Assembly (NCBI GenBank): GCA_039028635.1
Contig: JBCCHV010000059.1
Location: 1-42,290, forward strand
DNA from: Acidobacteriota bacterium
GTDB lineage: Bacteria; Acidobacteriota; Thermoanaerobaculia; Multivoradales; JBCCEF01
Reading direction: 5' to 3'
Length of the DNA stretch: 42,290 nt
The notes beneath the pieces are model-generated. The model worked only from the letters and a program-made list of their open reading frames with translations. It was not told where the DNA came from and made no database searches. Shown here one piece after another: positions 1 through 42,290 of this stretch. The position numbers and the translations under genes were made by a program. Position 1 is the stretch's first letter, and the number at the start of each line of letters is the position of its first letter.

Positions 1-2
1 CT

Positions 3-40
3 CGGCGGCTCTTGCCGCCGCCGGGCCCTCTCGGGCCCGG
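3..40. other. Two tandem GC-rich hairpins
   Basis: Stem 1 pairs 3-9 with 14-20 around a 4-nt loop. Stem 2 pairs 21-28 with 33-40 around a 4-nt loop. Both stems are perfect and directly abut, and neither is followed by a T-run. They precede the T-tailed hairpin at 69-94, so together they look like the structured 3' end of a plus-strand gene lying left of the window. Confidence 0.5.
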
Positions 41-68
41 TCGCTAGCAGATCCGGGAGGACCTCGAA

Positions 69-94
69 CGGCGGGCCACTCGGCCCGCCGTTTT
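69..94 (+). terminator. Rho-independent terminator
   Basis: A perfect 9-bp GC stem (69-77 with 82-90) with a 4-nt loop is followed at once by TTTT (91-94) on the plus strand. It most likely ends a plus-strand gene outside the left edge. On the minus strand the hairpin would lie just past the stop of the phosphodiesterase/TPR gene but without a T-run. Confidence 0.7.
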
Positions 95-128
95 CAGTTT
101 CAGCTCAGGACGGCGACCGGCTCCCGCC

Positions 129-3017
129 CTAACCGGCTCCCTGGCGCAGGATGGAGAGGAGCTGGCGTGCCTCGGCATTGCTGGGCTCGACCGACAGGGC
201 CTCTACTAGTGCCTGCTCGGCGAGACCCGGATCGCCGAGTCGAAAATGCATCTTGGAGGCCGCGATATAGACGCGGGCGTTGCGCAGCCCCTTGGCGCTC
301 GCCATCTCGAAGGCCGCCAGGGCCTCGGCGAATCGCCCCTGCTCGGCGAGCATGGCGCCGAGATTGAAGTGGTTCCCGGCGTTGTCCGGATCCCGCTCGA
401 CGGCTGAAGACATGGCTTCGAGAGCCTGACCGGTCTTACGCTGCTGCATCAGGCTGGCGGCCAAGTTGGCGAGCACCCCGGGGTTTCCCGGGTCCGAGGC
501 CAGCACTCCACGCAACAACCGTTCGGCCTGCGGTGCCCAGCCCTGACGCAGAGCGATGACGGCGAGCTGGTTCATCTGGGTCACCTGGCCTGCGGCGAGA
601 TCGAAGGAGCGATCGAGGAAGGCCCGAGCGTCGCTTTCACGCCCGGCCTGGCGCAGCAAACCGATCTTCTGCTCCGTCGCCAGGTGATCCAACGGATCGA
701 TGGCGAGGGCGCGATCATAGGCCTCCAGGGCCTCGTTCGGGCGACCGGTCTCCTCTTGAAGCAGCCCGATGGCCGCATGGTAAGCGGCTTGGCCTCCGTA
801 CACCGACTGAATCACTGACAGCTCGCGGCCAGCGTCTTGAAGCCGGCCACACCGCTTGGCTTCGTCGACCAATCCGGTGATCGCCGACATCGGCATTGAA
901 CCGCTTTTCGAGAAACCTTCGACCAGCAGATCGAAGGCGCCGCTGTGGTCGCCACGGTTCGACTCGACCTGGGCGAGGGCCGCATAGCCCAATCCGAACT
1001 CAGGCATTCGATCGACGGCAAGCCGAAACTGCTCGCTGGCGCGGTCGAAATCGCCCTGGCGTTGGTGAATTCGACCGAGGTTGTAGGCCTCGGTGGCCAT
1101 CGCCTGGAGATCTTCCGTGCCGCCGCCACTCGCTGTCTCGGAGGCGGCCCGCGACGGTTCCGACGCTCGCGGCGTCGCCGAACCGCCGCCCCCCTGGCTG
1201 GCTGCCGCCTGTCGCTCTTCGAGAACCGTGGGCGAGATATAGCCCAGCGCAACCAGCTCGCGCAGACGCTCCTCGTCGAGGGCGGAAGCGACGCGGATCT
1301 GACCCGGTTGAGATCGCGGCAGAATCTCGTAACTCGCCAGCGCCTCACCACCACTCGGCGGCGCCGCCGCAACCTGCGAGAGCACCTTGCCCGGCATGTC
1401 TTCGGGGATCGGTAGCCCGAGCAACGCCAGCACCGTGGGAGCGACATCGAAGATGCTGGCTCCCCGCACCTCTCCCGGCTGGACGCCAGGCCCCGCCGCG
1501 ACCACGATGCCGTACTGACGATGCCATTGCGGTGCCCCTTCGGCGAAGTTCGCCGGATCGCTTTCCGGCCGCGCCTCGCCGGTGAAGAAACCGTGGTCCG
1601 ACACCAACATCACGACGGTGTCGTCGGAGATGGTCTCGAGGAGCTCCCCGAGAAGCTCGTCGGCGTACTCGTAGAACTGCGGCAAAGCTCGGCCGAAGCG
1701 CCTCACCTCATCGGCGGAAACCCCTTCGAGACGCGGCGGGAGGAAGCGCGCGAAGAGGTGCCCGACGGTGTCGGTGCCTTCGTAGTAGGCCATCGTGAGA
1801 TCGGCCTGCTCGCTGAGCAGATCCTTGGTGATGGCGTGATAGCTCTGGGTGGTGGCGATGATTTTGCGCAGGTGATTGAGCTTCTCTTCCTGGCGCTGTG
1901 CCGCGGGCAGGCTGTCCCACAAGCGGGCGAGCTCCTGGCGGTCGACATCGACGAAGCGCTGCACCGTCTCGAAGGGCACCTGCTCGGCCGCCACCAGGTG
2001 ATTCTGGACCCCGTTCCAGGCAGTGTCCGGATGCACCTTGCCGTCGTTGCCCTCGGTCTCCTCGTACTCGAAGAGCTGATAGGCGACACGGTCGGTCACC
2101 ATCGTGCCCTGCACCGCCTCCGCCGGCCAGGTCGCCCACCAGGCGACGACATCGACGGAGAGCTCGAAGGCCGGTAGCAGGGTCCAGAGGGCATGCACTT
2201 TGCGGGATGACGAGCTGATCGGCACCAGGCCGCCGGTGTCCGGATCCTGCACCAGGAAGTCGGCGATGCCGTGCTCCACCACCGGCTTGCCGGTGGCGAT
2301 GGTGGTCCACACCAAAGGCGAAAGGAGCGGTTTCTCCGAGCGCAGCTCGCCGGAGGCGCCGCGTCGAATCAGCGACGCGAGATGGGGCATCCGGCCGGCT
2401 TCCAGCAAGGGACGGATCATCAACCAGTCGGCACCATCCCAGCCGATCAACAAGACCTTTCGGCCAGAGGGAGAGGCCAGATCGCGGAGCTGGTTGCGGA
2501 CCACCGCCGCCGCCACCGGGTTGCGCTCCGCCGGCACGCGGACGCTCAGCGCGTCGACCACCAAACCGGCTTCGGAAAGACCTTCGAGCAGGCCGCCGGT
2601 CAAGCGCTTCTCGGCCTCCGGCTGGAAGAGATCGGCGGGATCGATGGCGCGCACCGCCGGCTCGGCGGCGCGCGAGGCCACCGCGATCAAGCCGTCGCCG
2701 AAAATGCCCTCGCCGGCGTTCCGACGCCAGGCCTCCTCGCCGCCTTCGGCAACTCCGAAGTCACCGGCCAGGTCGAGGACTATGGTGGCACCCTCGGCAG
2801 TTCGGACCTCGAGCTCCGACTGCAAGGGAATCGGGCTTCGCGGCAGCCGTTGGAGGTCTCCCGAAAAGGGCAGCCGCCAGTGCCAGCCGCTGTTCCAGAC
2901 GGAGGGAGAATCCCCGCTCCCAAGGGCGACCTCGCCCTCGCGAACCCGAAAGAAACCACTCGCCAGAAGGAGAATCCCGGCAGCGACGACAGCGACGAGT
3001 AGGAGTCGTTTCACCAT
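129..3017 (-). CDS. Membrane-anchored phosphodiesterase / TPR fusion
   Basis: 962 aa. An N-terminal hydrophobic anchor (residues 4-22) is followed by a segment to about residue 165 that resembles an SPFH/band-7 domain (REGEVALGSG, GWHWRLPF), though this assignment is tentative. Then comes an alkaline-phosphatase-superfamily domain of the type I phosphodiesterase/nucleotide pyrophosphatase class. It has the metal-binding LIGWDGADW with Asp194, the nucleophile region SPLVWTTIATG near 233-243, and VSDHGFF with metal-binding Asp-His. A Gly/Ser/Ala-rich linker leads into at least six TPR repeats over the last ~330 residues. The catalytic and TPR parts are predicted to lie on the periplasmic side. 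Substrate is unknown; relatives hydrolyse phosphodiesters or phosphonates or modify lipid-linked glycans. It lies downstream of the TonB receptor on the same strand but is separated by two hairpin terminators, so it is probably transcribed separately. Confidence 0.85.
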   Translation of the reverse strand: MVKRLLLVAVVAAGILLLASGFFRVREGEVALGSGDSPSVWNSGWHWRLPFSGDLQRLPRSPIPLQSELEVRTAEGATIVLDLAGDFGVAEGGEEAWRRNAGEGIFGDGLIAVASRAAEPAVRAIDPADLFQPEAEKRLTGGLLEGLSEAGLVVDALSVRVPAERNPVAAAVVRNQLRDLASPSGRKVLLIGWDGADWLMIRPLLEAGRMPHLASLIRRGASGELRSEKPLLSPLVWTTIATGKPVVEHGIADFLVQDPDTGGLVPISSSSRKVHALWTLLPAFELSVDVVAWWATWPAEAVQGTMVTDRVAYQLFEYEETEGNDGKVHPDTAWNGVQNHLVAAEQVPFETVQRFVDVDRQELARLWDSLPAAQRQEEKLNHLRKIIATTQSYHAITKDLLSEQADLTMAYYEGTDTVGHLFARFLPPRLEGVSADEVRRFGRALPQFYEYADELLGELLETISDDTVVMLVSDHGFFTGEARPESDPANFAEGAPQWHRQYGIVVAAGPGVQPGEVRGASIFDVAPTVLALLGLPIPEDMPGKVLSQVAAAPPSGGEALASYEILPRSQPGQIRVASALDEERLRELVALGYISPTVLEERQAAASQGGGGSATPRASEPSRAASETASGGGTEDLQAMATEAYNLGRIHQRQGDFDRASEQFRLAVDRMPEFGLGYAALAQVESNRGDHSGAFDLLVEGFSKSGSMPMSAITGLVDEAKRCGRLQDAGRELSVIQSVYGGQAAYHAAIGLLQEETGRPNEALEAYDRALAIDPLDHLATEQKIGLLRQAGRESDARAFLDRSFDLAAGQVTQMNQLAVIALRQGWAPQAERLLRGVLASDPGNPGVLANLAASLMQQRKTGQALEAMSSAVERDPDNAGNHFNLGAMLAEQGRFAEALAAFEMASAKGLRNARVYIAASKMHFRLGDPGLAEQALVEALSVEPSNAEARQLLSILRQGAG

Positions 3018-3086
3018 AGCCCGACAAGCCTACCAGCTTGCCGGAGGGATCGATCGGGCCTTCCCGGAGGCCCCCGGCCAGGCACA

Positions 3087-3118
3087 CAAAAGGCCGACCG
3101 GGTCGCCCCGATCGGCCT
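3087..3118 (-). terminator. Terminator, second of a tandem pair
   Basis: The stem pairs 3091-3102 with 3107-3118 (12 bp, one C/A mismatch) around a 4-nt loop. On the minus strand it is followed by TTTT (3090-3087). It lies beyond the first hairpin (3131-3159) after the TonB receptor stop and may act as back-up termination. Confidence 0.65.
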
Positions 3119-3130
3119 CTTGACCAAAGA

Positions 3131-3159
3131 AAAAGGAGGAGCCCAGAGGCCCCTCCTTC
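3131..3159 (-). terminator. Terminator of the TonB-dependent receptor gene
   Basis: An 11-bp stem (3134-3144 with 3149-3159, one mismatch) closes a 4-nt loop. On the minus strand it runs into TTTTT (3135-3131, partly inside the stem base). It sits 22 nt past the receptor stop codon. Confidence 0.8.
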
Positions 3160-3180
3160 CTCGTCCAGCGTCAAGCAGAC

Positions 3181-6072
3181 TTAGAAAGCAAGCTTGACAC
3201 CAATCCGAACCGTACGCGGCGACTGGAACGACGTCGGCGTACCGAAGTTCGGGTTGCCCTGCGGGTCCGGCGGGTTCGGAGTCGCGGTCAGACGGGCGAA
3301 AGTCCAGTCCTGATCAACGGTCGTCGCTTCCTGCTCGTCGGTGACGTTGAAGATGTCCGCGATGATCTTGAGCTCGGTACCGTTACCGAACTCGATCGGG
3401 TACTGCAGGTGGAGGTCAACATTCCACCGGTCCGGGGTACGGCCGAAGGAACCGCGAGGCGTCACGAAACGCTCCGAGGTGCCGTAGACCGGGTGGGCAC
3501 CCAGCTGGCTGATCGGCGTACCGGACAGGAACTGACCGTAGAAGCCGGTGACCAGCTTGAAGGGCCACAGGTACGAGCCGTAGAGCTTGAACTGGTGCTC
3601 ACGGTCGTTGGGCAGCAGACCCTCGGCGCCCACCAGGAGCTCCGGGAGGTCATACAGCGACGTGATGTTCGGGTCGAGCTGGCCGTTGTCCTGACGGAAC
3701 AGACCGCCATAGTTGCCGAAGTTCTCCGAGTTCACGTAGGAGCCGTAGAGCTGCCAATTGTTGGTGAACCGCTTGTTGACCGTCAGCTCAATGGCCTCGT
3801 AGTCGCGAACCGGCTCGGGGAAGACCACGGTCGAAGCCAGCGGAGCGCCGGTGACCGGGTTGACGTCGAAGGTGGTGCTACCCGGGTTGGTGACGAAGTA
3901 AGTCTGGCCACCGTCAACCGAGATGTCTTCGATCACGTTCTCGATACCGCGCTCGGTGTACTTGATGCCGAGGGACACGTTCGGCATGACCTCGTACTCG
4001 AACCCGACCAAAGCTTCGGTGGTGTACATCGGCTCGATGTCATCGCTGACGCCGACACCGGTGCCCAAGGCGTAAGTGTAGAAGTGGGTACCGTAGTTAT
4101 TGGCGGAGGGCACGGAGCCGTCGCTCGGGTAGTAGAAGTAGTAGAAGTTGAACTGCTCGTTACCGAACGCACGGGCGTTGATGTCGAGCGGAACCGACTC
4201 GTAGAACTCACCGTAGTGACCGTACAGCTTCGAGCGGCCGTTCTTGAAGACGTCCCAGGTGAAGCCGATACGCGGCGCCACCATGTCGCTGAAGCCAAAG
4301 TCCAGCGCCTGAGTGGAGTTGGCGGCCGGGTTGGCGAGCGAAGCGGCCGTGGCCTCACCGGTCGACTCGAAGGAATCGGCGCGGACGCCGAGGTTCAGCG
4401 AGAAGTAGTCGTTCAAGCGAACCCGATCCTGCAGGTAGATGGCCTGCTCGTCGGTCTCACCGGTAGAGTCCTGGTCGTACTCGATCAGGAGGTAGGCCGG
4501 CACACCGGCGAGGGTGTTGAACAGCAGGTAGCGCTGCCCAGCAAGGCCCTGCGGATCGAAGACGAAACCGGTCTCATCGATGGCCGGTCCCGGAACCGCA
4601 CCGGGGTAGCGGGCCTGGTCGGTGTACTCAACGTCGCGGACGGTGGCACCGAACTTGAGCTCGTGGTCGATGGTGCCGGTGGCACCGAACCAGGTCAGGG
4701 CACCGCGAGCCTCGGAACGCTCCGAGTCACCGTTGTCCTGAGCGAAGGTGCCGCCACGGCAGCCCGCGTTCATGTTGAAGCGGGTGTTGAACTGACCCGG
4801 GGTGTAGCAGTCGCCGAGGGTCGACGCGAGCTGCTCCGCCAAACCGCCGAAGCTGCGAACCTCGTAGCGCGCATTCTCGGTGACGGGCTGAGCGTTGAAA
4901 GTCTCGTCATAGAGACCGACGCTGACCTCGGCGAACAGGCTCGAGGACAGGGTGCCGTTGTAGGTGACGCCGAAGTTCTGGGCGCCACGCTCGGACTCGG
5001 AGGCCACGAAGCCGGCGGTATTGCGGACACCGTCCTCGGTGCGATCGCGGGGATCACCGAAGACCGAGAACACCAGCTGGTGGCTGGGGTTCATCTGCCA
5101 GGTCAGCTTGCCGGCGTAGAAGAGGGACTCCTCTTCCTCGGTGTAGGTGGTGAGCTCGCCACGGCTGGTGTACTCGTCCTCGGTGGTCGAGGGGTTGACC
5201 GCCACGAAGTACCACAGCTTGTCCTGGATCAGCTTGCCACCGATGGCGGCACCGAAATCGTACTCGGTGAAGCCCAGGTCGGTGCCGAAGACCGCCGTCG
5301 GCGGGCTGTCGGACTGCAGGCTGTCGTCGGACCAGTAGCCGAAGATGTCGCCCTCGAGCTGGTTACCACCGGACTTGGTGACGACGTTGAGGATGCCGCC
5401 CAGGGCGCCACCGTACTCAGCCTCGTAACCACCGGTCTTGACCTCGACCTCCTTGACGAACTCGAAGGGCACGCTGGTGCCGATCGTGCCGAAGGCCGGA
5501 TCCGTGGTGTCGAGACCGTCGACCACGTAGCGGTTCTCAGCGGCGGAGGCGCCACCGATGGACGGGTTGCTGCCCAGACCACCGCTGACCACACCCGGGG
5601 CCGCGAAAGCGAGACCGGCGAAGGTGCGGCCGACCGGCAGCTCCTCGAACAGATCCTCGCTGAAGCTGGCGCCACCGGTGGTGCTGGTGGTGTCGATGAT
5701 CGGCGCGGCGCCGCTGACGGTCACCTCTTCGCCGAAGGCGGTGGACATGGTGAGCTGGAGGGTGATGGTCTTATCGATACCAACACCGATGCCGGTCTGC
5801 TCGAGGTTCGAGAAACCATCGAGAGCCGCGGTCAGGGTGTAGTCGCCGACCGGCAGGCCGACAAAACGGAACTTGCCGTCGGCGCCCGTGACGCCGACAC
5901 GCTCACCCTGGAGCTGACCACTGTTCAGGGTCACCGTCACGCCCGGAAGGGCGGCGCCGGTGTCGTCCGAGACCGTACCGTCGACACGGCCGGTCGTCTG
6001 GGCGAAGGCGGCGGGGGCCACGAGCAGCACGACGGCTACCAGGGCCAGGCCTTTCATCCACTTGGCATTCAT
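3181..6072 (-). CDS. TonB-dependent receptor with N-terminal carboxypeptidase-regulatory domain
   Basis: 963 aa outer-membrane receptor. It has a Sec signal peptide cleaved after AAFA (about residue 24). A carboxypeptidase-regulatory-like beta-sandwich follows at about 27-110 (GRVDGTVSDDTGAALPGVTV...DGKFRF). The plug lies at about 115-235 (EEVTVSGAAPIID, YVVDGLDTTD, YEAEYGGALGGILNVVTKSG), and the rest is a long beta-barrel ending in the aromatic C-terminus VRIGVKLAF typical of Bam substrates. Such receptors import large substrates with TonB-ExbBD energy; the ligand cannot be told from sequence. The start is supported by AAAGGAG 10 nt upstream of the ATG. It has its own promoter candidate and two terminators, so it is probably monocistronic. 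Codon choice (many GTC/ACC/GAC, stretches of TTC/TAC) suggests high expression. Confidence 0.93.
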   Translation of the reverse strand: MNAKWMKGLALVAVVLLVAPAAFAQTTGRVDGTVSDDTGAALPGVTVTLNSGQLQGERVGVTGADGKFRFVGLPVGDYTLTAALDGFSNLEQTGIGVGIDKTITLQLTMSTAFGEEVTVSGAAPIIDTTSTTGGASFSEDLFEELPVGRTFAGLAFAAPGVVSGGLGSNPSIGGASAAENRYVVDGLDTTDPAFGTIGTSVPFEFVKEVEVKTGGYEAEYGGALGGILNVVTKSGGNQLEGDIFGYWSDDSLQSDSPPTAVFGTDLGFTEYDFGAAIGGKLIQDKLWYFVAVNPSTTEDEYTSRGELTTYTEEEESLFYAGKLTWQMNPSHQLVFSVFGDPRDRTEDGVRNTAGFVASESERGAQNFGVTYNGTLSSSLFAEVSVGLYDETFNAQPVTENARYEVRSFGGLAEQLASTLGDCYTPGQFNTRFNMNAGCRGGTFAQDNGDSERSEARGALTWFGATGTIDHELKFGATVRDVEYTDQARYPGAVPGPAIDETGFVFDPQGLAGQRYLLFNTLAGVPAYLLIEYDQDSTGETDEQAIYLQDRVRLNDYFSLNLGVRADSFESTGEATAASLANPAANSTQALDFGFSDMVAPRIGFTWDVFKNGRSKLYGHYGEFYESVPLDINARAFGNEQFNFYYFYYPSDGSVPSANNYGTHFYTYALGTGVGVSDDIEPMYTTEALVGFEYEVMPNVSLGIKYTERGIENVIEDISVDGGQTYFVTNPGSTTFDVNPVTGAPLASTVVFPEPVRDYEAIELTVNKRFTNNWQLYGSYVNSENFGNYGGLFRQDNGQLDPNITSLYDLPELLVGAEGLLPNDREHQFKLYGSYLWPFKLVTGFYGQFLSGTPISQLGAHPVYGTSERFVTPRGSFGRTPDRWNVDLHLQYPIEFGNGTELKIIADIFNVTDEQEATTVDQDWTFARLTATPNPPDPQGNPNFGTPTSFQSPRTVRIGVKLAF

Positions 6073-6197
6073 ACGCAGGAATCTCCTTTGCGTCCCAAAG
6101 GTGAAGTCCGCCGGACACGCTCCGTCGGACTTCGGCTGTCTTGAGTTTCGCGAGCTCGAGTGATCGTTGGGTCCGATTCGGGGTCGAGATCGCTACC

Positions 6198-6247
6198 TGT
6201 TCTCGCAGAAGAACAGAGCATACACCATGCCACCTCTTTTCGGTCAA
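6198..6247 (-). promoter_or_regulatory. Candidate sigma-70 promoter and palindrome for the TonB receptor
   Basis: On the minus strand, TTGACC (6247-6242) is separated by 18 nt from TATGCT (6223-6218). The predicted start is near 6211, giving a leader of about 140 nt. A perfect inverted repeat TGTTCT-n6-AGAACA (6198-6215) covers that predicted start, where a repressor could bind. The promoter is a consensus match only, and the operator role is inference. Confidence 0.45.
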
Positions 6248-6292
6248 ATGCCGAACAAGCATACCTCTGATAGCAATGCACTTAGACGCGAC

Positions 6293-6325
6293 ACGCCCCC
6301 GAGCCGGAAGGCGGATCGGGGGCGT
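6293..6325 (-). terminator. Hairpin downstream of the TPR gene (possible T-less terminator)
   Basis: A perfect 10-bp stem (ACGCCCCCGA with its complement) surrounds a 13-nt loop about 85 nt past the stop of the gene at 6408-7670. There is no T-run on either strand, so a terminator role is only inferred from position and stability. Confidence 0.35.
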
Positions 6326-6407
6326 CAATTCAATGGACCGAAGAATGATCCAATGGATTGGACGCGGGCCGCCTCAGCGCCTGAGGCCCGCGCCCTCGCT
6401 GCGCTTC

Positions 6408-7670
6408 CTAACCGACGTAGCTCAGCATCTCCTTGGCGGTGGCGATATCGGGATCGTCCGGCGCCTCGGCGATGAACTTCTCGAGGTGCTCCTTGGCCTT
6501 GGCGGTATCGCCCGAGTTGACGTAGCAGAGGCCCAGCATGTAGTGCGCCTTGATGTAGCTCGAGTCGGCCGCCAAGGTCTGCTCGAGAGCCGCCTGGGCA
6601 CCGGCGATATTGCCACCGTTGAACATCGAAACGGCCTGATCGTAGAGCGCCTTGGCGGTGCCCTTGGGGTCGGCCTGGGACATCTCACCGAAGACCTCGA
6701 GGGCGGCCGCATCGTCGCCCAGGGCGCGATAGGACTCGTACTTGAACTTGAGCACGTCGGTCAGACTCGGGTCGATGTCGAGGGCCGCCGTCGCCGCCGC
6801 GATGGATTTCTCGTAATCCTTTTGCAAGAAGTAGATACGGGCCAAAGCGTTGTGCGCCGGAGAGAGCTCCGAATCGAGCTCCAGGGCCTCCTCGAAACGC
6901 TTCGAAGCGGTATCGAGATCACCCAATCGGGCCGCCTCGGCTCCCTCATTGAAGATTCGGATGGCGGTGTCGGTGCCGCCGCCAGTGGTCTTCAAGGCCT
7001 CGAGGGCAGCGGCGGCCTTTTCGTTGTCGCCGAGCTCCTTGTAGGCGTCGTACTGCACGCGCAGCGCGCGGGTGTTGGCGGGATCGAGCTCGATCACCTT
7101 GTTGGCCATCTCGAGGGCCTGCTGGTGATTGCCTTCGTCGCTGTAGAGGCCGGCCAGAGCGGAATAGGGCTCGACCAGCTTCTTGTCCATCTCGGACGCC
7201 CGGAGGAACTTCGCCTTGGCGGTCTCGAGATCACCGGCCTGGAAAGCCTCGACGCCATCGTTGAAGGTGTTGATGGCCGGATTGGTCGACGGGCCGGAAG
7301 TGGTTCCGCCACCGGCCTGGGCGGCCTGCGAGCCGACCGTCGGCAGGGTGAACTCCTGGCGCATGTTGTCGCCGATGGTGGGCTTCAAGGGCTGCTCGAA
7401 GGTGGCGTGGCCTTCCTTCTCGAACTTGAACAGGTACTGTCGAGTGGCATCGACGAAGAGCACCGCAAAGCGCCCCTTCTTGTCGGTCTTCTTGACCTCC
7501 TCGAAGCCATAGCCTTCCGACGTGATGGTGACGGTGACTCCAGCCAAGGGCTCCCCGTTCTCATCGACGACCTTGCCCTGGACCCGTCCCTGGGCCTGAG
7601 CGAACAAGAGACCCGTCACCAGCAACAGGCCAGCCAGGGTGAAAACAGTGCTACGAAGAGCTCGAGACAT
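6408..7670 (-). CDS. Secreted carboxypeptidase-regulatory-domain / TPR protein
   Basis: 420 aa. It has a Sec signal peptide (hydrophobic 9-25, cleavage near AQA). A single carboxypeptidase-regulatory-like beta-sandwich lies at about 28-110 (GRVQGKVVDENGEPLAGVTVTITSEGYG), followed by a Gly/Thr-rich linker. About six TPR units fill 140-420, in two blocks separated by a Thr/Gly stretch near 240. It is predicted to be periplasmic or surface-exposed and to act in protein-protein contacts; no catalytic residues are evident. The ATG is preceded by AGGTAGGA. It lies 101 bp downstream of the deacetylase-like gene on the same strand and upstream of the TonB receptor, with which it shares the regulatory fold. 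Function is unknown. Confidence 0.85.
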   Translation of the reverse strand: MSRALRSTVFTLAGLLLVTGLLFAQAQGRVQGKVVDENGEPLAGVTVTITSEGYGFEEVKKTDKKGRFAVLFVDATRQYLFKFEKEGHATFEQPLKPTIGDNMRQEFTLPTVGSQAAQAGGGTTSGPSTNPAINTFNDGVEAFQAGDLETAKAKFLRASEMDKKLVEPYSALAGLYSDEGNHQQALEMANKVIELDPANTRALRVQYDAYKELGDNEKAAAALEALKTTGGGTDTAIRIFNEGAEAARLGDLDTASKRFEEALELDSELSPAHNALARIYFLQKDYEKSIAAATAALDIDPSLTDVLKFKYESYRALGDDAAALEVFGEMSQADPKGTAKALYDQAVSMFNGGNIAGAQAALEQTLAADSSYIKAHYMLGLCYVNSGDTAKAKEHLEKFIAEAPDDPDIATAKEMLSYVG

Positions 7671-7771
7671 CGGTTCCTACCTTTCTATCGTTCAAGAGTC
7701 CCAATCTTCGGTTCAGGGCCTTCCATCTCCGGAGACGGAATCCAAAAGCCATAACCCACGAGGCGGAGCCA

Positions 7772-8686
7772 TTATTCTATCGCGCCGCCGGCGGTGCCGG
7801 TGCAGTTGCGCACCGCCGTCTCGACGGTGACCTGGTGAATGGCGACCACGTCGTCGACGTCGCGGGCATAGCCGCCGGCCATCACGGCGGCCACCGGCAG
7901 CCCCTCGCGGCGGGCGCCGGCGAAGACCCGCCGATCCCGCTCCGCCAGGCCAGCGCGACTCAGCGCCAGGCGCCCGAGGCGATCGCCGGCGAAGGGATCG
8001 GCGCCGGCGACGTAGATCACCAACTCCGCCCCGCTGGCGGCGAAGGCCCGTTCGAGGGCCTGGTCGAGGAGGTCCAGGTACTCGTCGTCACCGGTACCGT
8101 CTTCGAGGGCCAGGTCGAGATCGCCGGGGACCTTGCGGGCCGGGAAGTTGCGCCGGCCGTGCATCGAAAAGGTGAAGACCCGGGGATCGCCGCCGAAAAT
8201 CGCCGCCGTGCCGTTGCCCTGGTGAACATCGAGATCCACCACCAGCACGCGCCGCACCGAGCCCTCGGCGAGCAGGCTTCGCGCCGCCACCGCCACATCG
8301 TTGAAGACACAGTAGCCCTCACCGTGGTCGGCGAAGGCGTGATGGGTACCGCCGGCGAGGTTGACCGCCGCACCATCTTCGAGGGCCCACCGACAGGCGG
8401 CCAGGGTGCCGCCGACGGAGCGGCGCGAGCGCTCGACCAGCCGCCGTGACCAGGGGAAGCCGAGGCGCCGTATTTCCTGTCGCGCCAGGGCGCCCCCGAC
8501 CACCCGAGAAACATAGGCCGCATCGTGCACCCGCAGCAGATCAACAGCCTCGGCGGCCGGCGGCACCTCGAGATCGATCTCCCGGTGGCCCGCGACGCGC
8601 TGCCGCAGGAGGCGGTACTTGGCCATCGGGAAGCGGTGCTCGGGCGGCAAGGGGAGCTCGAACTGGTCGCAGTAGAAGGCCTTCAC
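7772..8686 (-). CDS. Histone deacetylase-like amidohydrolase
   Basis: 304 aa from a GTG start. I chose this start because the family begins MK-x-FYxDxFxLPLPxxHRFPM and because AGGA lies 9 nt upstream. An ATG 9 bp earlier (8693-8695) and a longer extension to 8833 are less likely. Arginase/deacetylase fold signatures are complete: GGTHHA with the active-site His pair 115-116, DLDVHQGNGT with zinc ligands Asp153 and His155, AGADPFAGD with zinc ligand Asp230, and GGY with the transition-state Tyr273. The enzyme removes acyl groups from acetylated amines. In bacteria, substrates include acetylpolyamines, acetoin-pathway components and protein lysines; which applies here cannot be told. It lies divergent from the small orphan gene at 8855. 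Confidence 0.92.
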   Translation of the reverse strand: MKAFYCDQFELPLPPEHRFPMAKYRLLRQRVAGHREIDLEVPPAAEAVDLLRVHDAAYVSRVVGGALARQEIRRLGFPWSRRLVERSRRSVGGTLAACRWALEDGAAVNLAGGTHHAFADHGEGYCVFNDVAVAARSLLAEGSVRRVLVVDLDVHQGNGTAAIFGGDPRVFTFSMHGRRNFPARKVPGDLDLALEDGTGDDEYLDLLDQALERAFAASGAELVIYVAGADPFAGDRLGRLALSRAGLAERDRRVFAGARREGLPVAAVMAGGYARDVDDVVAIHQVTVETAVRNCTGTAGGAIE

Positions 8687-8854
8687 GACAACCATCCTAA
8701 CTTTCTCGAATTTCGCCTGTCCGGTCGCCGCGCCCTTCGTCGTGGACTCGGCAGACGGCACCCAGAGGGCACCTGCCGATGGCCGCCGTCGTCCACTGAA
8801 ATCCCCGCCGTGCGGACCCGACGCGGGACGCACGATTGATCAGGAGAAAAGAAA

Positions 8855-9235
8855 ATGTCCATCGAACCCGGAAGCTTTCCCGCAAATTCGGTCTACGGCG
8901 GCCCCTACCAGTACCCCTCGGATCTCCCCCTCGGCGAATGGAACATGATGGCCAATGGGCGGATCTTTCAGCTCGACCTGCAGAGCATCTCCGGCCTGCA
9001 GGTCCAAGGAACGATCAGCAGTGGCGACTTCCTCAACGGAAAATGGAGCGGTACCACCGGACCGAGCCTGCTCGGCGTGCTCACCTTCGTGCGAGTGACC
9101 CAAATCAAGCAGTACTTCACGGGCTATCTGATGCACCATTCCGAAAGGGACCCGCTGTGGCGCATCGCCGGGACCTACGAGACCAAGGACGGCAGCGGCA
9201 AGGGCTGCTGGTACGCCACCCTGCCGCGCAAATAG
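8855..9235 (+). CDS. Hypothetical 126-aa beta-rich protein
   Basis: I do not recognise this family. The ATG has a strong SD (AGGAG, 8 nt spacing). There is no signal peptide and no transmembrane segment, and only one Cys. The protein is rich in Gly, Trp, Tyr and alternating hydrophobic residues (GEWNMMANGRIFQLDL, LQVQGTI, GKWSGTTG, YFTGYLMHH, WRIAGTYET). That pattern suggests a small antiparallel beta-barrel of lipocalin or avidin-like type, but this is inference from pattern alone. It is monocistronic, divergent from the deacetylase-like gene, and followed by hairpins at 9253-9284. Confidence 0.7.
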   Translation: MSIEPGSFPANSVYGGPYQYPSDLPLGEWNMMANGRIFQLDLQSISGLQVQGTISSGDFLNGKWSGTTGPSLLGVLTFVRVTQIKQYFTGYLMHHSERDPLWRIAGTYETKDGSGKGCWYATLPRK

Positions 9236-9252
9236 CCGCCGGCTATTTCGAG

Positions 9253-9284
9253 GGGGCTCGAAGCCCTGAGACGCCAAGAGCCCC
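9253..9284 (+). terminator. Hairpin(s) after the orphan small gene
   Basis: Two mutually exclusive stems occur: 9254-9258/9262-9266, and 9253-9259/9278-9284 (7 bp perfect, long loop). There is no proper T-run (GATTTA follows). This is a possible 3' end of the gene at 8855-9235. Confidence 0.35.
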
Positions 9285-9292
9285 GATTTAGG

Positions 9293-9405
9293 CCTGCAAA
9301 TGACTTGCAGGTTGCTGAAAAACTCATCAACAACCTGCTTCCGGGCCTCTCGGAAAAAACAGCTAGCAGCGCTGGAAAAGTCGCGAAGCGGACTTTTCAG
9401 CAGCC
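9293..9405. repeat. MITE-like palindromic element
   Basis: A 113-bp segment is built from inverted repeats. CCTGCAA/TTGCAGG (9293-9299/9305-9311) overlaps CAGGTTG/CAACCTG (9308-9314/9331-9337). A hairpin GAAAAGTC/GACTTTTC (9375-9382/9391-9398) follows. The two ends carry related inverted termini: GGTTGCTGAAAAACTC at 9310-9325 and, on the other strand, GGCTGCTGAAAAGTC at 9405-9391. It has no coding capacity. It lies between convergent genes, where small non-autonomous elements often settle. No second copy is visible in this window. Confidence 0.5.
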
Positions 9406-9416
9406 GGCTGGCCCCT

Positions 9417-10199
9417 CTACAAATGGCTGCGGATCGCCCAGAGGTCCGGGTAGAGCGGCCGGAAGAGAGTCTTGCGCAGGTACTCGGCGCCGCTCGAGCC
9501 GCCGGTGCCGGCCTTGGTGCCGATGGTGCGCTCGACCATCTTGACGTGGCGATAGCGCCACTCCTGGATGCCCTCGTCGAGGTCCACCAGACGCTCACAA
9601 ATGGCGCGCAGGGGCGGCTGGTGATGGTAGATCTCGACCAGCGTCGCCTGCAGCTCGGGACTGGGCTCCACCGCCTCGGCGAGGTCGCGATGCAGCAGGC
9701 TCTCCGGAACCGGTTGGCCGTGATGCACCAGAAATCGCAGGAAGGCATCGAAGACCGATGGCTCGGCGAGGCGGGCCTCGAGCCGGCGGCGCCCCTCACT
9801 GCCCTCCGGCTGCCGCGCCGCCAGCCGGGGACCGCGCATGCCGAGGGCGATCTCGACCTCACGGAACTGCCAGGACTGAAAGCCGCTGGCGGACTCGATG
9901 CGAGATCGGAAGGAAAGGAAGGAAACCGGTGTCATGGTCTCCAGGATGTCGACCTGACCGACCATCGTCTTGAGCACCGTCAAGATGCGCTTGAAGGTCG
10001 CCAAGGAGACCGCTCCATCGCCCCGCTCCAGATGAGGACGCAGGTAGTCGATCTCGTGGAGGATCTGCTTGAACCAGAGCTCGTAGACCTGGTGGATGAC
10101 GATAAACAGGACTTCGTCGTGCTCGGGCCCTTCGGAGCGCGGGCTCTGCAGCGCCAATAGCTCATCGATTCGCAGGTATTCGCCGTAGGTCAATGCCAC
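9417..10199 (-). CDS. kynA: Tryptophan 2,3-dioxygenase
   Basis: 260 aa cytosolic heme enzyme converting L-tryptophan and O2 to N-formylkynurenine, the first step of the kynurenine pathway. Family signatures are intact: LTYGEYL, LFIVIHQVYELWFKQ with the active-site His36, FRSRIESASGFQSWQFRE (substrate-binding Arg and Ser), and WRYRHVKMVERTIGTKAGTG with heme ligand His218. The C-terminus PDLWAIRSH is complete. The start is GTG with AGGAG 9 nt upstream. No other kynurenine genes are next to it. It follows the metal regulator on the same strand after 95 bp, so co-transcription is possible but not shown. The aminotransferase at 19495 is too far away to link with confidence. Confidence 0.96.
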   Translation of the reverse strand: MALTYGEYLRIDELLALQSPRSEGPEHDEVLFIVIHQVYELWFKQILHEIDYLRPHLERGDGAVSLATFKRILTVLKTMVGQVDILETMTPVSFLSFRSRIESASGFQSWQFREVEIALGMRGPRLAARQPEGSEGRRRLEARLAEPSVFDAFLRFLVHHGQPVPESLLHRDLAEAVEPSPELQATLVEIYHHQPPLRAICERLVDLDEGIQEWRYRHVKMVERTIGTKAGTGGSSGAEYLRKTLFRPLYPDLWAIRSHL

Positions 10200-10294
10200 C
10201 GTCGTTCACTCCTGCTCTTGGGATGGGTTGTGAAGGGGTTGGCTAGTCGAGGCCCCTCGAACCGGACTGCGAGCCTAGCAGGTCGCCGAGCGGA

Positions 10295-10990
10295 TCAGGG
10301 AGCCATCGCTGCCGGCCCCGGATCGTCCCGCTCCGGAAGGACGAAAATCTTCGAGGCCGCCCGCCAGCCGAGGCTGAGATCTCCGCCGACGGCGAGACGC
10401 AGCTCGACCGTATCGGCCGCTGGATCGCGATGCGCCACCTGCAGCCGGCTGCCGGGCTTGAGACCGCGCCGCTCCACCAGTTGCAGAAACTCCGGACTCT
10501 GGTCGTCGATTCGCACCACCCGCACCGCCTGCGTCGTCGAGCACCCCAGCAGACTGACACCGTCGGGCTCTTCGACCACGCCCTCGGCGTTGGGAATGGG
10601 ATCACCGTGGGGGTCGACGGAGGGATAGCCCAGCATGTGATCCATGCGCTCGATGACGCGGTCCGAGACGACGTGCTCGAGGTGCTCCGCCTCGTCGTGG
10701 ACCTCCGACCAGTCGAGACCGAGGATCTTGACCAGGAAAAGCTCCACCAACCGATGGCGCCGCAGGACATGGGTGGCGAGCTGGCGGCCGGACTCCGTGA
10801 GATGCACTCCACTGTAGGGCTCGTAGGCCACCAGCGAGCTCTGCGCCAGGGTCTTGACCATCGCCGTCGCGGTGCCCGGCGCGACCCGCAAGGAGGCCGC
10901 GATGCGCCCCGTCGTCACCCGGTCGGCGGGGTTCTTCTGCTGCTCGAGCAGAATGCACTTGAGGTAGTCCTCGACCGTACTCGTCGCCAT
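10295..10990 (-). CDS. mntR: DtxR/MntR-family metal-dependent repressor
   Basis: 231 aa from the ATG at 10990 (MATSTVEDYLK, the usual family start; the frame runs further upstream). An N-terminal winged helix-turn-helix spans about 5-65. The metal-sensing dimerisation domain is at about 68-135 (HRLVELFLVKILGLDW, VHDEAEHLEH, DPHGDPIP). A C-terminal FeoA/SH3-like domain follows at about 150-225 (LKPGSRLQVAHRD). Metal ligands of the H-x-E-A-x-x-L-E-H type are present. When metal-loaded, such proteins repress uptake genes. It is divergent from the ABC metal transporter across 88 bp, so that promoter is the obvious target. Manganese rather than iron is inferred from the transporter type. Confidence 0.93.
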   Translation of the reverse strand: MATSTVEDYLKCILLEQQKNPADRVTTGRIAASLRVAPGTATAMVKTLAQSSLVAYEPYSGVHLTESGRQLATHVLRRHRLVELFLVKILGLDWSEVHDEAEHLEHVVSDRVIERMDHMLGYPSVDPHGDPIPNAEGVVEEPDGVSLLGCSTTQAVRVVRIDDQSPEFLQLVERRGLKPGSRLQVAHRDPAADTVELRLAVGGDLSLGWRAASKIFVLPERDDPGPAAMAP

Positions 10991-11043
10991 CCCGACAAGC
11001 CTACTCGATGGTCTCCGCGGTGCCCAGAGAGGATGCCGCGAAG

Positions 11044-11072
11044 TTGACATTTTTACGGTCCTTGACGATAAT
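11044..11072 (+). promoter_or_regulatory. Strong sigma-70 promoter for the metal ABC operon (leaderless)
   Basis: TTGACA (11044-11049) is followed by a 17-nt spacer and GATAAT (11067-11072). The -10 ends 6 nt before the ATG at 11079, so the expected transcription start falls on or next to the start codon. No Shine-Dalgarno is possible. CCTTGA (11060-11065) and TCAAGG (11090-11095) form an inverted repeat across the -10 and start, a plausible DtxR-type operator. Confidence 0.7.
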
Positions 11073-11078
11073 TTTGAT

Positions 11079-12041
11079 ATGCCAAAAAATCAAGGCGCCA
11101 CCGTTGCTCGAATCATCCTGCCGCTCGTCGGCCTGCTCTTCTGGGTTGCCTGCGGCGGGTCTCCGGAGCCCGCCGCCGACGCCAAGCCTCGGATCATCGC
11201 CACCACCGGCATGATCGCCGACATGGCGCAGCGCATCGCCGGCGACGAGGCCCAGGTGGAGGCCCTGATGCAGCCGGGCATCGACCCCCACCTCTTCAAG
11301 GCCAGCGAGAGCGATGTCCGACGCCTCGCCGAAGCCGACCTCATCCTCTACAACGGCCTCCACCTGGAGGGCAAGATGGGTGACGTCCTGAAGAAGATGA
11401 GCCGCTCTCGGCCGGTGGTGGCGGTGGCCGAGGTGATCGCCCCCGATGCGCTTCGCGAGCCCCCCGGCCTGCCCGGCCAGTACGATCCCCACATCTGGTT
11501 CGACATCGTCCTGTGGCGCGCCACCCTGGCGCCGATCCGGCAAGCCCTGAGCGACCTGCTCCCCGACCACGCGACCGCCTTCGAGGCCCGCGCCGCCGCC
11601 CTCGACGGTGAGCTCGCCGCCCTCCACGGCTGGGTCGAGGAGACCCTGGCGCGGCTTCCGGAGGAGCGCCGCATCCTGGTGACGGCCCATGACGCCTTCG
11701 GCTACTTCGGCGCCCGCTACGGCATCGAGGTGATCGGCCTGCAGGGCATCAGCACCCTTTCCGAGGCCGGTCTGCAGGACGTCGAGCGGGTCGTCGACCG
11801 GGTGGTCGAGGAGAAGATCCCCGCCATCTTCGTCGAGTCGAGCGTGCCCCAGCGCTCGATCGAGGCGGTGCAGGCGGCGGTGGCGGCACGCGGCCACCGG
11901 GTGACCATCGGCGGTGCCCTGTTCTCCGATTCGATGGGCCCCGCCGGCACCCCCGAGGGCACCTACCTCGGCATGGTGCGCCACAACGTGGGCACCTTCG
12001 TCGATGCCATGTCCCCGGCGAACCAGGAGGCGACGCCGTGA
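11079..12041 (+). CDS. Metal ABC transporter substrate-binding lipoprotein (TroA/MntA type)
   Basis: 320 aa. A lipoprotein signal peptide ends in the lipobox FWVAC, with Cys25 lipidated. The cluster-9 metal-binding fold has four expected ligands: His71 (DPHLFKAS), His138 (DPHIWFD), His204 ([10 protein letters not shown]) and Asp284 (LFSDSMG). The H/H/H/D set and the phrases [11 protein letters not shown] and GTYLGM match the manganese/iron TroA-MntA branch. The His-rich loop typical of zinc-specific ZnuA is absent. It delivers metal to the permeases encoded downstream. It is the first gene of a four-gene operon, with a GTGA overlap to the ATPase gene. Translation is probably from a leaderless transcript. 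Confidence 0.93.
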
Positions 12042-12829
12042 GCGAGCCCCGCGATCATCCCCACTCGGACGTCGCCCTCGAGGTCCACGACCTCACCGTC
12101 GCCTATCGCTCCCAGCCGGTGCTCTGGGACATCGACCTCGAGCTGCCGGCCGGTCAGCTGATCGCCATCGTCGGCCCCAACGGCGCCGGCAAGTCGACCC
12201 TGCTGAAGGCCGTTCTGGGGCTGGTACGGCCGATCACCGGCTGGGTTCAGGTCTTCCAGGCACCGTACCGCCAGCGGCGCTCCTGGGTGGGCTATGTGCC
12301 GCAGCGCGAGAGCGTCGACTGGGACTTTCCCACCAGCGCCCTCGACGTCGTCACGATGGGCCTCTACGGCGAGCTCGGTTGGTTCCGCCGGCCCGGCCGC
12401 GCGCAGCGCAAGAAGGCCCTCGAGTGCCTCGCCATGGTCGGCATGGAGGAGTACGCCGACCGCCAGATCAGCCAGCTCTCGGGGGGCCAGCAGCAGCGCG
12501 TCTTCCTGGCCCGGGCACTGGCCCAGGACGCCCGCCTCTACCTGATGGACGAGCCCTTCGCCGGCGTCGACGCCACCACCGAGAAGGCCATCCTCGAGAT
12601 GCTCAAGGAGCTGCGCGATCGCGGCCGCACGGTGGTGGCGGTGCACCACGACCTGCAGACCGTGGCGGAGTACTTCGACCATGTCGTGCTGCTCAACATG
12701 CGCCTGGTGGCCGCCGGGCCGGTGTCCTCGACCTTCACCCAAGAGAACCTGCAGCGCACCTACGGCGGCAAGCTGACAGTGTTGACCCAGGCCGCCGAAG
12801 CCCTCCTCGGCCAGCGCAACGCCCCATGA
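12038..12829 (+). CDS. Metal ABC transporter ATP-binding protein
   Basis: 263 aa cytoplasmic ATPase of the manganese/zinc (MntB/ZnuC) class. Walker A is GPNGAGKST (46-54), followed by a Q-loop ([13 protein letters not shown]), the signature LSGGQQQR (147-154), Walker B LYLMDEP (167-173) and the H-loop in VAVHHDL. The [12 protein letters not shown] stretch after the Q-loop is characteristic of the manganese-type subfamily. The GTG start overlaps the lipoprotein stop (GTGA), and its own stop overlaps the next start (ATGA). This indicates translational coupling with the lipoprotein and permeases. Confidence 0.95.
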
Positions 12830-14127
12830 GCTTCGAGCTCACCTTCGCGGCCCGCAACGTGCTCCTCGGGGCAGGCCTGCTGGGAGCCCTCGGCGGCACC
12901 CTCGGCAGCTTCGCCTTCCTGCGGCGCCAGAGCCTCCTCGGCGACGCCCTCGCCCACGCCGCCCTCCCCGGGGTCTGTCTCGGCTTCCTGATCTCCGGCG
13001 TCAAGGCACCGCTGCCGCTGTTTCTCGGCGCCCTCGTCGCCGGCCTGCTGGGAGCGCTCTTCATCCTCGCCACCATCCGCCTCACCCGGATCAAGGAGGA
13101 CACCGCCATCGGCATCGTGCTGTCGGTGTTCTTCGGTGCCGGCATCGTGCTCCTGACCCACATTCAGAAGCTGCCGACGGGCAACCAGAGCGGCCTCGAT
13201 CGGTTTCTGTTCGGGCAAGCGGCCACCCTGCTGCCGGAAGACGTCGCCCGCATGAGCTGGCTCGGCGCGGCGGTGCTGGTCACCGTCCTGCTGTTCTACA
13301 AAGAGCTCAAGCTGATGTCCTTCGACGCCGACTTCGGGGCCAGCCTGGGCTTCCCGGTGCGCCGCCTCGAAGTCCTGCTGACGCTGCTCCTGGTGGTGGT
13401 CGTAGTGGTCGGTCTGCAGACCGTCGGCGTGGTGCTGATCGTCGCCACCTTGATCACCCCCGCCGCCGCCGCCCGCCAGTGGACCGAGCGTCTCGGCCGC
13501 ATGATCGGGCTTTCCGCCGCCATCGGCGCCGGCGCCGGTCTGGTCGGCGCCTATGCCAGCGCCACTATTCCGAAGCTGCCGACGGGACCGGCGATCGTGC
13601 TGATCTCGAGCTCGGTGCTGGTGGCATCGCTGCTCTTCGCCCCCAATCGCGGCATCCTGTGGGCGATGCTGCGGGAGCGGCGCCTGACCCGGCGCATTCG
13701 ACGCGAAAACCTGCTCAAAGATCTCTACCGCCTGTGCGAGGACCGCGACGACTGGAACCTGTTGCTGCCGGCGGTGCTACTGATGGGCGTGCGCGGCCAA
13801 TCGGCGCCGCAGCTCGCCCGCAGCGCCCGACCGCTGATCGCCGGCGGTGAGCTCGAGGAGCGCGACGGAGCCTGGCGGCTGACCCCGCGCGGCAAAGCCG
13901 AGGCCGCCCGGGTGGTGCGCAAGCACCGCCTCTGGGAGCTCTACTTGACCCGCAAGCTCGAGCTCGCCAGCGACCACGTCCACCGCGACGCGGAGGCCAT
14001 GGAGCACGTTCTGACGGACCGCGCCGTGGCCGAGCTCGAAGCCCGCCTCGGCTTTCCCGAGACCGACCCCCACGGTCGCCCGATTCCGGCCGCCCCGGAC
14101 CTTGCGGCCGTCGGAGGCCGACCATGA
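12826..14127 (+). CDS. Metal ABC permease fused to a DtxR-like sensor domain
   Basis: 433 aa, starting at the ATG that overlaps the ATPase stop. Residues 1 to about 285 form an ABC-3 family permease with about eight membrane segments ([19 protein letters not shown], the family signature, near 30-50). The remaining ~145 residues are cytoplasmic: a basic linker ([14 protein letters not shown]), a winged helix ([23 protein letters not shown]...[12 protein letters not shown]), then a DtxR-type dimer/metal domain ([40 protein letters not shown]). The sensor motif keeps His and the terminal Glu-His with Asp in place of the usual Glu. I infer metal feedback on transport. Whether the domain still binds DNA is unknown. 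The next permease starts in an ATGA overlap. Confidence 0.92.
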
Positions 14128-15239
14128 GCCCGACCCTGGTGATTCTGCTGGTGGGCAGCTGCGTCGCGGCGAGCTGCGCCCTCGTCGGCAGCTTTCTGGT
14201 GCTGCGCAAGATGGCCCTGATGGGCGACGCCATCAGCCACGCCGTCCTGCCCGGCATCGCCATCGCCTTCCTGCTCACCGGCGACCGCTCGCCGCTGCCG
14301 ATGATCATCGGAGCCGGCGCCCTCGGCGTGCTCACCGTCTTCCTGGTCGAGCTCTTCCACCGCAGCGGCCGACTCCAGGAAGACGCCTCCATCGGGGTCG
14401 TCTTTCCAGCGCTGTTCTCGATCGGGGTGATCGTGATCAGCCGATACGCCGCGCAGGTCGATCTCGACCTCGACTGCGTCCTCTACGGCGAGATCGCCTA
14501 CACCCCTTGGGACACCCTCTCTTGGGGTGACCACAATCTCGGACCCAAGGCCCTGTGGGTGAGCGGCGGCACCCTGCTGCTCAACCTCGCGCTGGTCTTC
14601 GGACTCTTCAAGGAGCTCAAGGTCTCGACCTTCGATCCAGAGCTCGGCGCCGCCCTCGGCTTCTCCTCGGTGGCGCTCCACTACATCTTGATGAGCGCCG
14701 TTTCGGTGACCGTGGTGGGAGCCTTCGAGTCGGTGGGAGCGATTCTGGTGGTCGCCATGCTGGTGGTGCCTCCGGCGACCGCTTACCTGCTCACCGACCG
14801 CCTGGCGACGATGATCTGGCTAGGCGCTGCCTTCGGCGTCGCCTCGGCCCTGGGCGGGTACTGGCTGGCGCGCTGGTGGGATGCCTCGATCGCCGGCGCC
14901 ATGGCGACGGTGGCCGGCGCTCTGTTCGTCGGCGCCATGGTGCTGTCGCCGCGTCACGGTCTCCTGGCCCGCGCTCTCGGACGCTGGCGCGGCGCTCGTC
15001 GCATGGATGGTCAGCTGGTGATGCTGCACCTCGAGAAGGGCCGCCATCCTCTGCCCTTGGCGACGCTGGTGCAGCGCTTCGGCTGGCGCCGGACGCGCCT
15101 CGACCGCACCCTCCGGGAGCTCGAGGCGGCGGGCTGGGTACGACGCCAGAAGGGCGGCGTCGCCCTCACCGACGAGGGGGCCGAGGCGCTCGAACGCAGC
15201 GGCCAGGATCGCCTCGCCCATCACCTCTCGCCGGCCTGA
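14124..15239 (+). CDS. Second metal ABC permease with C-terminal winged helix
   Basis: 371 aa. An ABC-3 permease with about eight membrane segments occupies 1 to about 285 (LRKMALMGDAISHAVLPG signature). A ~75-residue cytoplasmic tail follows after a basic linker (RWRGARRMDGQ) and reads as a winged helix-turn-helix (PLATLVQRFGWRRTRLDRTL, GWVRRQKGGVALTDEG). Unlike the partner permease it lacks the DtxR metal/dimer domain. It probably pairs with the first permease to form the channel, as TroC/TroD do. It is the last gene of the operon, and 93 bp separate it from the convergent infC gene. Confidence 0.92.
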   Translation: MSPTLVILLVGSCVAASCALVGSFLVLRKMALMGDAISHAVLPGIAIAFLLTGDRSPLPMIIGAGALGVLTVFLVELFHRSGRLQEDASIGVVFPALFSIGVIVISRYAAQVDLDLDCVLYGEIAYTPWDTLSWGDHNLGPKALWVSGGTLLLNLALVFGLFKELKVSTFDPELGAALGFSSVALHYILMSAVSVTVVGAFESVGAILVVAMLVVPPATAYLLTDRLATMIWLGAAFGVASALGGYWLARWWDASIAGAMATVAGALFVGAMVLSPRHGLLARALGRWRGARRMDGQLVMLHLEKGRHPLPLATLVQRFGWRRTRLDRTLRELEAAGWVRRQKGGVALTDEGAEALERSGQDRLAHHLSPA

Positions 15240-15296
15240 CGCGGCCAACGACGGGCCAGCAAATTCGCTTCGGGAGGGAGGAAGGAAAGGCTGCGA

Positions 15297-15315
15297 GGGC
15301 GCCGGAGAAGCGCCC
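15297..15315 (-). terminator. Possible terminator of infC
   Basis: The stem GGGCGC/GCGCCC (15297-15302/15310-15315) lies 18 nt past the infC stop. On the minus strand a pyrimidine-rich but not pure T stretch follows. This is weak evidence for termination. Confidence 0.35.
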
Positions 15316-15332
15316 GTCTCGGCGGCCAGAGG

Positions 15333-15863
15333 TCAGGCGGTCGGCTGCTCGATGGGGGCCAGGATCATGTTCATGGTCCGACCTTCCATACCGCGGGTGC
15401 GGAACTCCACCGTCCCGACGTCGGCGAGATCCTTGGTCACCTGATCGAGGATGTCGCGACCGAGCTCCGGGCGACGCATCTGCCGGTAGCGGAAGAACAC
15501 CGTCACCTTGACCTTGTTGCCCTTCTCGAGGAACTTGCGGGCGCGCAGGGTCTTGCGATCGCGGTCGTGAACGTCGATGGTCGGTCGGTACTTGACCTCT
15601 TTGATCTCGATGGTGTGCGTCTTGCGGCGCGCTTCACGATCTCGCTTCTGCTTCTCGTAGCGCTCCTTTCCCCAATCGAGGATACGAACGACAGGGGGAT
15701 CCGCATCGGGGCTGACCTCGACGAGATCGAGACCCTTTTCATCGGCTCGGCGGCGGGCGTCGTCGAGATCGACGATGCCGAGCTGGGAGCCATCGCTGTC
15801 GATGAGCCGGATGGGGCTCTTGCGGATCTGGTGATTGACACGGGGTCCTCTGGGCCTGGCGAT
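15333..15863 (-). CDS. infC: Translation initiation factor IF-3 with AUC start
   Basis: 176 aa. Protein order is normal: an N-domain (NHQIRKSPIRLIDSDGSQLG), a linker helix (ERYEKQKRDREARRK) and a C-domain (IEIKEVKYRPTIDVHD, KVKVTVFFRYRQM, GRTMNMILAP). IF-3 binds the 30S subunit and rejects non-AUG starts. In this frame an in-frame TGA (15867-15869) limits the N-terminus. No AUG, GUG or UUG follows before the conserved N-domain. The only fitting start is ATC at 15861-15863, with AGGAG 8 nt upstream. Rare AUU/AUC/AUA starts on infC are a known autoregulatory device. The usual neighbours rpmI and rplT do not follow; the gene stands alone here, convergent with the metal permease. Confidence 0.93.
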   Translation of the reverse strand: MARPRGPRVNHQIRKSPIRLIDSDGSQLGIVDLDDARRRADEKGLDLVEVSPDADPPVVRILDWGKERYEKQKRDREARRKTHTIEIKEVKYRPTIDVHDRDRKTLRARKFLEKGNKVKVTVFFRYRQMRRPELGRDILDQVTKDLADVGTVEFRTRGMEGRTMNMILAPIEQPTA

Positions 15864-15871
15864 TGTTCAGT

Positions 15872-15876
15872 CTCCT
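15872..15876 (-). promoter_or_regulatory. infC: Shine-Dalgarno that fixes the AUC start of infC
   Basis: On the minus strand AGGAG (15876-15872) lies 8 nt before ATC (15863-15861). Together with the in-frame TGA two codons upstream of that ATC, it decides the start. Confidence 0.8.
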
Positions 15877-16027
15877 TTTCCTACGGTTGTCGATTCCCTA
15901 CCGACAAAACGAATAAACCAACCTCGGAGTGACCCTCGGGCCGCTCCCGCTTGGCGCAGGATTCGCTCATCATAGCCAATTCTGGATACGTTGGGCAGGG
16001 ACGTGCTGTATCTCGGTTGCTCCGGAA

Positions 16028-16795
16028 TCAGTAACTCTCCCCGGGCTGGAGAGTGACGACGCGACAATCGGGAGCGTGCTCCGCCACCGCGCGTTCGAAG
16101 GCCTCGGGGGTCCCGGTGAGCAACGGGAAGGTTCCCCAATGGATGGGAATCACGGTGGCGACGCCGAGCAGCGCGCAAGCCCGGGCCGCCGCCTCAGGGC
16201 CCATGGTGAAGCAGTCGCCGATCGGCAACAGAGCGAGCTCCGGGCGATACATCTCGCCGAGCAGGGCCATGTCCGAGAACAGCGCCGTGTCGCCGGCGTG
16301 GTAGAAGCAGAAGCCACCGCTATCGCGCACCATGAAGCCACCGGCGGAGCCACCGTTGATCAGCCGATCACCATCCAGGATGGACGACGAATGATCGGCC
16401 CGCACCATTGTCACTTCCAGATCGAGCACCGAGATCGTGCCGCCGGTGTTCATCGGTGCGCAGCCGCTCACCCCCTGCCCTTCGAGCCACTGGCAGATCT
16501 CCCAGTTGGCCACCACGGCCGCCGGCTCATGGCGCTTCGCCAGCTCGACCCCATCGGCCAGATGGTCGGGATGGCCGTGGGTCACCAACAGGCCGTCGAG
16601 GCGGTCGAAGGGTGACTCGGAATGGGGGCAGGCGGGGTTGCCCATCACCCAGGGATCGATCAACAGGCAGCGCCCATCGGCCAGGGTGGAGGTCACCGTG
16701 GAATGGCCGAGAAAATCGAACCGCGGCCGGCGGTGTGCGTGGCTCAAGGAGAGATTCCGTCCATCAGGGGCGCGATTGTACTCGCAATGACCCAT
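16028..16795 (-). CDS. MBL-fold metal-dependent hydrolase (UPF0173-like)
   Basis: 255 aa. Metallo-beta-lactamase fold with the di-metal motif THGHPDH (72-78), a second His in RADHSSS, an Asp in HAGDTALFSD and a His in IPIHWGTFPLL. It opens with the short strand RFDFLGHS, as in the UPF0173/YtkL family, which acts on unidentified small or phosphorylated substrates in the cytoplasm. The first ~24 residues are unusual for the family and the ATG has no clear SD. A downstream start such as the TTG at about residue 16 is possible. It lies downstream of the ArsR regulator on the same strand, but a strong terminator between them argues against a shared transcript. Confidence 0.88.
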   Translation of the reverse strand: MGHCEYNRAPDGRNLSLSHAHRRPRFDFLGHSTVTSTLADGRCLLIDPWVMGNPACPHSESPFDRLDGLLVTHGHPDHLADGVELAKRHEPAAVVANWEICQWLEGQGVSGCAPMNTGGTISVLDLEVTMVRADHSSSILDGDRLINGGSAGGFMVRDSGGFCFYHAGDTALFSDMALLGEMYRPELALLPIGDCFTMGPEAAARACALLGVATVIPIHWGTFPLLTGTPEAFERAVAEHAPDCRVVTLQPGESY

Positions 16796-16815
16796 CGCCC
16801 GAAAGCGTTGGCCCG

Positions 16816-16847
16816 AAAAACCGAAGACCCGGCACGAGTCCGGGTCT
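16816..16847 (-). terminator. Terminator of the ArsR gene
   Basis: A perfect 8-bp stem AGACCCGG/CCGGGTCT (16825-16832/16840-16847) encloses a 7-nt loop. On the minus strand it is followed, after four bases, by TTTTT (16820-16816). Two further hairpins precede it nearer the gene: 16855-16861/16867-16873 and 16883-16893/16898-16908. The result is a three-hairpin array. Confidence 0.8.
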
Positions 16848-16928
16848 CCGAGAGGCGGGTCGGCAGGACCCGCGCAAGCCCCGACGTATCCCCGAGCGGG
16901 GAGACGTCGAGACGACTGCTGAAACTGC

Positions 16929-17255
16929 TTATACCTGGAACTGGCGGAAAAAGTTCTCCCGCAGCTTGGTGTTGAACACGTGCTCGGTCAAGCGGTAGTA
17001 GATGGTCTGAGCATCGCGACGCGGAGCCACCAGCCCGTAGGCCTTGAGCTTCGACAGATGCTGAGACACCGCCGACACGGAGACGCCGAGCAACTCGGCG
17101 AGGTCGCAGACGCAGAGCTCCTTCATGTTGTCGAGCAGATAGAGCAACTTGAGCCGGGTCGAATTGCCGGCCAAGTTCATCAGCTCCGCTGCTTCTTCGA
17201 TGTCAGGGGTAACTTCCAGGCTCTGGCGAATCTGCGCCATCTCTTCTTGCACCAT
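16929..17255 (-). CDS. ArsR/SmtB-family regulator
   Basis: 108 aa from the ATG at 17255 (MVQEEMAQIRQ), chosen because GAGGG lies 8 nt upstream. The frame remains open further upstream without an RBS. A winged helix-turn-helix is present: NSTRLKLLYLLDNMKEL, then recognition helix VSVSAVSQHLSKLKAYGLV, then wing RRDAQTIYYRLT. ELCVCDL supplies the Cys-X-Cys of the alpha-3 site used by ArsR/CadC-type sensors for soft metals (As, Sb, Cd, Pb). Metal binding releases DNA. No resistance gene is adjacent; the divergent ferritin-like gene across 621 bp is the nearest possible target besides itself. Confidence 0.9.
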   Translation of the reverse strand: MVQEEMAQIRQSLEVTPDIEEAAELMNLAGNSTRLKLLYLLDNMKELCVCDLAELLGVSVSAVSQHLSKLKAYGLVAPRRDAQTIYYRLTEHVFNTKLRENFFRQFQV

Positions 17256-17876
17256 GACTTGGGCCCTCACTCGGTAAAAAGTTTCCTCCGCTGCGCAAGC
17301 TCGAAACCGAGATCGGTGATCCACCGACCCGATCGCGAAGAATTGCGAACAAAGCAATATTCGCTGGATCGACGCGCCCCGCGCCGCGCCCGAAAACAGC
17401 TTAAAAACCGGGCGTCCCAGCTCTCGGTGCCGACCGGATTTGGGTCTGGAATCACCTTGCCGCCATTATACGAATTAGCAAGAGGTTTTCCAGCATAATC
17501 GAAAATCTGGGCGAGTTTTTTTAGCGATTCGAGATCCACACCTACCCACAGACGTACCCAGAACTTACTACAGGTCAGATATTTAAGCGATTCTGGATCG
17601 ACTGCCTTCGAATCACCCTCGCAGCAAAATTTCCAGTTCCTCCCAGAGCTGTTTCCGGGGAATCCCCGGGGCGGCGGGGTCCGACGACCCGGCGGGGGGT
17701 CGTCGTCGACCGCGGCAATGCACCGACGACGAGACGTAACAACCGCTTCACCACTATAAATATTTCGACATCATAAAAACAAGTCCGGCGGGCCGCTCGC
17801 TGCTCCAGCACGGCGGCGCGACATACGGCGCTATAATTCTCCTGTCCATCGATTCCACCCCGGAAGGAGTCCTGTC
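17256..17876. other. 621-bp gene-free divergent region
   Basis: I see no convincing gene here. It is AT-richer than the flanks between about 17440 and 17640. It holds a promoter candidate for arsR (17465-17492), a TATAAT box upstream of the ferritin-like gene (17832-17837, poor -35), and two perfect hairpins (17655-17660/17664-17669, and 17682-17690/17697-17705). A short imperfect repeat AGCGATTC-n2-GATC also occurs near 17523 and 17585. An open frame at 17267-17539 (minus, GTG) lacks an SD and recognisable content. A structured RNA cannot be excluded. Confidence 0.45.
17465..17492 (-). promoter_or_regulatory. Candidate promoter for the ArsR gene
   Basis: On the minus strand TGGAAA (17492-17487) is followed by 16 nt and a perfect TATAAT (17470-17465). 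The predicted leader to the ATG at 17255 is about 200 nt. The -35 match is only partial. Confidence 0.4.
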
Positions 17877-18536
17877 GTGACCGGCCAAGAGTTCGTCGAG
17901 CAATTGCAAGCCGAAATGCGGGAGATCTTTTCCCGACTGGGAGCCACCGAGACCCTGGAGTCCGAAGCCGAGGGGCAGGTCAGCGTCGTGGCCCTGCTGC
18001 GCCTGGCCCTGACCAGCGAGCTCGAAGCCAGCGAGATCGCCGCCCACTGGATGCCGTCGACGCCGGAGGTCGAAGCCAAGCTCGCCCTCGCCCACCAGTG
18101 CGGCGACGAGATGAAGCACTACGCCCTGATCAGCCGGCGGCTCGAGGAGCTGGGCGAGGACCTGACCGACTTCGACCCCTTCGCCGGCGGTTACAGCGTC
18201 CTCTACCAGTACCTGCGGCCGCTCCAGGACACGGTCGAGCGAATCACCGCCGGCCCCTTCACCGGCGAGGCCATCGCGGAAATTCGCAACGGCCAGTTCA
18301 TCGCCTACTGCCGTTCTGTCGGCGATGCCGAAACGGCCCGCCTCTATGAAAAGGTGATCCAGCCGGAGGAGGTGCGTCACCACCACCTGGCGGCGGAGGT
18401 TCTGGCCCATCTCTGCGATACCCCGGAGAAGCAGGAGCGGGCAGCCTCGGCGATGCGCAACTCACTGGCGATCGCCGACGAGCTCCGCATGCTGGCCGAA
18501 AAAAGTCGCGGCCTCCTCAACGTGCCGTTCTCCTGA
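17877..18536 (+). CDS. Ferritin-like diiron-fold protein
   Basis: 219 aa, almost all alpha-helical. The pattern fits a four-helix ferritin-like bundle with carboxylate-bridged metal ligands: Glu48 (TSELEASE), Glu78 and His81 (DEMKHY), an acidic helix GEAIAEI near 130-136, and Glu165 and His168 (EEVRHHH). Two ExxH motifs at the expected spacing support a di-metal site. The reaction is unknown; relatives range from iron storage to oxygenases. The GTG start has AAGGAG upstream. It is followed after 83 bp by a 3-hydroxyacyl-CoA dehydrogenase on the same strand, so a role in acyl-CoA oxidation is possible but not shown. Confidence 0.8.
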   Translation: MTGQEFVEQLQAEMREIFSRLGATETLESEAEGQVSVVALLRLALTSELEASEIAAHWMPSTPEVEAKLALAHQCGDEMKHYALISRRLEELGEDLTDFDPFAGGYSVLYQYLRPLQDTVERITAGPFTGEAIAEIRNGQFIAYCRSVGDAETARLYEKVIQPEEVRHHHLAAEVLAHLCDTPEKQERAASAMRNSLAIADELRMLAEKSRGLLNVPFS

Positions 18537-18619
18537 GCTTCTCTTAGACCTCGCCCCCCACATCAGGACCTGCCAGCGGCACCGCCTCGAAGGCCGGTGC
18601 CGACGGAGATTTTCGACCG

Positions 18620-19498
18620 ATGACAGACTCGATCCAGACCATCACGGTTCTCGGTGCCGGCACCATGGGCCTGGGCATCGCCCACGTTTCGGCTCTCGCC
18701 GGATACTCGACTCAGCTCTTCGATGTCGACGCGGAGGCCTTGGAGCGGGCCCGCCGACGCATCGAACGCAATCTCGACAAAGGCGTGCAGCTCGGCAAAG
18801 TCGCCGCCGATGACGCCAGCGCGGCTCGCCAGCGCCTGCACACGGGCAGCGATCTCGCGGCGGCCGTCGGCGATAGCGACCTGGTGATCGAGGCGGTGCC
18901 CGAGTCGATGTCCCTCAAGGTCGAGCTGTTCACCGAGTGCCACCGCCTGGCGCCACCGGCGGCCACCTTCGCCTCCAACACCTCCGGCCTGTCGATCACC
19001 GAGATGGCGACGGCCTCGGGCCGGCCGCAGCGCTTCGCCGGCATGCACTTCTTCAATCCCGTGCATCTGATGCGACTGATCGAGCTGGTGCGCGGCCTCG
19101 AGACCTCGGAGGCGACCCTCGACCTGCTGCAGGCGGTCTCGGAGCGTATGGGCAAGACCGTGGTGCGGGTCAACGAGGCACCGGGGTTCGTGACCTCGCG
19201 GATCAACGCCCTGATCGGCAACGAGGCCTTCCGCATGCTGCAGGAGGGAGTGGCCAGCGCCGAGGACATCGACACCGCCCTCAAGCTCGGCCTCAACCAC
19301 CCGATGGGCCCTTTCGAGATGGTCGACCTGGTCGGCCTCGACGTGCGCTTCTCGATCCTTCAGCACCTCCACCGCACCCTCGGCGAGACCTACCGACCCA
19401 ACATCCTGATCGAGCAGTACGTCAAGGCCGGACGCCTCGGCCGCAAGGTCGGCAAGGGCGTCTACGAGTACGACGAGGACGGTCGACGAAGGTCCTAA
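18620..19498 (+). CDS. 3-hydroxyacyl-CoA (3-hydroxybutyryl-CoA) dehydrogenase
   Basis: 292 aa single-domain enzyme of the Hbd/PaaH class, oxidising (S)-3-hydroxyacyl-CoA with NAD+ in fatty-acid or butyrate-type metabolism. The Rossmann motif is GAGTMG (12-17), with an acidic residue after the second strand (FDVD). The catalytic pair His143 (GMHFFNPVH) and Glu155 (IELVRG) has the usual 12-residue spacing, and SNTSGL contributes the active-site Ser. The C-terminal dimer domain ends GLGRKVGKGVYEYDEDG. The SD is a GGAGA about 10 nt upstream. The stop TAA shares bases with the stop of the convergent aminotransferase (CTAA). Confidence 0.95.
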   Translation: MTDSIQTITVLGAGTMGLGIAHVSALAGYSTQLFDVDAEALERARRRIERNLDKGVQLGKVAADDASAARQRLHTGSDLAAAVGDSDLVIEAVPESMSLKVELFTECHRLAPPAATFASNTSGLSITEMATASGRPQRFAGMHFFNPVHLMRLIELVRGLETSEATLDLLQAVSERMGKTVVRVNEAPGFVTSRINALIGNEAFRMLQEGVASAEDIDTALKLGLNHPMGPFEMVDLVGLDVRFSILQHLHRTLGETYRPNILIEQYVKAGRLGRKVGKGVYEYDEDGRRRS

Positions 19499-20787
19499 GA
19501 GCCCAAGAGGTCGGCGACGCCGGCCTCGAGCCGGCGCACCAGCTCGGGCAGGGCTTCGGCCGCCACCGAGCAGTGGGCCAGGCGCAGGAAGCGCGGCCGG
19601 ATGGCGATCAGGCCGGTGTCGTGCTCGGCCAGCAGGTGGCGGCGCAGCGCCTCGGGATCGAGGCCAGCCGGCAGCTCGACGAGGGCGAAGCAACCGGAAT
19701 TGAACGGCAGCGGACGCAGACGCGCCGGATCACAGGCCGCCAGGGCCTCGGCGAGCACCCGGTAGCGACCGGCGAGCAGCTCGCGCACCGCCGCCACCTC
19801 GGTCTCGACCGCCGGGGACCGGAGACTTTCCAGCACCGCCACCTGGCTCGCCGCCACCGGCGCGCCGACGGTCGCCCGCAGCAAGCACTTCACCTTGCTC
19901 TCGAGGGCCACCGTCGCCGGCGAATCGGGAGCGAAGGGAAAGGTCAAGAAGCCCACCCGCCCACCGAAGAAGGAGAGCTCTTTGGTGGCGCCGTCGATCT
20001 TGATCGGCACCAGGTTGCGGTGGCAGCCGATCAGGGACCAGAACAGGGAATCGGTCGGGACACCTTCCTCGTAGACCAAGCCGGCATAGGCGTCGTCGCA
20101 CAACACCACCAAGGGCCGCTTCTCGGCCTCCTCGAGGAGCCCCGCCAGCAAAGCCGCCCGCTCGTCCGCGCGCGGCGAGTAGCCGCCCGGATTGGAGGGA
20201 AAGTTGACGATCGCCAGCGCCGGCTCGCCCGGCGCCAGATCGGCCAGGGCCCTGACCGGCGCCAGCGGATCGAAGCGCCCCTCGCGGTAGGCCGGGGCCG
20301 ACACCAGCCGCGCCCCGGTGCGGGTTTCGAAGACCTGCCGATAGTTGCCCCAGAAGGGTTCCGCCACCGCCACCGCACGGCCTTCGCCGCCGAACAGGTC
20401 GGCGATCAGGGACAGACCGTGGGTCAACCCCAGGGTCATGATCGGCAGGCTCGAGGGCAGGCTGGAATCGATTTCGCGGCGCTGGCGTTGCTGCCAGGCC
20501 TGGCGCAGCTCCGCCAGGCCGTCGATCGGCGAGTAGAGCAGGGCGCGGTCGCGGCCGGCCGCGGACATGCCGTCGAAGGCCGCCGCCAGCGACGGCAGCG
20601 GCACCGCCCGACCGGCACCGTCGGTGATCTGGCCGATGGTGCCGTTGTAGGCCTTGCCGCGGGCTTGCGCCGCCTGAAAGGGAATGCCCTTGGGATACAC
20701 CGTTCGACGGCCGAGAGGCGACAGGGCCGCCGCCAGTGCCGGCGACTCGTCGGCCAGCGCTCGATTGATCTCCTGGGCTGCGTTCAT
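19495..20787 (-). CDS. PLP-dependent class I/II aminotransferase
   Basis: 430 aa from ATG at 20787 with AAGGAG 6 nt upstream; a longer open frame to 21084 has no RBS. Fold-type I signatures are present: NFPSNPGG with Asn199, LCDDAYAGL with Asp232 and Tyr234, Schiff-base Lys269 in DGATKELSFFGGRVGF, and Arg277 for the cofactor phosphate. The family resembles bacterial aspartate/aromatic-type aminotransferases; the amino donor cannot be told. It is convergent with the hydroxyacyl-CoA dehydrogenase (stops overlap) and divergent from typA across 284 bp. It has its own promoter candidate. Confidence 0.92.
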   Translation of the reverse strand: MNAAQEINRALADESPALAAALSPLGRRTVYPKGIPFQAAQARGKAYNGTIGQITDGAGRAVPLPSLAAAFDGMSAAGRDRALLYSPIDGLAELRQAWQQRQRREIDSSLPSSLPIMTLGLTHGLSLIADLFGGEGRAVAVAEPFWGNYRQVFETRTGARLVSAPAYREGRFDPLAPVRALADLAPGEPALAIVNFPSNPGGYSPRADERAALLAGLLEEAEKRPLVVLCDDAYAGLVYEEGVPTDSLFWSLIGCHRNLVPIKIDGATKELSFFGGRVGFLTFPFAPDSPATVALESKVKCLLRATVGAPVAASQVAVLESLRSPAVETEVAAVRELLAGRYRVLAEALAACDPARLRPLPFNSGCFALVELPAGLDPEALRRHLLAEHDTGLIAIRPRFLRLAHCSVAAEALPELVRRLEAGVADLLGS

Positions 20788-20824
20788 CGCACTCTCCTTC
20801 GGGAGTCGCTCCCGTCCGCCGGGC

Positions 20825-20854
20825 AGCATATGAACGGTCGCCCTCCGAAGGCAA
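20825..20854 (-). promoter_or_regulatory. Candidate promoter for the aminotransferase
   Basis: On the minus strand TTGCCT (20854-20849), an 18-nt spacer and TATGCT (20830-20825) place the start near 20818, about 31 nt before the ATG with its SD in between. The same -10 and spacer length occur in front of the TonB receptor. The plus-strand side shows only a weak TATCAAT for typA. Confidence 0.45.
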
Positions 20855-21071
20855 TAGGGCCGACCAGCCAAATTGCCTTGCGCCGCGGGCCGGCGGCGTG
20901 CTATCAATCGCTCGCGACAGGCGTGCGGCGGCCGCCGGCCTGGTCCAGTCTCCCGACAAAGCCAACCGAAGACGCAGGATGACGCAGTCCTGTCGAGGTT
21001 TTGCCCGCGCCGCCTCGCCTCGCCCGCCCGCAGACACCACAGGCCGTCAATGACCCCATGGAATCCGAGCG

Positions 21072-22877
21072 ATGACCCTCGCAACTCGAGACGACATTCG
21101 CAATCTGGCGATCATCGCCCACGTCGACCACGGTAAGACCACACTGGTCGACGCCATGCTCTGGCAGAGCGGCACCTTTCGCGACCATCAGGAGGTGGCT
21201 GAGCGGGTCATGGACTCGATCGACCTCGAGCGCGAGCGGGGCATCACCATCATGGCCAAGAACACGGCGGTGCTCTACCGCGGCACTCACATCAACATCG
21301 TCGACACGCCGGGCCACGCCGACTTCGGGGGTGAGGTGGAGCGCATTCTGAAGATGGTCGACGGCGTCATGCTGCTGGTGGATGCCAGCGAAGGACCGCT
21401 GCCGCAGACCCGCTTCGTGCTGCGCAAGGCCCTCGACGCCGGCCTGCCGCCGATCGTGGTGATCAACAAGATCGACCGCTCCGACGCCCGGCCGCAAGCG
21501 GTTCTCGACGAGATCTACGACCTCTTCATCGAGCTCGACGCCGACGAAGAGCAGCTACAGTTCCCGGTCCTCTACGCCATCGCTCGGGACGGCGTCGTGC
21601 GCCACGAGCCGGAAGGCGAGAACCACAACCTCGAGCCGCTCTTCGACGAGATCGTGCGCACCGTGCCGCCGCCGCGCTTCGACCCGGAGCTGCCGCTGCA
21701 GATGCTGATCACCACCCTCGACTACGACGACTACGTCGGTCGTCTCGCCGTCGGCCGGGTGGTCAGCGGTACCGTCGAGAAGGGCCAGGAGGTGCTGCTC
21801 TGTCGCCGCGACGGCGAGCAGGTGCCGGGCAAGATCGCCATGCTCTACGGTTACCAGGGCCTGGCCCGGGTCGAAGCGAAGACGGCCCGCGCCGGCGCCA
21901 TCGTCGCCATCACCGGTCTCGACGAGGTCAATATCGGCGAGACCATCGCCGACTCCGAGAATCCGCTACCGCTGCCGCCGATCCAGATCGACGAGCCGAC
22001 CTTGGCGATGATCTTCACCATCAACTCCTCGCCCTTGGCGGGGCGCGACGGCACCCACCTGACCTCGCGCAAGCTGCGCGAACGGCTCGAGCGCGAGGCC
22101 CTCGGCAACCCGGCGATCCGGGTCGATCCGACGGACTCGCCGGAGTCCTTCCAGGTCTCCGGCCGCGGTGAGCTGCAGCTCGCCATCCTGATCGAGATGA
22201 TGCGGCGCGAAGGCTACGAGCTCTCGGTCGGCAAACCGCGGGTCATCATCCGCACCATCGAAGGCCGCCAGCACGAACCCATGGAGCAGCTCGTCATCGA
22301 CTGTCCCGAAGAGTTCATCGGCGCCGTGACCCAGCTCGCCGGCGCGCGCAAAGGGCGCATGCTGCAGATGGTCAATCACGGCTCCGGGCGGGTACGGCTG
22401 GAGTTTCGCATTCCGTCTCGCGGCCTGATCGGCTTCCGCTCCGACTTCCTCACCGAAACCCGCGGCACCGGCATCCTGAATCACCTGTTCGATGGCTGGG
22501 ACGTCTGGCAGGGGGACTTCGCCCATCGCTCGAGTGGCTCGCTGGTTTCCGACCGGGCCGGCAAAACGACCGCCTACGCGATCGAAAACCTGCAGCCCCG
22601 GGGCACCCTCTTCGTCAAGCCCGGCGAGGACGTCTACATGGGCATGATTGTCGGCGAGCACAACCGTTCCAACGACCTCGACGTCAACATCACGCGGGAA
22701 AAAAAGCTCACCAACATGCGCTCCTCGACGTCCGATGAGCTGGTGCGCCTCGCCATTCCGCGGACCCTGCAGCTCGAAGACGCCCTCGAGTTCGTCAAAG
22801 AGGACGAGCTGGTCGAGGTGACCCCGGAAGCGATCCGCATGCGCAAGCGCGAGCTGGTCCCGCACAAGCGCAAATAA
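21072..22877 (+). CDS. typA: Translational GTPase TypA/BipA
   Basis: 601 aa ribosome-associated GTPase involved in 50S assembly and stress or low-temperature adaptation. G motifs: AHVDHGKTT (16-24), the switch [15 protein letters not shown] (79-85), NKID (132-135). Then domain II, an EF-G-like domain III/V region ([35 protein letters not shown]) and the TypA-specific C-terminal domain ([26 protein letters not shown]). Length and order are normal for the family. The SD in front of the ATG is weak. Transcribed divergently from the aminotransferase. Confidence 0.97.
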
Positions 22878-22883
22878 GACCCC

Positions 22884-22949
22884 GCCGAGGGCTCGGCATG
22901 GGCTCCTCGAGCCCCGAGTTCCGGTGCGAAATCGCCTGATTTTTCAGGC
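22884..22949 (+). terminator. Three tandem hairpins after typA
   Basis: Stems are 22884-22888/22893-22897, 22900-22905/22909-22914, and 22934-22939/22944-22949 with an all-T loop. None has a T-tail. They lie between typA and map, and probably stabilise or attenuate the typA 3' end rather than form a classic terminator. Confidence 0.4.
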
Positions 22950-22971
22950 CTGAGGTAAGCTCCCCGGGTCG

Positions 22972-23886
22972 ATGAACCGGTTTTCGAGAGCCCAGACCAT
23001 GAACGAGCCCAACTTCGCCAAGCCGCCGGCCCGGCTGCCCGGCCGGAACGATCCCTGCTGGTGCGGTAGTGGACTGAAGTACAAGAAGTGCCACCTGCGG
23101 GAGGACCGCTCGGCGAGCCTCCCCAAAGCACCGCGGCGGGGCGGCATCCGGATCAAGACGGCCGAGGAGATCGCGGGCATTCGGCGCGCCTCACGGCTGA
23201 CCAAGAAGATTCTCGACGAGGTTGGCGAACGGGTCGTCCCGGGGGTGACAACCGGCGAGATCGACCGCTGGATTCACCAGGTCACCCAGGACCACAAAGC
23301 GATTCCGGCACCCCTCGGCTACAAGGGCTTCCCGAAGAGTTCGTGCATCTCGATCAACGAAGTGGTGTGCCACGGCATCCCCGGCAGCCGCGAGTTGGTC
23401 GAGGGCGACATCGTCAACATCGACGTGACCTCGATCGTCGAGGGCTTCTACGGCGACTCGAGCCGCATGTACGCCGTCGGCGAGATCAGCGACGACGCCC
23501 GTCGCCTGGTCGACACCGCCAAGGAGTGCCTCGACCGCGGCATCGCGCAGATCCGGCCGGGAGCCCACATCGGCGATATCGGGGCGGCCATCCAAGAGCT
23601 CGCCGAGGGGCGCGGCTACTCGGTGGTGCAAGCCTTCGGCGGACACGGCACCGGCCTGTCTTTCCACGAGGACCCCTTCGTGCCCCACTACGGTCGCCGC
23701 GGCCAGGGCGTAGAGCTCGCCGCCGGCATGGTCTTCACGGTCGAGCCGATGATCAACGCCGGCACCTGGAAGGTGAAGGTGCTCGACGACGGCTGGACCG
23801 CCGTCACCCTCGATGGCTCGCTGTCGGCCCAATGGGAACATACACTTGTGGTTACTGATTCAGGCGTAGACTTACTCACCGGGTAA
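22972..23886 (+). CDS. map: Type I methionine aminopeptidase with SEC-C zinc motif
   Basis: 304 aa. It removes N-terminal Met from nascent proteins. An N-terminal SEC-C zinc-binding motif (NDPCWCGSGLKYKKCH, ligands Cys29, Cys31, Cys40, His41) is fused to a complete pita-bread catalytic domain. Metal ligands are Asp151, Asp162, His225, Glu258 and Glu289, with the conserved His134 in VVCHGIP. SEC-C on MetAP is known in some bacteria and probably aids ribosome docking. The start may be 22972 or the ATG at 22999 (GAGAG upstream); I keep the longer form with a more distant GAGGTAAG. Same strand as typA after 94 bp. Confidence 0.95.
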   Translation: MNRFSRAQTMNEPNFAKPPARLPGRNDPCWCGSGLKYKKCHLREDRSASLPKAPRRGGIRIKTAEEIAGIRRASRLTKKILDEVGERVVPGVTTGEIDRWIHQVTQDHKAIPAPLGYKGFPKSSCISINEVVCHGIPGSRELVEGDIVNIDVTSIVEGFYGDSSRMYAVGEISDDARRLVDTAKECLDRGIAQIRPGAHIGDIGAAIQELAEGRGYSVVQAFGGHGTGLSFHEDPFVPHYGRRGQGVELAAGMVFTVEPMINAGTWKVKVLDDGWTAVTLDGSLSAQWEHTLVVTDSGVDLLTG

Positions 23887-23897
23887 CGAAACCGCGC

Positions 23898-23951
23898 CGC
23901 AACCGACAGTGGTTGCGATGGTCTTCGACCGAGATCCTCCCACCGATCTCG
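23898..23951 (+). other. Two tandem hairpins after map
   Basis: CGCAACC/GGTTGCG (23898-23904/23911-23917) and CGAGATC/GATCTCG (23930-23936/23945-23951) are both perfect 7-bp stems. There is no T-run. They separate map from the secreted LamG protein gene. Confidence 0.4.
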
Positions 23952-23991
23952 CCACGAGGTCGATGACAGCCAACTATCGAGGAGAAGCAAC

Positions 23992-25029
23992 ATGCGAAAG
24001 TTCCTCTGGACGATCGGAATCCTGCTCATCGCCAGCCTCGCGGTTCCCGTGGCCCAGGCTCAGCCCTACGGCGGCTGGATCATCGTCGACCAGGACTCGC
24101 CGGGATGGATCGAGGTTCCCCACAGCAACGCCCTGAATCCGGGCAACGCCATGACCCTGGAGGCCTGGGTCTTCATCGGGAACACCGGCAATTGCGTCAG
24201 CATTGCGGGCAAGGGCTGGACGACGAGCTACTGGCTCGGCGTCTGCAACGGCACCCTGCGAAGCTACGTCCGCGGCTCGGCCAGTGCTCGCACGGCCGGC
24301 GCCGTCCCGACGACCCAGTGGACTCACATCGCCGTCACCTACGGCGGCGGCTTCCGGCGCCACTACATCAACGGTGAGATCGCCGGCGAGTGGGCCGAAG
24401 GCGGCGCCGTTCCGCCCAGCAACGACCCCTTCATGGTGGCCCGTGACGCGGACTGGTTCATTACACCTACCGGCACTTTGGACGAAGTTCGCCTATGGAA
24501 CCGGGCCCTCACCACCGCCGAGATCCGCGCCAACATCAACCAGGAGAAGACCTCCCCGGAGCCCGGCCTGGTGGCGGTCTACGGCATGAACGGCGCCGAC
24601 GACAGCCTCGGCAACTTCGACGGCACCCTCAACGGCGACACCTTCTTCCTGACCTTCCCGGTAGCACTGTCCTGCAACCCCACCACCGTCAACCAGCTCT
24701 GTCTGCAGGACCGCTTCTCGGTCACCGGTAGCTGGCGCAAGCCCGATGACGAGACCGGGCCGGCCCGGGTGGTCACCGGCCTGACCACCCCGGAGTCGGG
24801 CATCTTGTGGTTCTTCGCTCCCACCAACTGGGAGGTGATGGTCAAGGTACTCGACGCCTGCCCGCTGGTGCCGAGTCGCTACTGGGTGTTCACGGCAGGA
24901 GTCACCAACGTCTTCTACCGCCTCGAGGTCTTCGACATTCGCGCCGGCGTCAACAAGATCTACTTCAACTACCCGGGGCCACCGGCCCCGGCGGTCACCG
25001 ACACCAACGCCTTCGCCACCTGCCCCTAA
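23992..25029 (+). CDS. Secreted LamG-domain protein with Cys-bounded C-terminal domain
   Basis: 345 aa with a Sec signal peptide (cleavage after AQA, about residue 23). Residues 30-200 form a concanavalin A-like/LamG jelly roll (MTLEAWVF, WTHIAVTY, HYINGEIAGEW, GTLDEVRLWNRALTTAEI), a fold that often binds glycans. The last ~110 residues begin at CNPTTVNQLCLQDRFSVTGS and end AFATC, with WFFAPTNWEVMVKVLDAC in the middle. From memory, this tail recurs on many secreted Acidobacteriota proteins, but its function is undescribed. SD GAGGAG is 7 nt from the ATG. The gene is monocistronic with a strong terminator. Confidence 0.88.
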   Translation: MRKFLWTIGILLIASLAVPVAQAQPYGGWIIVDQDSPGWIEVPHSNALNPGNAMTLEAWVFIGNTGNCVSIAGKGWTTSYWLGVCNGTLRSYVRGSASARTAGAVPTTQWTHIAVTYGGGFRRHYINGEIAGEWAEGGAVPPSNDPFMVARDADWFITPTGTLDEVRLWNRALTTAEIRANINQEKTSPEPGLVAVYGMNGADDSLGNFDGTLNGDTFFLTFPVALSCNPTTVNQLCLQDRFSVTGSWRKPDDETGPARVVTGLTTPESGILWFFAPTNWEVMVKVLDACPLVPSRYWVFTAGVTNVFYRLEVFDIRAGVNKIYFNYPGPPAPAVTDTNAFATCP

Positions 25030-25054
25030 CGACGGCGAACAGCCTTCACCATTC

Positions 25055-25083
25055 AAGGAGCCCCTTCACGGGGCTCCTTTTTC
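25055..25083 (+). terminator. Terminator of the LamG protein gene
   Basis: A perfect 10-bp stem AAGGAGCCCC/GGGGCTCCTT (25055-25064/25070-25079) with a 5-nt loop runs directly into TTTCTTC. It is the clearest intrinsic terminator in the window. Confidence 0.92.
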
Positions 25084-25702
25084 TTCGCTTCCTCGATGTC
25101 ATCGGCCGGTCCGGCCGATCCTGGAAGGCGCGCGGCCGGCATTGGCGAAGAAGGGCTGGGTTCGGCGGGTCTCTGCGCTCCGCTATCCGCCCGCGAGGAA
25201 GGTCAGCGGCCTCCGAATCGGCCCGTTCCGGACGGAGGCACAACTCGCCTGCGGCTCAAACAGATGCCTCCGTTCCTCCTCCACGGGCCGAGCCTGGGAC
25301 TCCCAAGGACCTTGCCCGCGGGCTCACGCTCCGCTCCGAGACCCACCAAACCCAGCCCTCGGACCGTTGAAGCCCCTGCCACCACCAGCGATCGACCCTG
25401 CCAACCCACAACGGAGCCGGACGAGCCCGGTGAACGAGCACGGAGCGCAGCCTGTCCGAGCAGAAGAGAGCTCCGAAGCAAAGAACTCTCGAAGGACCCT
25501 GTGTGAGCTTCGAAGCAGATCCCGGCCGGGCGAGTTCTGCGATCCGAGCGCAGTCACCGGGAACGAGCGGCGGCCCAAACGTGCGATCCGAACGCAGTCA
25601 CCGGGAACGACCGGCGGCCCAAAAGTGCGATCCGAACGCAGTCATCGGGAACACCGAGCGGCCCTCGGAACCATCAGAGGGGGATGAGCTGAGAAGGCCC
25701 GA
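25084..25702. other. 619-bp gene-free stretch with repeats
   Basis: No frame shows SD plus family content; the long open frames here are low-complexity Arg/Pro/Ser/Gly readings of GC-rich sequence. The right half (25537-25669) is a three-copy tandem repeat. Between about 25465 and 25520 the words GAGCTCCGAAGC and GAGCTTCGAAGC occur as degenerate repeats. It looks like accumulated intergenic or mobile-element debris between the LamG gene terminator and the convergent rhomboid gene. Confidence 0.5.
25537..25669. repeat. Three tandem copies of a 44-45-bp unit
   Basis: Copies start at 25537, 25582 and 25626. Each opens TGCGATCCG(A/G)(A/G)CGCAGTCA and continues with a CGGGAACG-type core and a GGCGGCCCAAA-type tail. 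Copy 3 diverges in its tail. There are no spacers between copies, so this is not a CRISPR. The region is non-coding between converging transcripts. Confidence 0.75.
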
Positions 25703-26365
25703 CTAAGACCAGGTCGAAGAAGAAGACGAAGGGTGCGTCCAGACCTCCTGCGGATCAGGAGGCGGCGGGGGTGGCTGCCGCAGCCGGCGGCGCGCCTGCA
25801 GGAACCAACCGAGTGCAAAACCCGCGAACAGGCCGCCGAGGTGGGCCGCATTGTCGATCACCGGCACCGTCAAACCGAGAAAGACATTGATCGCGGCCCA
25901 AAAACTGAGCGAGCGCAGAATCGACTTCGCCTCCGGCCGCAAGCGATCCCGCCGCCGCACCAGAAACGCGATCAGCGCCCCGAGCAAGCCGAAAATCGCC
26001 CCCGACGCCCCGACACTCGGCCGCGGAATCTCCGCCCCGAAGAGATTCCAGGCGACACTGGCGATCGACCCCGCCACGCCGGTCACCACGTAGACCACCA
26101 ACAGGCGTCCCTTGCCCATCCACAGCTCCACCAGGGTACCGAGCTGATAGAGCGCCCAGCCGTTCACCGCCAGGTGGAAAAGCCCACCGTGCAGGAACAT
26201 GCTGCTGACCAGCCGCCAGAGCTGGCCTTCCGCGACCAGCGGGCCGAAATTCGCCCCCAGATCGCGCAGCAGCCCACCCTGGCCGAGGAAGGCGAAAATC
26301 AGCTCCAAGGCAAACACCGCCACGATGGACATCACCAGAAGGGTGGTCAGAGGAGCTCGCAACAT
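25703..26365 (-). CDS. Rhomboid-family intramembrane serine protease
   Basis: 220 aa with six predicted membrane segments. The catalytic Ser121 in GASGAIFG and His175 in DNAAHLGGLFAG form the rhomboid dyad; Asn68 in HLAVNGW fits the oxyanion position, and WR follows the first periplasmic loop as usual. A Pro-rich, Ser-rich cytoplasmic tail ends the protein. It cleaves membrane-spanning substrates. It is the last gene of a three-gene minus-strand operon, 10 bp after the unknown secreted protein, which is a candidate partner only by position. Confidence 0.93.
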   Translation of the reverse strand: MLRAPLTTLLVMSIVAVFALELIFAFLGQGGLLRDLGANFGPLVAEGQLWRLVSSMFLHGGLFHLAVNGWALYQLGTLVELWMGKGRLLVVYVVTGVAGSIASVAWNLFGAEIPRPSVGASGAIFGLLGALIAFLVRRRDRLRPEAKSILRSLSFWAAINVFLGLTVPVIDNAAHLGGLFAGFALGWFLQARRRLRQPPPPPPDPQEVWTHPSSSSSTWS

Positions 26366-26375
26366 GGCAGGGATC

Positions 26376-27029
26376 TCAGCCGTCGTGGGCGGTCAAATAG
26401 GCGTCGATCTGGCGCCGGTCGGCGGCGGTGAGAAAACCGTCCTGCAGGTGAAAGGTCTCGCCCACTGCGGGCAAGGGCAGGTCGGCACGGGTGAGGGAGC
26501 GCTCCACCACCCGACAGTCGACCGGAAAGATCGGCAAAGCGGCCATGCCGCGACAGAGGGACAGCAACCCTTGGGCGGCATTGCTCTCGAAGCGCACCTC
26601 GGCGGTCGCCGGGATCTCCACCGGCGTCACGTCGTAGCCGCCCTCGCCGCGCTCCAGCCGCACCCGGGCGGCGATCTCCAGGGTCTGCTCGGGAATCCGC
26701 ACCTCGTCCTCGAAGGGCGTCGCGGTGCCGGCCGCATCGAGCTCCGCCACCAGCCAGCCGTGACCGCGAAAGGTCACCGTCAGGCCGACCCGATGGGTGC
26801 CGTCGCCCACCGGCTCGAGGCGCAGCACGTTGTCGTCGAGATGGAGCTCGTTGCGCGGCGAGGTCAAGCGCAGTTTCAGGGAGCCTTGAACCGGCGGCTC
26901 GACGGTCACCCCCGGCTGGCTGTAGACCCCCTTGACGCCCTCCAGGGTCATGCTGACGGACTCGGCCGTCAGGCCCCCGGCGAAGGCCGCGCTCGCCACC
27001 GCCAGCGCTGCCAGCGTCGCCCGCCTCAA
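26376..27029 (-). CDS. Hypothetical secreted protein in the VWFA-rhomboid operon
   Basis: 217 aa of unrecognised family. The N-terminal signal peptide (about 1-22, AFAGGLTAES) predicts export. The rest is beta-rich with alternating polar/hydrophobic strands (GSLKLRLTSPRNELHLDDNVLRLEPV, HRVGLTVTFRGHGWLVAEL, QTLEIAARVRLERGEGGYDVTPVEI). Two Cys near 160-171 could form a disulfide. No catalytic motif is seen. Its ATG overlaps the VWFA stop by 4 bp (ATGA) and its stop lies 10 bp from the rhomboid start, so the three are translated together. A role with the VWFA protein in the periplasm is inferred from coupling. Confidence 0.8.
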   Translation of the reverse strand: MRRATLAALAVASAAFAGGLTAESVSMTLEGVKGVYSQPGVTVEPPVQGSLKLRLTSPRNELHLDDNVLRLEPVGDGTHRVGLTVTFRGHGWLVAELDAAGTATPFEDEVRIPEQTLEIAARVRLERGEGGYDVTPVEIPATAEVRFESNAAQGLLSLCRGMAALPIFPVDCRVVERSLTRADLPLPAVGETFHLQDGFLTAADRRQIDAYLTAHDG

Positions 27030-29569
27030 GGAGAGTAGCCCCGCATGGTTCGGGCCTTCAGGCCCCGCCGCTTCATTTTCAGCTCCACTTCGCGAAACTC
27101 CCCTTCTTCCACCGTCGTGTTATCCGACGCGTACGCTACCAGGTAGCGACTGCGCAGCTCTTCCTCGATCTCACCGTAGACCTCGTCGAGCTCTTCGGCA
27201 TTGCGCACGAAGAACGACCGGCCGCCGGTTTCCTCCGCCAGCTTGCCGAGCTTCTGGCGGATGTTGACGTTGAGGGCACCGACCTGCAAACCGATGGTGT
27301 AGATCGCGACCCCACTGCGACGAGCGTACTCGGCCGCCGGCGGGAACGCGATCGAGCTCGCGGTGTCGTCGCCGTCGGAGAGAAGAACCAGAGCCTTCTG
27401 GCCACGAATTCCCCGAAAGTAGTAAAGGCTGCTGACGATGGCGTCGTGCAGGGCGGTGGCACCGAAGGCGGTGAGCTCGTCGAGGCCGAGGGTACAGGCC
27501 GCGGCGTCGTCCGTCGGCGGCATCAGCAGCGCCGGGCGATCCGAGAAGCCGACCACGAAACAGCGATCACCAGGCTTCAGGACACGATCGATGAACTCCT
27601 TGCCGGCCTGCTGTGCCTGGCCGATGGAGGGCACCATCGAGCCCGAGGTGTCGATCACCACGCCCACCGACAGCGGTAGGTTGGCCACCTGCTCGAACTT
27701 GCTGATCTCCTGCCGGCGACCGTCTTCGAAAACCTCGAAGTCGTCTTGCTGTAGGCCGCTCACCGGCCGCCCCGAGCGGTCGAGGACGGCGGCGTAGAGC
27801 TCGACCAGATTGACCTCCACCTCTTCGACGAAGTCCGGGGCATTGACGAACCGCACCGCCTCGGCCGAGCGACCGTCGTCGAGGGTCGCCGTCGCCGAGA
27901 TGTAGGTCAGCGTTCCTTCCGACGGCGGCGGCACGAAGACCTGGGCGATCCAGGGTGGGCTGCTGAGGGTGGCGATCAACTCATCGCCAAGGCGAATCTC
28001 CACCGACTCCACCCGCCGCGCTTCGGGCACCACCACCTCGGCCCGCACCTCCACCGGACCGGATCCCACGAAACCGCGCTTGGGGCTCACCAGCCGGACC
28101 GCGAAGGCACCGCGAATCTGATTGACCAGCACCTCGTCGAAGGCCACCAATTCGCCCTCGGCGTCGTAGCCCTCGGCGCGCACCACCTGCTCTTTGGGCA
28201 CCTCCGACAGGCGAATCTCGACTCCGAAGGGCGGCCGGCTGCGGGTCAGTTGAGCCTCCCCGTCGACGAAGAAGGTGACCTTGCGAATGCGCTCACCGGT
28301 GACCAGCGCCTCGGTGCGCCACAGCCCCACCATCACCTCCTGCTCCGGAGGCGTCAGCAGCAGGCTGTCCTTGCCCCCCAGCACCTTGCCGGCGGGCAGC
28401 AGTTGGATAGCGCCATCGAGCTCCGGCTCGTCGACCTTCTCGGGCGCCTTGGGCACCCGGAATCCGGCCGACAGATCGGCTTCCCGCAAGCTCACCTCGT
28501 CCTGGATTCGCAGTCTCAGCAGATAAGTGCGATCGGCTCGCAGAGCGCGCTCGAGCACCAGGATGACCGGCACGTCGGCGCTCGGCTCGGTCTGCCGGAA
28601 GCGAAAGCGGAAGGTGTCGAAGGGCTCGCCATCGCGTTCGATCACGCCCTGCACCACCAGGCGAAGCTCCGGCACCTCGCCGTCCGTCGCCACTTCGATG
28701 CCGGAGGACACCGGCAGGGTCACCCGCGCCCGGGCCAGCAGGCGCTGGCCGGCACGCTTCGGGAAGGACATCGTCAAGCCCTCCGTCCCGAGGCGGTCCG
28801 GCAGCTCCGGCAGCACCGTCGCGGCGGCCGCCGCCGACCAACCGGCGAGGTCCGTCGGCGGCTCGAGGAAGCGGGTGAACTCGGCGGCCAGGGGACGATC
28901 CTCCTGATAGTCGAGGAGCGCCTTGATGCCGGTGATGCGATCGATGCGCTTGCCGGGCTTGCAGGCTCTGAGGTCGAGGCGCAGGCGGTTGACGTTGGCC
29001 CCGTAGTCGTAGAGCTCCTGGAGGAAGTTTTCCATATCCGGCTGGTAGAGGGCGCGCTTCGAATCGAGCGGCAACCACATCTTGTAGGCCGCGTCGGGCT
29101 TCGGTTGGTAGACGATCACGCTCCCGGGGAGGGCGCCAGGCCAACCGGGACGGCCTTCCCAGGTCCAGATCTCGATCGGCCGAAAGGCGACCCCGCACTC
29201 CACCACCTCGCGCTGCAGCGGCGGACCGTTGAGGAACAGCAGCTCGGAGCGGATGTCACGGGGCGACAGAAACTCCGCGCGCACCAACTGACGACGTCGC
29301 TCGATGCCCTCGGCGAGCTCGTTCAAGGAGGTCGACGGATCGGGATCGCGGGACAGGAAGGTCAGCATTTCCTGCTCGCGCGCCTCGGGATCCATCGTCA
29401 CCAGCCGCTCGCGCTTCTCGGCGCCGAGCAGCAGAGCGGGCCCGCCGAGGAAGAACTCGCGCTGGGAGTCGCTCCACAGCTCGGCCTCGGAAGCGGTCGT
29501 CGGAGCTGAACCGGCGAAAAGGGAAACCGCGATCAACAACAGGGGCAACAGAATCTTCGGTCGCTTCAT
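27026..29569 (-). CDS. Secreted VWFA protein of the acidobacterial type with GWxTD-like N-domain
   Basis: 847 aa from the ATG at 29569 (MKRPKILLPLLLIAVSLFAG; GAGG 6 nt upstream); an in-frame GTG four codons earlier is possible. A Sec signal is followed by a region resembling the GWxTD domain (FLSRDPDPSTSLNELAE, FLNGPP) but lacking the GWxTD core. Beta-sandwich segments lie in the middle. The C-terminal ~280 residues match the VWFA-related acidobacterial domain (VNLVELYAAVLDRSGRPV, DDFEVFEDG). The MIDAS site is complete: DTSGS near 640, Thr near 705 in FGATALHDA, and LSDGDD near 732. It probably mediates metal-dependent protein contacts outside the inner membrane. First gene of the operon with the unknown protein and the rhomboid. 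Confidence 0.9.
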   Translation of the reverse strand: MKRPKILLPLLLIAVSLFAGSAPTTASEAELWSDSQREFFLGGPALLLGAEKRERLVTMDPEAREQEMLTFLSRDPDPSTSLNELAEGIERRRQLVRAEFLSPRDIRSELLFLNGPPLQREVVECGVAFRPIEIWTWEGRPGWPGALPGSVIVYQPKPDAAYKMWLPLDSKRALYQPDMENFLQELYDYGANVNRLRLDLRACKPGKRIDRITGIKALLDYQEDRPLAAEFTRFLEPPTDLAGWSAAAAATVLPELPDRLGTEGLTMSFPKRAGQRLLARARVTLPVSSGIEVATDGEVPELRLVVQGVIERDGEPFDTFRFRFRQTEPSADVPVILVLERALRADRTYLLRLRIQDEVSLREADLSAGFRVPKAPEKVDEPELDGAIQLLPAGKVLGGKDSLLLTPPEQEVMVGLWRTEALVTGERIRKVTFFVDGEAQLTRSRPPFGVEIRLSEVPKEQVVRAEGYDAEGELVAFDEVLVNQIRGAFAVRLVSPKRGFVGSGPVEVRAEVVVPEARRVESVEIRLGDELIATLSSPPWIAQVFVPPPSEGTLTYISATATLDDGRSAEAVRFVNAPDFVEEVEVNLVELYAAVLDRSGRPVSGLQQDDFEVFEDGRRQEISKFEQVANLPLSVGVVIDTSGSMVPSIGQAQQAGKEFIDRVLKPGDRCFVVGFSDRPALLMPPTDDAAACTLGLDELTAFGATALHDAIVSSLYYFRGIRGQKALVLLSDGDDTASSIAFPPAAEYARRSGVAIYTIGLQVGALNVNIRQKLGKLAEETGGRSFFVRNAEELDEVYGEIEEELRSRYLVAYASDNTTVEEGEFREVELKMKRRGLKARTMRGYSP

Positions 29570-29646
29570 GGAGCACCTCACCGGGAGAAAACCGAATGCA
29601 GGGTCGAACCCGACGGCGGAGGGAGAGGGCCCTCGCCGAACTCCTG

Positions 29647-29675
29647 TCCACCGAGCTCGGGCTGCCCTCGGTGGA
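29647..29675. promoter_or_regulatory. Palindrome in the VWFA/YhaM divergent promoter region
   Basis: A perfect 9-bp inverted repeat TCCACCGAG/CTCGGTGGA (29647-29655/29667-29675) with an 11-nt centre lies midway in the 236-bp divergent region. It is a candidate operator or a leader hairpin. No clear -35/-10 pair was found for either gene. Confidence 0.4.
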
Positions 29676-29805
29676 TAGGTACGGCGCCACCGCCGGGCTG
29701 GGTTGTCGAGGTTAACAGGCTCGCCGGAGCCACCGAATGGAGGAGCGACGAGGAGACGGTTCCGGGCGAGCGTCCCCTGCAGTACACTCCCCGCCGGGAG
29801 GTGAC

Positions 29806-30894
29806 ATGGCGCAATTTCGACGCAACGAGGCGATCCGCGACTGGGAGTCCGGAGACGGGGTTCAGGGCTTTGCCCTGGTGACCAAGAAGGAGGTTCGCCA
29901 GGACCGCAACAACCGCACCTTCGTCGACCTCGAGATCGCTGATGAAACGGGCACCATGGCGGGCAAGATCTGGAGCGACAGCCCGGCCCTCGAAGGCGAC
30001 TTCGATGCCCATGATTTCGTCGCCTTCCGCGGCCTGGTCAAGCTCTACCGCGACCAGCTCCAGCTCACCATCGACGAGTGCCGGCGGGCCACCGAGGAGG
30101 ATCGCCGCTACGGCTTCGACGAGAGCAAGCTGGTGCCTTCGACGCACGAAGACATCGACCAGCTCTATCAAACCTTGGAGACCCTCCTCGGCAGTCTCGA
30201 AAGGCCGATCCTGGCGCGCTTGGCGAGCGAGACCCTCGCGGTCTACGGTGAGCGACTGCGAGTCCACCCGGCAGCCAAGGTCATGCACCACGCCTACCGC
30301 GGAGGCCTGCTCGAGCACGTCGTGTCGATGGCCGAGCTGGCCGACCAGGTGAGCGCCCACTACGGCGACCTCGATCGCGACCTGCTGCTCCTCGGAGTGT
30401 TGTTCCACGATCTCGGCAAGCTCGACGAGCTCGGCGCCATGCCGGCCAACGACTACACCCTGGAAGGGCGCCTGATCGGTCACGTCGTCATCGGCCGCGA
30501 CATGGTGCGCGAGCGCTGCGCCGCCATCGCCGACTTCCCGGCCGACCTGCAGATCCAGCTCGAGCACCTGGTGCTGGCTCACCAGGGCCGCAAGGAGTAC
30601 TCGTCGCCGGTCGAGCCAACCACGCCGGAAGCTCTGGTCCTGCACTTCATCGACGACCTCGACTCGAAGCTCAATCAGTTCATTCGCCACCGCGCCGAGG
30701 GCACCGGCATGGTGTGGCATCGCGGCCTGGGACGTCACGTCTACCTTCCGGAGGTCGACGCCAAGGGGACCGCCGAAGGGGAGCCGCCGAAGACCGCCGA
30801 AGAAGCCCCCGTGGAGCCGCCGCAGGAATCCACCGAGGCCGCGCCGACCCCTCAGCCGGCGAGCCTGTTCGACGAGCCCGCGGGCGACGACTGA
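29806..30894 (+). CDS. YhaM-type 3'-5' exoribonuclease (OB + HD domains)
   Basis: 362 aa from ATG at 29806 with GGGAGGTGAC just upstream; the frame is open further 5' without an RBS. An N-terminal OB-fold nucleic-acid domain lies at about 15-95 (FALVTKKEVRQDRNNRTFVDLEIAD, GTMAGKIW). It is followed by an HD phosphohydrolase domain: HHAYRGGLLEHV with His171, FHDLGK with His201/Asp202, and IDDLDSKLNQF. This pairing is that of YhaM/CBF1-type exoribonucleases. A Pro/Glu-rich tail of ~50 residues follows. The last 43 bp overlap the 3' end of the convergent membrane-protein gene. Substrate is unproven. Confidence 0.9.
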   Translation: MAQFRRNEAIRDWESGDGVQGFALVTKKEVRQDRNNRTFVDLEIADETGTMAGKIWSDSPALEGDFDAHDFVAFRGLVKLYRDQLQLTIDECRRATEEDRRYGFDESKLVPSTHEDIDQLYQTLETLLGSLERPILARLASETLAVYGERLRVHPAAKVMHHAYRGGLLEHVVSMAELADQVSAHYGDLDRDLLLLGVLFHDLGKLDELGAMPANDYTLEGRLIGHVVIGRDMVRERCAAIADFPADLQIQLEHLVLAHQGRKEYSSPVEPTTPEALVLHFIDDLDSKLNQFIRHRAEGTGMVWHRGLGRHVYLPEVDAKGTAEGEPPKTAEEAPVEPPQESTEAAPTPQPASLFDEPAGDD

Positions 30895-31358
30895 AGACTT
30901 TCGAGGACCGCCGCGAGGCGCTCCCCGCCGTGGCCCGGCGCAACCTCGAAACGCCACCGGGAGGACCCTCCCGCCGACACCTCGAAGCGCCACCCACCGC
31001 TCTCCGCCACCTGGCCGGTCACCCGCTCGCCCGACCGCCAGGTGACCGATCGCCGACCGCCGGCGTCCCACGCGAGCAGCCGCCGATCGGTCACCAGCAC
31101 CGCGCTGGTGCCGCTCAGCTCGCGGCTGCGATCGTAAAAGGCTCGCACCGTTTCACCCTTCTCGAGGAGCCCCTCGACCTCCACCAGCTCGAAAACATAG
31201 GCCGGCACCTCGGCACCGATTCGCACCCCCGGTGAAGGCACCTCGAGGAGCCAGACCAACCACAGCGAGGCTCCCAGAGCCAACAACAACGCGCCGCCGA
31301 TGCAGCCGAGAACGAACGGACGGCGGCGCGGCGTTTCGGTGGGCGAGAAGCGGCTCAT
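30852..31358 (-). CDS. Single-pass membrane protein with PH-like domain
   Basis: 168 aa. A basic N-terminus, one membrane segment (about 15-37), then an extracytoplasmic or cytoplasmic ~110-residue domain. TSAVLVTDRRLLAWD followed by short strands (RRSVTWRSGERVTG, GWRFEVSAGG) resembles bacterial PH-like domains. No enzymatic motif is seen. GAGGAG sits 9 nt before the ATG, which supports it as a real gene despite the 43-bp convergent overlap with the YhaM-type gene. Function unknown. Confidence 0.7.
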   Translation of the reverse strand: MSRFSPTETPRRRPFVLGCIGGALLLALGASLWLVWLLEVPSPGVRIGAEVPAYVFELVEVEGLLEKGETVRAFYDRSRELSGTSAVLVTDRRLLAWDAGGRRSVTWRSGERVTGQVAESGGWRFEVSAGGSSRWRFEVAPGHGGERLAAVLESLQSSPAGSSNRLAG

Positions 31359-31443
31359 TCGGTTGGTCTCCTCGAGATCTGGCGCTGCCTTGCGGGCACC
31401 CCCTCGGCAGCCGGCGCGGGCGTGGCGGGCGGGCGCCTGAAAA

Positions 31444-31461
31444 GCTCCTCGGAAGGAGCTC
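31444..31461 (-). terminator. Hairpin with T-tail on the minus strand
   Basis: A perfect 7-bp stem AGCTCCT/AGGAGCT with a 4-nt loop is followed by TTTT on the minus strand (31444-31441). It lies upstream of the minus-strand membrane-protein gene, so it could stop stray antisense transcription from the oxidase side or be a leader attenuator. Confidence 0.4.
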
Positions 31462-31624
31462 CGGCGGGGGCGAGATTCGGTCCCGCAAAGCTCTGATCCC
31501 GTCCCTTATACTAAGCTTCGGTCCGCCAGAAAAACGAGCTTTCTCAGACCACTTCGAGGAAGACCCAGCCGACCCGTCCCAAGACCGCAACGGCGCCTTC
31601 TCGCCGCACCCGCAAGGAGAATCC

Positions 31625-32326
31625 ATGGGCCGTCGATTCAGCCTCGTTCTCACGATTTTCGCCCTTCTCTCGGTGTCCCTGTCCGCCGACGGCGGCTCGG
31701 TGAGCGGCAAGATCGTCTTCGATGACAAGATTCCCCGGCTGCGCCCACTGCGCATCGAGTCCGATCCTGCCTGCGCCGCGAAACACGACGGGCGGGTCTA
31801 TCCGGACTTCTTGATCCTGGGGGAGGACAATGCCCTCGCCAACGTCCTGATCCAGGTCCGAAATCCTCCGCCGGGCAACTACCAAGCCCCGGAAGAAGCG
31901 ATCGTCATCGATCAGGTGGGCTGCGTCTACACACCCAGGGTGGTCGCCGTGATGACCGGTCAAGAGCTCCTCTTCCGCAACTCCGACGGCATTCTCCACA
32001 ACGTCCACGGGCTTCCCAAGGCGAACCGCGAGTTCAACATCGGCATGCCGCCCACGGTGGCCGAGTCCTCCCAGAGGCTGGTCGAGCCGGAGCCGGCCTT
32101 CCCGGTGCGCTGCGACGTTCATCCCTGGATGGAGGCCTACGTCGCCGTGCTCAGCCACCCCTTCTTCTCGATCTCCGGAGAAGACGGACGTTACGAGATC
32201 GATGATCTGCCACCCGGCACCTACGAGCTCGCCGCCTGGCACGAGAAGCTCGGCATCCACACCACCACGGTGACCGTCGAGGAAGGCGAAGCGACCGCGG
32301 ACTTCACTTTGCGCGTGCCGAAATAG
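31625..32326 (+). CDS. Cupredoxin-like secreted copper protein heading the oxidase operon
   Basis: 233 aa, ATG at 31625 with AAGGAG 5 nt upstream. A signal peptide (cleavage near residue 20) is followed by a plastocyanin-like fold with type-1 copper ligands His125 (HNVHG), Cys163, His166 and Met169 (CDVHPWM). A short carboxypeptidase-regulatory-like sandwich follows from about 183 (SISGEDGRYEIDDLPPGTYELAAWHEK). It lies 59 bp upstream of the proposed coxA start. I infer a periplasmic electron carrier or copper donor for the oxidase. A TATACT at 31507-31512 may be the -10 of its promoter, with no good -35. Confidence 0.88.
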   Translation: MGRRFSLVLTIFALLSVSLSADGGSVSGKIVFDDKIPRLRPLRIESDPACAAKHDGRVYPDFLILGEDNALANVLIQVRNPPPGNYQAPEEAIVIDQVGCVYTPRVVAVMTGQELLFRNSDGILHNVHGLPKANREFNIGMPPTVAESSQRLVEPEPAFPVRCDVHPWMEAYVAVLSHPFFSISGEDGRYEIDDLPPGTYELAAWHEKLGIHTTTVTVEEGEATADFTLRVPK

Positions 32327-32385
32327 GCCATCCCTGCGACGATCCGGGCCGCTCGCAGAGAGACGCGTCGGCCTCTGGAGAAAGG

Positions 32386-34137
32386 CTGATCATCGACACT
32401 CCATCCGGGACCTGGCGGCGAGCCCTCTTCTCCATCGACCACAAGATGGTCGCCATCCGCTACGTCCTGGCGGCCTCGGCTTTCCTGCTGCTGGGCTTCG
32501 GCCTGATGCTGATCATGCGCTGGCAGCTCGCCAATCCCGGCGCACCGCTGCCCTGGCTCGCTGCCCTGTTCGGCGAATCCAAGATGCCCGGCGGCATCGT
32601 GCTGCCCGAGTTCTACAACCAGCTCGGGGCCATGCACGGCACCATCATGGTTTTCCTCGGCGTCGTGCCGCTGGCCGTCGGCGGCTTCGGCAACTACCTG
32701 GTTCCGCTCCAGATCGGCGCTCCAAACGTCGCCTTTCCGCGCCTCAACGGCGTCGCCTTCTACCTCTATCTGCTCGCCGGCTCGGTGATGGTGGGCTCCT
32801 TCTTCCTGCCTGGCGGAGCCCCCCAATCGGGCTGGACCTCCTACCCGCCCCTCGCCAACATCGCCCCCCTCGGCCAGACCTTCTGGCTCGTCGGCATCGT
32901 GCTCCTCGCCGTCTCCTCGCTGCTCGGCGCCATCAACCTGATCACCACCGTGGTCCAGCTCCGCGCACCGGGCATGACCATGATGCGCCTGCCCTTCTTC
33001 GTCTGGGCGCAGCTGGTCACCGCCTTCCTCCTGCTGCTGGCCTTTCCCCCCCTCGAGGCGGCCGGCCTGATGCAGCTCATGGACCGGCTGGCGGACACCA
33101 GCTTCTTCATGCCCAGCGGCCTAGTGGTGAGCGGCGAAGTCCTCGACCTCAGCGGCGGCGGCAGCCCGATCCTGTGGCAGCACCTGTTCTGGTTCCTCGC
33201 CCATCCGGAGGTCTACGTCCTCATCCTGCCGGCCCTGGGAATCGTCGGCGAGATCATCGCCACCAACACGCGCCGTCCCCTGTGGGGCTACCGATCGCTG
33301 GTCTACTCGGTGATCTTCCTCGGCTTCATGTCTTTTCTGGTCTGGGCCCACCACATGTTCCTCACCGGCATGGGAACGGTCCTCAACACCTTCTTTCAAA
33401 CCACCACGATGATCATCTCGATCCCCTCCGTGATCATCCTGACGGCCCTCCTCTTTTCCCTCTGGGGCGGCTCCATCCGCTTCACCACGCCGATGCTCTT
33501 CGCCATCGCCTTCCTGCCGATGTTCGGCCTCGGCGGCCTCACCGGCCTGCCCCTCGGCCTCGCCGCCTCGAACATCCACCTGCACGACACCTACTACGTC
33601 ATTGCCCACTTCCACTACGTGGTGGCACCGGGCACTCTCTTCGCCCTCTTCGCCGGCATCTATCACTGGTACCCGAAGGTCACCGGCCGCCCGATGAGCC
33701 GGCACCTCGGCCTGATCCACTTCTGGGGCAGCCTGGTGTGCATGAACGGTGTCTTCTTGCCGATGTTCCTGCAGGGTCTGGCCGGCATGCAGCGGCGCCT
33801 CTACGACGGCGGCCAGATCTACGCCCACACCGAGAACGTCGTCGCCCTGCACGGCCTGATCGGCCTCTCGGCCGCCGGCCTCGGCCTCTTCCAGCTACCC
33901 TTCCTGATCAACCTCCTGATCAGCCTCAAGGGCCGCCCTTCGACCGCCCGCAATCCCTGGCGCGCCACCACCCTCGAATGGCAAACCGCCTCGCCCCCGC
34001 CGCCCGGCAACTTCACCGCCATTCCGCAGATCCACCGGCAGCCCTACGAGTACAGCCTGCCGGGAAGGGCCTCCGATTTCACGCCCCAATCCCAGCCGCC
34101 GGCAGCCGCCTCGCCGGGACTGGCCGACTCCCCCTGA
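32386..34137 (+). CDS. coxA: Cytochrome c oxidase subunit I, non-AUG start
   Basis: 583 aa if begun at CTG 32386 (581 or 582 from ATC 32392 or 32389). The first in-frame ATG (32446) would cut off TPSGTWRRALFSIDHK, whose LFSxDHK is conserved at the N-terminus of this subunit, and has no SD. GGAG at 32377-32380 serves the upstream codons. Ligands (numbered from the CTG): low-spin heme His84 in AMHGTIM, CuB His273 and cross-linked Tyr277 in HPEVY, CuB His322-His323 in AHHMF, heme a3/a ligands His408/His410 in IAHFHYV. The Glu of HPEVY serves the D channel. It reduces O2 to water and pumps protons in the inner membrane. Confidence 0.93.
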   Translation: MIIDTPSGTWRRALFSIDHKMVAIRYVLAASAFLLLGFGLMLIMRWQLANPGAPLPWLAALFGESKMPGGIVLPEFYNQLGAMHGTIMVFLGVVPLAVGGFGNYLVPLQIGAPNVAFPRLNGVAFYLYLLAGSVMVGSFFLPGGAPQSGWTSYPPLANIAPLGQTFWLVGIVLLAVSSLLGAINLITTVVQLRAPGMTMMRLPFFVWAQLVTAFLLLLAFPPLEAAGLMQLMDRLADTSFFMPSGLVVSGEVLDLSGGGSPILWQHLFWFLAHPEVYVLILPALGIVGEIIATNTRRPLWGYRSLVYSVIFLGFMSFLVWAHHMFLTGMGTVLNTFFQTTTMIISIPSVIILTALLFSLWGGSIRFTTPMLFAIAFLPMFGLGGLTGLPLGLAASNIHLHDTYYVIAHFHYVVAPGTLFALFAGIYHWYPKVTGRPMSRHLGLIHFWGSLVCMNGVFLPMFLQGLAGMQRRLYDGGQIYAHTENVVALHGLIGLSAAGLGLFQLPFLINLLISLKGRPSTARNPWRATTLEWQTASPPPPGNFTAIPQIHRQPYEYSLPGRASDFTPQSQPPAAASPGLADSP

Positions 34138-34149
34138 GACGCGGCCGCG

Positions 34150-34155
34150 AGGAGG
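34150..34155 (+). promoter_or_regulatory. coxC: Shine-Dalgarno in front of the AUC start of coxC
   Basis: AGGAGG at 34150-34155 ends 5 nt before ATC at 34161 (6 nt if read as AGGAG). No AUG, GUG or UUG lies within a usable distance in the subunit III frame. Confidence 0.7.
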
Positions 34156-34160
34156 CGACG

Positions 34161-34760
34161 ATCCAGCACCCCATTCCCTACACCGTCGAGATCCGTCCCG
34201 ATACCGGACTGCACAACGTCCAGCTCGGGATCTGGCTGTTCCTGGCCTCGGAGGTGATGCTCTTCGGCGCCCTCTTCGCGGCCTACCTCCTGCTGCGAGT
34301 CGGTGCCGCCGATCCCTGGCCCCCTGGGGCGACCATTCTCGACCTGCCGCTGGGTCTGCTCGCCACTTTCGTCTTGATCCTCTCGAACGTCACCATGGTC
34401 GCCGGCTGGAGCGCCCTACTGCGCCAGCGCTTGGCCCTCTACCGACCGGCCCTCGGGCTCACCGTGGCCCTCGCCGCCACCTTTCTGGCGCTCCAAGGGG
34501 CAGCCTATTCGGACGCATTCGGCCGCGGCCTCTATCCATCGACCAGCACCTTCTTCGCCCTCTACTTCACCCTCACCGGCCTCACCGCCGTCCACGTCCT
34601 GGGCGGCGCGCTGATGATTCTCTACCTCTGGGCCTCGGGCCCGGGATTCTGGAAGCGGGCGCCGCAGCAACTCCTCCATCGCGTCGAAGCCAGCGGCCTC
34701 TTCTGGCACTTCGTCGGGCTGGTCTGGATCTTCCTGTTCCCGCTCCTCTACCTCATCTAG
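34161..34760 (+). CDS. coxC: Cytochrome c oxidase subunit III, apparent AUC start
   Basis: 199 aa from ATC 34161. Five predicted membrane segments, with the family N-terminal helix LGIWLFLASEVMLFGALFAAY, the pair LSNVTMVAGWSAL, and the C-terminal GLFWHFVGLVWIFLFPLLYL. The frame is open far upstream through coxA, but upstream codons up to the coxA stop contain only CTG 34134 without SD. Downstream, the first GTG/ATG (34254/34257) falls inside the first helix. The best start is therefore ATC behind AGGAG. Subunit III stabilises the catalytic core and aids proton uptake. It begins 23 bp after the coxA stop. Confidence 0.9.
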   Translation: MQHPIPYTVEIRPDTGLHNVQLGIWLFLASEVMLFGALFAAYLLLRVGAADPWPPGATILDLPLGLLATFVLILSNVTMVAGWSALLRQRLALYRPALGLTVALAATFLALQGAAYSDAFGRGLYPSTSTFFALYFTLTGLTAVHVLGGALMILYLWASGPGFWKRAPQQLLHRVEASGLFWHFVGLVWIFLFPLLYLI

Positions 34761-34782
34761 AGCTCCTGGCGAGACCGTCACC

Positions 34783-34980
34783 ATGTCCCTCAAGGCCCTC
34801 CACGTCGTCCTGCTCTGCCTCAGCATCCTTCTCATGTTGGGGACCGGTGGTTGGCTGGTCGTGACCCGCGACGAGCCCCTCGCTCTCGCTTTCGCCGCCG
34901 CCTGCTTCGCCTTCGCCCTCGGCTTGCTGGCCTACGGTCGCTGGTTTCTAATCCGCCACCGGGAGATCAGCTACCTGTGA
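34783..34980 (+). CDS. Small two-helix membrane protein of the oxidase operon
   Basis: 65 aa with two hydrophobic helices (about 6-26 and 32-51) and a basic C-terminus RWFLIRHREISYL. It resembles the small accessory (subunit IV-like) proteins encoded in heme-copper oxidase operons, but no specific family is recognised. The SD is poor. It lies 22 bp after coxC, and its stop overlaps the next start (GTGA), so it belongs to the operon. Confidence 0.75.
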   Translation: MSLKALHVVLLCLSILLMLGTGGWLVVTRDEPLALAFAAACFAFALGLLAYGRWFLIRHREISYL

Positions 34981-35228
34981 CCTCGCATCGCCGACGCTTC
35001 GTCGCTTTCTGCCTCGCCGTCTTCGGCGCCCTGCTGCTGAGCCACGACCTCTCCGCCTGTCCGGTCTGCTTCGGCGAAGCCGAGGACCCGACCCTCGACG
35101 CGGCCCGCTGGTCGGTGATCTTCCTCGGCAGTCTGCTCTACACCGTGCTCGCCAGCGGTTGCCTGTTGTTCTTCCTGCTGCGGCGCCGCGCCCGGCGGCT
35201 GCAGGGCCGCGCCGAGATCGCCGGCTGA
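34977..35228 (+). CDS. Small CPVCFG-motif membrane protein of the oxidase operon
   Basis: 83 aa starting at a GTG that overlaps the previous stop (GTGA). An N-terminal hydrophobic segment (about 8-22) precedes a short periplasmic loop with CPVCFGEAEDP. A C-terminal membrane helix (WSVIFLGSLLYTVLASGCLLFFLL) and a basic tail follow. From memory, similar CPVCFG proteins sit beside oxidase genes in several Gram-negative phyla. The Cys-X-X-Cys could bind copper or act in thiol exchange during CuA assembly; this is inference. It is followed after 7 bp by coxB. Confidence 0.75.
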   Translation: MTSHRRRFVAFCLAVFGALLLSHDLSACPVCFGEAEDPTLDAARWSVIFLGSLLYTVLASGCLLFFLLRRRARRLQGRAEIAG

Positions 35229-35235
35229 ACGCGAG

Positions 35236-36048
35236 ATGGGAGACCTACTCAGACTGCCGGAGGTGGCCTCGGCCCACGGCGCCGACCTCGACCGGGTGAC
35301 CTACCTGATCCACGGTCTGATGGCCCTGCTCTTCGTCGGCTGGGGCGTCTTCCTGATCTACGTGCTGGTGCGCTTCCGTAGCAGCCGGCAGCCGAAGGCC
35401 AATCCCCGGGGACTGCAGACCCGCGCCGGCTATTGGCTCGAAGGCCTCGTCGCCACCAGCGAAGCCCTGCTGCTGGTCGGCCTCGCCATTCCCCTCTGGT
35501 CGGCCCGGGTCGACGACTTTCCGCCCCTCGCCTCGGCGACCCAGGTCCGGGTCATCGCCGAGCAATTCGCCTGGAACGTTCACTACCCGGGTCCCGACGG
35601 CATTTTCGGGCGCACCGCCATCGACCTGCTCGACGCCGCCTCGAACCCGATCGGCCTCGACCCCGAGGATCCCCACGGCAAGGACGACTTCACCACCTTC
35701 AACCGCCTCTCGCTGCCCGTCGACCGGCCGGCGATCATCAGCCTGACGAGCAAGGACGTGATCCACAGCTTCATGCTCAACGAGATGCGGATCAAGCAAG
35801 ACACCATCCCCGGCATCGTCACGCCGGTTTGGTTCACCCCCACCATGACCACCGCCGAGCTCCGCGCCAAGCACGGCAGGGACGACCTCAATTTCGAGAT
35901 CGCCTGCGCTCAGCTCTGCGGCCTCGGCCACTACCGCATGCGGGGCTACCTCGACATCCTGCCGCAGGCCGAGTTCGACACCTGGATGGACGAGCAGCTC
36001 GCCCGTAAGAGAGAAGAGGAAGCGAGCGGGGATTCGTTCTGGAACTGA
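35236..36048 (+). CDS. coxB: Cytochrome c oxidase subunit II
   Basis: 270 aa. Two membrane helices (about 22-46 and 70-90) anchor a periplasmic cupredoxin domain. CuA ligands are all present: His177 (VIHSFML), Cys224 and Cys228 (CAQLC), His232 and Met235 (GHYRM). Gln226 replaces the usual Glu, which contributes only a backbone carbonyl. EQFAWNVHYPG holds the aromatic electron-entry strand. There is no fused cytochrome c domain and no obvious lipobox. It accepts electrons from a soluble carrier, possibly the copper protein at the head of the operon. The order I-III-small-small-II departs from the common II-I-III. Confidence 0.95.
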   Translation: MGDLLRLPEVASAHGADLDRVTYLIHGLMALLFVGWGVFLIYVLVRFRSSRQPKANPRGLQTRAGYWLEGLVATSEALLLVGLAIPLWSARVDDFPPLASATQVRVIAEQFAWNVHYPGPDGIFGRTAIDLLDAASNPIGLDPEDPHGKDDFTTFNRLSLPVDRPAIISLTSKDVIHSFMLNEMRIKQDTIPGIVTPVWFTPTMTTAELRAKHGRDDLNFEIACAQLCGLGHYRMRGYLDILPQAEFDTWMDEQLARKREEEASGDSFWN

Positions 36049-36107
36049 GTCGCTCCCGCGACGCATCTCAAAGGACCAGGCGCGCCACGACCCGCGCCAC
36101 CGCCGGC

Positions 36108-36710
36108 TCACATGGTGTGCTCGCTGCCGAGCTGCAGCTCCTGCAACTGGCCACGATCGAGTTGGAAGACCTCCAGGGATTCATCGCCGAGATCGAGGAA
36201 GGGCACCAGATCGTCACTTCCAGTCCTGCTCGGAGCCGCCGTGAACTGAGAGAAGATCTGCCGCCTGGCGAGCTCGCGGGCTTTGCTCTCGGCGAGAATC
36301 CACTGCCCGGCCCCGTTCAGGATCTCCTGGTCTTCGGGAGAGCTCTCGGCGGCCTGACGGTAGATCTCGAGCAGCTCTCGGGAGTCGGTTCCCGGTCGGT
36401 TTTGCACATCGATCAACACCGCCTGGCGAGCCTGGAGAGTAACTCCCGCCTTGCGCCCCTCGTCGAGAAACTCGACCACCCCCTCGACGGTGGGCTCGGC
36501 CACCACCTGGTTGAGGGCTTCGATGAAGGGCGTAAAGTCCTTCAGGAATGCCGGCCCGTAGGTGCCGATCCCGAGCAGGGCGACCCCGAAGATCCACTTG
36601 ACCACCGTGCCCCCGAGGGGCAGCTTCTTGAAAGATCCGATAATCGCCGTCACCACGGTCACGGCGCCGAGCACCACCAAGATCCACGGTCCAATCGCCT
36701 GTAGAAGCAT
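36108..36710 (-). CDS. Hypothetical membrane protein
   Basis: 200 aa of unrecognised family. Two N-terminal membrane segments (about 5-27 and 35-55) precede a mostly helical, acidic, Gln/Glu-rich soluble part (LEIYRQAAESSPEDQEILNGAGQWILAESKARELARRQIF) that may be TPR-like or coiled. GAGGAGG lies about 10 nt before the ATG. It is convergent with coxB (59 bp gap) and divergent from the BON lipoprotein (172 bp). No function is proposed. Confidence 0.75.
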   Translation of the reverse strand: MLLQAIGPWILVVLGAVTVVTAIIGSFKKLPLGGTVVKWIFGVALLGIGTYGPAFLKDFTPFIEALNQVVAEPTVEGVVEFLDEGRKAGVTLQARQAVLIDVQNRPGTDSRELLEIYRQAAESSPEDQEILNGAGQWILAESKARELARRQIFSQFTAAPSRTGSDDLVPFLDLGDESLEVFQLDRGQLQELQLGSEHTM

Positions 36711-36882
36711 CTCCTGGCCCCTCCTCTCATCCTGGTAGACGGACCCACGGCCGCGATTCGATCGCAGTCCTCTTTCTCTCGCTGAACCGGCGAATCGAAG
36801 CCCTGACCGCTACCTCAGGGCGCACCGACACCTCGACCCGCCCCTCGGGATAGACTGCCGGCGAACTGACGAGGAGACCCCG

Positions 36883-37470
36883 ATGAAGCGATCCTTGTTG
36901 TCTCTCGCCGCCATCGCCTTGCTGGCGACGGCATGCGTTGGCAGGACTCCCACCCCTGAAACTTCGACCTCCGGCACAACGACCGACAGTACCAACCTCG
37001 AGGACGCCCGACTGACGACAGCGGTCCGCCTCGCCCTGCTCGAGAAGCTGGGATCCGATGGCATGACCATCGAGCCGGAAGTGCGCGGTGACCGCGCCTT
37101 CCTCACCGGCACCGTGCAGCAGCGCTCGAGCCAAGAGCTCGCCGAGGAGGTCGCCGCGTCGGTGCGCGGCGTACGGCGGGTCAAAAACCGGATCAAGGTC
37201 GCCAAGGGCGACTCCACCGCCCTCGGTGCCGCCGTCTCGGACGCCGAGCGCGAGGTTCGCGATGCCCTCCTGGAAACCCGCATCAAAGGTCGTCTGCTCT
37301 CCGAGGTCGGCCGCTTCGGGCTCGAAATCGAAGTCGAGTGTGTCGACGGCGTCGCCAGCCTGCGGGGCTGGCTGCCGGACCCCGAGCGCAAACGCTTCGC
37401 CCTCTCGGCAGCCGAGTCCACCCCCGGTGTCAACAAGGTCATCGACCTGCTGCGAGTAGGGTTGGAATAG
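36883..37470 (+). CDS. BON-domain lipoprotein
   Basis: 195 aa. The lipobox LLATAC (Cys18) follows a short signal peptide, and a Thr/Ser-rich linker comes next. Two BON domains follow at about 42-107 and 122-193 (each with the pattern VRG/VDG...LTGTV or LRGWL...VRRVKNRI or VNKVIDLL). BON proteins of this type (OsmY/DolP-like) bind phospholipid membranes and support envelope integrity. GAGGAG lies 6 nt before the ATG. The LCAT-like lipase follows after 32 bp on the same strand, so the two are probably co-transcribed. Confidence 0.9.
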   Translation: MKRSLLSLAAIALLATACVGRTPTPETSTSGTTTDSTNLEDARLTTAVRLALLEKLGSDGMTIEPEVRGDRAFLTGTVQQRSSQELAEEVAASVRGVRRVKNRIKVAKGDSTALGAAVSDAEREVRDALLETRIKGRLLSEVGRFGLEIEVECVDGVASLRGWLPDPERKRFALSAAESTPGVNKVIDLLRVGLE

Positions 37471-37488
37471 CGGTGCTAGAGGGTCGGG

Positions 37489-37520
37489 GAGCGCCCCGCG
37501 GGGTGATTCGATGGGCGCTC
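37489..37520 (+). promoter_or_regulatory. Hairpin enclosing the lipase start codon
   Basis: GAGCGCCC (37489-37496) pairs perfectly with GGGCGCTC (37513-37520). The loop contains the proposed GTG (37503-37505), and the GGGGAG SD (37486-37491) lies at the stem base. The fold would limit translation of the lipase unless opened. Confidence 0.45.
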
Positions 37521-38915
37521 CTCGCGACCCTCCTGGCTGGCCTGGCGTGTCGCCCCCAGGCGCCGGCGACGCCAGACCTCTCGGCGATCTACAACCGCGC
37601 CGCCCAGCATCACGACGCCTACCGCAACCCGGTCATCGTCATCCCCGGCATCCTGGGCTCGCGGCTGATCGATCCCGGTTCGGGACGGACCGTCTGGGGC
37701 GCCTTTCGCGGCGGTGCCGCCAATCCCCAAAGAGACGACGACCTCGCCCTCATCGCCCTACCCCTCGGCGAGGATCGCCCATTCGTCGATCTGCGCGACG
37801 AGGTCGAGCCGGCCGGAGTCCTCGACCGCCTCGAGGTTCGCCTCGCGGGCCTGCCGTTCCAGCTTCAGGCCTACGTCCAGATCTTGAAGACCCTCGGCGC
37901 CGGCGGCTACCGGGACGAAGCCGTCGACTACGGCGACATCGACTACGGCGAAGACCACTTCACCTGCTTTCAGTTCGACTACGACTGGCGCCGCGACAAC
38001 GTCGAGAACGCGCACCGACTGGCGCGCTTCATCGCCGAAAAGAAGGCCTTCGTCGCCGAGCAGTCACAGCGACGTTTCGGCGAGGTCGATCCGGATCTCA
38101 AGTTCGATGTCATCGCCCACTCGATGGGTGGGCTGATCCTGCGCTACTACCTGCGCTACGGCGATCAGCCGCTGCCCGCGGACGGCTCCCTGCCGGCGCT
38201 CGACTGGGCGGGAAGCCGCCATGTCGAACGAGCCATCCTGGTCGGAACCCCCAACGCCGGCTCGCCGACGGCCGCCGTCCAGCTCATCGAGGGGCGCAAG
38301 TTCGGGCCCCTGACGCCGCGCTACGATGCCGCCCTGCTGGGCACCTTCCCCTCGATTTACCAGCTCCTACCCCGACCCCGCCACGGCGCCATCCGGGACG
38401 CTACAGGAAAGTCCCTCGACACCTACGATGCCGAGCTCTGGCGCGAGATGGGCTGGGGACTGGTCGCCCCCCAGGCGGAGCGTATCCGCGAGCTGTTGTT
38501 GCCCGACGTCGCCGATCCCGCCGAGCGCCTGCGCCTCGCCGCCGACCACCAGCGCAAGAGCCTGCGGCGCGCCCGCGCTTTTCATCGTGCCCTCGATCGC
38601 GCCGCCGAGCCGCCATCCGGTACCCAGCTCTATCTCTTCGCCGGCGACTCCGTGCCCACCGCCGCCGTCGCCCAGCTCAGGCCCGAGACCGGCCGTTTGA
38701 CCACCATCGAACAGGCCCCCGGCGACGGCACCGTCCTGCGCAGCAGCGCCCTCCTCGACGAGCGTGTCGGCAACCCTTGGCGCCCCAACGTCGCCACCCC
38801 CATCGCCTGGCGAGGCGTCCACTTCCTGTTCAGCGATCACCTTGGCGTGACCCGCGACCCGAGCTTCAAGGACAACGTCCTCTACCTGCTGCTCGAGGAC
38901 CCACGGCGGCAATGA
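37503..38915 (+). CDS. LCAT-like lipase/acyltransferase lipoprotein
   Basis: 470 aa from GTG 37503 (MIRWALLATLLAGLACRPQ, lipobox Cys16); an in-frame GTG at 37473 is an alternative. An alpha/beta-hydrolase of the lecithin:cholesterol acyltransferase family: IPGILGSRL (the lid/oxyanion start), FDYDWRRDN, the nucleophile elbow AHSMGGL, VGTPNAGSP after the next strand, and a C-terminal GDGTV and RGVHFLFSDH carrying the likely Asp and His. It is predicted to sit on the periplasmic face of a membrane and act on phospholipid or ester substrates. The BON lipoprotein gene lies just upstream, which suggests a joint envelope role. Confidence 0.9.
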   Translation: MIRWALLATLLAGLACRPQAPATPDLSAIYNRAAQHHDAYRNPVIVIPGILGSRLIDPGSGRTVWGAFRGGAANPQRDDDLALIALPLGEDRPFVDLRDEVEPAGVLDRLEVRLAGLPFQLQAYVQILKTLGAGGYRDEAVDYGDIDYGEDHFTCFQFDYDWRRDNVENAHRLARFIAEKKAFVAEQSQRRFGEVDPDLKFDVIAHSMGGLILRYYLRYGDQPLPADGSLPALDWAGSRHVERAILVGTPNAGSPTAAVQLIEGRKFGPLTPRYDAALLGTFPSIYQLLPRPRHGAIRDATGKSLDTYDAELWREMGWGLVAPQAERIRELLLPDVADPAERLRLAADHQRKSLRRARAFHRALDRAAEPPSGTQLYLFAGDSVPTAAVAQLRPETGRLTTIEQAPGDGTVLRSSALLDERVGNPWRPNVATPIAWRGVHFLFSDHLGVTRDPSFKDNVLYLLLEDPRRQ

Positions 38916-39054
38916 ACCACCACATCGTTGAGCTCGACCAAGTCGACCTCCACACTGACGTGCTCCTTGTAATTCGGTCCGCCAAGCCGTGGATGAATCA
39001 GGCCCGTGCCACGCTTCGACCTCCTGATCGGCCTCTTTACCACATCAATTGCCT

Positions 39055-39600
39055 TTAGTTCTCTGAGACATCCAGCGAGACAGAGCGAACTAAATGCCAT
39101 CCCTGGCCACTTCTCTTCATGGCGAGCCACCACCAGGCACCGCCCAATTCTCCGGAAGACACTTTGGCGAATATTCCCAACTCCTCTTCCGCAGCGTTTG
39201 AAAATGGATTTCGCAATATACCGGACAGCTCTAGTCTCAATTTGTCACCAGCGCTACTCTTGGCCTCTCGCTGCAGCCACTCCCATTCGCACAACTCGGG
39301 AAGCGCACCATTAGGAATATCTTTGGATGAAAAATTCTCCGCAAGATTCTCATCGCGAGCCAGATCTTCTTCACCTTCTTCAAGCCCCGGAGGCGTCCCG
39401 GAATATATGTATCGAAGTGCGAGAGTAGAGAAGACAGGGCGAGTCTCGACGTTCACGAGAATCACTTCCGGCGCAAGATCACCCATACCAGAGAATTCTT
39501 GGCAAAGATGCCGCAGGGCGACAGCCTCTGGCCCCAGGTCTTCCGTCATAGGCGTGACGCAAGCAGAGCAGACAATCCAAACCAGCGTCAGTCTTTTCAT
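39055..39600 (-). CDS. Hypothetical lower-GC lipoprotein beside the RHS remnant
   Basis: 181 aa of unrecognised family. A short hydrophobic N-terminus with LVWIVCSAC predicts a lipoprotein (Cys14 or Cys11), though the lipobox is not ideal. The body is acidic and helical/mixed (EEGEEDLARDENLAENFSS, ELCEWEWLQREAK, GGAWWWLAMKRSGQGWHLV). Base composition is clearly more AT-rich than the neighbours, as is common for toxin/immunity cargo. AGGAG lies 11 nt before the ATG. Position directly behind a broken RHS tip suggests an immunity or toxin-associated protein, but nothing in its sequence proves this. Confidence 0.65.
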   Translation of the reverse strand: MKRLTLVWIVCSACVTPMTEDLGPEAVALRHLCQEFSGMGDLAPEVILVNVETRPVFSTLALRYIYSGTPPGLEEGEEDLARDENLAENFSSKDIPNGALPELCEWEWLQREAKSSAGDKLRLELSGILRNPFSNAAEEELGIFAKVSSGELGGAWWWLAMKRSGQGWHLVRSVSLDVSEN

Positions 39601-39657
39601 CTAGTCGATATCTCCTGGCACAAAAATTGGCCCTTTCGAAATTTGACCCAGGATAGC

Positions 39658-40362
39658 TCACGATGAGTTAACCGGCCTTCGACTCTCGCCCACACTCAAG
39701 AACCTGCGACCTGTCCAGTCGGCCCAAACGACACAGCGATTCTCAAGCCACCGCAGGCCCTCACCAATGTCGTGGTACTCCAAGACACCGTCACCGTCTT
39801 CGTCGTAACGAATTCCCTCAATCCCCTTCAGTGGATTCAAAATTCGAGACCTCCACATCCAGGACTCCGTTGCAGCGCGAAGATAGCCTCATCGAATCGA
39901 ACCGGTCATCGAGATGGATGTTTCCGAACTCTTCTCCGAAGGGAAAGAAGACGGAAAGTCCCGGGATCTGCCCATTGGCATTGACGGAGAGTCGCGGCGT
40001 TCCGAGATGATCGAGGAGCTGGAGGCGGATCCCTTCCTGCGGCCGCCACGAGGCCAGTAGGCTGCCCTCCCGGTAGACATAGTCCTCGTGATGGGTCCAA
40101 GTTCCGGAGGAGCCTCCGACATTGGTCCACGTACGGAGAACCTGGCTGTCGAGGTCGCGAACGGTCCAAGTCTCCTCGATCGACTGGATGGCGTTTCGGA
40201 AGGTGCAGATGCGCTCGTCGTCGGCCGTGTAGAGATAGAGGTCGTCCCGAGTCCCATCGTTGCGGCGGGCGCGCTTCATCTTGGAGAGGGAATCCCACTC
40301 GTAGGCGAAGCCCAGGGAACCAGCCCCCAAGGTGAGCTGGTTGCCGCCGCGTCGTAGCCGGC
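39658..40362 (-). pseudogene. Orphan RHS tip fragment, frameshifted
   Basis: The frame from about 40362 down reads NQLTLGAG, DLYLYTADDERICTF, IEETWTVRDL, SLLASWRP and LDHLGTPRL to FFPFGEEFG. It matches the RHS gene at 40974-42290 segment by segment. At about 39880-39860 the frame is lost, and homology resumes as RILNPLKG in another frame. That frame continues about 40 residues containing DEDGDGVLEYHD (an EF-hand-type calcium loop), then GRRFLSV and a stop at 39658. The RHS upstream part and start are missing; the open frame extends to 40447 only through non-homologous sequence. It is a displaced tip of an earlier RHS gene. Confidence 0.75.
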
Positions 40363-40400
40363 ACTTCGCGGTCGACCAGCAGGGTTGACTGCGAAGTGCC
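40360..40400. repeat. 18-bp inverted repeat at the RHS homology break
   Basis: GGCACTTCGCGGTCGACC (40360-40377) faces its near-complement (40383-40400), 16 of 18 pairs plus G-T pairing, with a 5-nt centre. The outer 10 bp are perfect. RHS homology on the left stops exactly at its left edge (about 40362), so it may mark a recombination or insertion point. There is no T-run on either side. Confidence 0.65.
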
Positions 40401-40524
40401 TCCCCGCTTCGCTTAGAGCTTAATGGGAGCACGTTTGGTGCTCTCAATTACGCTCGAGCGCCGAACGGACAGCGCGCCCTGCCTCCTCGGGGATGGCGTC
40501 TCGGTCTCTCAACCTGCCAAGGTC

Positions 40525-40977
40525 TCAACCGTTCACGAATTCTCTGGCCGCCGCGACGATACCTTCCTCGAAGTCATGGCGAGCTTCGGGGCGATCCTCC
40601 CATTCGCTGGCCGCATAGACGAATGAATCGAGCTCCGGAAATTCTTCGTCTGATGCACGATGAGTGAGGTCCCAGATTTGCTTCGCCCCGAGGTAGACCC
40701 CTGTCGTGCCAGAGAGGATTCCTTTCGCCGTCTCTCGCGCCAAGTGCATCACCGCATCCCGCTTGCCAGGCACAGCGACGCGGAGTTCCGAGAGCGCTCG
40801 TTTAAACATCCCTCTCGCTTCCTCGATCTCGGTTGCGTTCAGCCCAGCCAGGATTCGGAGCGAAGGCGAGTCGCAGCCGCTTACAAGCGCCTGCACTCCG
40901 ACTCGAATAAGTTCATCCGATTGAAGCAGCCCTAGCACGGCTCTTGAGGCAGCTACCTTCAACCCATTGGTGTTCAT
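40525..40977 (-). CDS. Probable immunity protein for the RHS toxin
   Basis: 150 aa from the ATG at 40977 (MNTNGLKVAASRAVLG), which overlaps the RHS stop in ATGA. No signal peptide; alpha-helical and acidic (LQSDELIRVGVQALVSGCDSPSLRILAGLNATEIEEARGMF, ELDSFVYAASEWEDRPE, FEEGIVAAAREFVNG). I recall similar short helical proteins (SPSLRxLAGL, SEWEDRPE) in other bacteria but no named family. Immunity to the toxin encoded by the end of the RHS gene is inferred from the 4-bp overlap, the size and the cytoplasmic prediction. Confidence 0.75.
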   Translation of the reverse strand: MNTNGLKVAASRAVLGLLQSDELIRVGVQALVSGCDSPSLRILAGLNATEIEEARGMFKRALSELRVAVPGKRDAVMHLARETAKGILSGTTGVYLGAKQIWDLTHRASDEEFPELDSFVYAASEWEDRPEARHDFEEGIVAAAREFVNG

Positions 40978-42290
40978 TTGAACTTGAATCCTTCCCGAGC
41001 ACCAGTCTTGAGGTTTTCCCAATAGTGAACGACTGTCCTGGTTCCGTCCGGGTTCTCATGCACATGCTGCATCTTGGCCCAGGCGTCCTCCGGGTACTCC
41101 GGATCGTTTATCTTCCCCTGCATAATTCGTTTCCCGGCCCCACCCTGGGCCTCATCGAGAGCCAGCGTTTCAGGGAGGTCTCGCGGCGTGGTCCGCGCGG
41201 TCCTCCTTGGGACTTCTTGGGCAGCCTCGGCCGCCCTAGTCGCCTGTTTGGCCTTCCTGATCTCCTTGGCGGCTCGATAGGCCCTGAGAGTCTTGGCGGC
41301 AATACCCGCGATGACGGCATCCTCAGGTCCGGGCATGAGCAGCGAGACTCCGAGCATAGCTCCTCCGGCCCTTGCTTTGGCGTTGTCGAAGTACTGCTCG
41401 GAGGAGATCTCTCCATTCAAGAGCGCCTGGTTGTCCCTCTCCATGGCTAGGACCGCGGCGGTCTCTCGACCATCGGGATCGACAAACTTGACCGGATTGC
41501 CTCGCCCATAGGCATAGCGATTCCAGCTCTGGGGCGCCCCCGGCTTGCCGGATTCCCGTGCCGGATCGACGCTCAGAAACCGTCCATTGAGCGGATTGCA
41601 GTACCGGGCATGCATGTAGTCAAGGTCATCCCCCTGACCGGCGGTGCCGTGCAGGTCCCTTTCATGCCCGGTGAACTTCATCCGCTCGGTGGACCCGTTG
41701 GGCACGGACTCTTCCCCAAACGGAAAGTAGGTATGAAGCCCCGCGCTGCGGCCATCGGCCTTGGTGATGAGCCTCGGGGTGCCGAGATGGTCGAGGTGGA
41801 AGAAACGTAGCCCCTCGGCCGGTCTCCAGGAAGCCAGCAGCTGACCATCCCGGTGGACGTGGTCTTCCCGGTGGTTCCAGGTTCCGGCGGAGCCGCCGAC
41901 GGTGCCCCAGGTGCGCAGTACCTGGCCGCCGAGGTCCCTGAGAGTCCAGGTCTCTTCGATCGGGCTTTCGGCCCAGTGGAGGGTGTTGATGCGCTCGTCG
42001 TCGGCGGTGTAGAGGTAGTAGTCCTCGATGGCGCCGTTGCCGCTCTGCTTCGACCTCAGCTTGGACAAAGCGTCCCAGGTGTAGGTGTAGCCGGTGGTGC
42101 CGGAGCCGAAGTGGAGCTGGTTGCCGGCGGCATCGTAGCCGGTGGCGCTCAGGCGGTTGGTGGAGCGGACGATGCCGTAACCGCGGGTCGTCGAAACGCC
42201 GGAGCGCACGGTGGTGACGGCGGAGATGTTGCCGAAGGCGTCGTAGGTGTAGCTTTGAGAGTTGCCTCCGCCCATCGTGCCCTTCACCAC
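40974..42290 (-). CDS. RHS/YD-repeat polymorphic toxin, C-terminal part
   Basis: 438 residues are visible; the gene runs off the right edge, so the start and most YD repeats are missing. The part seen has YD-type repeats (YTYDAFGNI, GYDAAGNQL), the RHS core (EETWTLRDL, LDHLGTPRL, TYFPFGEE, MKFTGHERD, YMHARYCNPLNGRFLSVDP) and the core terminus NRYAYGRGNPVKFVDPDG near 257-274. Then come a helical hydrophobic stretch (GGAMLGVSLLMPGPEDAVIAG) and a ~60-residue tip (GAGKRIMQGKINDPEYP, WAKMQHVHENPDG, VVHYWENLKTGAREGFKFK). The tip's His409, His411, His422 and Lys-rich end suggest a small nuclease-type toxin, an inference. RHS shells deliver such tips into rival cells. The immunity gene overlaps by 4 bp. 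Confidence 0.88.
   Translation of the reverse strand: MVKGTMGGGNSQSYTYDAFGNISAVTTVRSGVSTTRGYGIVRSTNRLSATGYDAAGNQLHFGSGTTGYTYTWDALSKLRSKQSGNGAIEDYYLYTADDERINTLHWAESPIEETWTLRDLGGQVLRTWGTVGGSAGTWNHREDHVHRDGQLLASWRPAEGLRFFHLDHLGTPRLITKADGRSAGLHTYFPFGEESVPNGSTERMKFTGHERDLHGTAGQGDDLDYMHARYCNPLNGRFLSVDPARESGKPGAPQSWNRYAYGRGNPVKFVDPDGRETAAVLAMERDNQALLNGEISSEQYFDNAKARAGGAMLGVSLLMPGPEDAVIAGIAAKTLRAYRAAKEIRKAKQATRAAEAAQEVPRRTARTTPRDLPETLALDEAQGGAGKRIMQGKINDPEYPEDAWAKMQHVHENPDGTRTVVHYWENLKTGAREGFKFK

Follow-up and report, generated by a model that had tools for sequence, protein, structure and literature searches.

The start codon of coxC

Which codon starts a cytochrome c oxidase subunit III gene when no usual start codon precedes its conserved N-terminus? 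This question is raised by coxC in the window, that is, the whole stretch of 42,290 nucleotides analysed here. Counted from an ATC at 34161-34163, the gene (34161-34760, plus strand; PF00510, E 3.1e-17) comprises 199 codons, and the preliminary description had proposed this ATC as its start codon, behind a strong Shine-Dalgarno (SD) sequence. Direct reading confirmed the elements of this proposal. An AGGAGG occupies positions 34150-34155, the ATC standing 6 nt after AGGAG and 5 nt after AGGAGG. As had been claimed, the frame holds no AUG, GUG or UUG between the coxA stop codon (TGA, 34135-34137, 23 nt 5' of the ATC) and residue 32. The first canonical codons are GTG 34254 and ATG 34257 (34254-34259, codons 32 and 33), both inside the conserved segment LFLASEVML. 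Upstream, the nearest in-frame ATG lies within coxA at 33978-33980, 61 codons before the ATC, and no ATG, GTG or TTG separates it from GTG 34254. The frame is open through this 3' part of coxA; ATG 33978, before which no SD is seen, is likely the wrong start that gene callers would choose.

The spacing of the ATC is that of ordinary starts in this organism. In its genome ATG peaks 5-11 nt past GGAG, with 25 occurrences at 157 sites at a distance of 6 nt and 2 at 154 sites at 3 nt. coxC therefore combines an SD at a working distance with the absence of any ATG, GTG or TTG compatible with its conserved N-terminus, as expected of a near-cognate start. Folding of the 71-nt region centred on the ATC is poorer than that of 198 of 200 shuffled sequences, and for the inner 41 nt it is poorer than in 183 of 200. 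A 16S gene, sought for its anti-SD, was not found in the assembly.

The same region was compared in relatives, since alignment of the 5' end of coxC had been suggested as a way to see whether the ATC is conserved behind the SD. Matches to coxC were obtained in 58 of the 59 genomes searched, own genome included. In the sister species of the same genus (G001), AGGAG-CCCACG-ATG aligns without gaps with the AGGAG-GCGACG-ATC found here, placing an ATG opposite the ATC at the same 6-nt spacing. All 20 relatives of the order that were picked from the best coxC matches carry a canonical codon at residues -7 to +3 relative to the ATC (18 ATG, 2 GTG). The same is true, within -8 to +3, of 25 further loci from the phylum (22 ATG, 2 GTG, 1 TTG), which were the best new ones of 61 matching genomes among 396 searched. 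Conservation of the ATC as a start, as would be expected of IF-3-regulated starts of the infC and sigR kind, was thus not borne out: each of the 45 homologues examined offers ATG, GTG or TTG within residues -8 to +3. The two GTG loci of the order (L055 and L056) likewise carry ATC at the aligned position, where it is an internal isoleucine codon located 5 to 8 codons downstream of a GTG that is in frame and has an AGGAG of its own. As sole candidate for the start of coxC, ATC is seen in this genome alone.

The codons that follow the ATC are conserved. Between the two sister species, codons 5-31 display a dN of 0.106 for a dS of 0.660, a ratio lower than that of the whole gene (dN 0.338, dS 0.871), and this segment has therefore been under selection as protein. 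If the loss of the ATG were recent, this conservation would predate it. Taken together, the ATG at the same spacing in the sister species, the canonical codons of the 45 homologues and the conserved codons downstream make it most likely that an ATG has given way to ATC here and that this ATC is used as a start. The proposal of an AUC start is in this respect well supported by comparative sequence evidence.

A second gene without a canonical start

The gene immediately upstream, coxA (32389-34137, plus strand), encodes subunit I (PF00115, E 7.1e-132 on 32392-34134) and also has no canonical start. From the in-frame stop at 32203-32205 to the ATG at 32446-32448, its frame contains no ATG, GTG or TTG. 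This first ATG falls within the segment aligning to FSxDHKVIGIQY of the relatives and, being inside such a conserved segment, is unlikely to be the start; in 20 of 20 relatives an ATG lies upstream of the aligned segment. A GGAG at 32377-32380 precedes three candidates, CTG 32386, ATC 32389 and ATC 32392, by 5, 8 and 11 nt respectively. As for coxC, the 71-nt start region folds poorly (more poorly than 199 of 200 shuffles). Both reading frames are intact, with a GC3 of 0.87 for coxC and 0.92 for coxA. Most likely, coxA underwent the same kind of start loss. The suggestion that synthesis of subunit III would depend on coupling to coxA has therefore to be revised, because coxA is itself deprived of a canonical start.

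Accelerated evolution of the oxidase operon

The other genes of the operon have ordinary starts on the same strand: an upstream CarboxypepD_reg-like gene (31625-32326, ATG behind AGGAG), a small gene for a 65-residue product (34783-34980, ATG) and coxB for subunit II (35236-36048, ATG; PF00116, E 1.5e-7). Sequence identity to outgroup genomes was compared between this genome and its sister species. Over 19 outgroup genomes, mean identity is 54.5% here and 73.3% in the sister species for coxC, and 67.7% and 76.1% for coxA. By local alignment, the corresponding values are 55.7 and 59.8 for coxB (18 genomes), 51.5 and 61.1 for the upstream gene (14 genomes), and 35.6 and 40.5 for the 65-residue product (16 genomes). 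The acceleration is consequently strongest in coxC and is not limited to coxA and coxC. The infC control reveals little of it (58.5 and 60.4, 28 genomes). This genome contains three COX1-family genes, in this operon and on contigs C30 and C12; the paralogous coxA on C30 is 90.0% identical to its counterpart in the sister species, and the coxA of the operon 74.2%.

The substitutions reach residues that are otherwise fixed. Among sites invariant in 19 relatives, 11 of 70 are changed in coxC and 25 of 275 in coxA; the sister species differs at 1 and 6 of them, and each relative, when it is itself omitted from the set, at 0-2 and 0-6. Subunit III lacks D186 of the WHFVD motif, H142 and E115, all three invariant in the 19 relatives. 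At sites with an 80% consensus, changes private to this genome at codon positions 1, 2 and 3 amount to 20/121, 21/142 and 13/53 in coxC (3, 0 and 4 private to the sister species) and to 36/393, 26/469 and 27/184 in coxA (10, 5 and 9).

In subunit I, the histidines of heme a/a3 and CuB and the glutamate and tyrosine of HPEVY are kept, as expected of an aa3-type oxidase. The aspartate of the PDMAFPRLN motif, which we take to correspond to D132 of Rhodobacter sphaeroides, is replaced by asparagine (Asn113 counted from 32389; 32725-32727, plus strand), and aspartate is found at this place in 20 of 20 relatives. In the table given in PMC6934443, D132 is the D-channel aspartate in R. sphaeroides numbering. 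Asn113 thus predicts a poor uptake of protons through the D-channel and the enzyme is probably altered. Because both starts, the D-channel aspartate and numerous invariant residues have been lost, we read the oxidase of this operon as demoted. Given the fast evolution of coxA and coxC, weakened selection must also be taken seriously as an alternative to regulation.

Other probable AUC starts in the same genome

A survey was conducted on 1.64 of the 6.28 Mb of the genome. Before coding frames, ATC occurs 5-10 nt after GGAG at 21 of 951 sites and at the larger distance of 13-20 nt at 42 of 1324, which gives a ratio of 0.70. The ratio is 10.4 for ATG, 0.75 for CTG and, on small counts, 2.09 for ATT (9/951 vs 6/1324). 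In the absence of enrichment behind the SD in these 1.64 Mb, AUC was rejected as a general start codon of this organism. In the same portion, 11 of 1004 predicted genes have no canonical start nearby. Five of them were judged by eye as likely real: coxC, infC, hflX, a FAD-binding protein gene on contig C10 (possibly ATT) and a gene on contig C4 (possibly CTG). The remaining six were taken as probable or possible boundary or shadow-frame artefacts; coxA escapes this particular test. In 104 reciprocal pairs with the sister species, a near canonical start is present on both sides in 78, lacking here only in 13, in the sister only in 3 and in both in 10. Inspected by eye, 11 of the 13 are shadow frames or misplaced boundaries, which leaves coxA and coxC.

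The gene for IF-3, infC (15333-15863, minus strand; TIGR00168, E 1.7e-57), is located on the same contig as the cox operon. Its ATC start (15863-15861) follows an in-frame TGA by two codons and is kept in the sister species and in other relatives. The long form of hflX (contig C12, 72676-74334, plus strand; 12676-14334 in locus L245), which contains the GTP-bdg_N, GTP-bdg_M and MMR_HSR1 domains, appears to have another AUC start, of greater age. Its ATC is codon 2 behind GGAGG, and no ATG, GTG or TTG start is available before codon 35; the predicted product would begin with fMet-SQPVHGDLK. The CTG directly 5' of this ATC is absent from the other genomes compared. Among 21 genomes searched, the 5' end was compared in the 12 (this one included) having a full-length match and a locus. 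An ATC without any canonical codon back to the in-frame stop is found in 5 of these 12 genomes of the order, at codon 2 here and in G001 and G008, whereas G006 and G007 have it at codon 3; the hflX start can accordingly be considered older than that of coxC. In G005 the ATC is codon 1 with TTG codons nearby, and G020 has ACG at codon 2 and no canonical codon. An ATG is present at codon 3 in G004, G012 and G019, at codon 4 in G013 and at codon 5 in G016. With infC and hflX as precedents, it is credible that this organism initiates translation at AUC.

Two further genes of the survey deserve mention. The gene following an rsmH-like one (C4, about 43004-43396, plus strand) has no near canonical start in this genome or in the sister species (C3, 62236-62625). 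Its candidate start is a CTG behind GGAGG and, by position, the gene is presumably ftsL-like, its neighbour being taken as rsmH-like. The FAD-binding protein gene (L230; C10, 52477-51059, minus strand) likewise lacks a near canonical start, the candidate being the ATT of ATT-ACC-GAT-TTC behind GAGG. Relatives of this protein were matched in 4 of 13 genomes, this one included; the other matches were weak and none was informative.

Alternative explanations

The accelerated evolution of coxA and coxC also fits a loss of function. The operon could be in early decay, the starts having been lost when the oxidase was no longer needed, with coxA and coxC hardly or not translated. Two adjacent starts are indeed lost, two further COX1-family genes reside on C30 and C12, the changes at invariant sites in both genes are far more numerous than in the sister species and include the D-channel replacement, and private changes at consensus sites far outnumber those of the sister at all codon positions. 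About 780 codons are nevertheless free of stops and frameshifts at a protein divergence of 26-39% from the sister species, with a pairwise dN/dS of about 0.33-0.39. The heme and CuB ligands, the HPEVY glutamate and tyrosine, the SD and the N-terminus of coxC are moreover retained. Early decay is for these reasons regarded as unlikely, though worth bearing in mind.

Canonical start codons could also be hidden by errors of base calling or assembly. A single substitution turns the ATC of coxC into ATG, another would give coxA a canonical start, and the genome is a 117-contig assembly of 95.11% completeness. A TAG at C1:147300 interrupts a gene labelled TPR-like by eye, whose frame seems to go on; it may be a nonsense mutation, an assembly error or the boundary of two genes. 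Such an explanation demands, however, two independent errors, both in the start codons of adjacent genes. In addition, the ATC codons of infC and hflX occupy the same places in the sister species, so that error does not account for the AUC starts of this lineage as a class. Errors at both cox starts are hence very unlikely. Still less probable is a start of coxC at another codon. ATG 33978 is in frame without an intervening stop and would add 61 residues overlapping coxA, but in 15 of 17 plus-strand relatives this stretch of 61 codons is interrupted by a stop in the same frame and, as mentioned above, no SD is seen before this ATG. ACG 34158 directly precedes the ATC but lies only 3 nt after GGAG, a distance at which this genome hardly ever has an ATG, and a start at GTG 34254 would remove the conserved first segment of the protein.

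A horizontal origin of the operon, or contamination, is not favoured. After the genome itself, the best match is the sister species, in which the operon genes are in the same order, and the infC of this contig is 87.3% identical to that of the sister species.

Proposed mechanism

The reading that we hold to be probable is that coxC is weakly translated from AUC 34161, which would have replaced the ancestral AUG of the lineage, in a demoted oxidase. The AGGAGG located 5 nt upstream would position 30S subunits at this codon, and these subunits would perhaps be fed from ribosomes finishing coxA 23 nt upstream. The ordinary initiator tRNA (anticodon CAU) would decode AUC with a third-base mismatch, yielding at a low rate a product beginning with fMet-QHPIPYTVEIR. 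An initiator-like tRNA with anticodon CAT (L165) is present. Of 42 tRNA matches, 30 were scanned as loci, and no unusual initiator tRNA reading AUC was seen among these. The rare and weak starts of coxA and coxC would thus probably keep protein output low. The oxidase of this operon, one of three COX1-family enzymes, would be a low-level enzyme under weakened, but not absent, selection.

The preliminary description had also placed the synthesis of subunit III under the influence of IF-3. In the reconstituted system of PMC10158994, IF-3 excludes weak third-base pairs, a result extended here to the AUC/CAU pair, and IF-3 represses the GTC start of Streptomyces sigR (PMC5472188). For infC fidelity alleles, increases in output of 3- to 15-fold are quoted (PMC5472188). 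On these grounds a sensitivity of the coxC AUC to IF-3 is expected, and control of this start by IF-3 is plausible by analogy. The infC gene itself starts with ATT in E. coli and with ATC in Streptomyces, in connection with IF-3 autoregulation (PMC5472188). coxC resembles these genes in having a codon against which IF-3 discriminates as a start. Unlike them, it has ATC as sole candidate in this genome only, whereas the ATC of infC is kept in the sister species and other relatives, and its product is no translation factor. The sigR gene of Streptomyces coelicolor offers a parallel for the operon, with a noncanonical start in a cotranscribed, coupled pair that lowers the output of one partner (PMC5472188). 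In that case the effect of IF-3 is experimental, while here it is expected by analogy, and two genes of the operon are affected.

Significance

AUC starts outside infC had been described as rare, and this stands, although that of coxC is not unique: for Listeria rnhC, an ATC start is reported that is fixed and has been confirmed by experiment (PMC13068326), and the hflX of this genome appears to have one as well. Like coxC, hflX has its ATC behind GGAGG and lacks a canonical alternative, none being available there until codon 35, but it differs in its wider distribution and greater age. Such starts are already known, therefore, and coxC adds another case. Listeria also provides an example of a one-base change of a start codon altering protein dose, in the ATG-to-ATA and ATG-to-ATT variants of rsbW (PMC13068326); these arose under laboratory selection, whereas the change in coxC is a difference from a sister species. 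The replacement of AUG by AUC appears very rare in the list of PMC5622118, where 61,358 reconstructed ancestral AUG starts comprise 363 changes to GUG, 113 to UUG, 2 to CUG, 1 to AUU and none to AUC. Gene callers depend on the three usual start codons (PMC5472188), so that the few other bacterial starts are easily missed. In a limited search of open papers, no report of AUC-started oxidase genes or of an AUC start of hflX was found. All 64 codons have reportedly been measured in E. coli.

HflX is a ribosome-splitting factor for which crosslinks on the 30S subunit near the IF-3 site are reported (PMC4770234). An IF-3-sensitive start of hflX would, since HflX acts on ribosomes, be meaningful. 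It may be speculated, although this is improbable, that the AUC-started set (infC, hflX, coxC and perhaps coxA) rises together in output when free IF-3 falls, which would link a shortage of IF-3 both to the splitting of ribosomes by HflX and to an oxidase that is slow and pumps protons poorly. The points most worth following are the loss of two starts within a single operon and the ATC that hflX shares with relatives. With the latter, gating of a ribosome factor by IF-3 can be put directly to the test. The adjacent start losses, together with the fast evolution of coxA and coxC, constitute a natural case in which start strength and constraint on the enzyme would be falling together.
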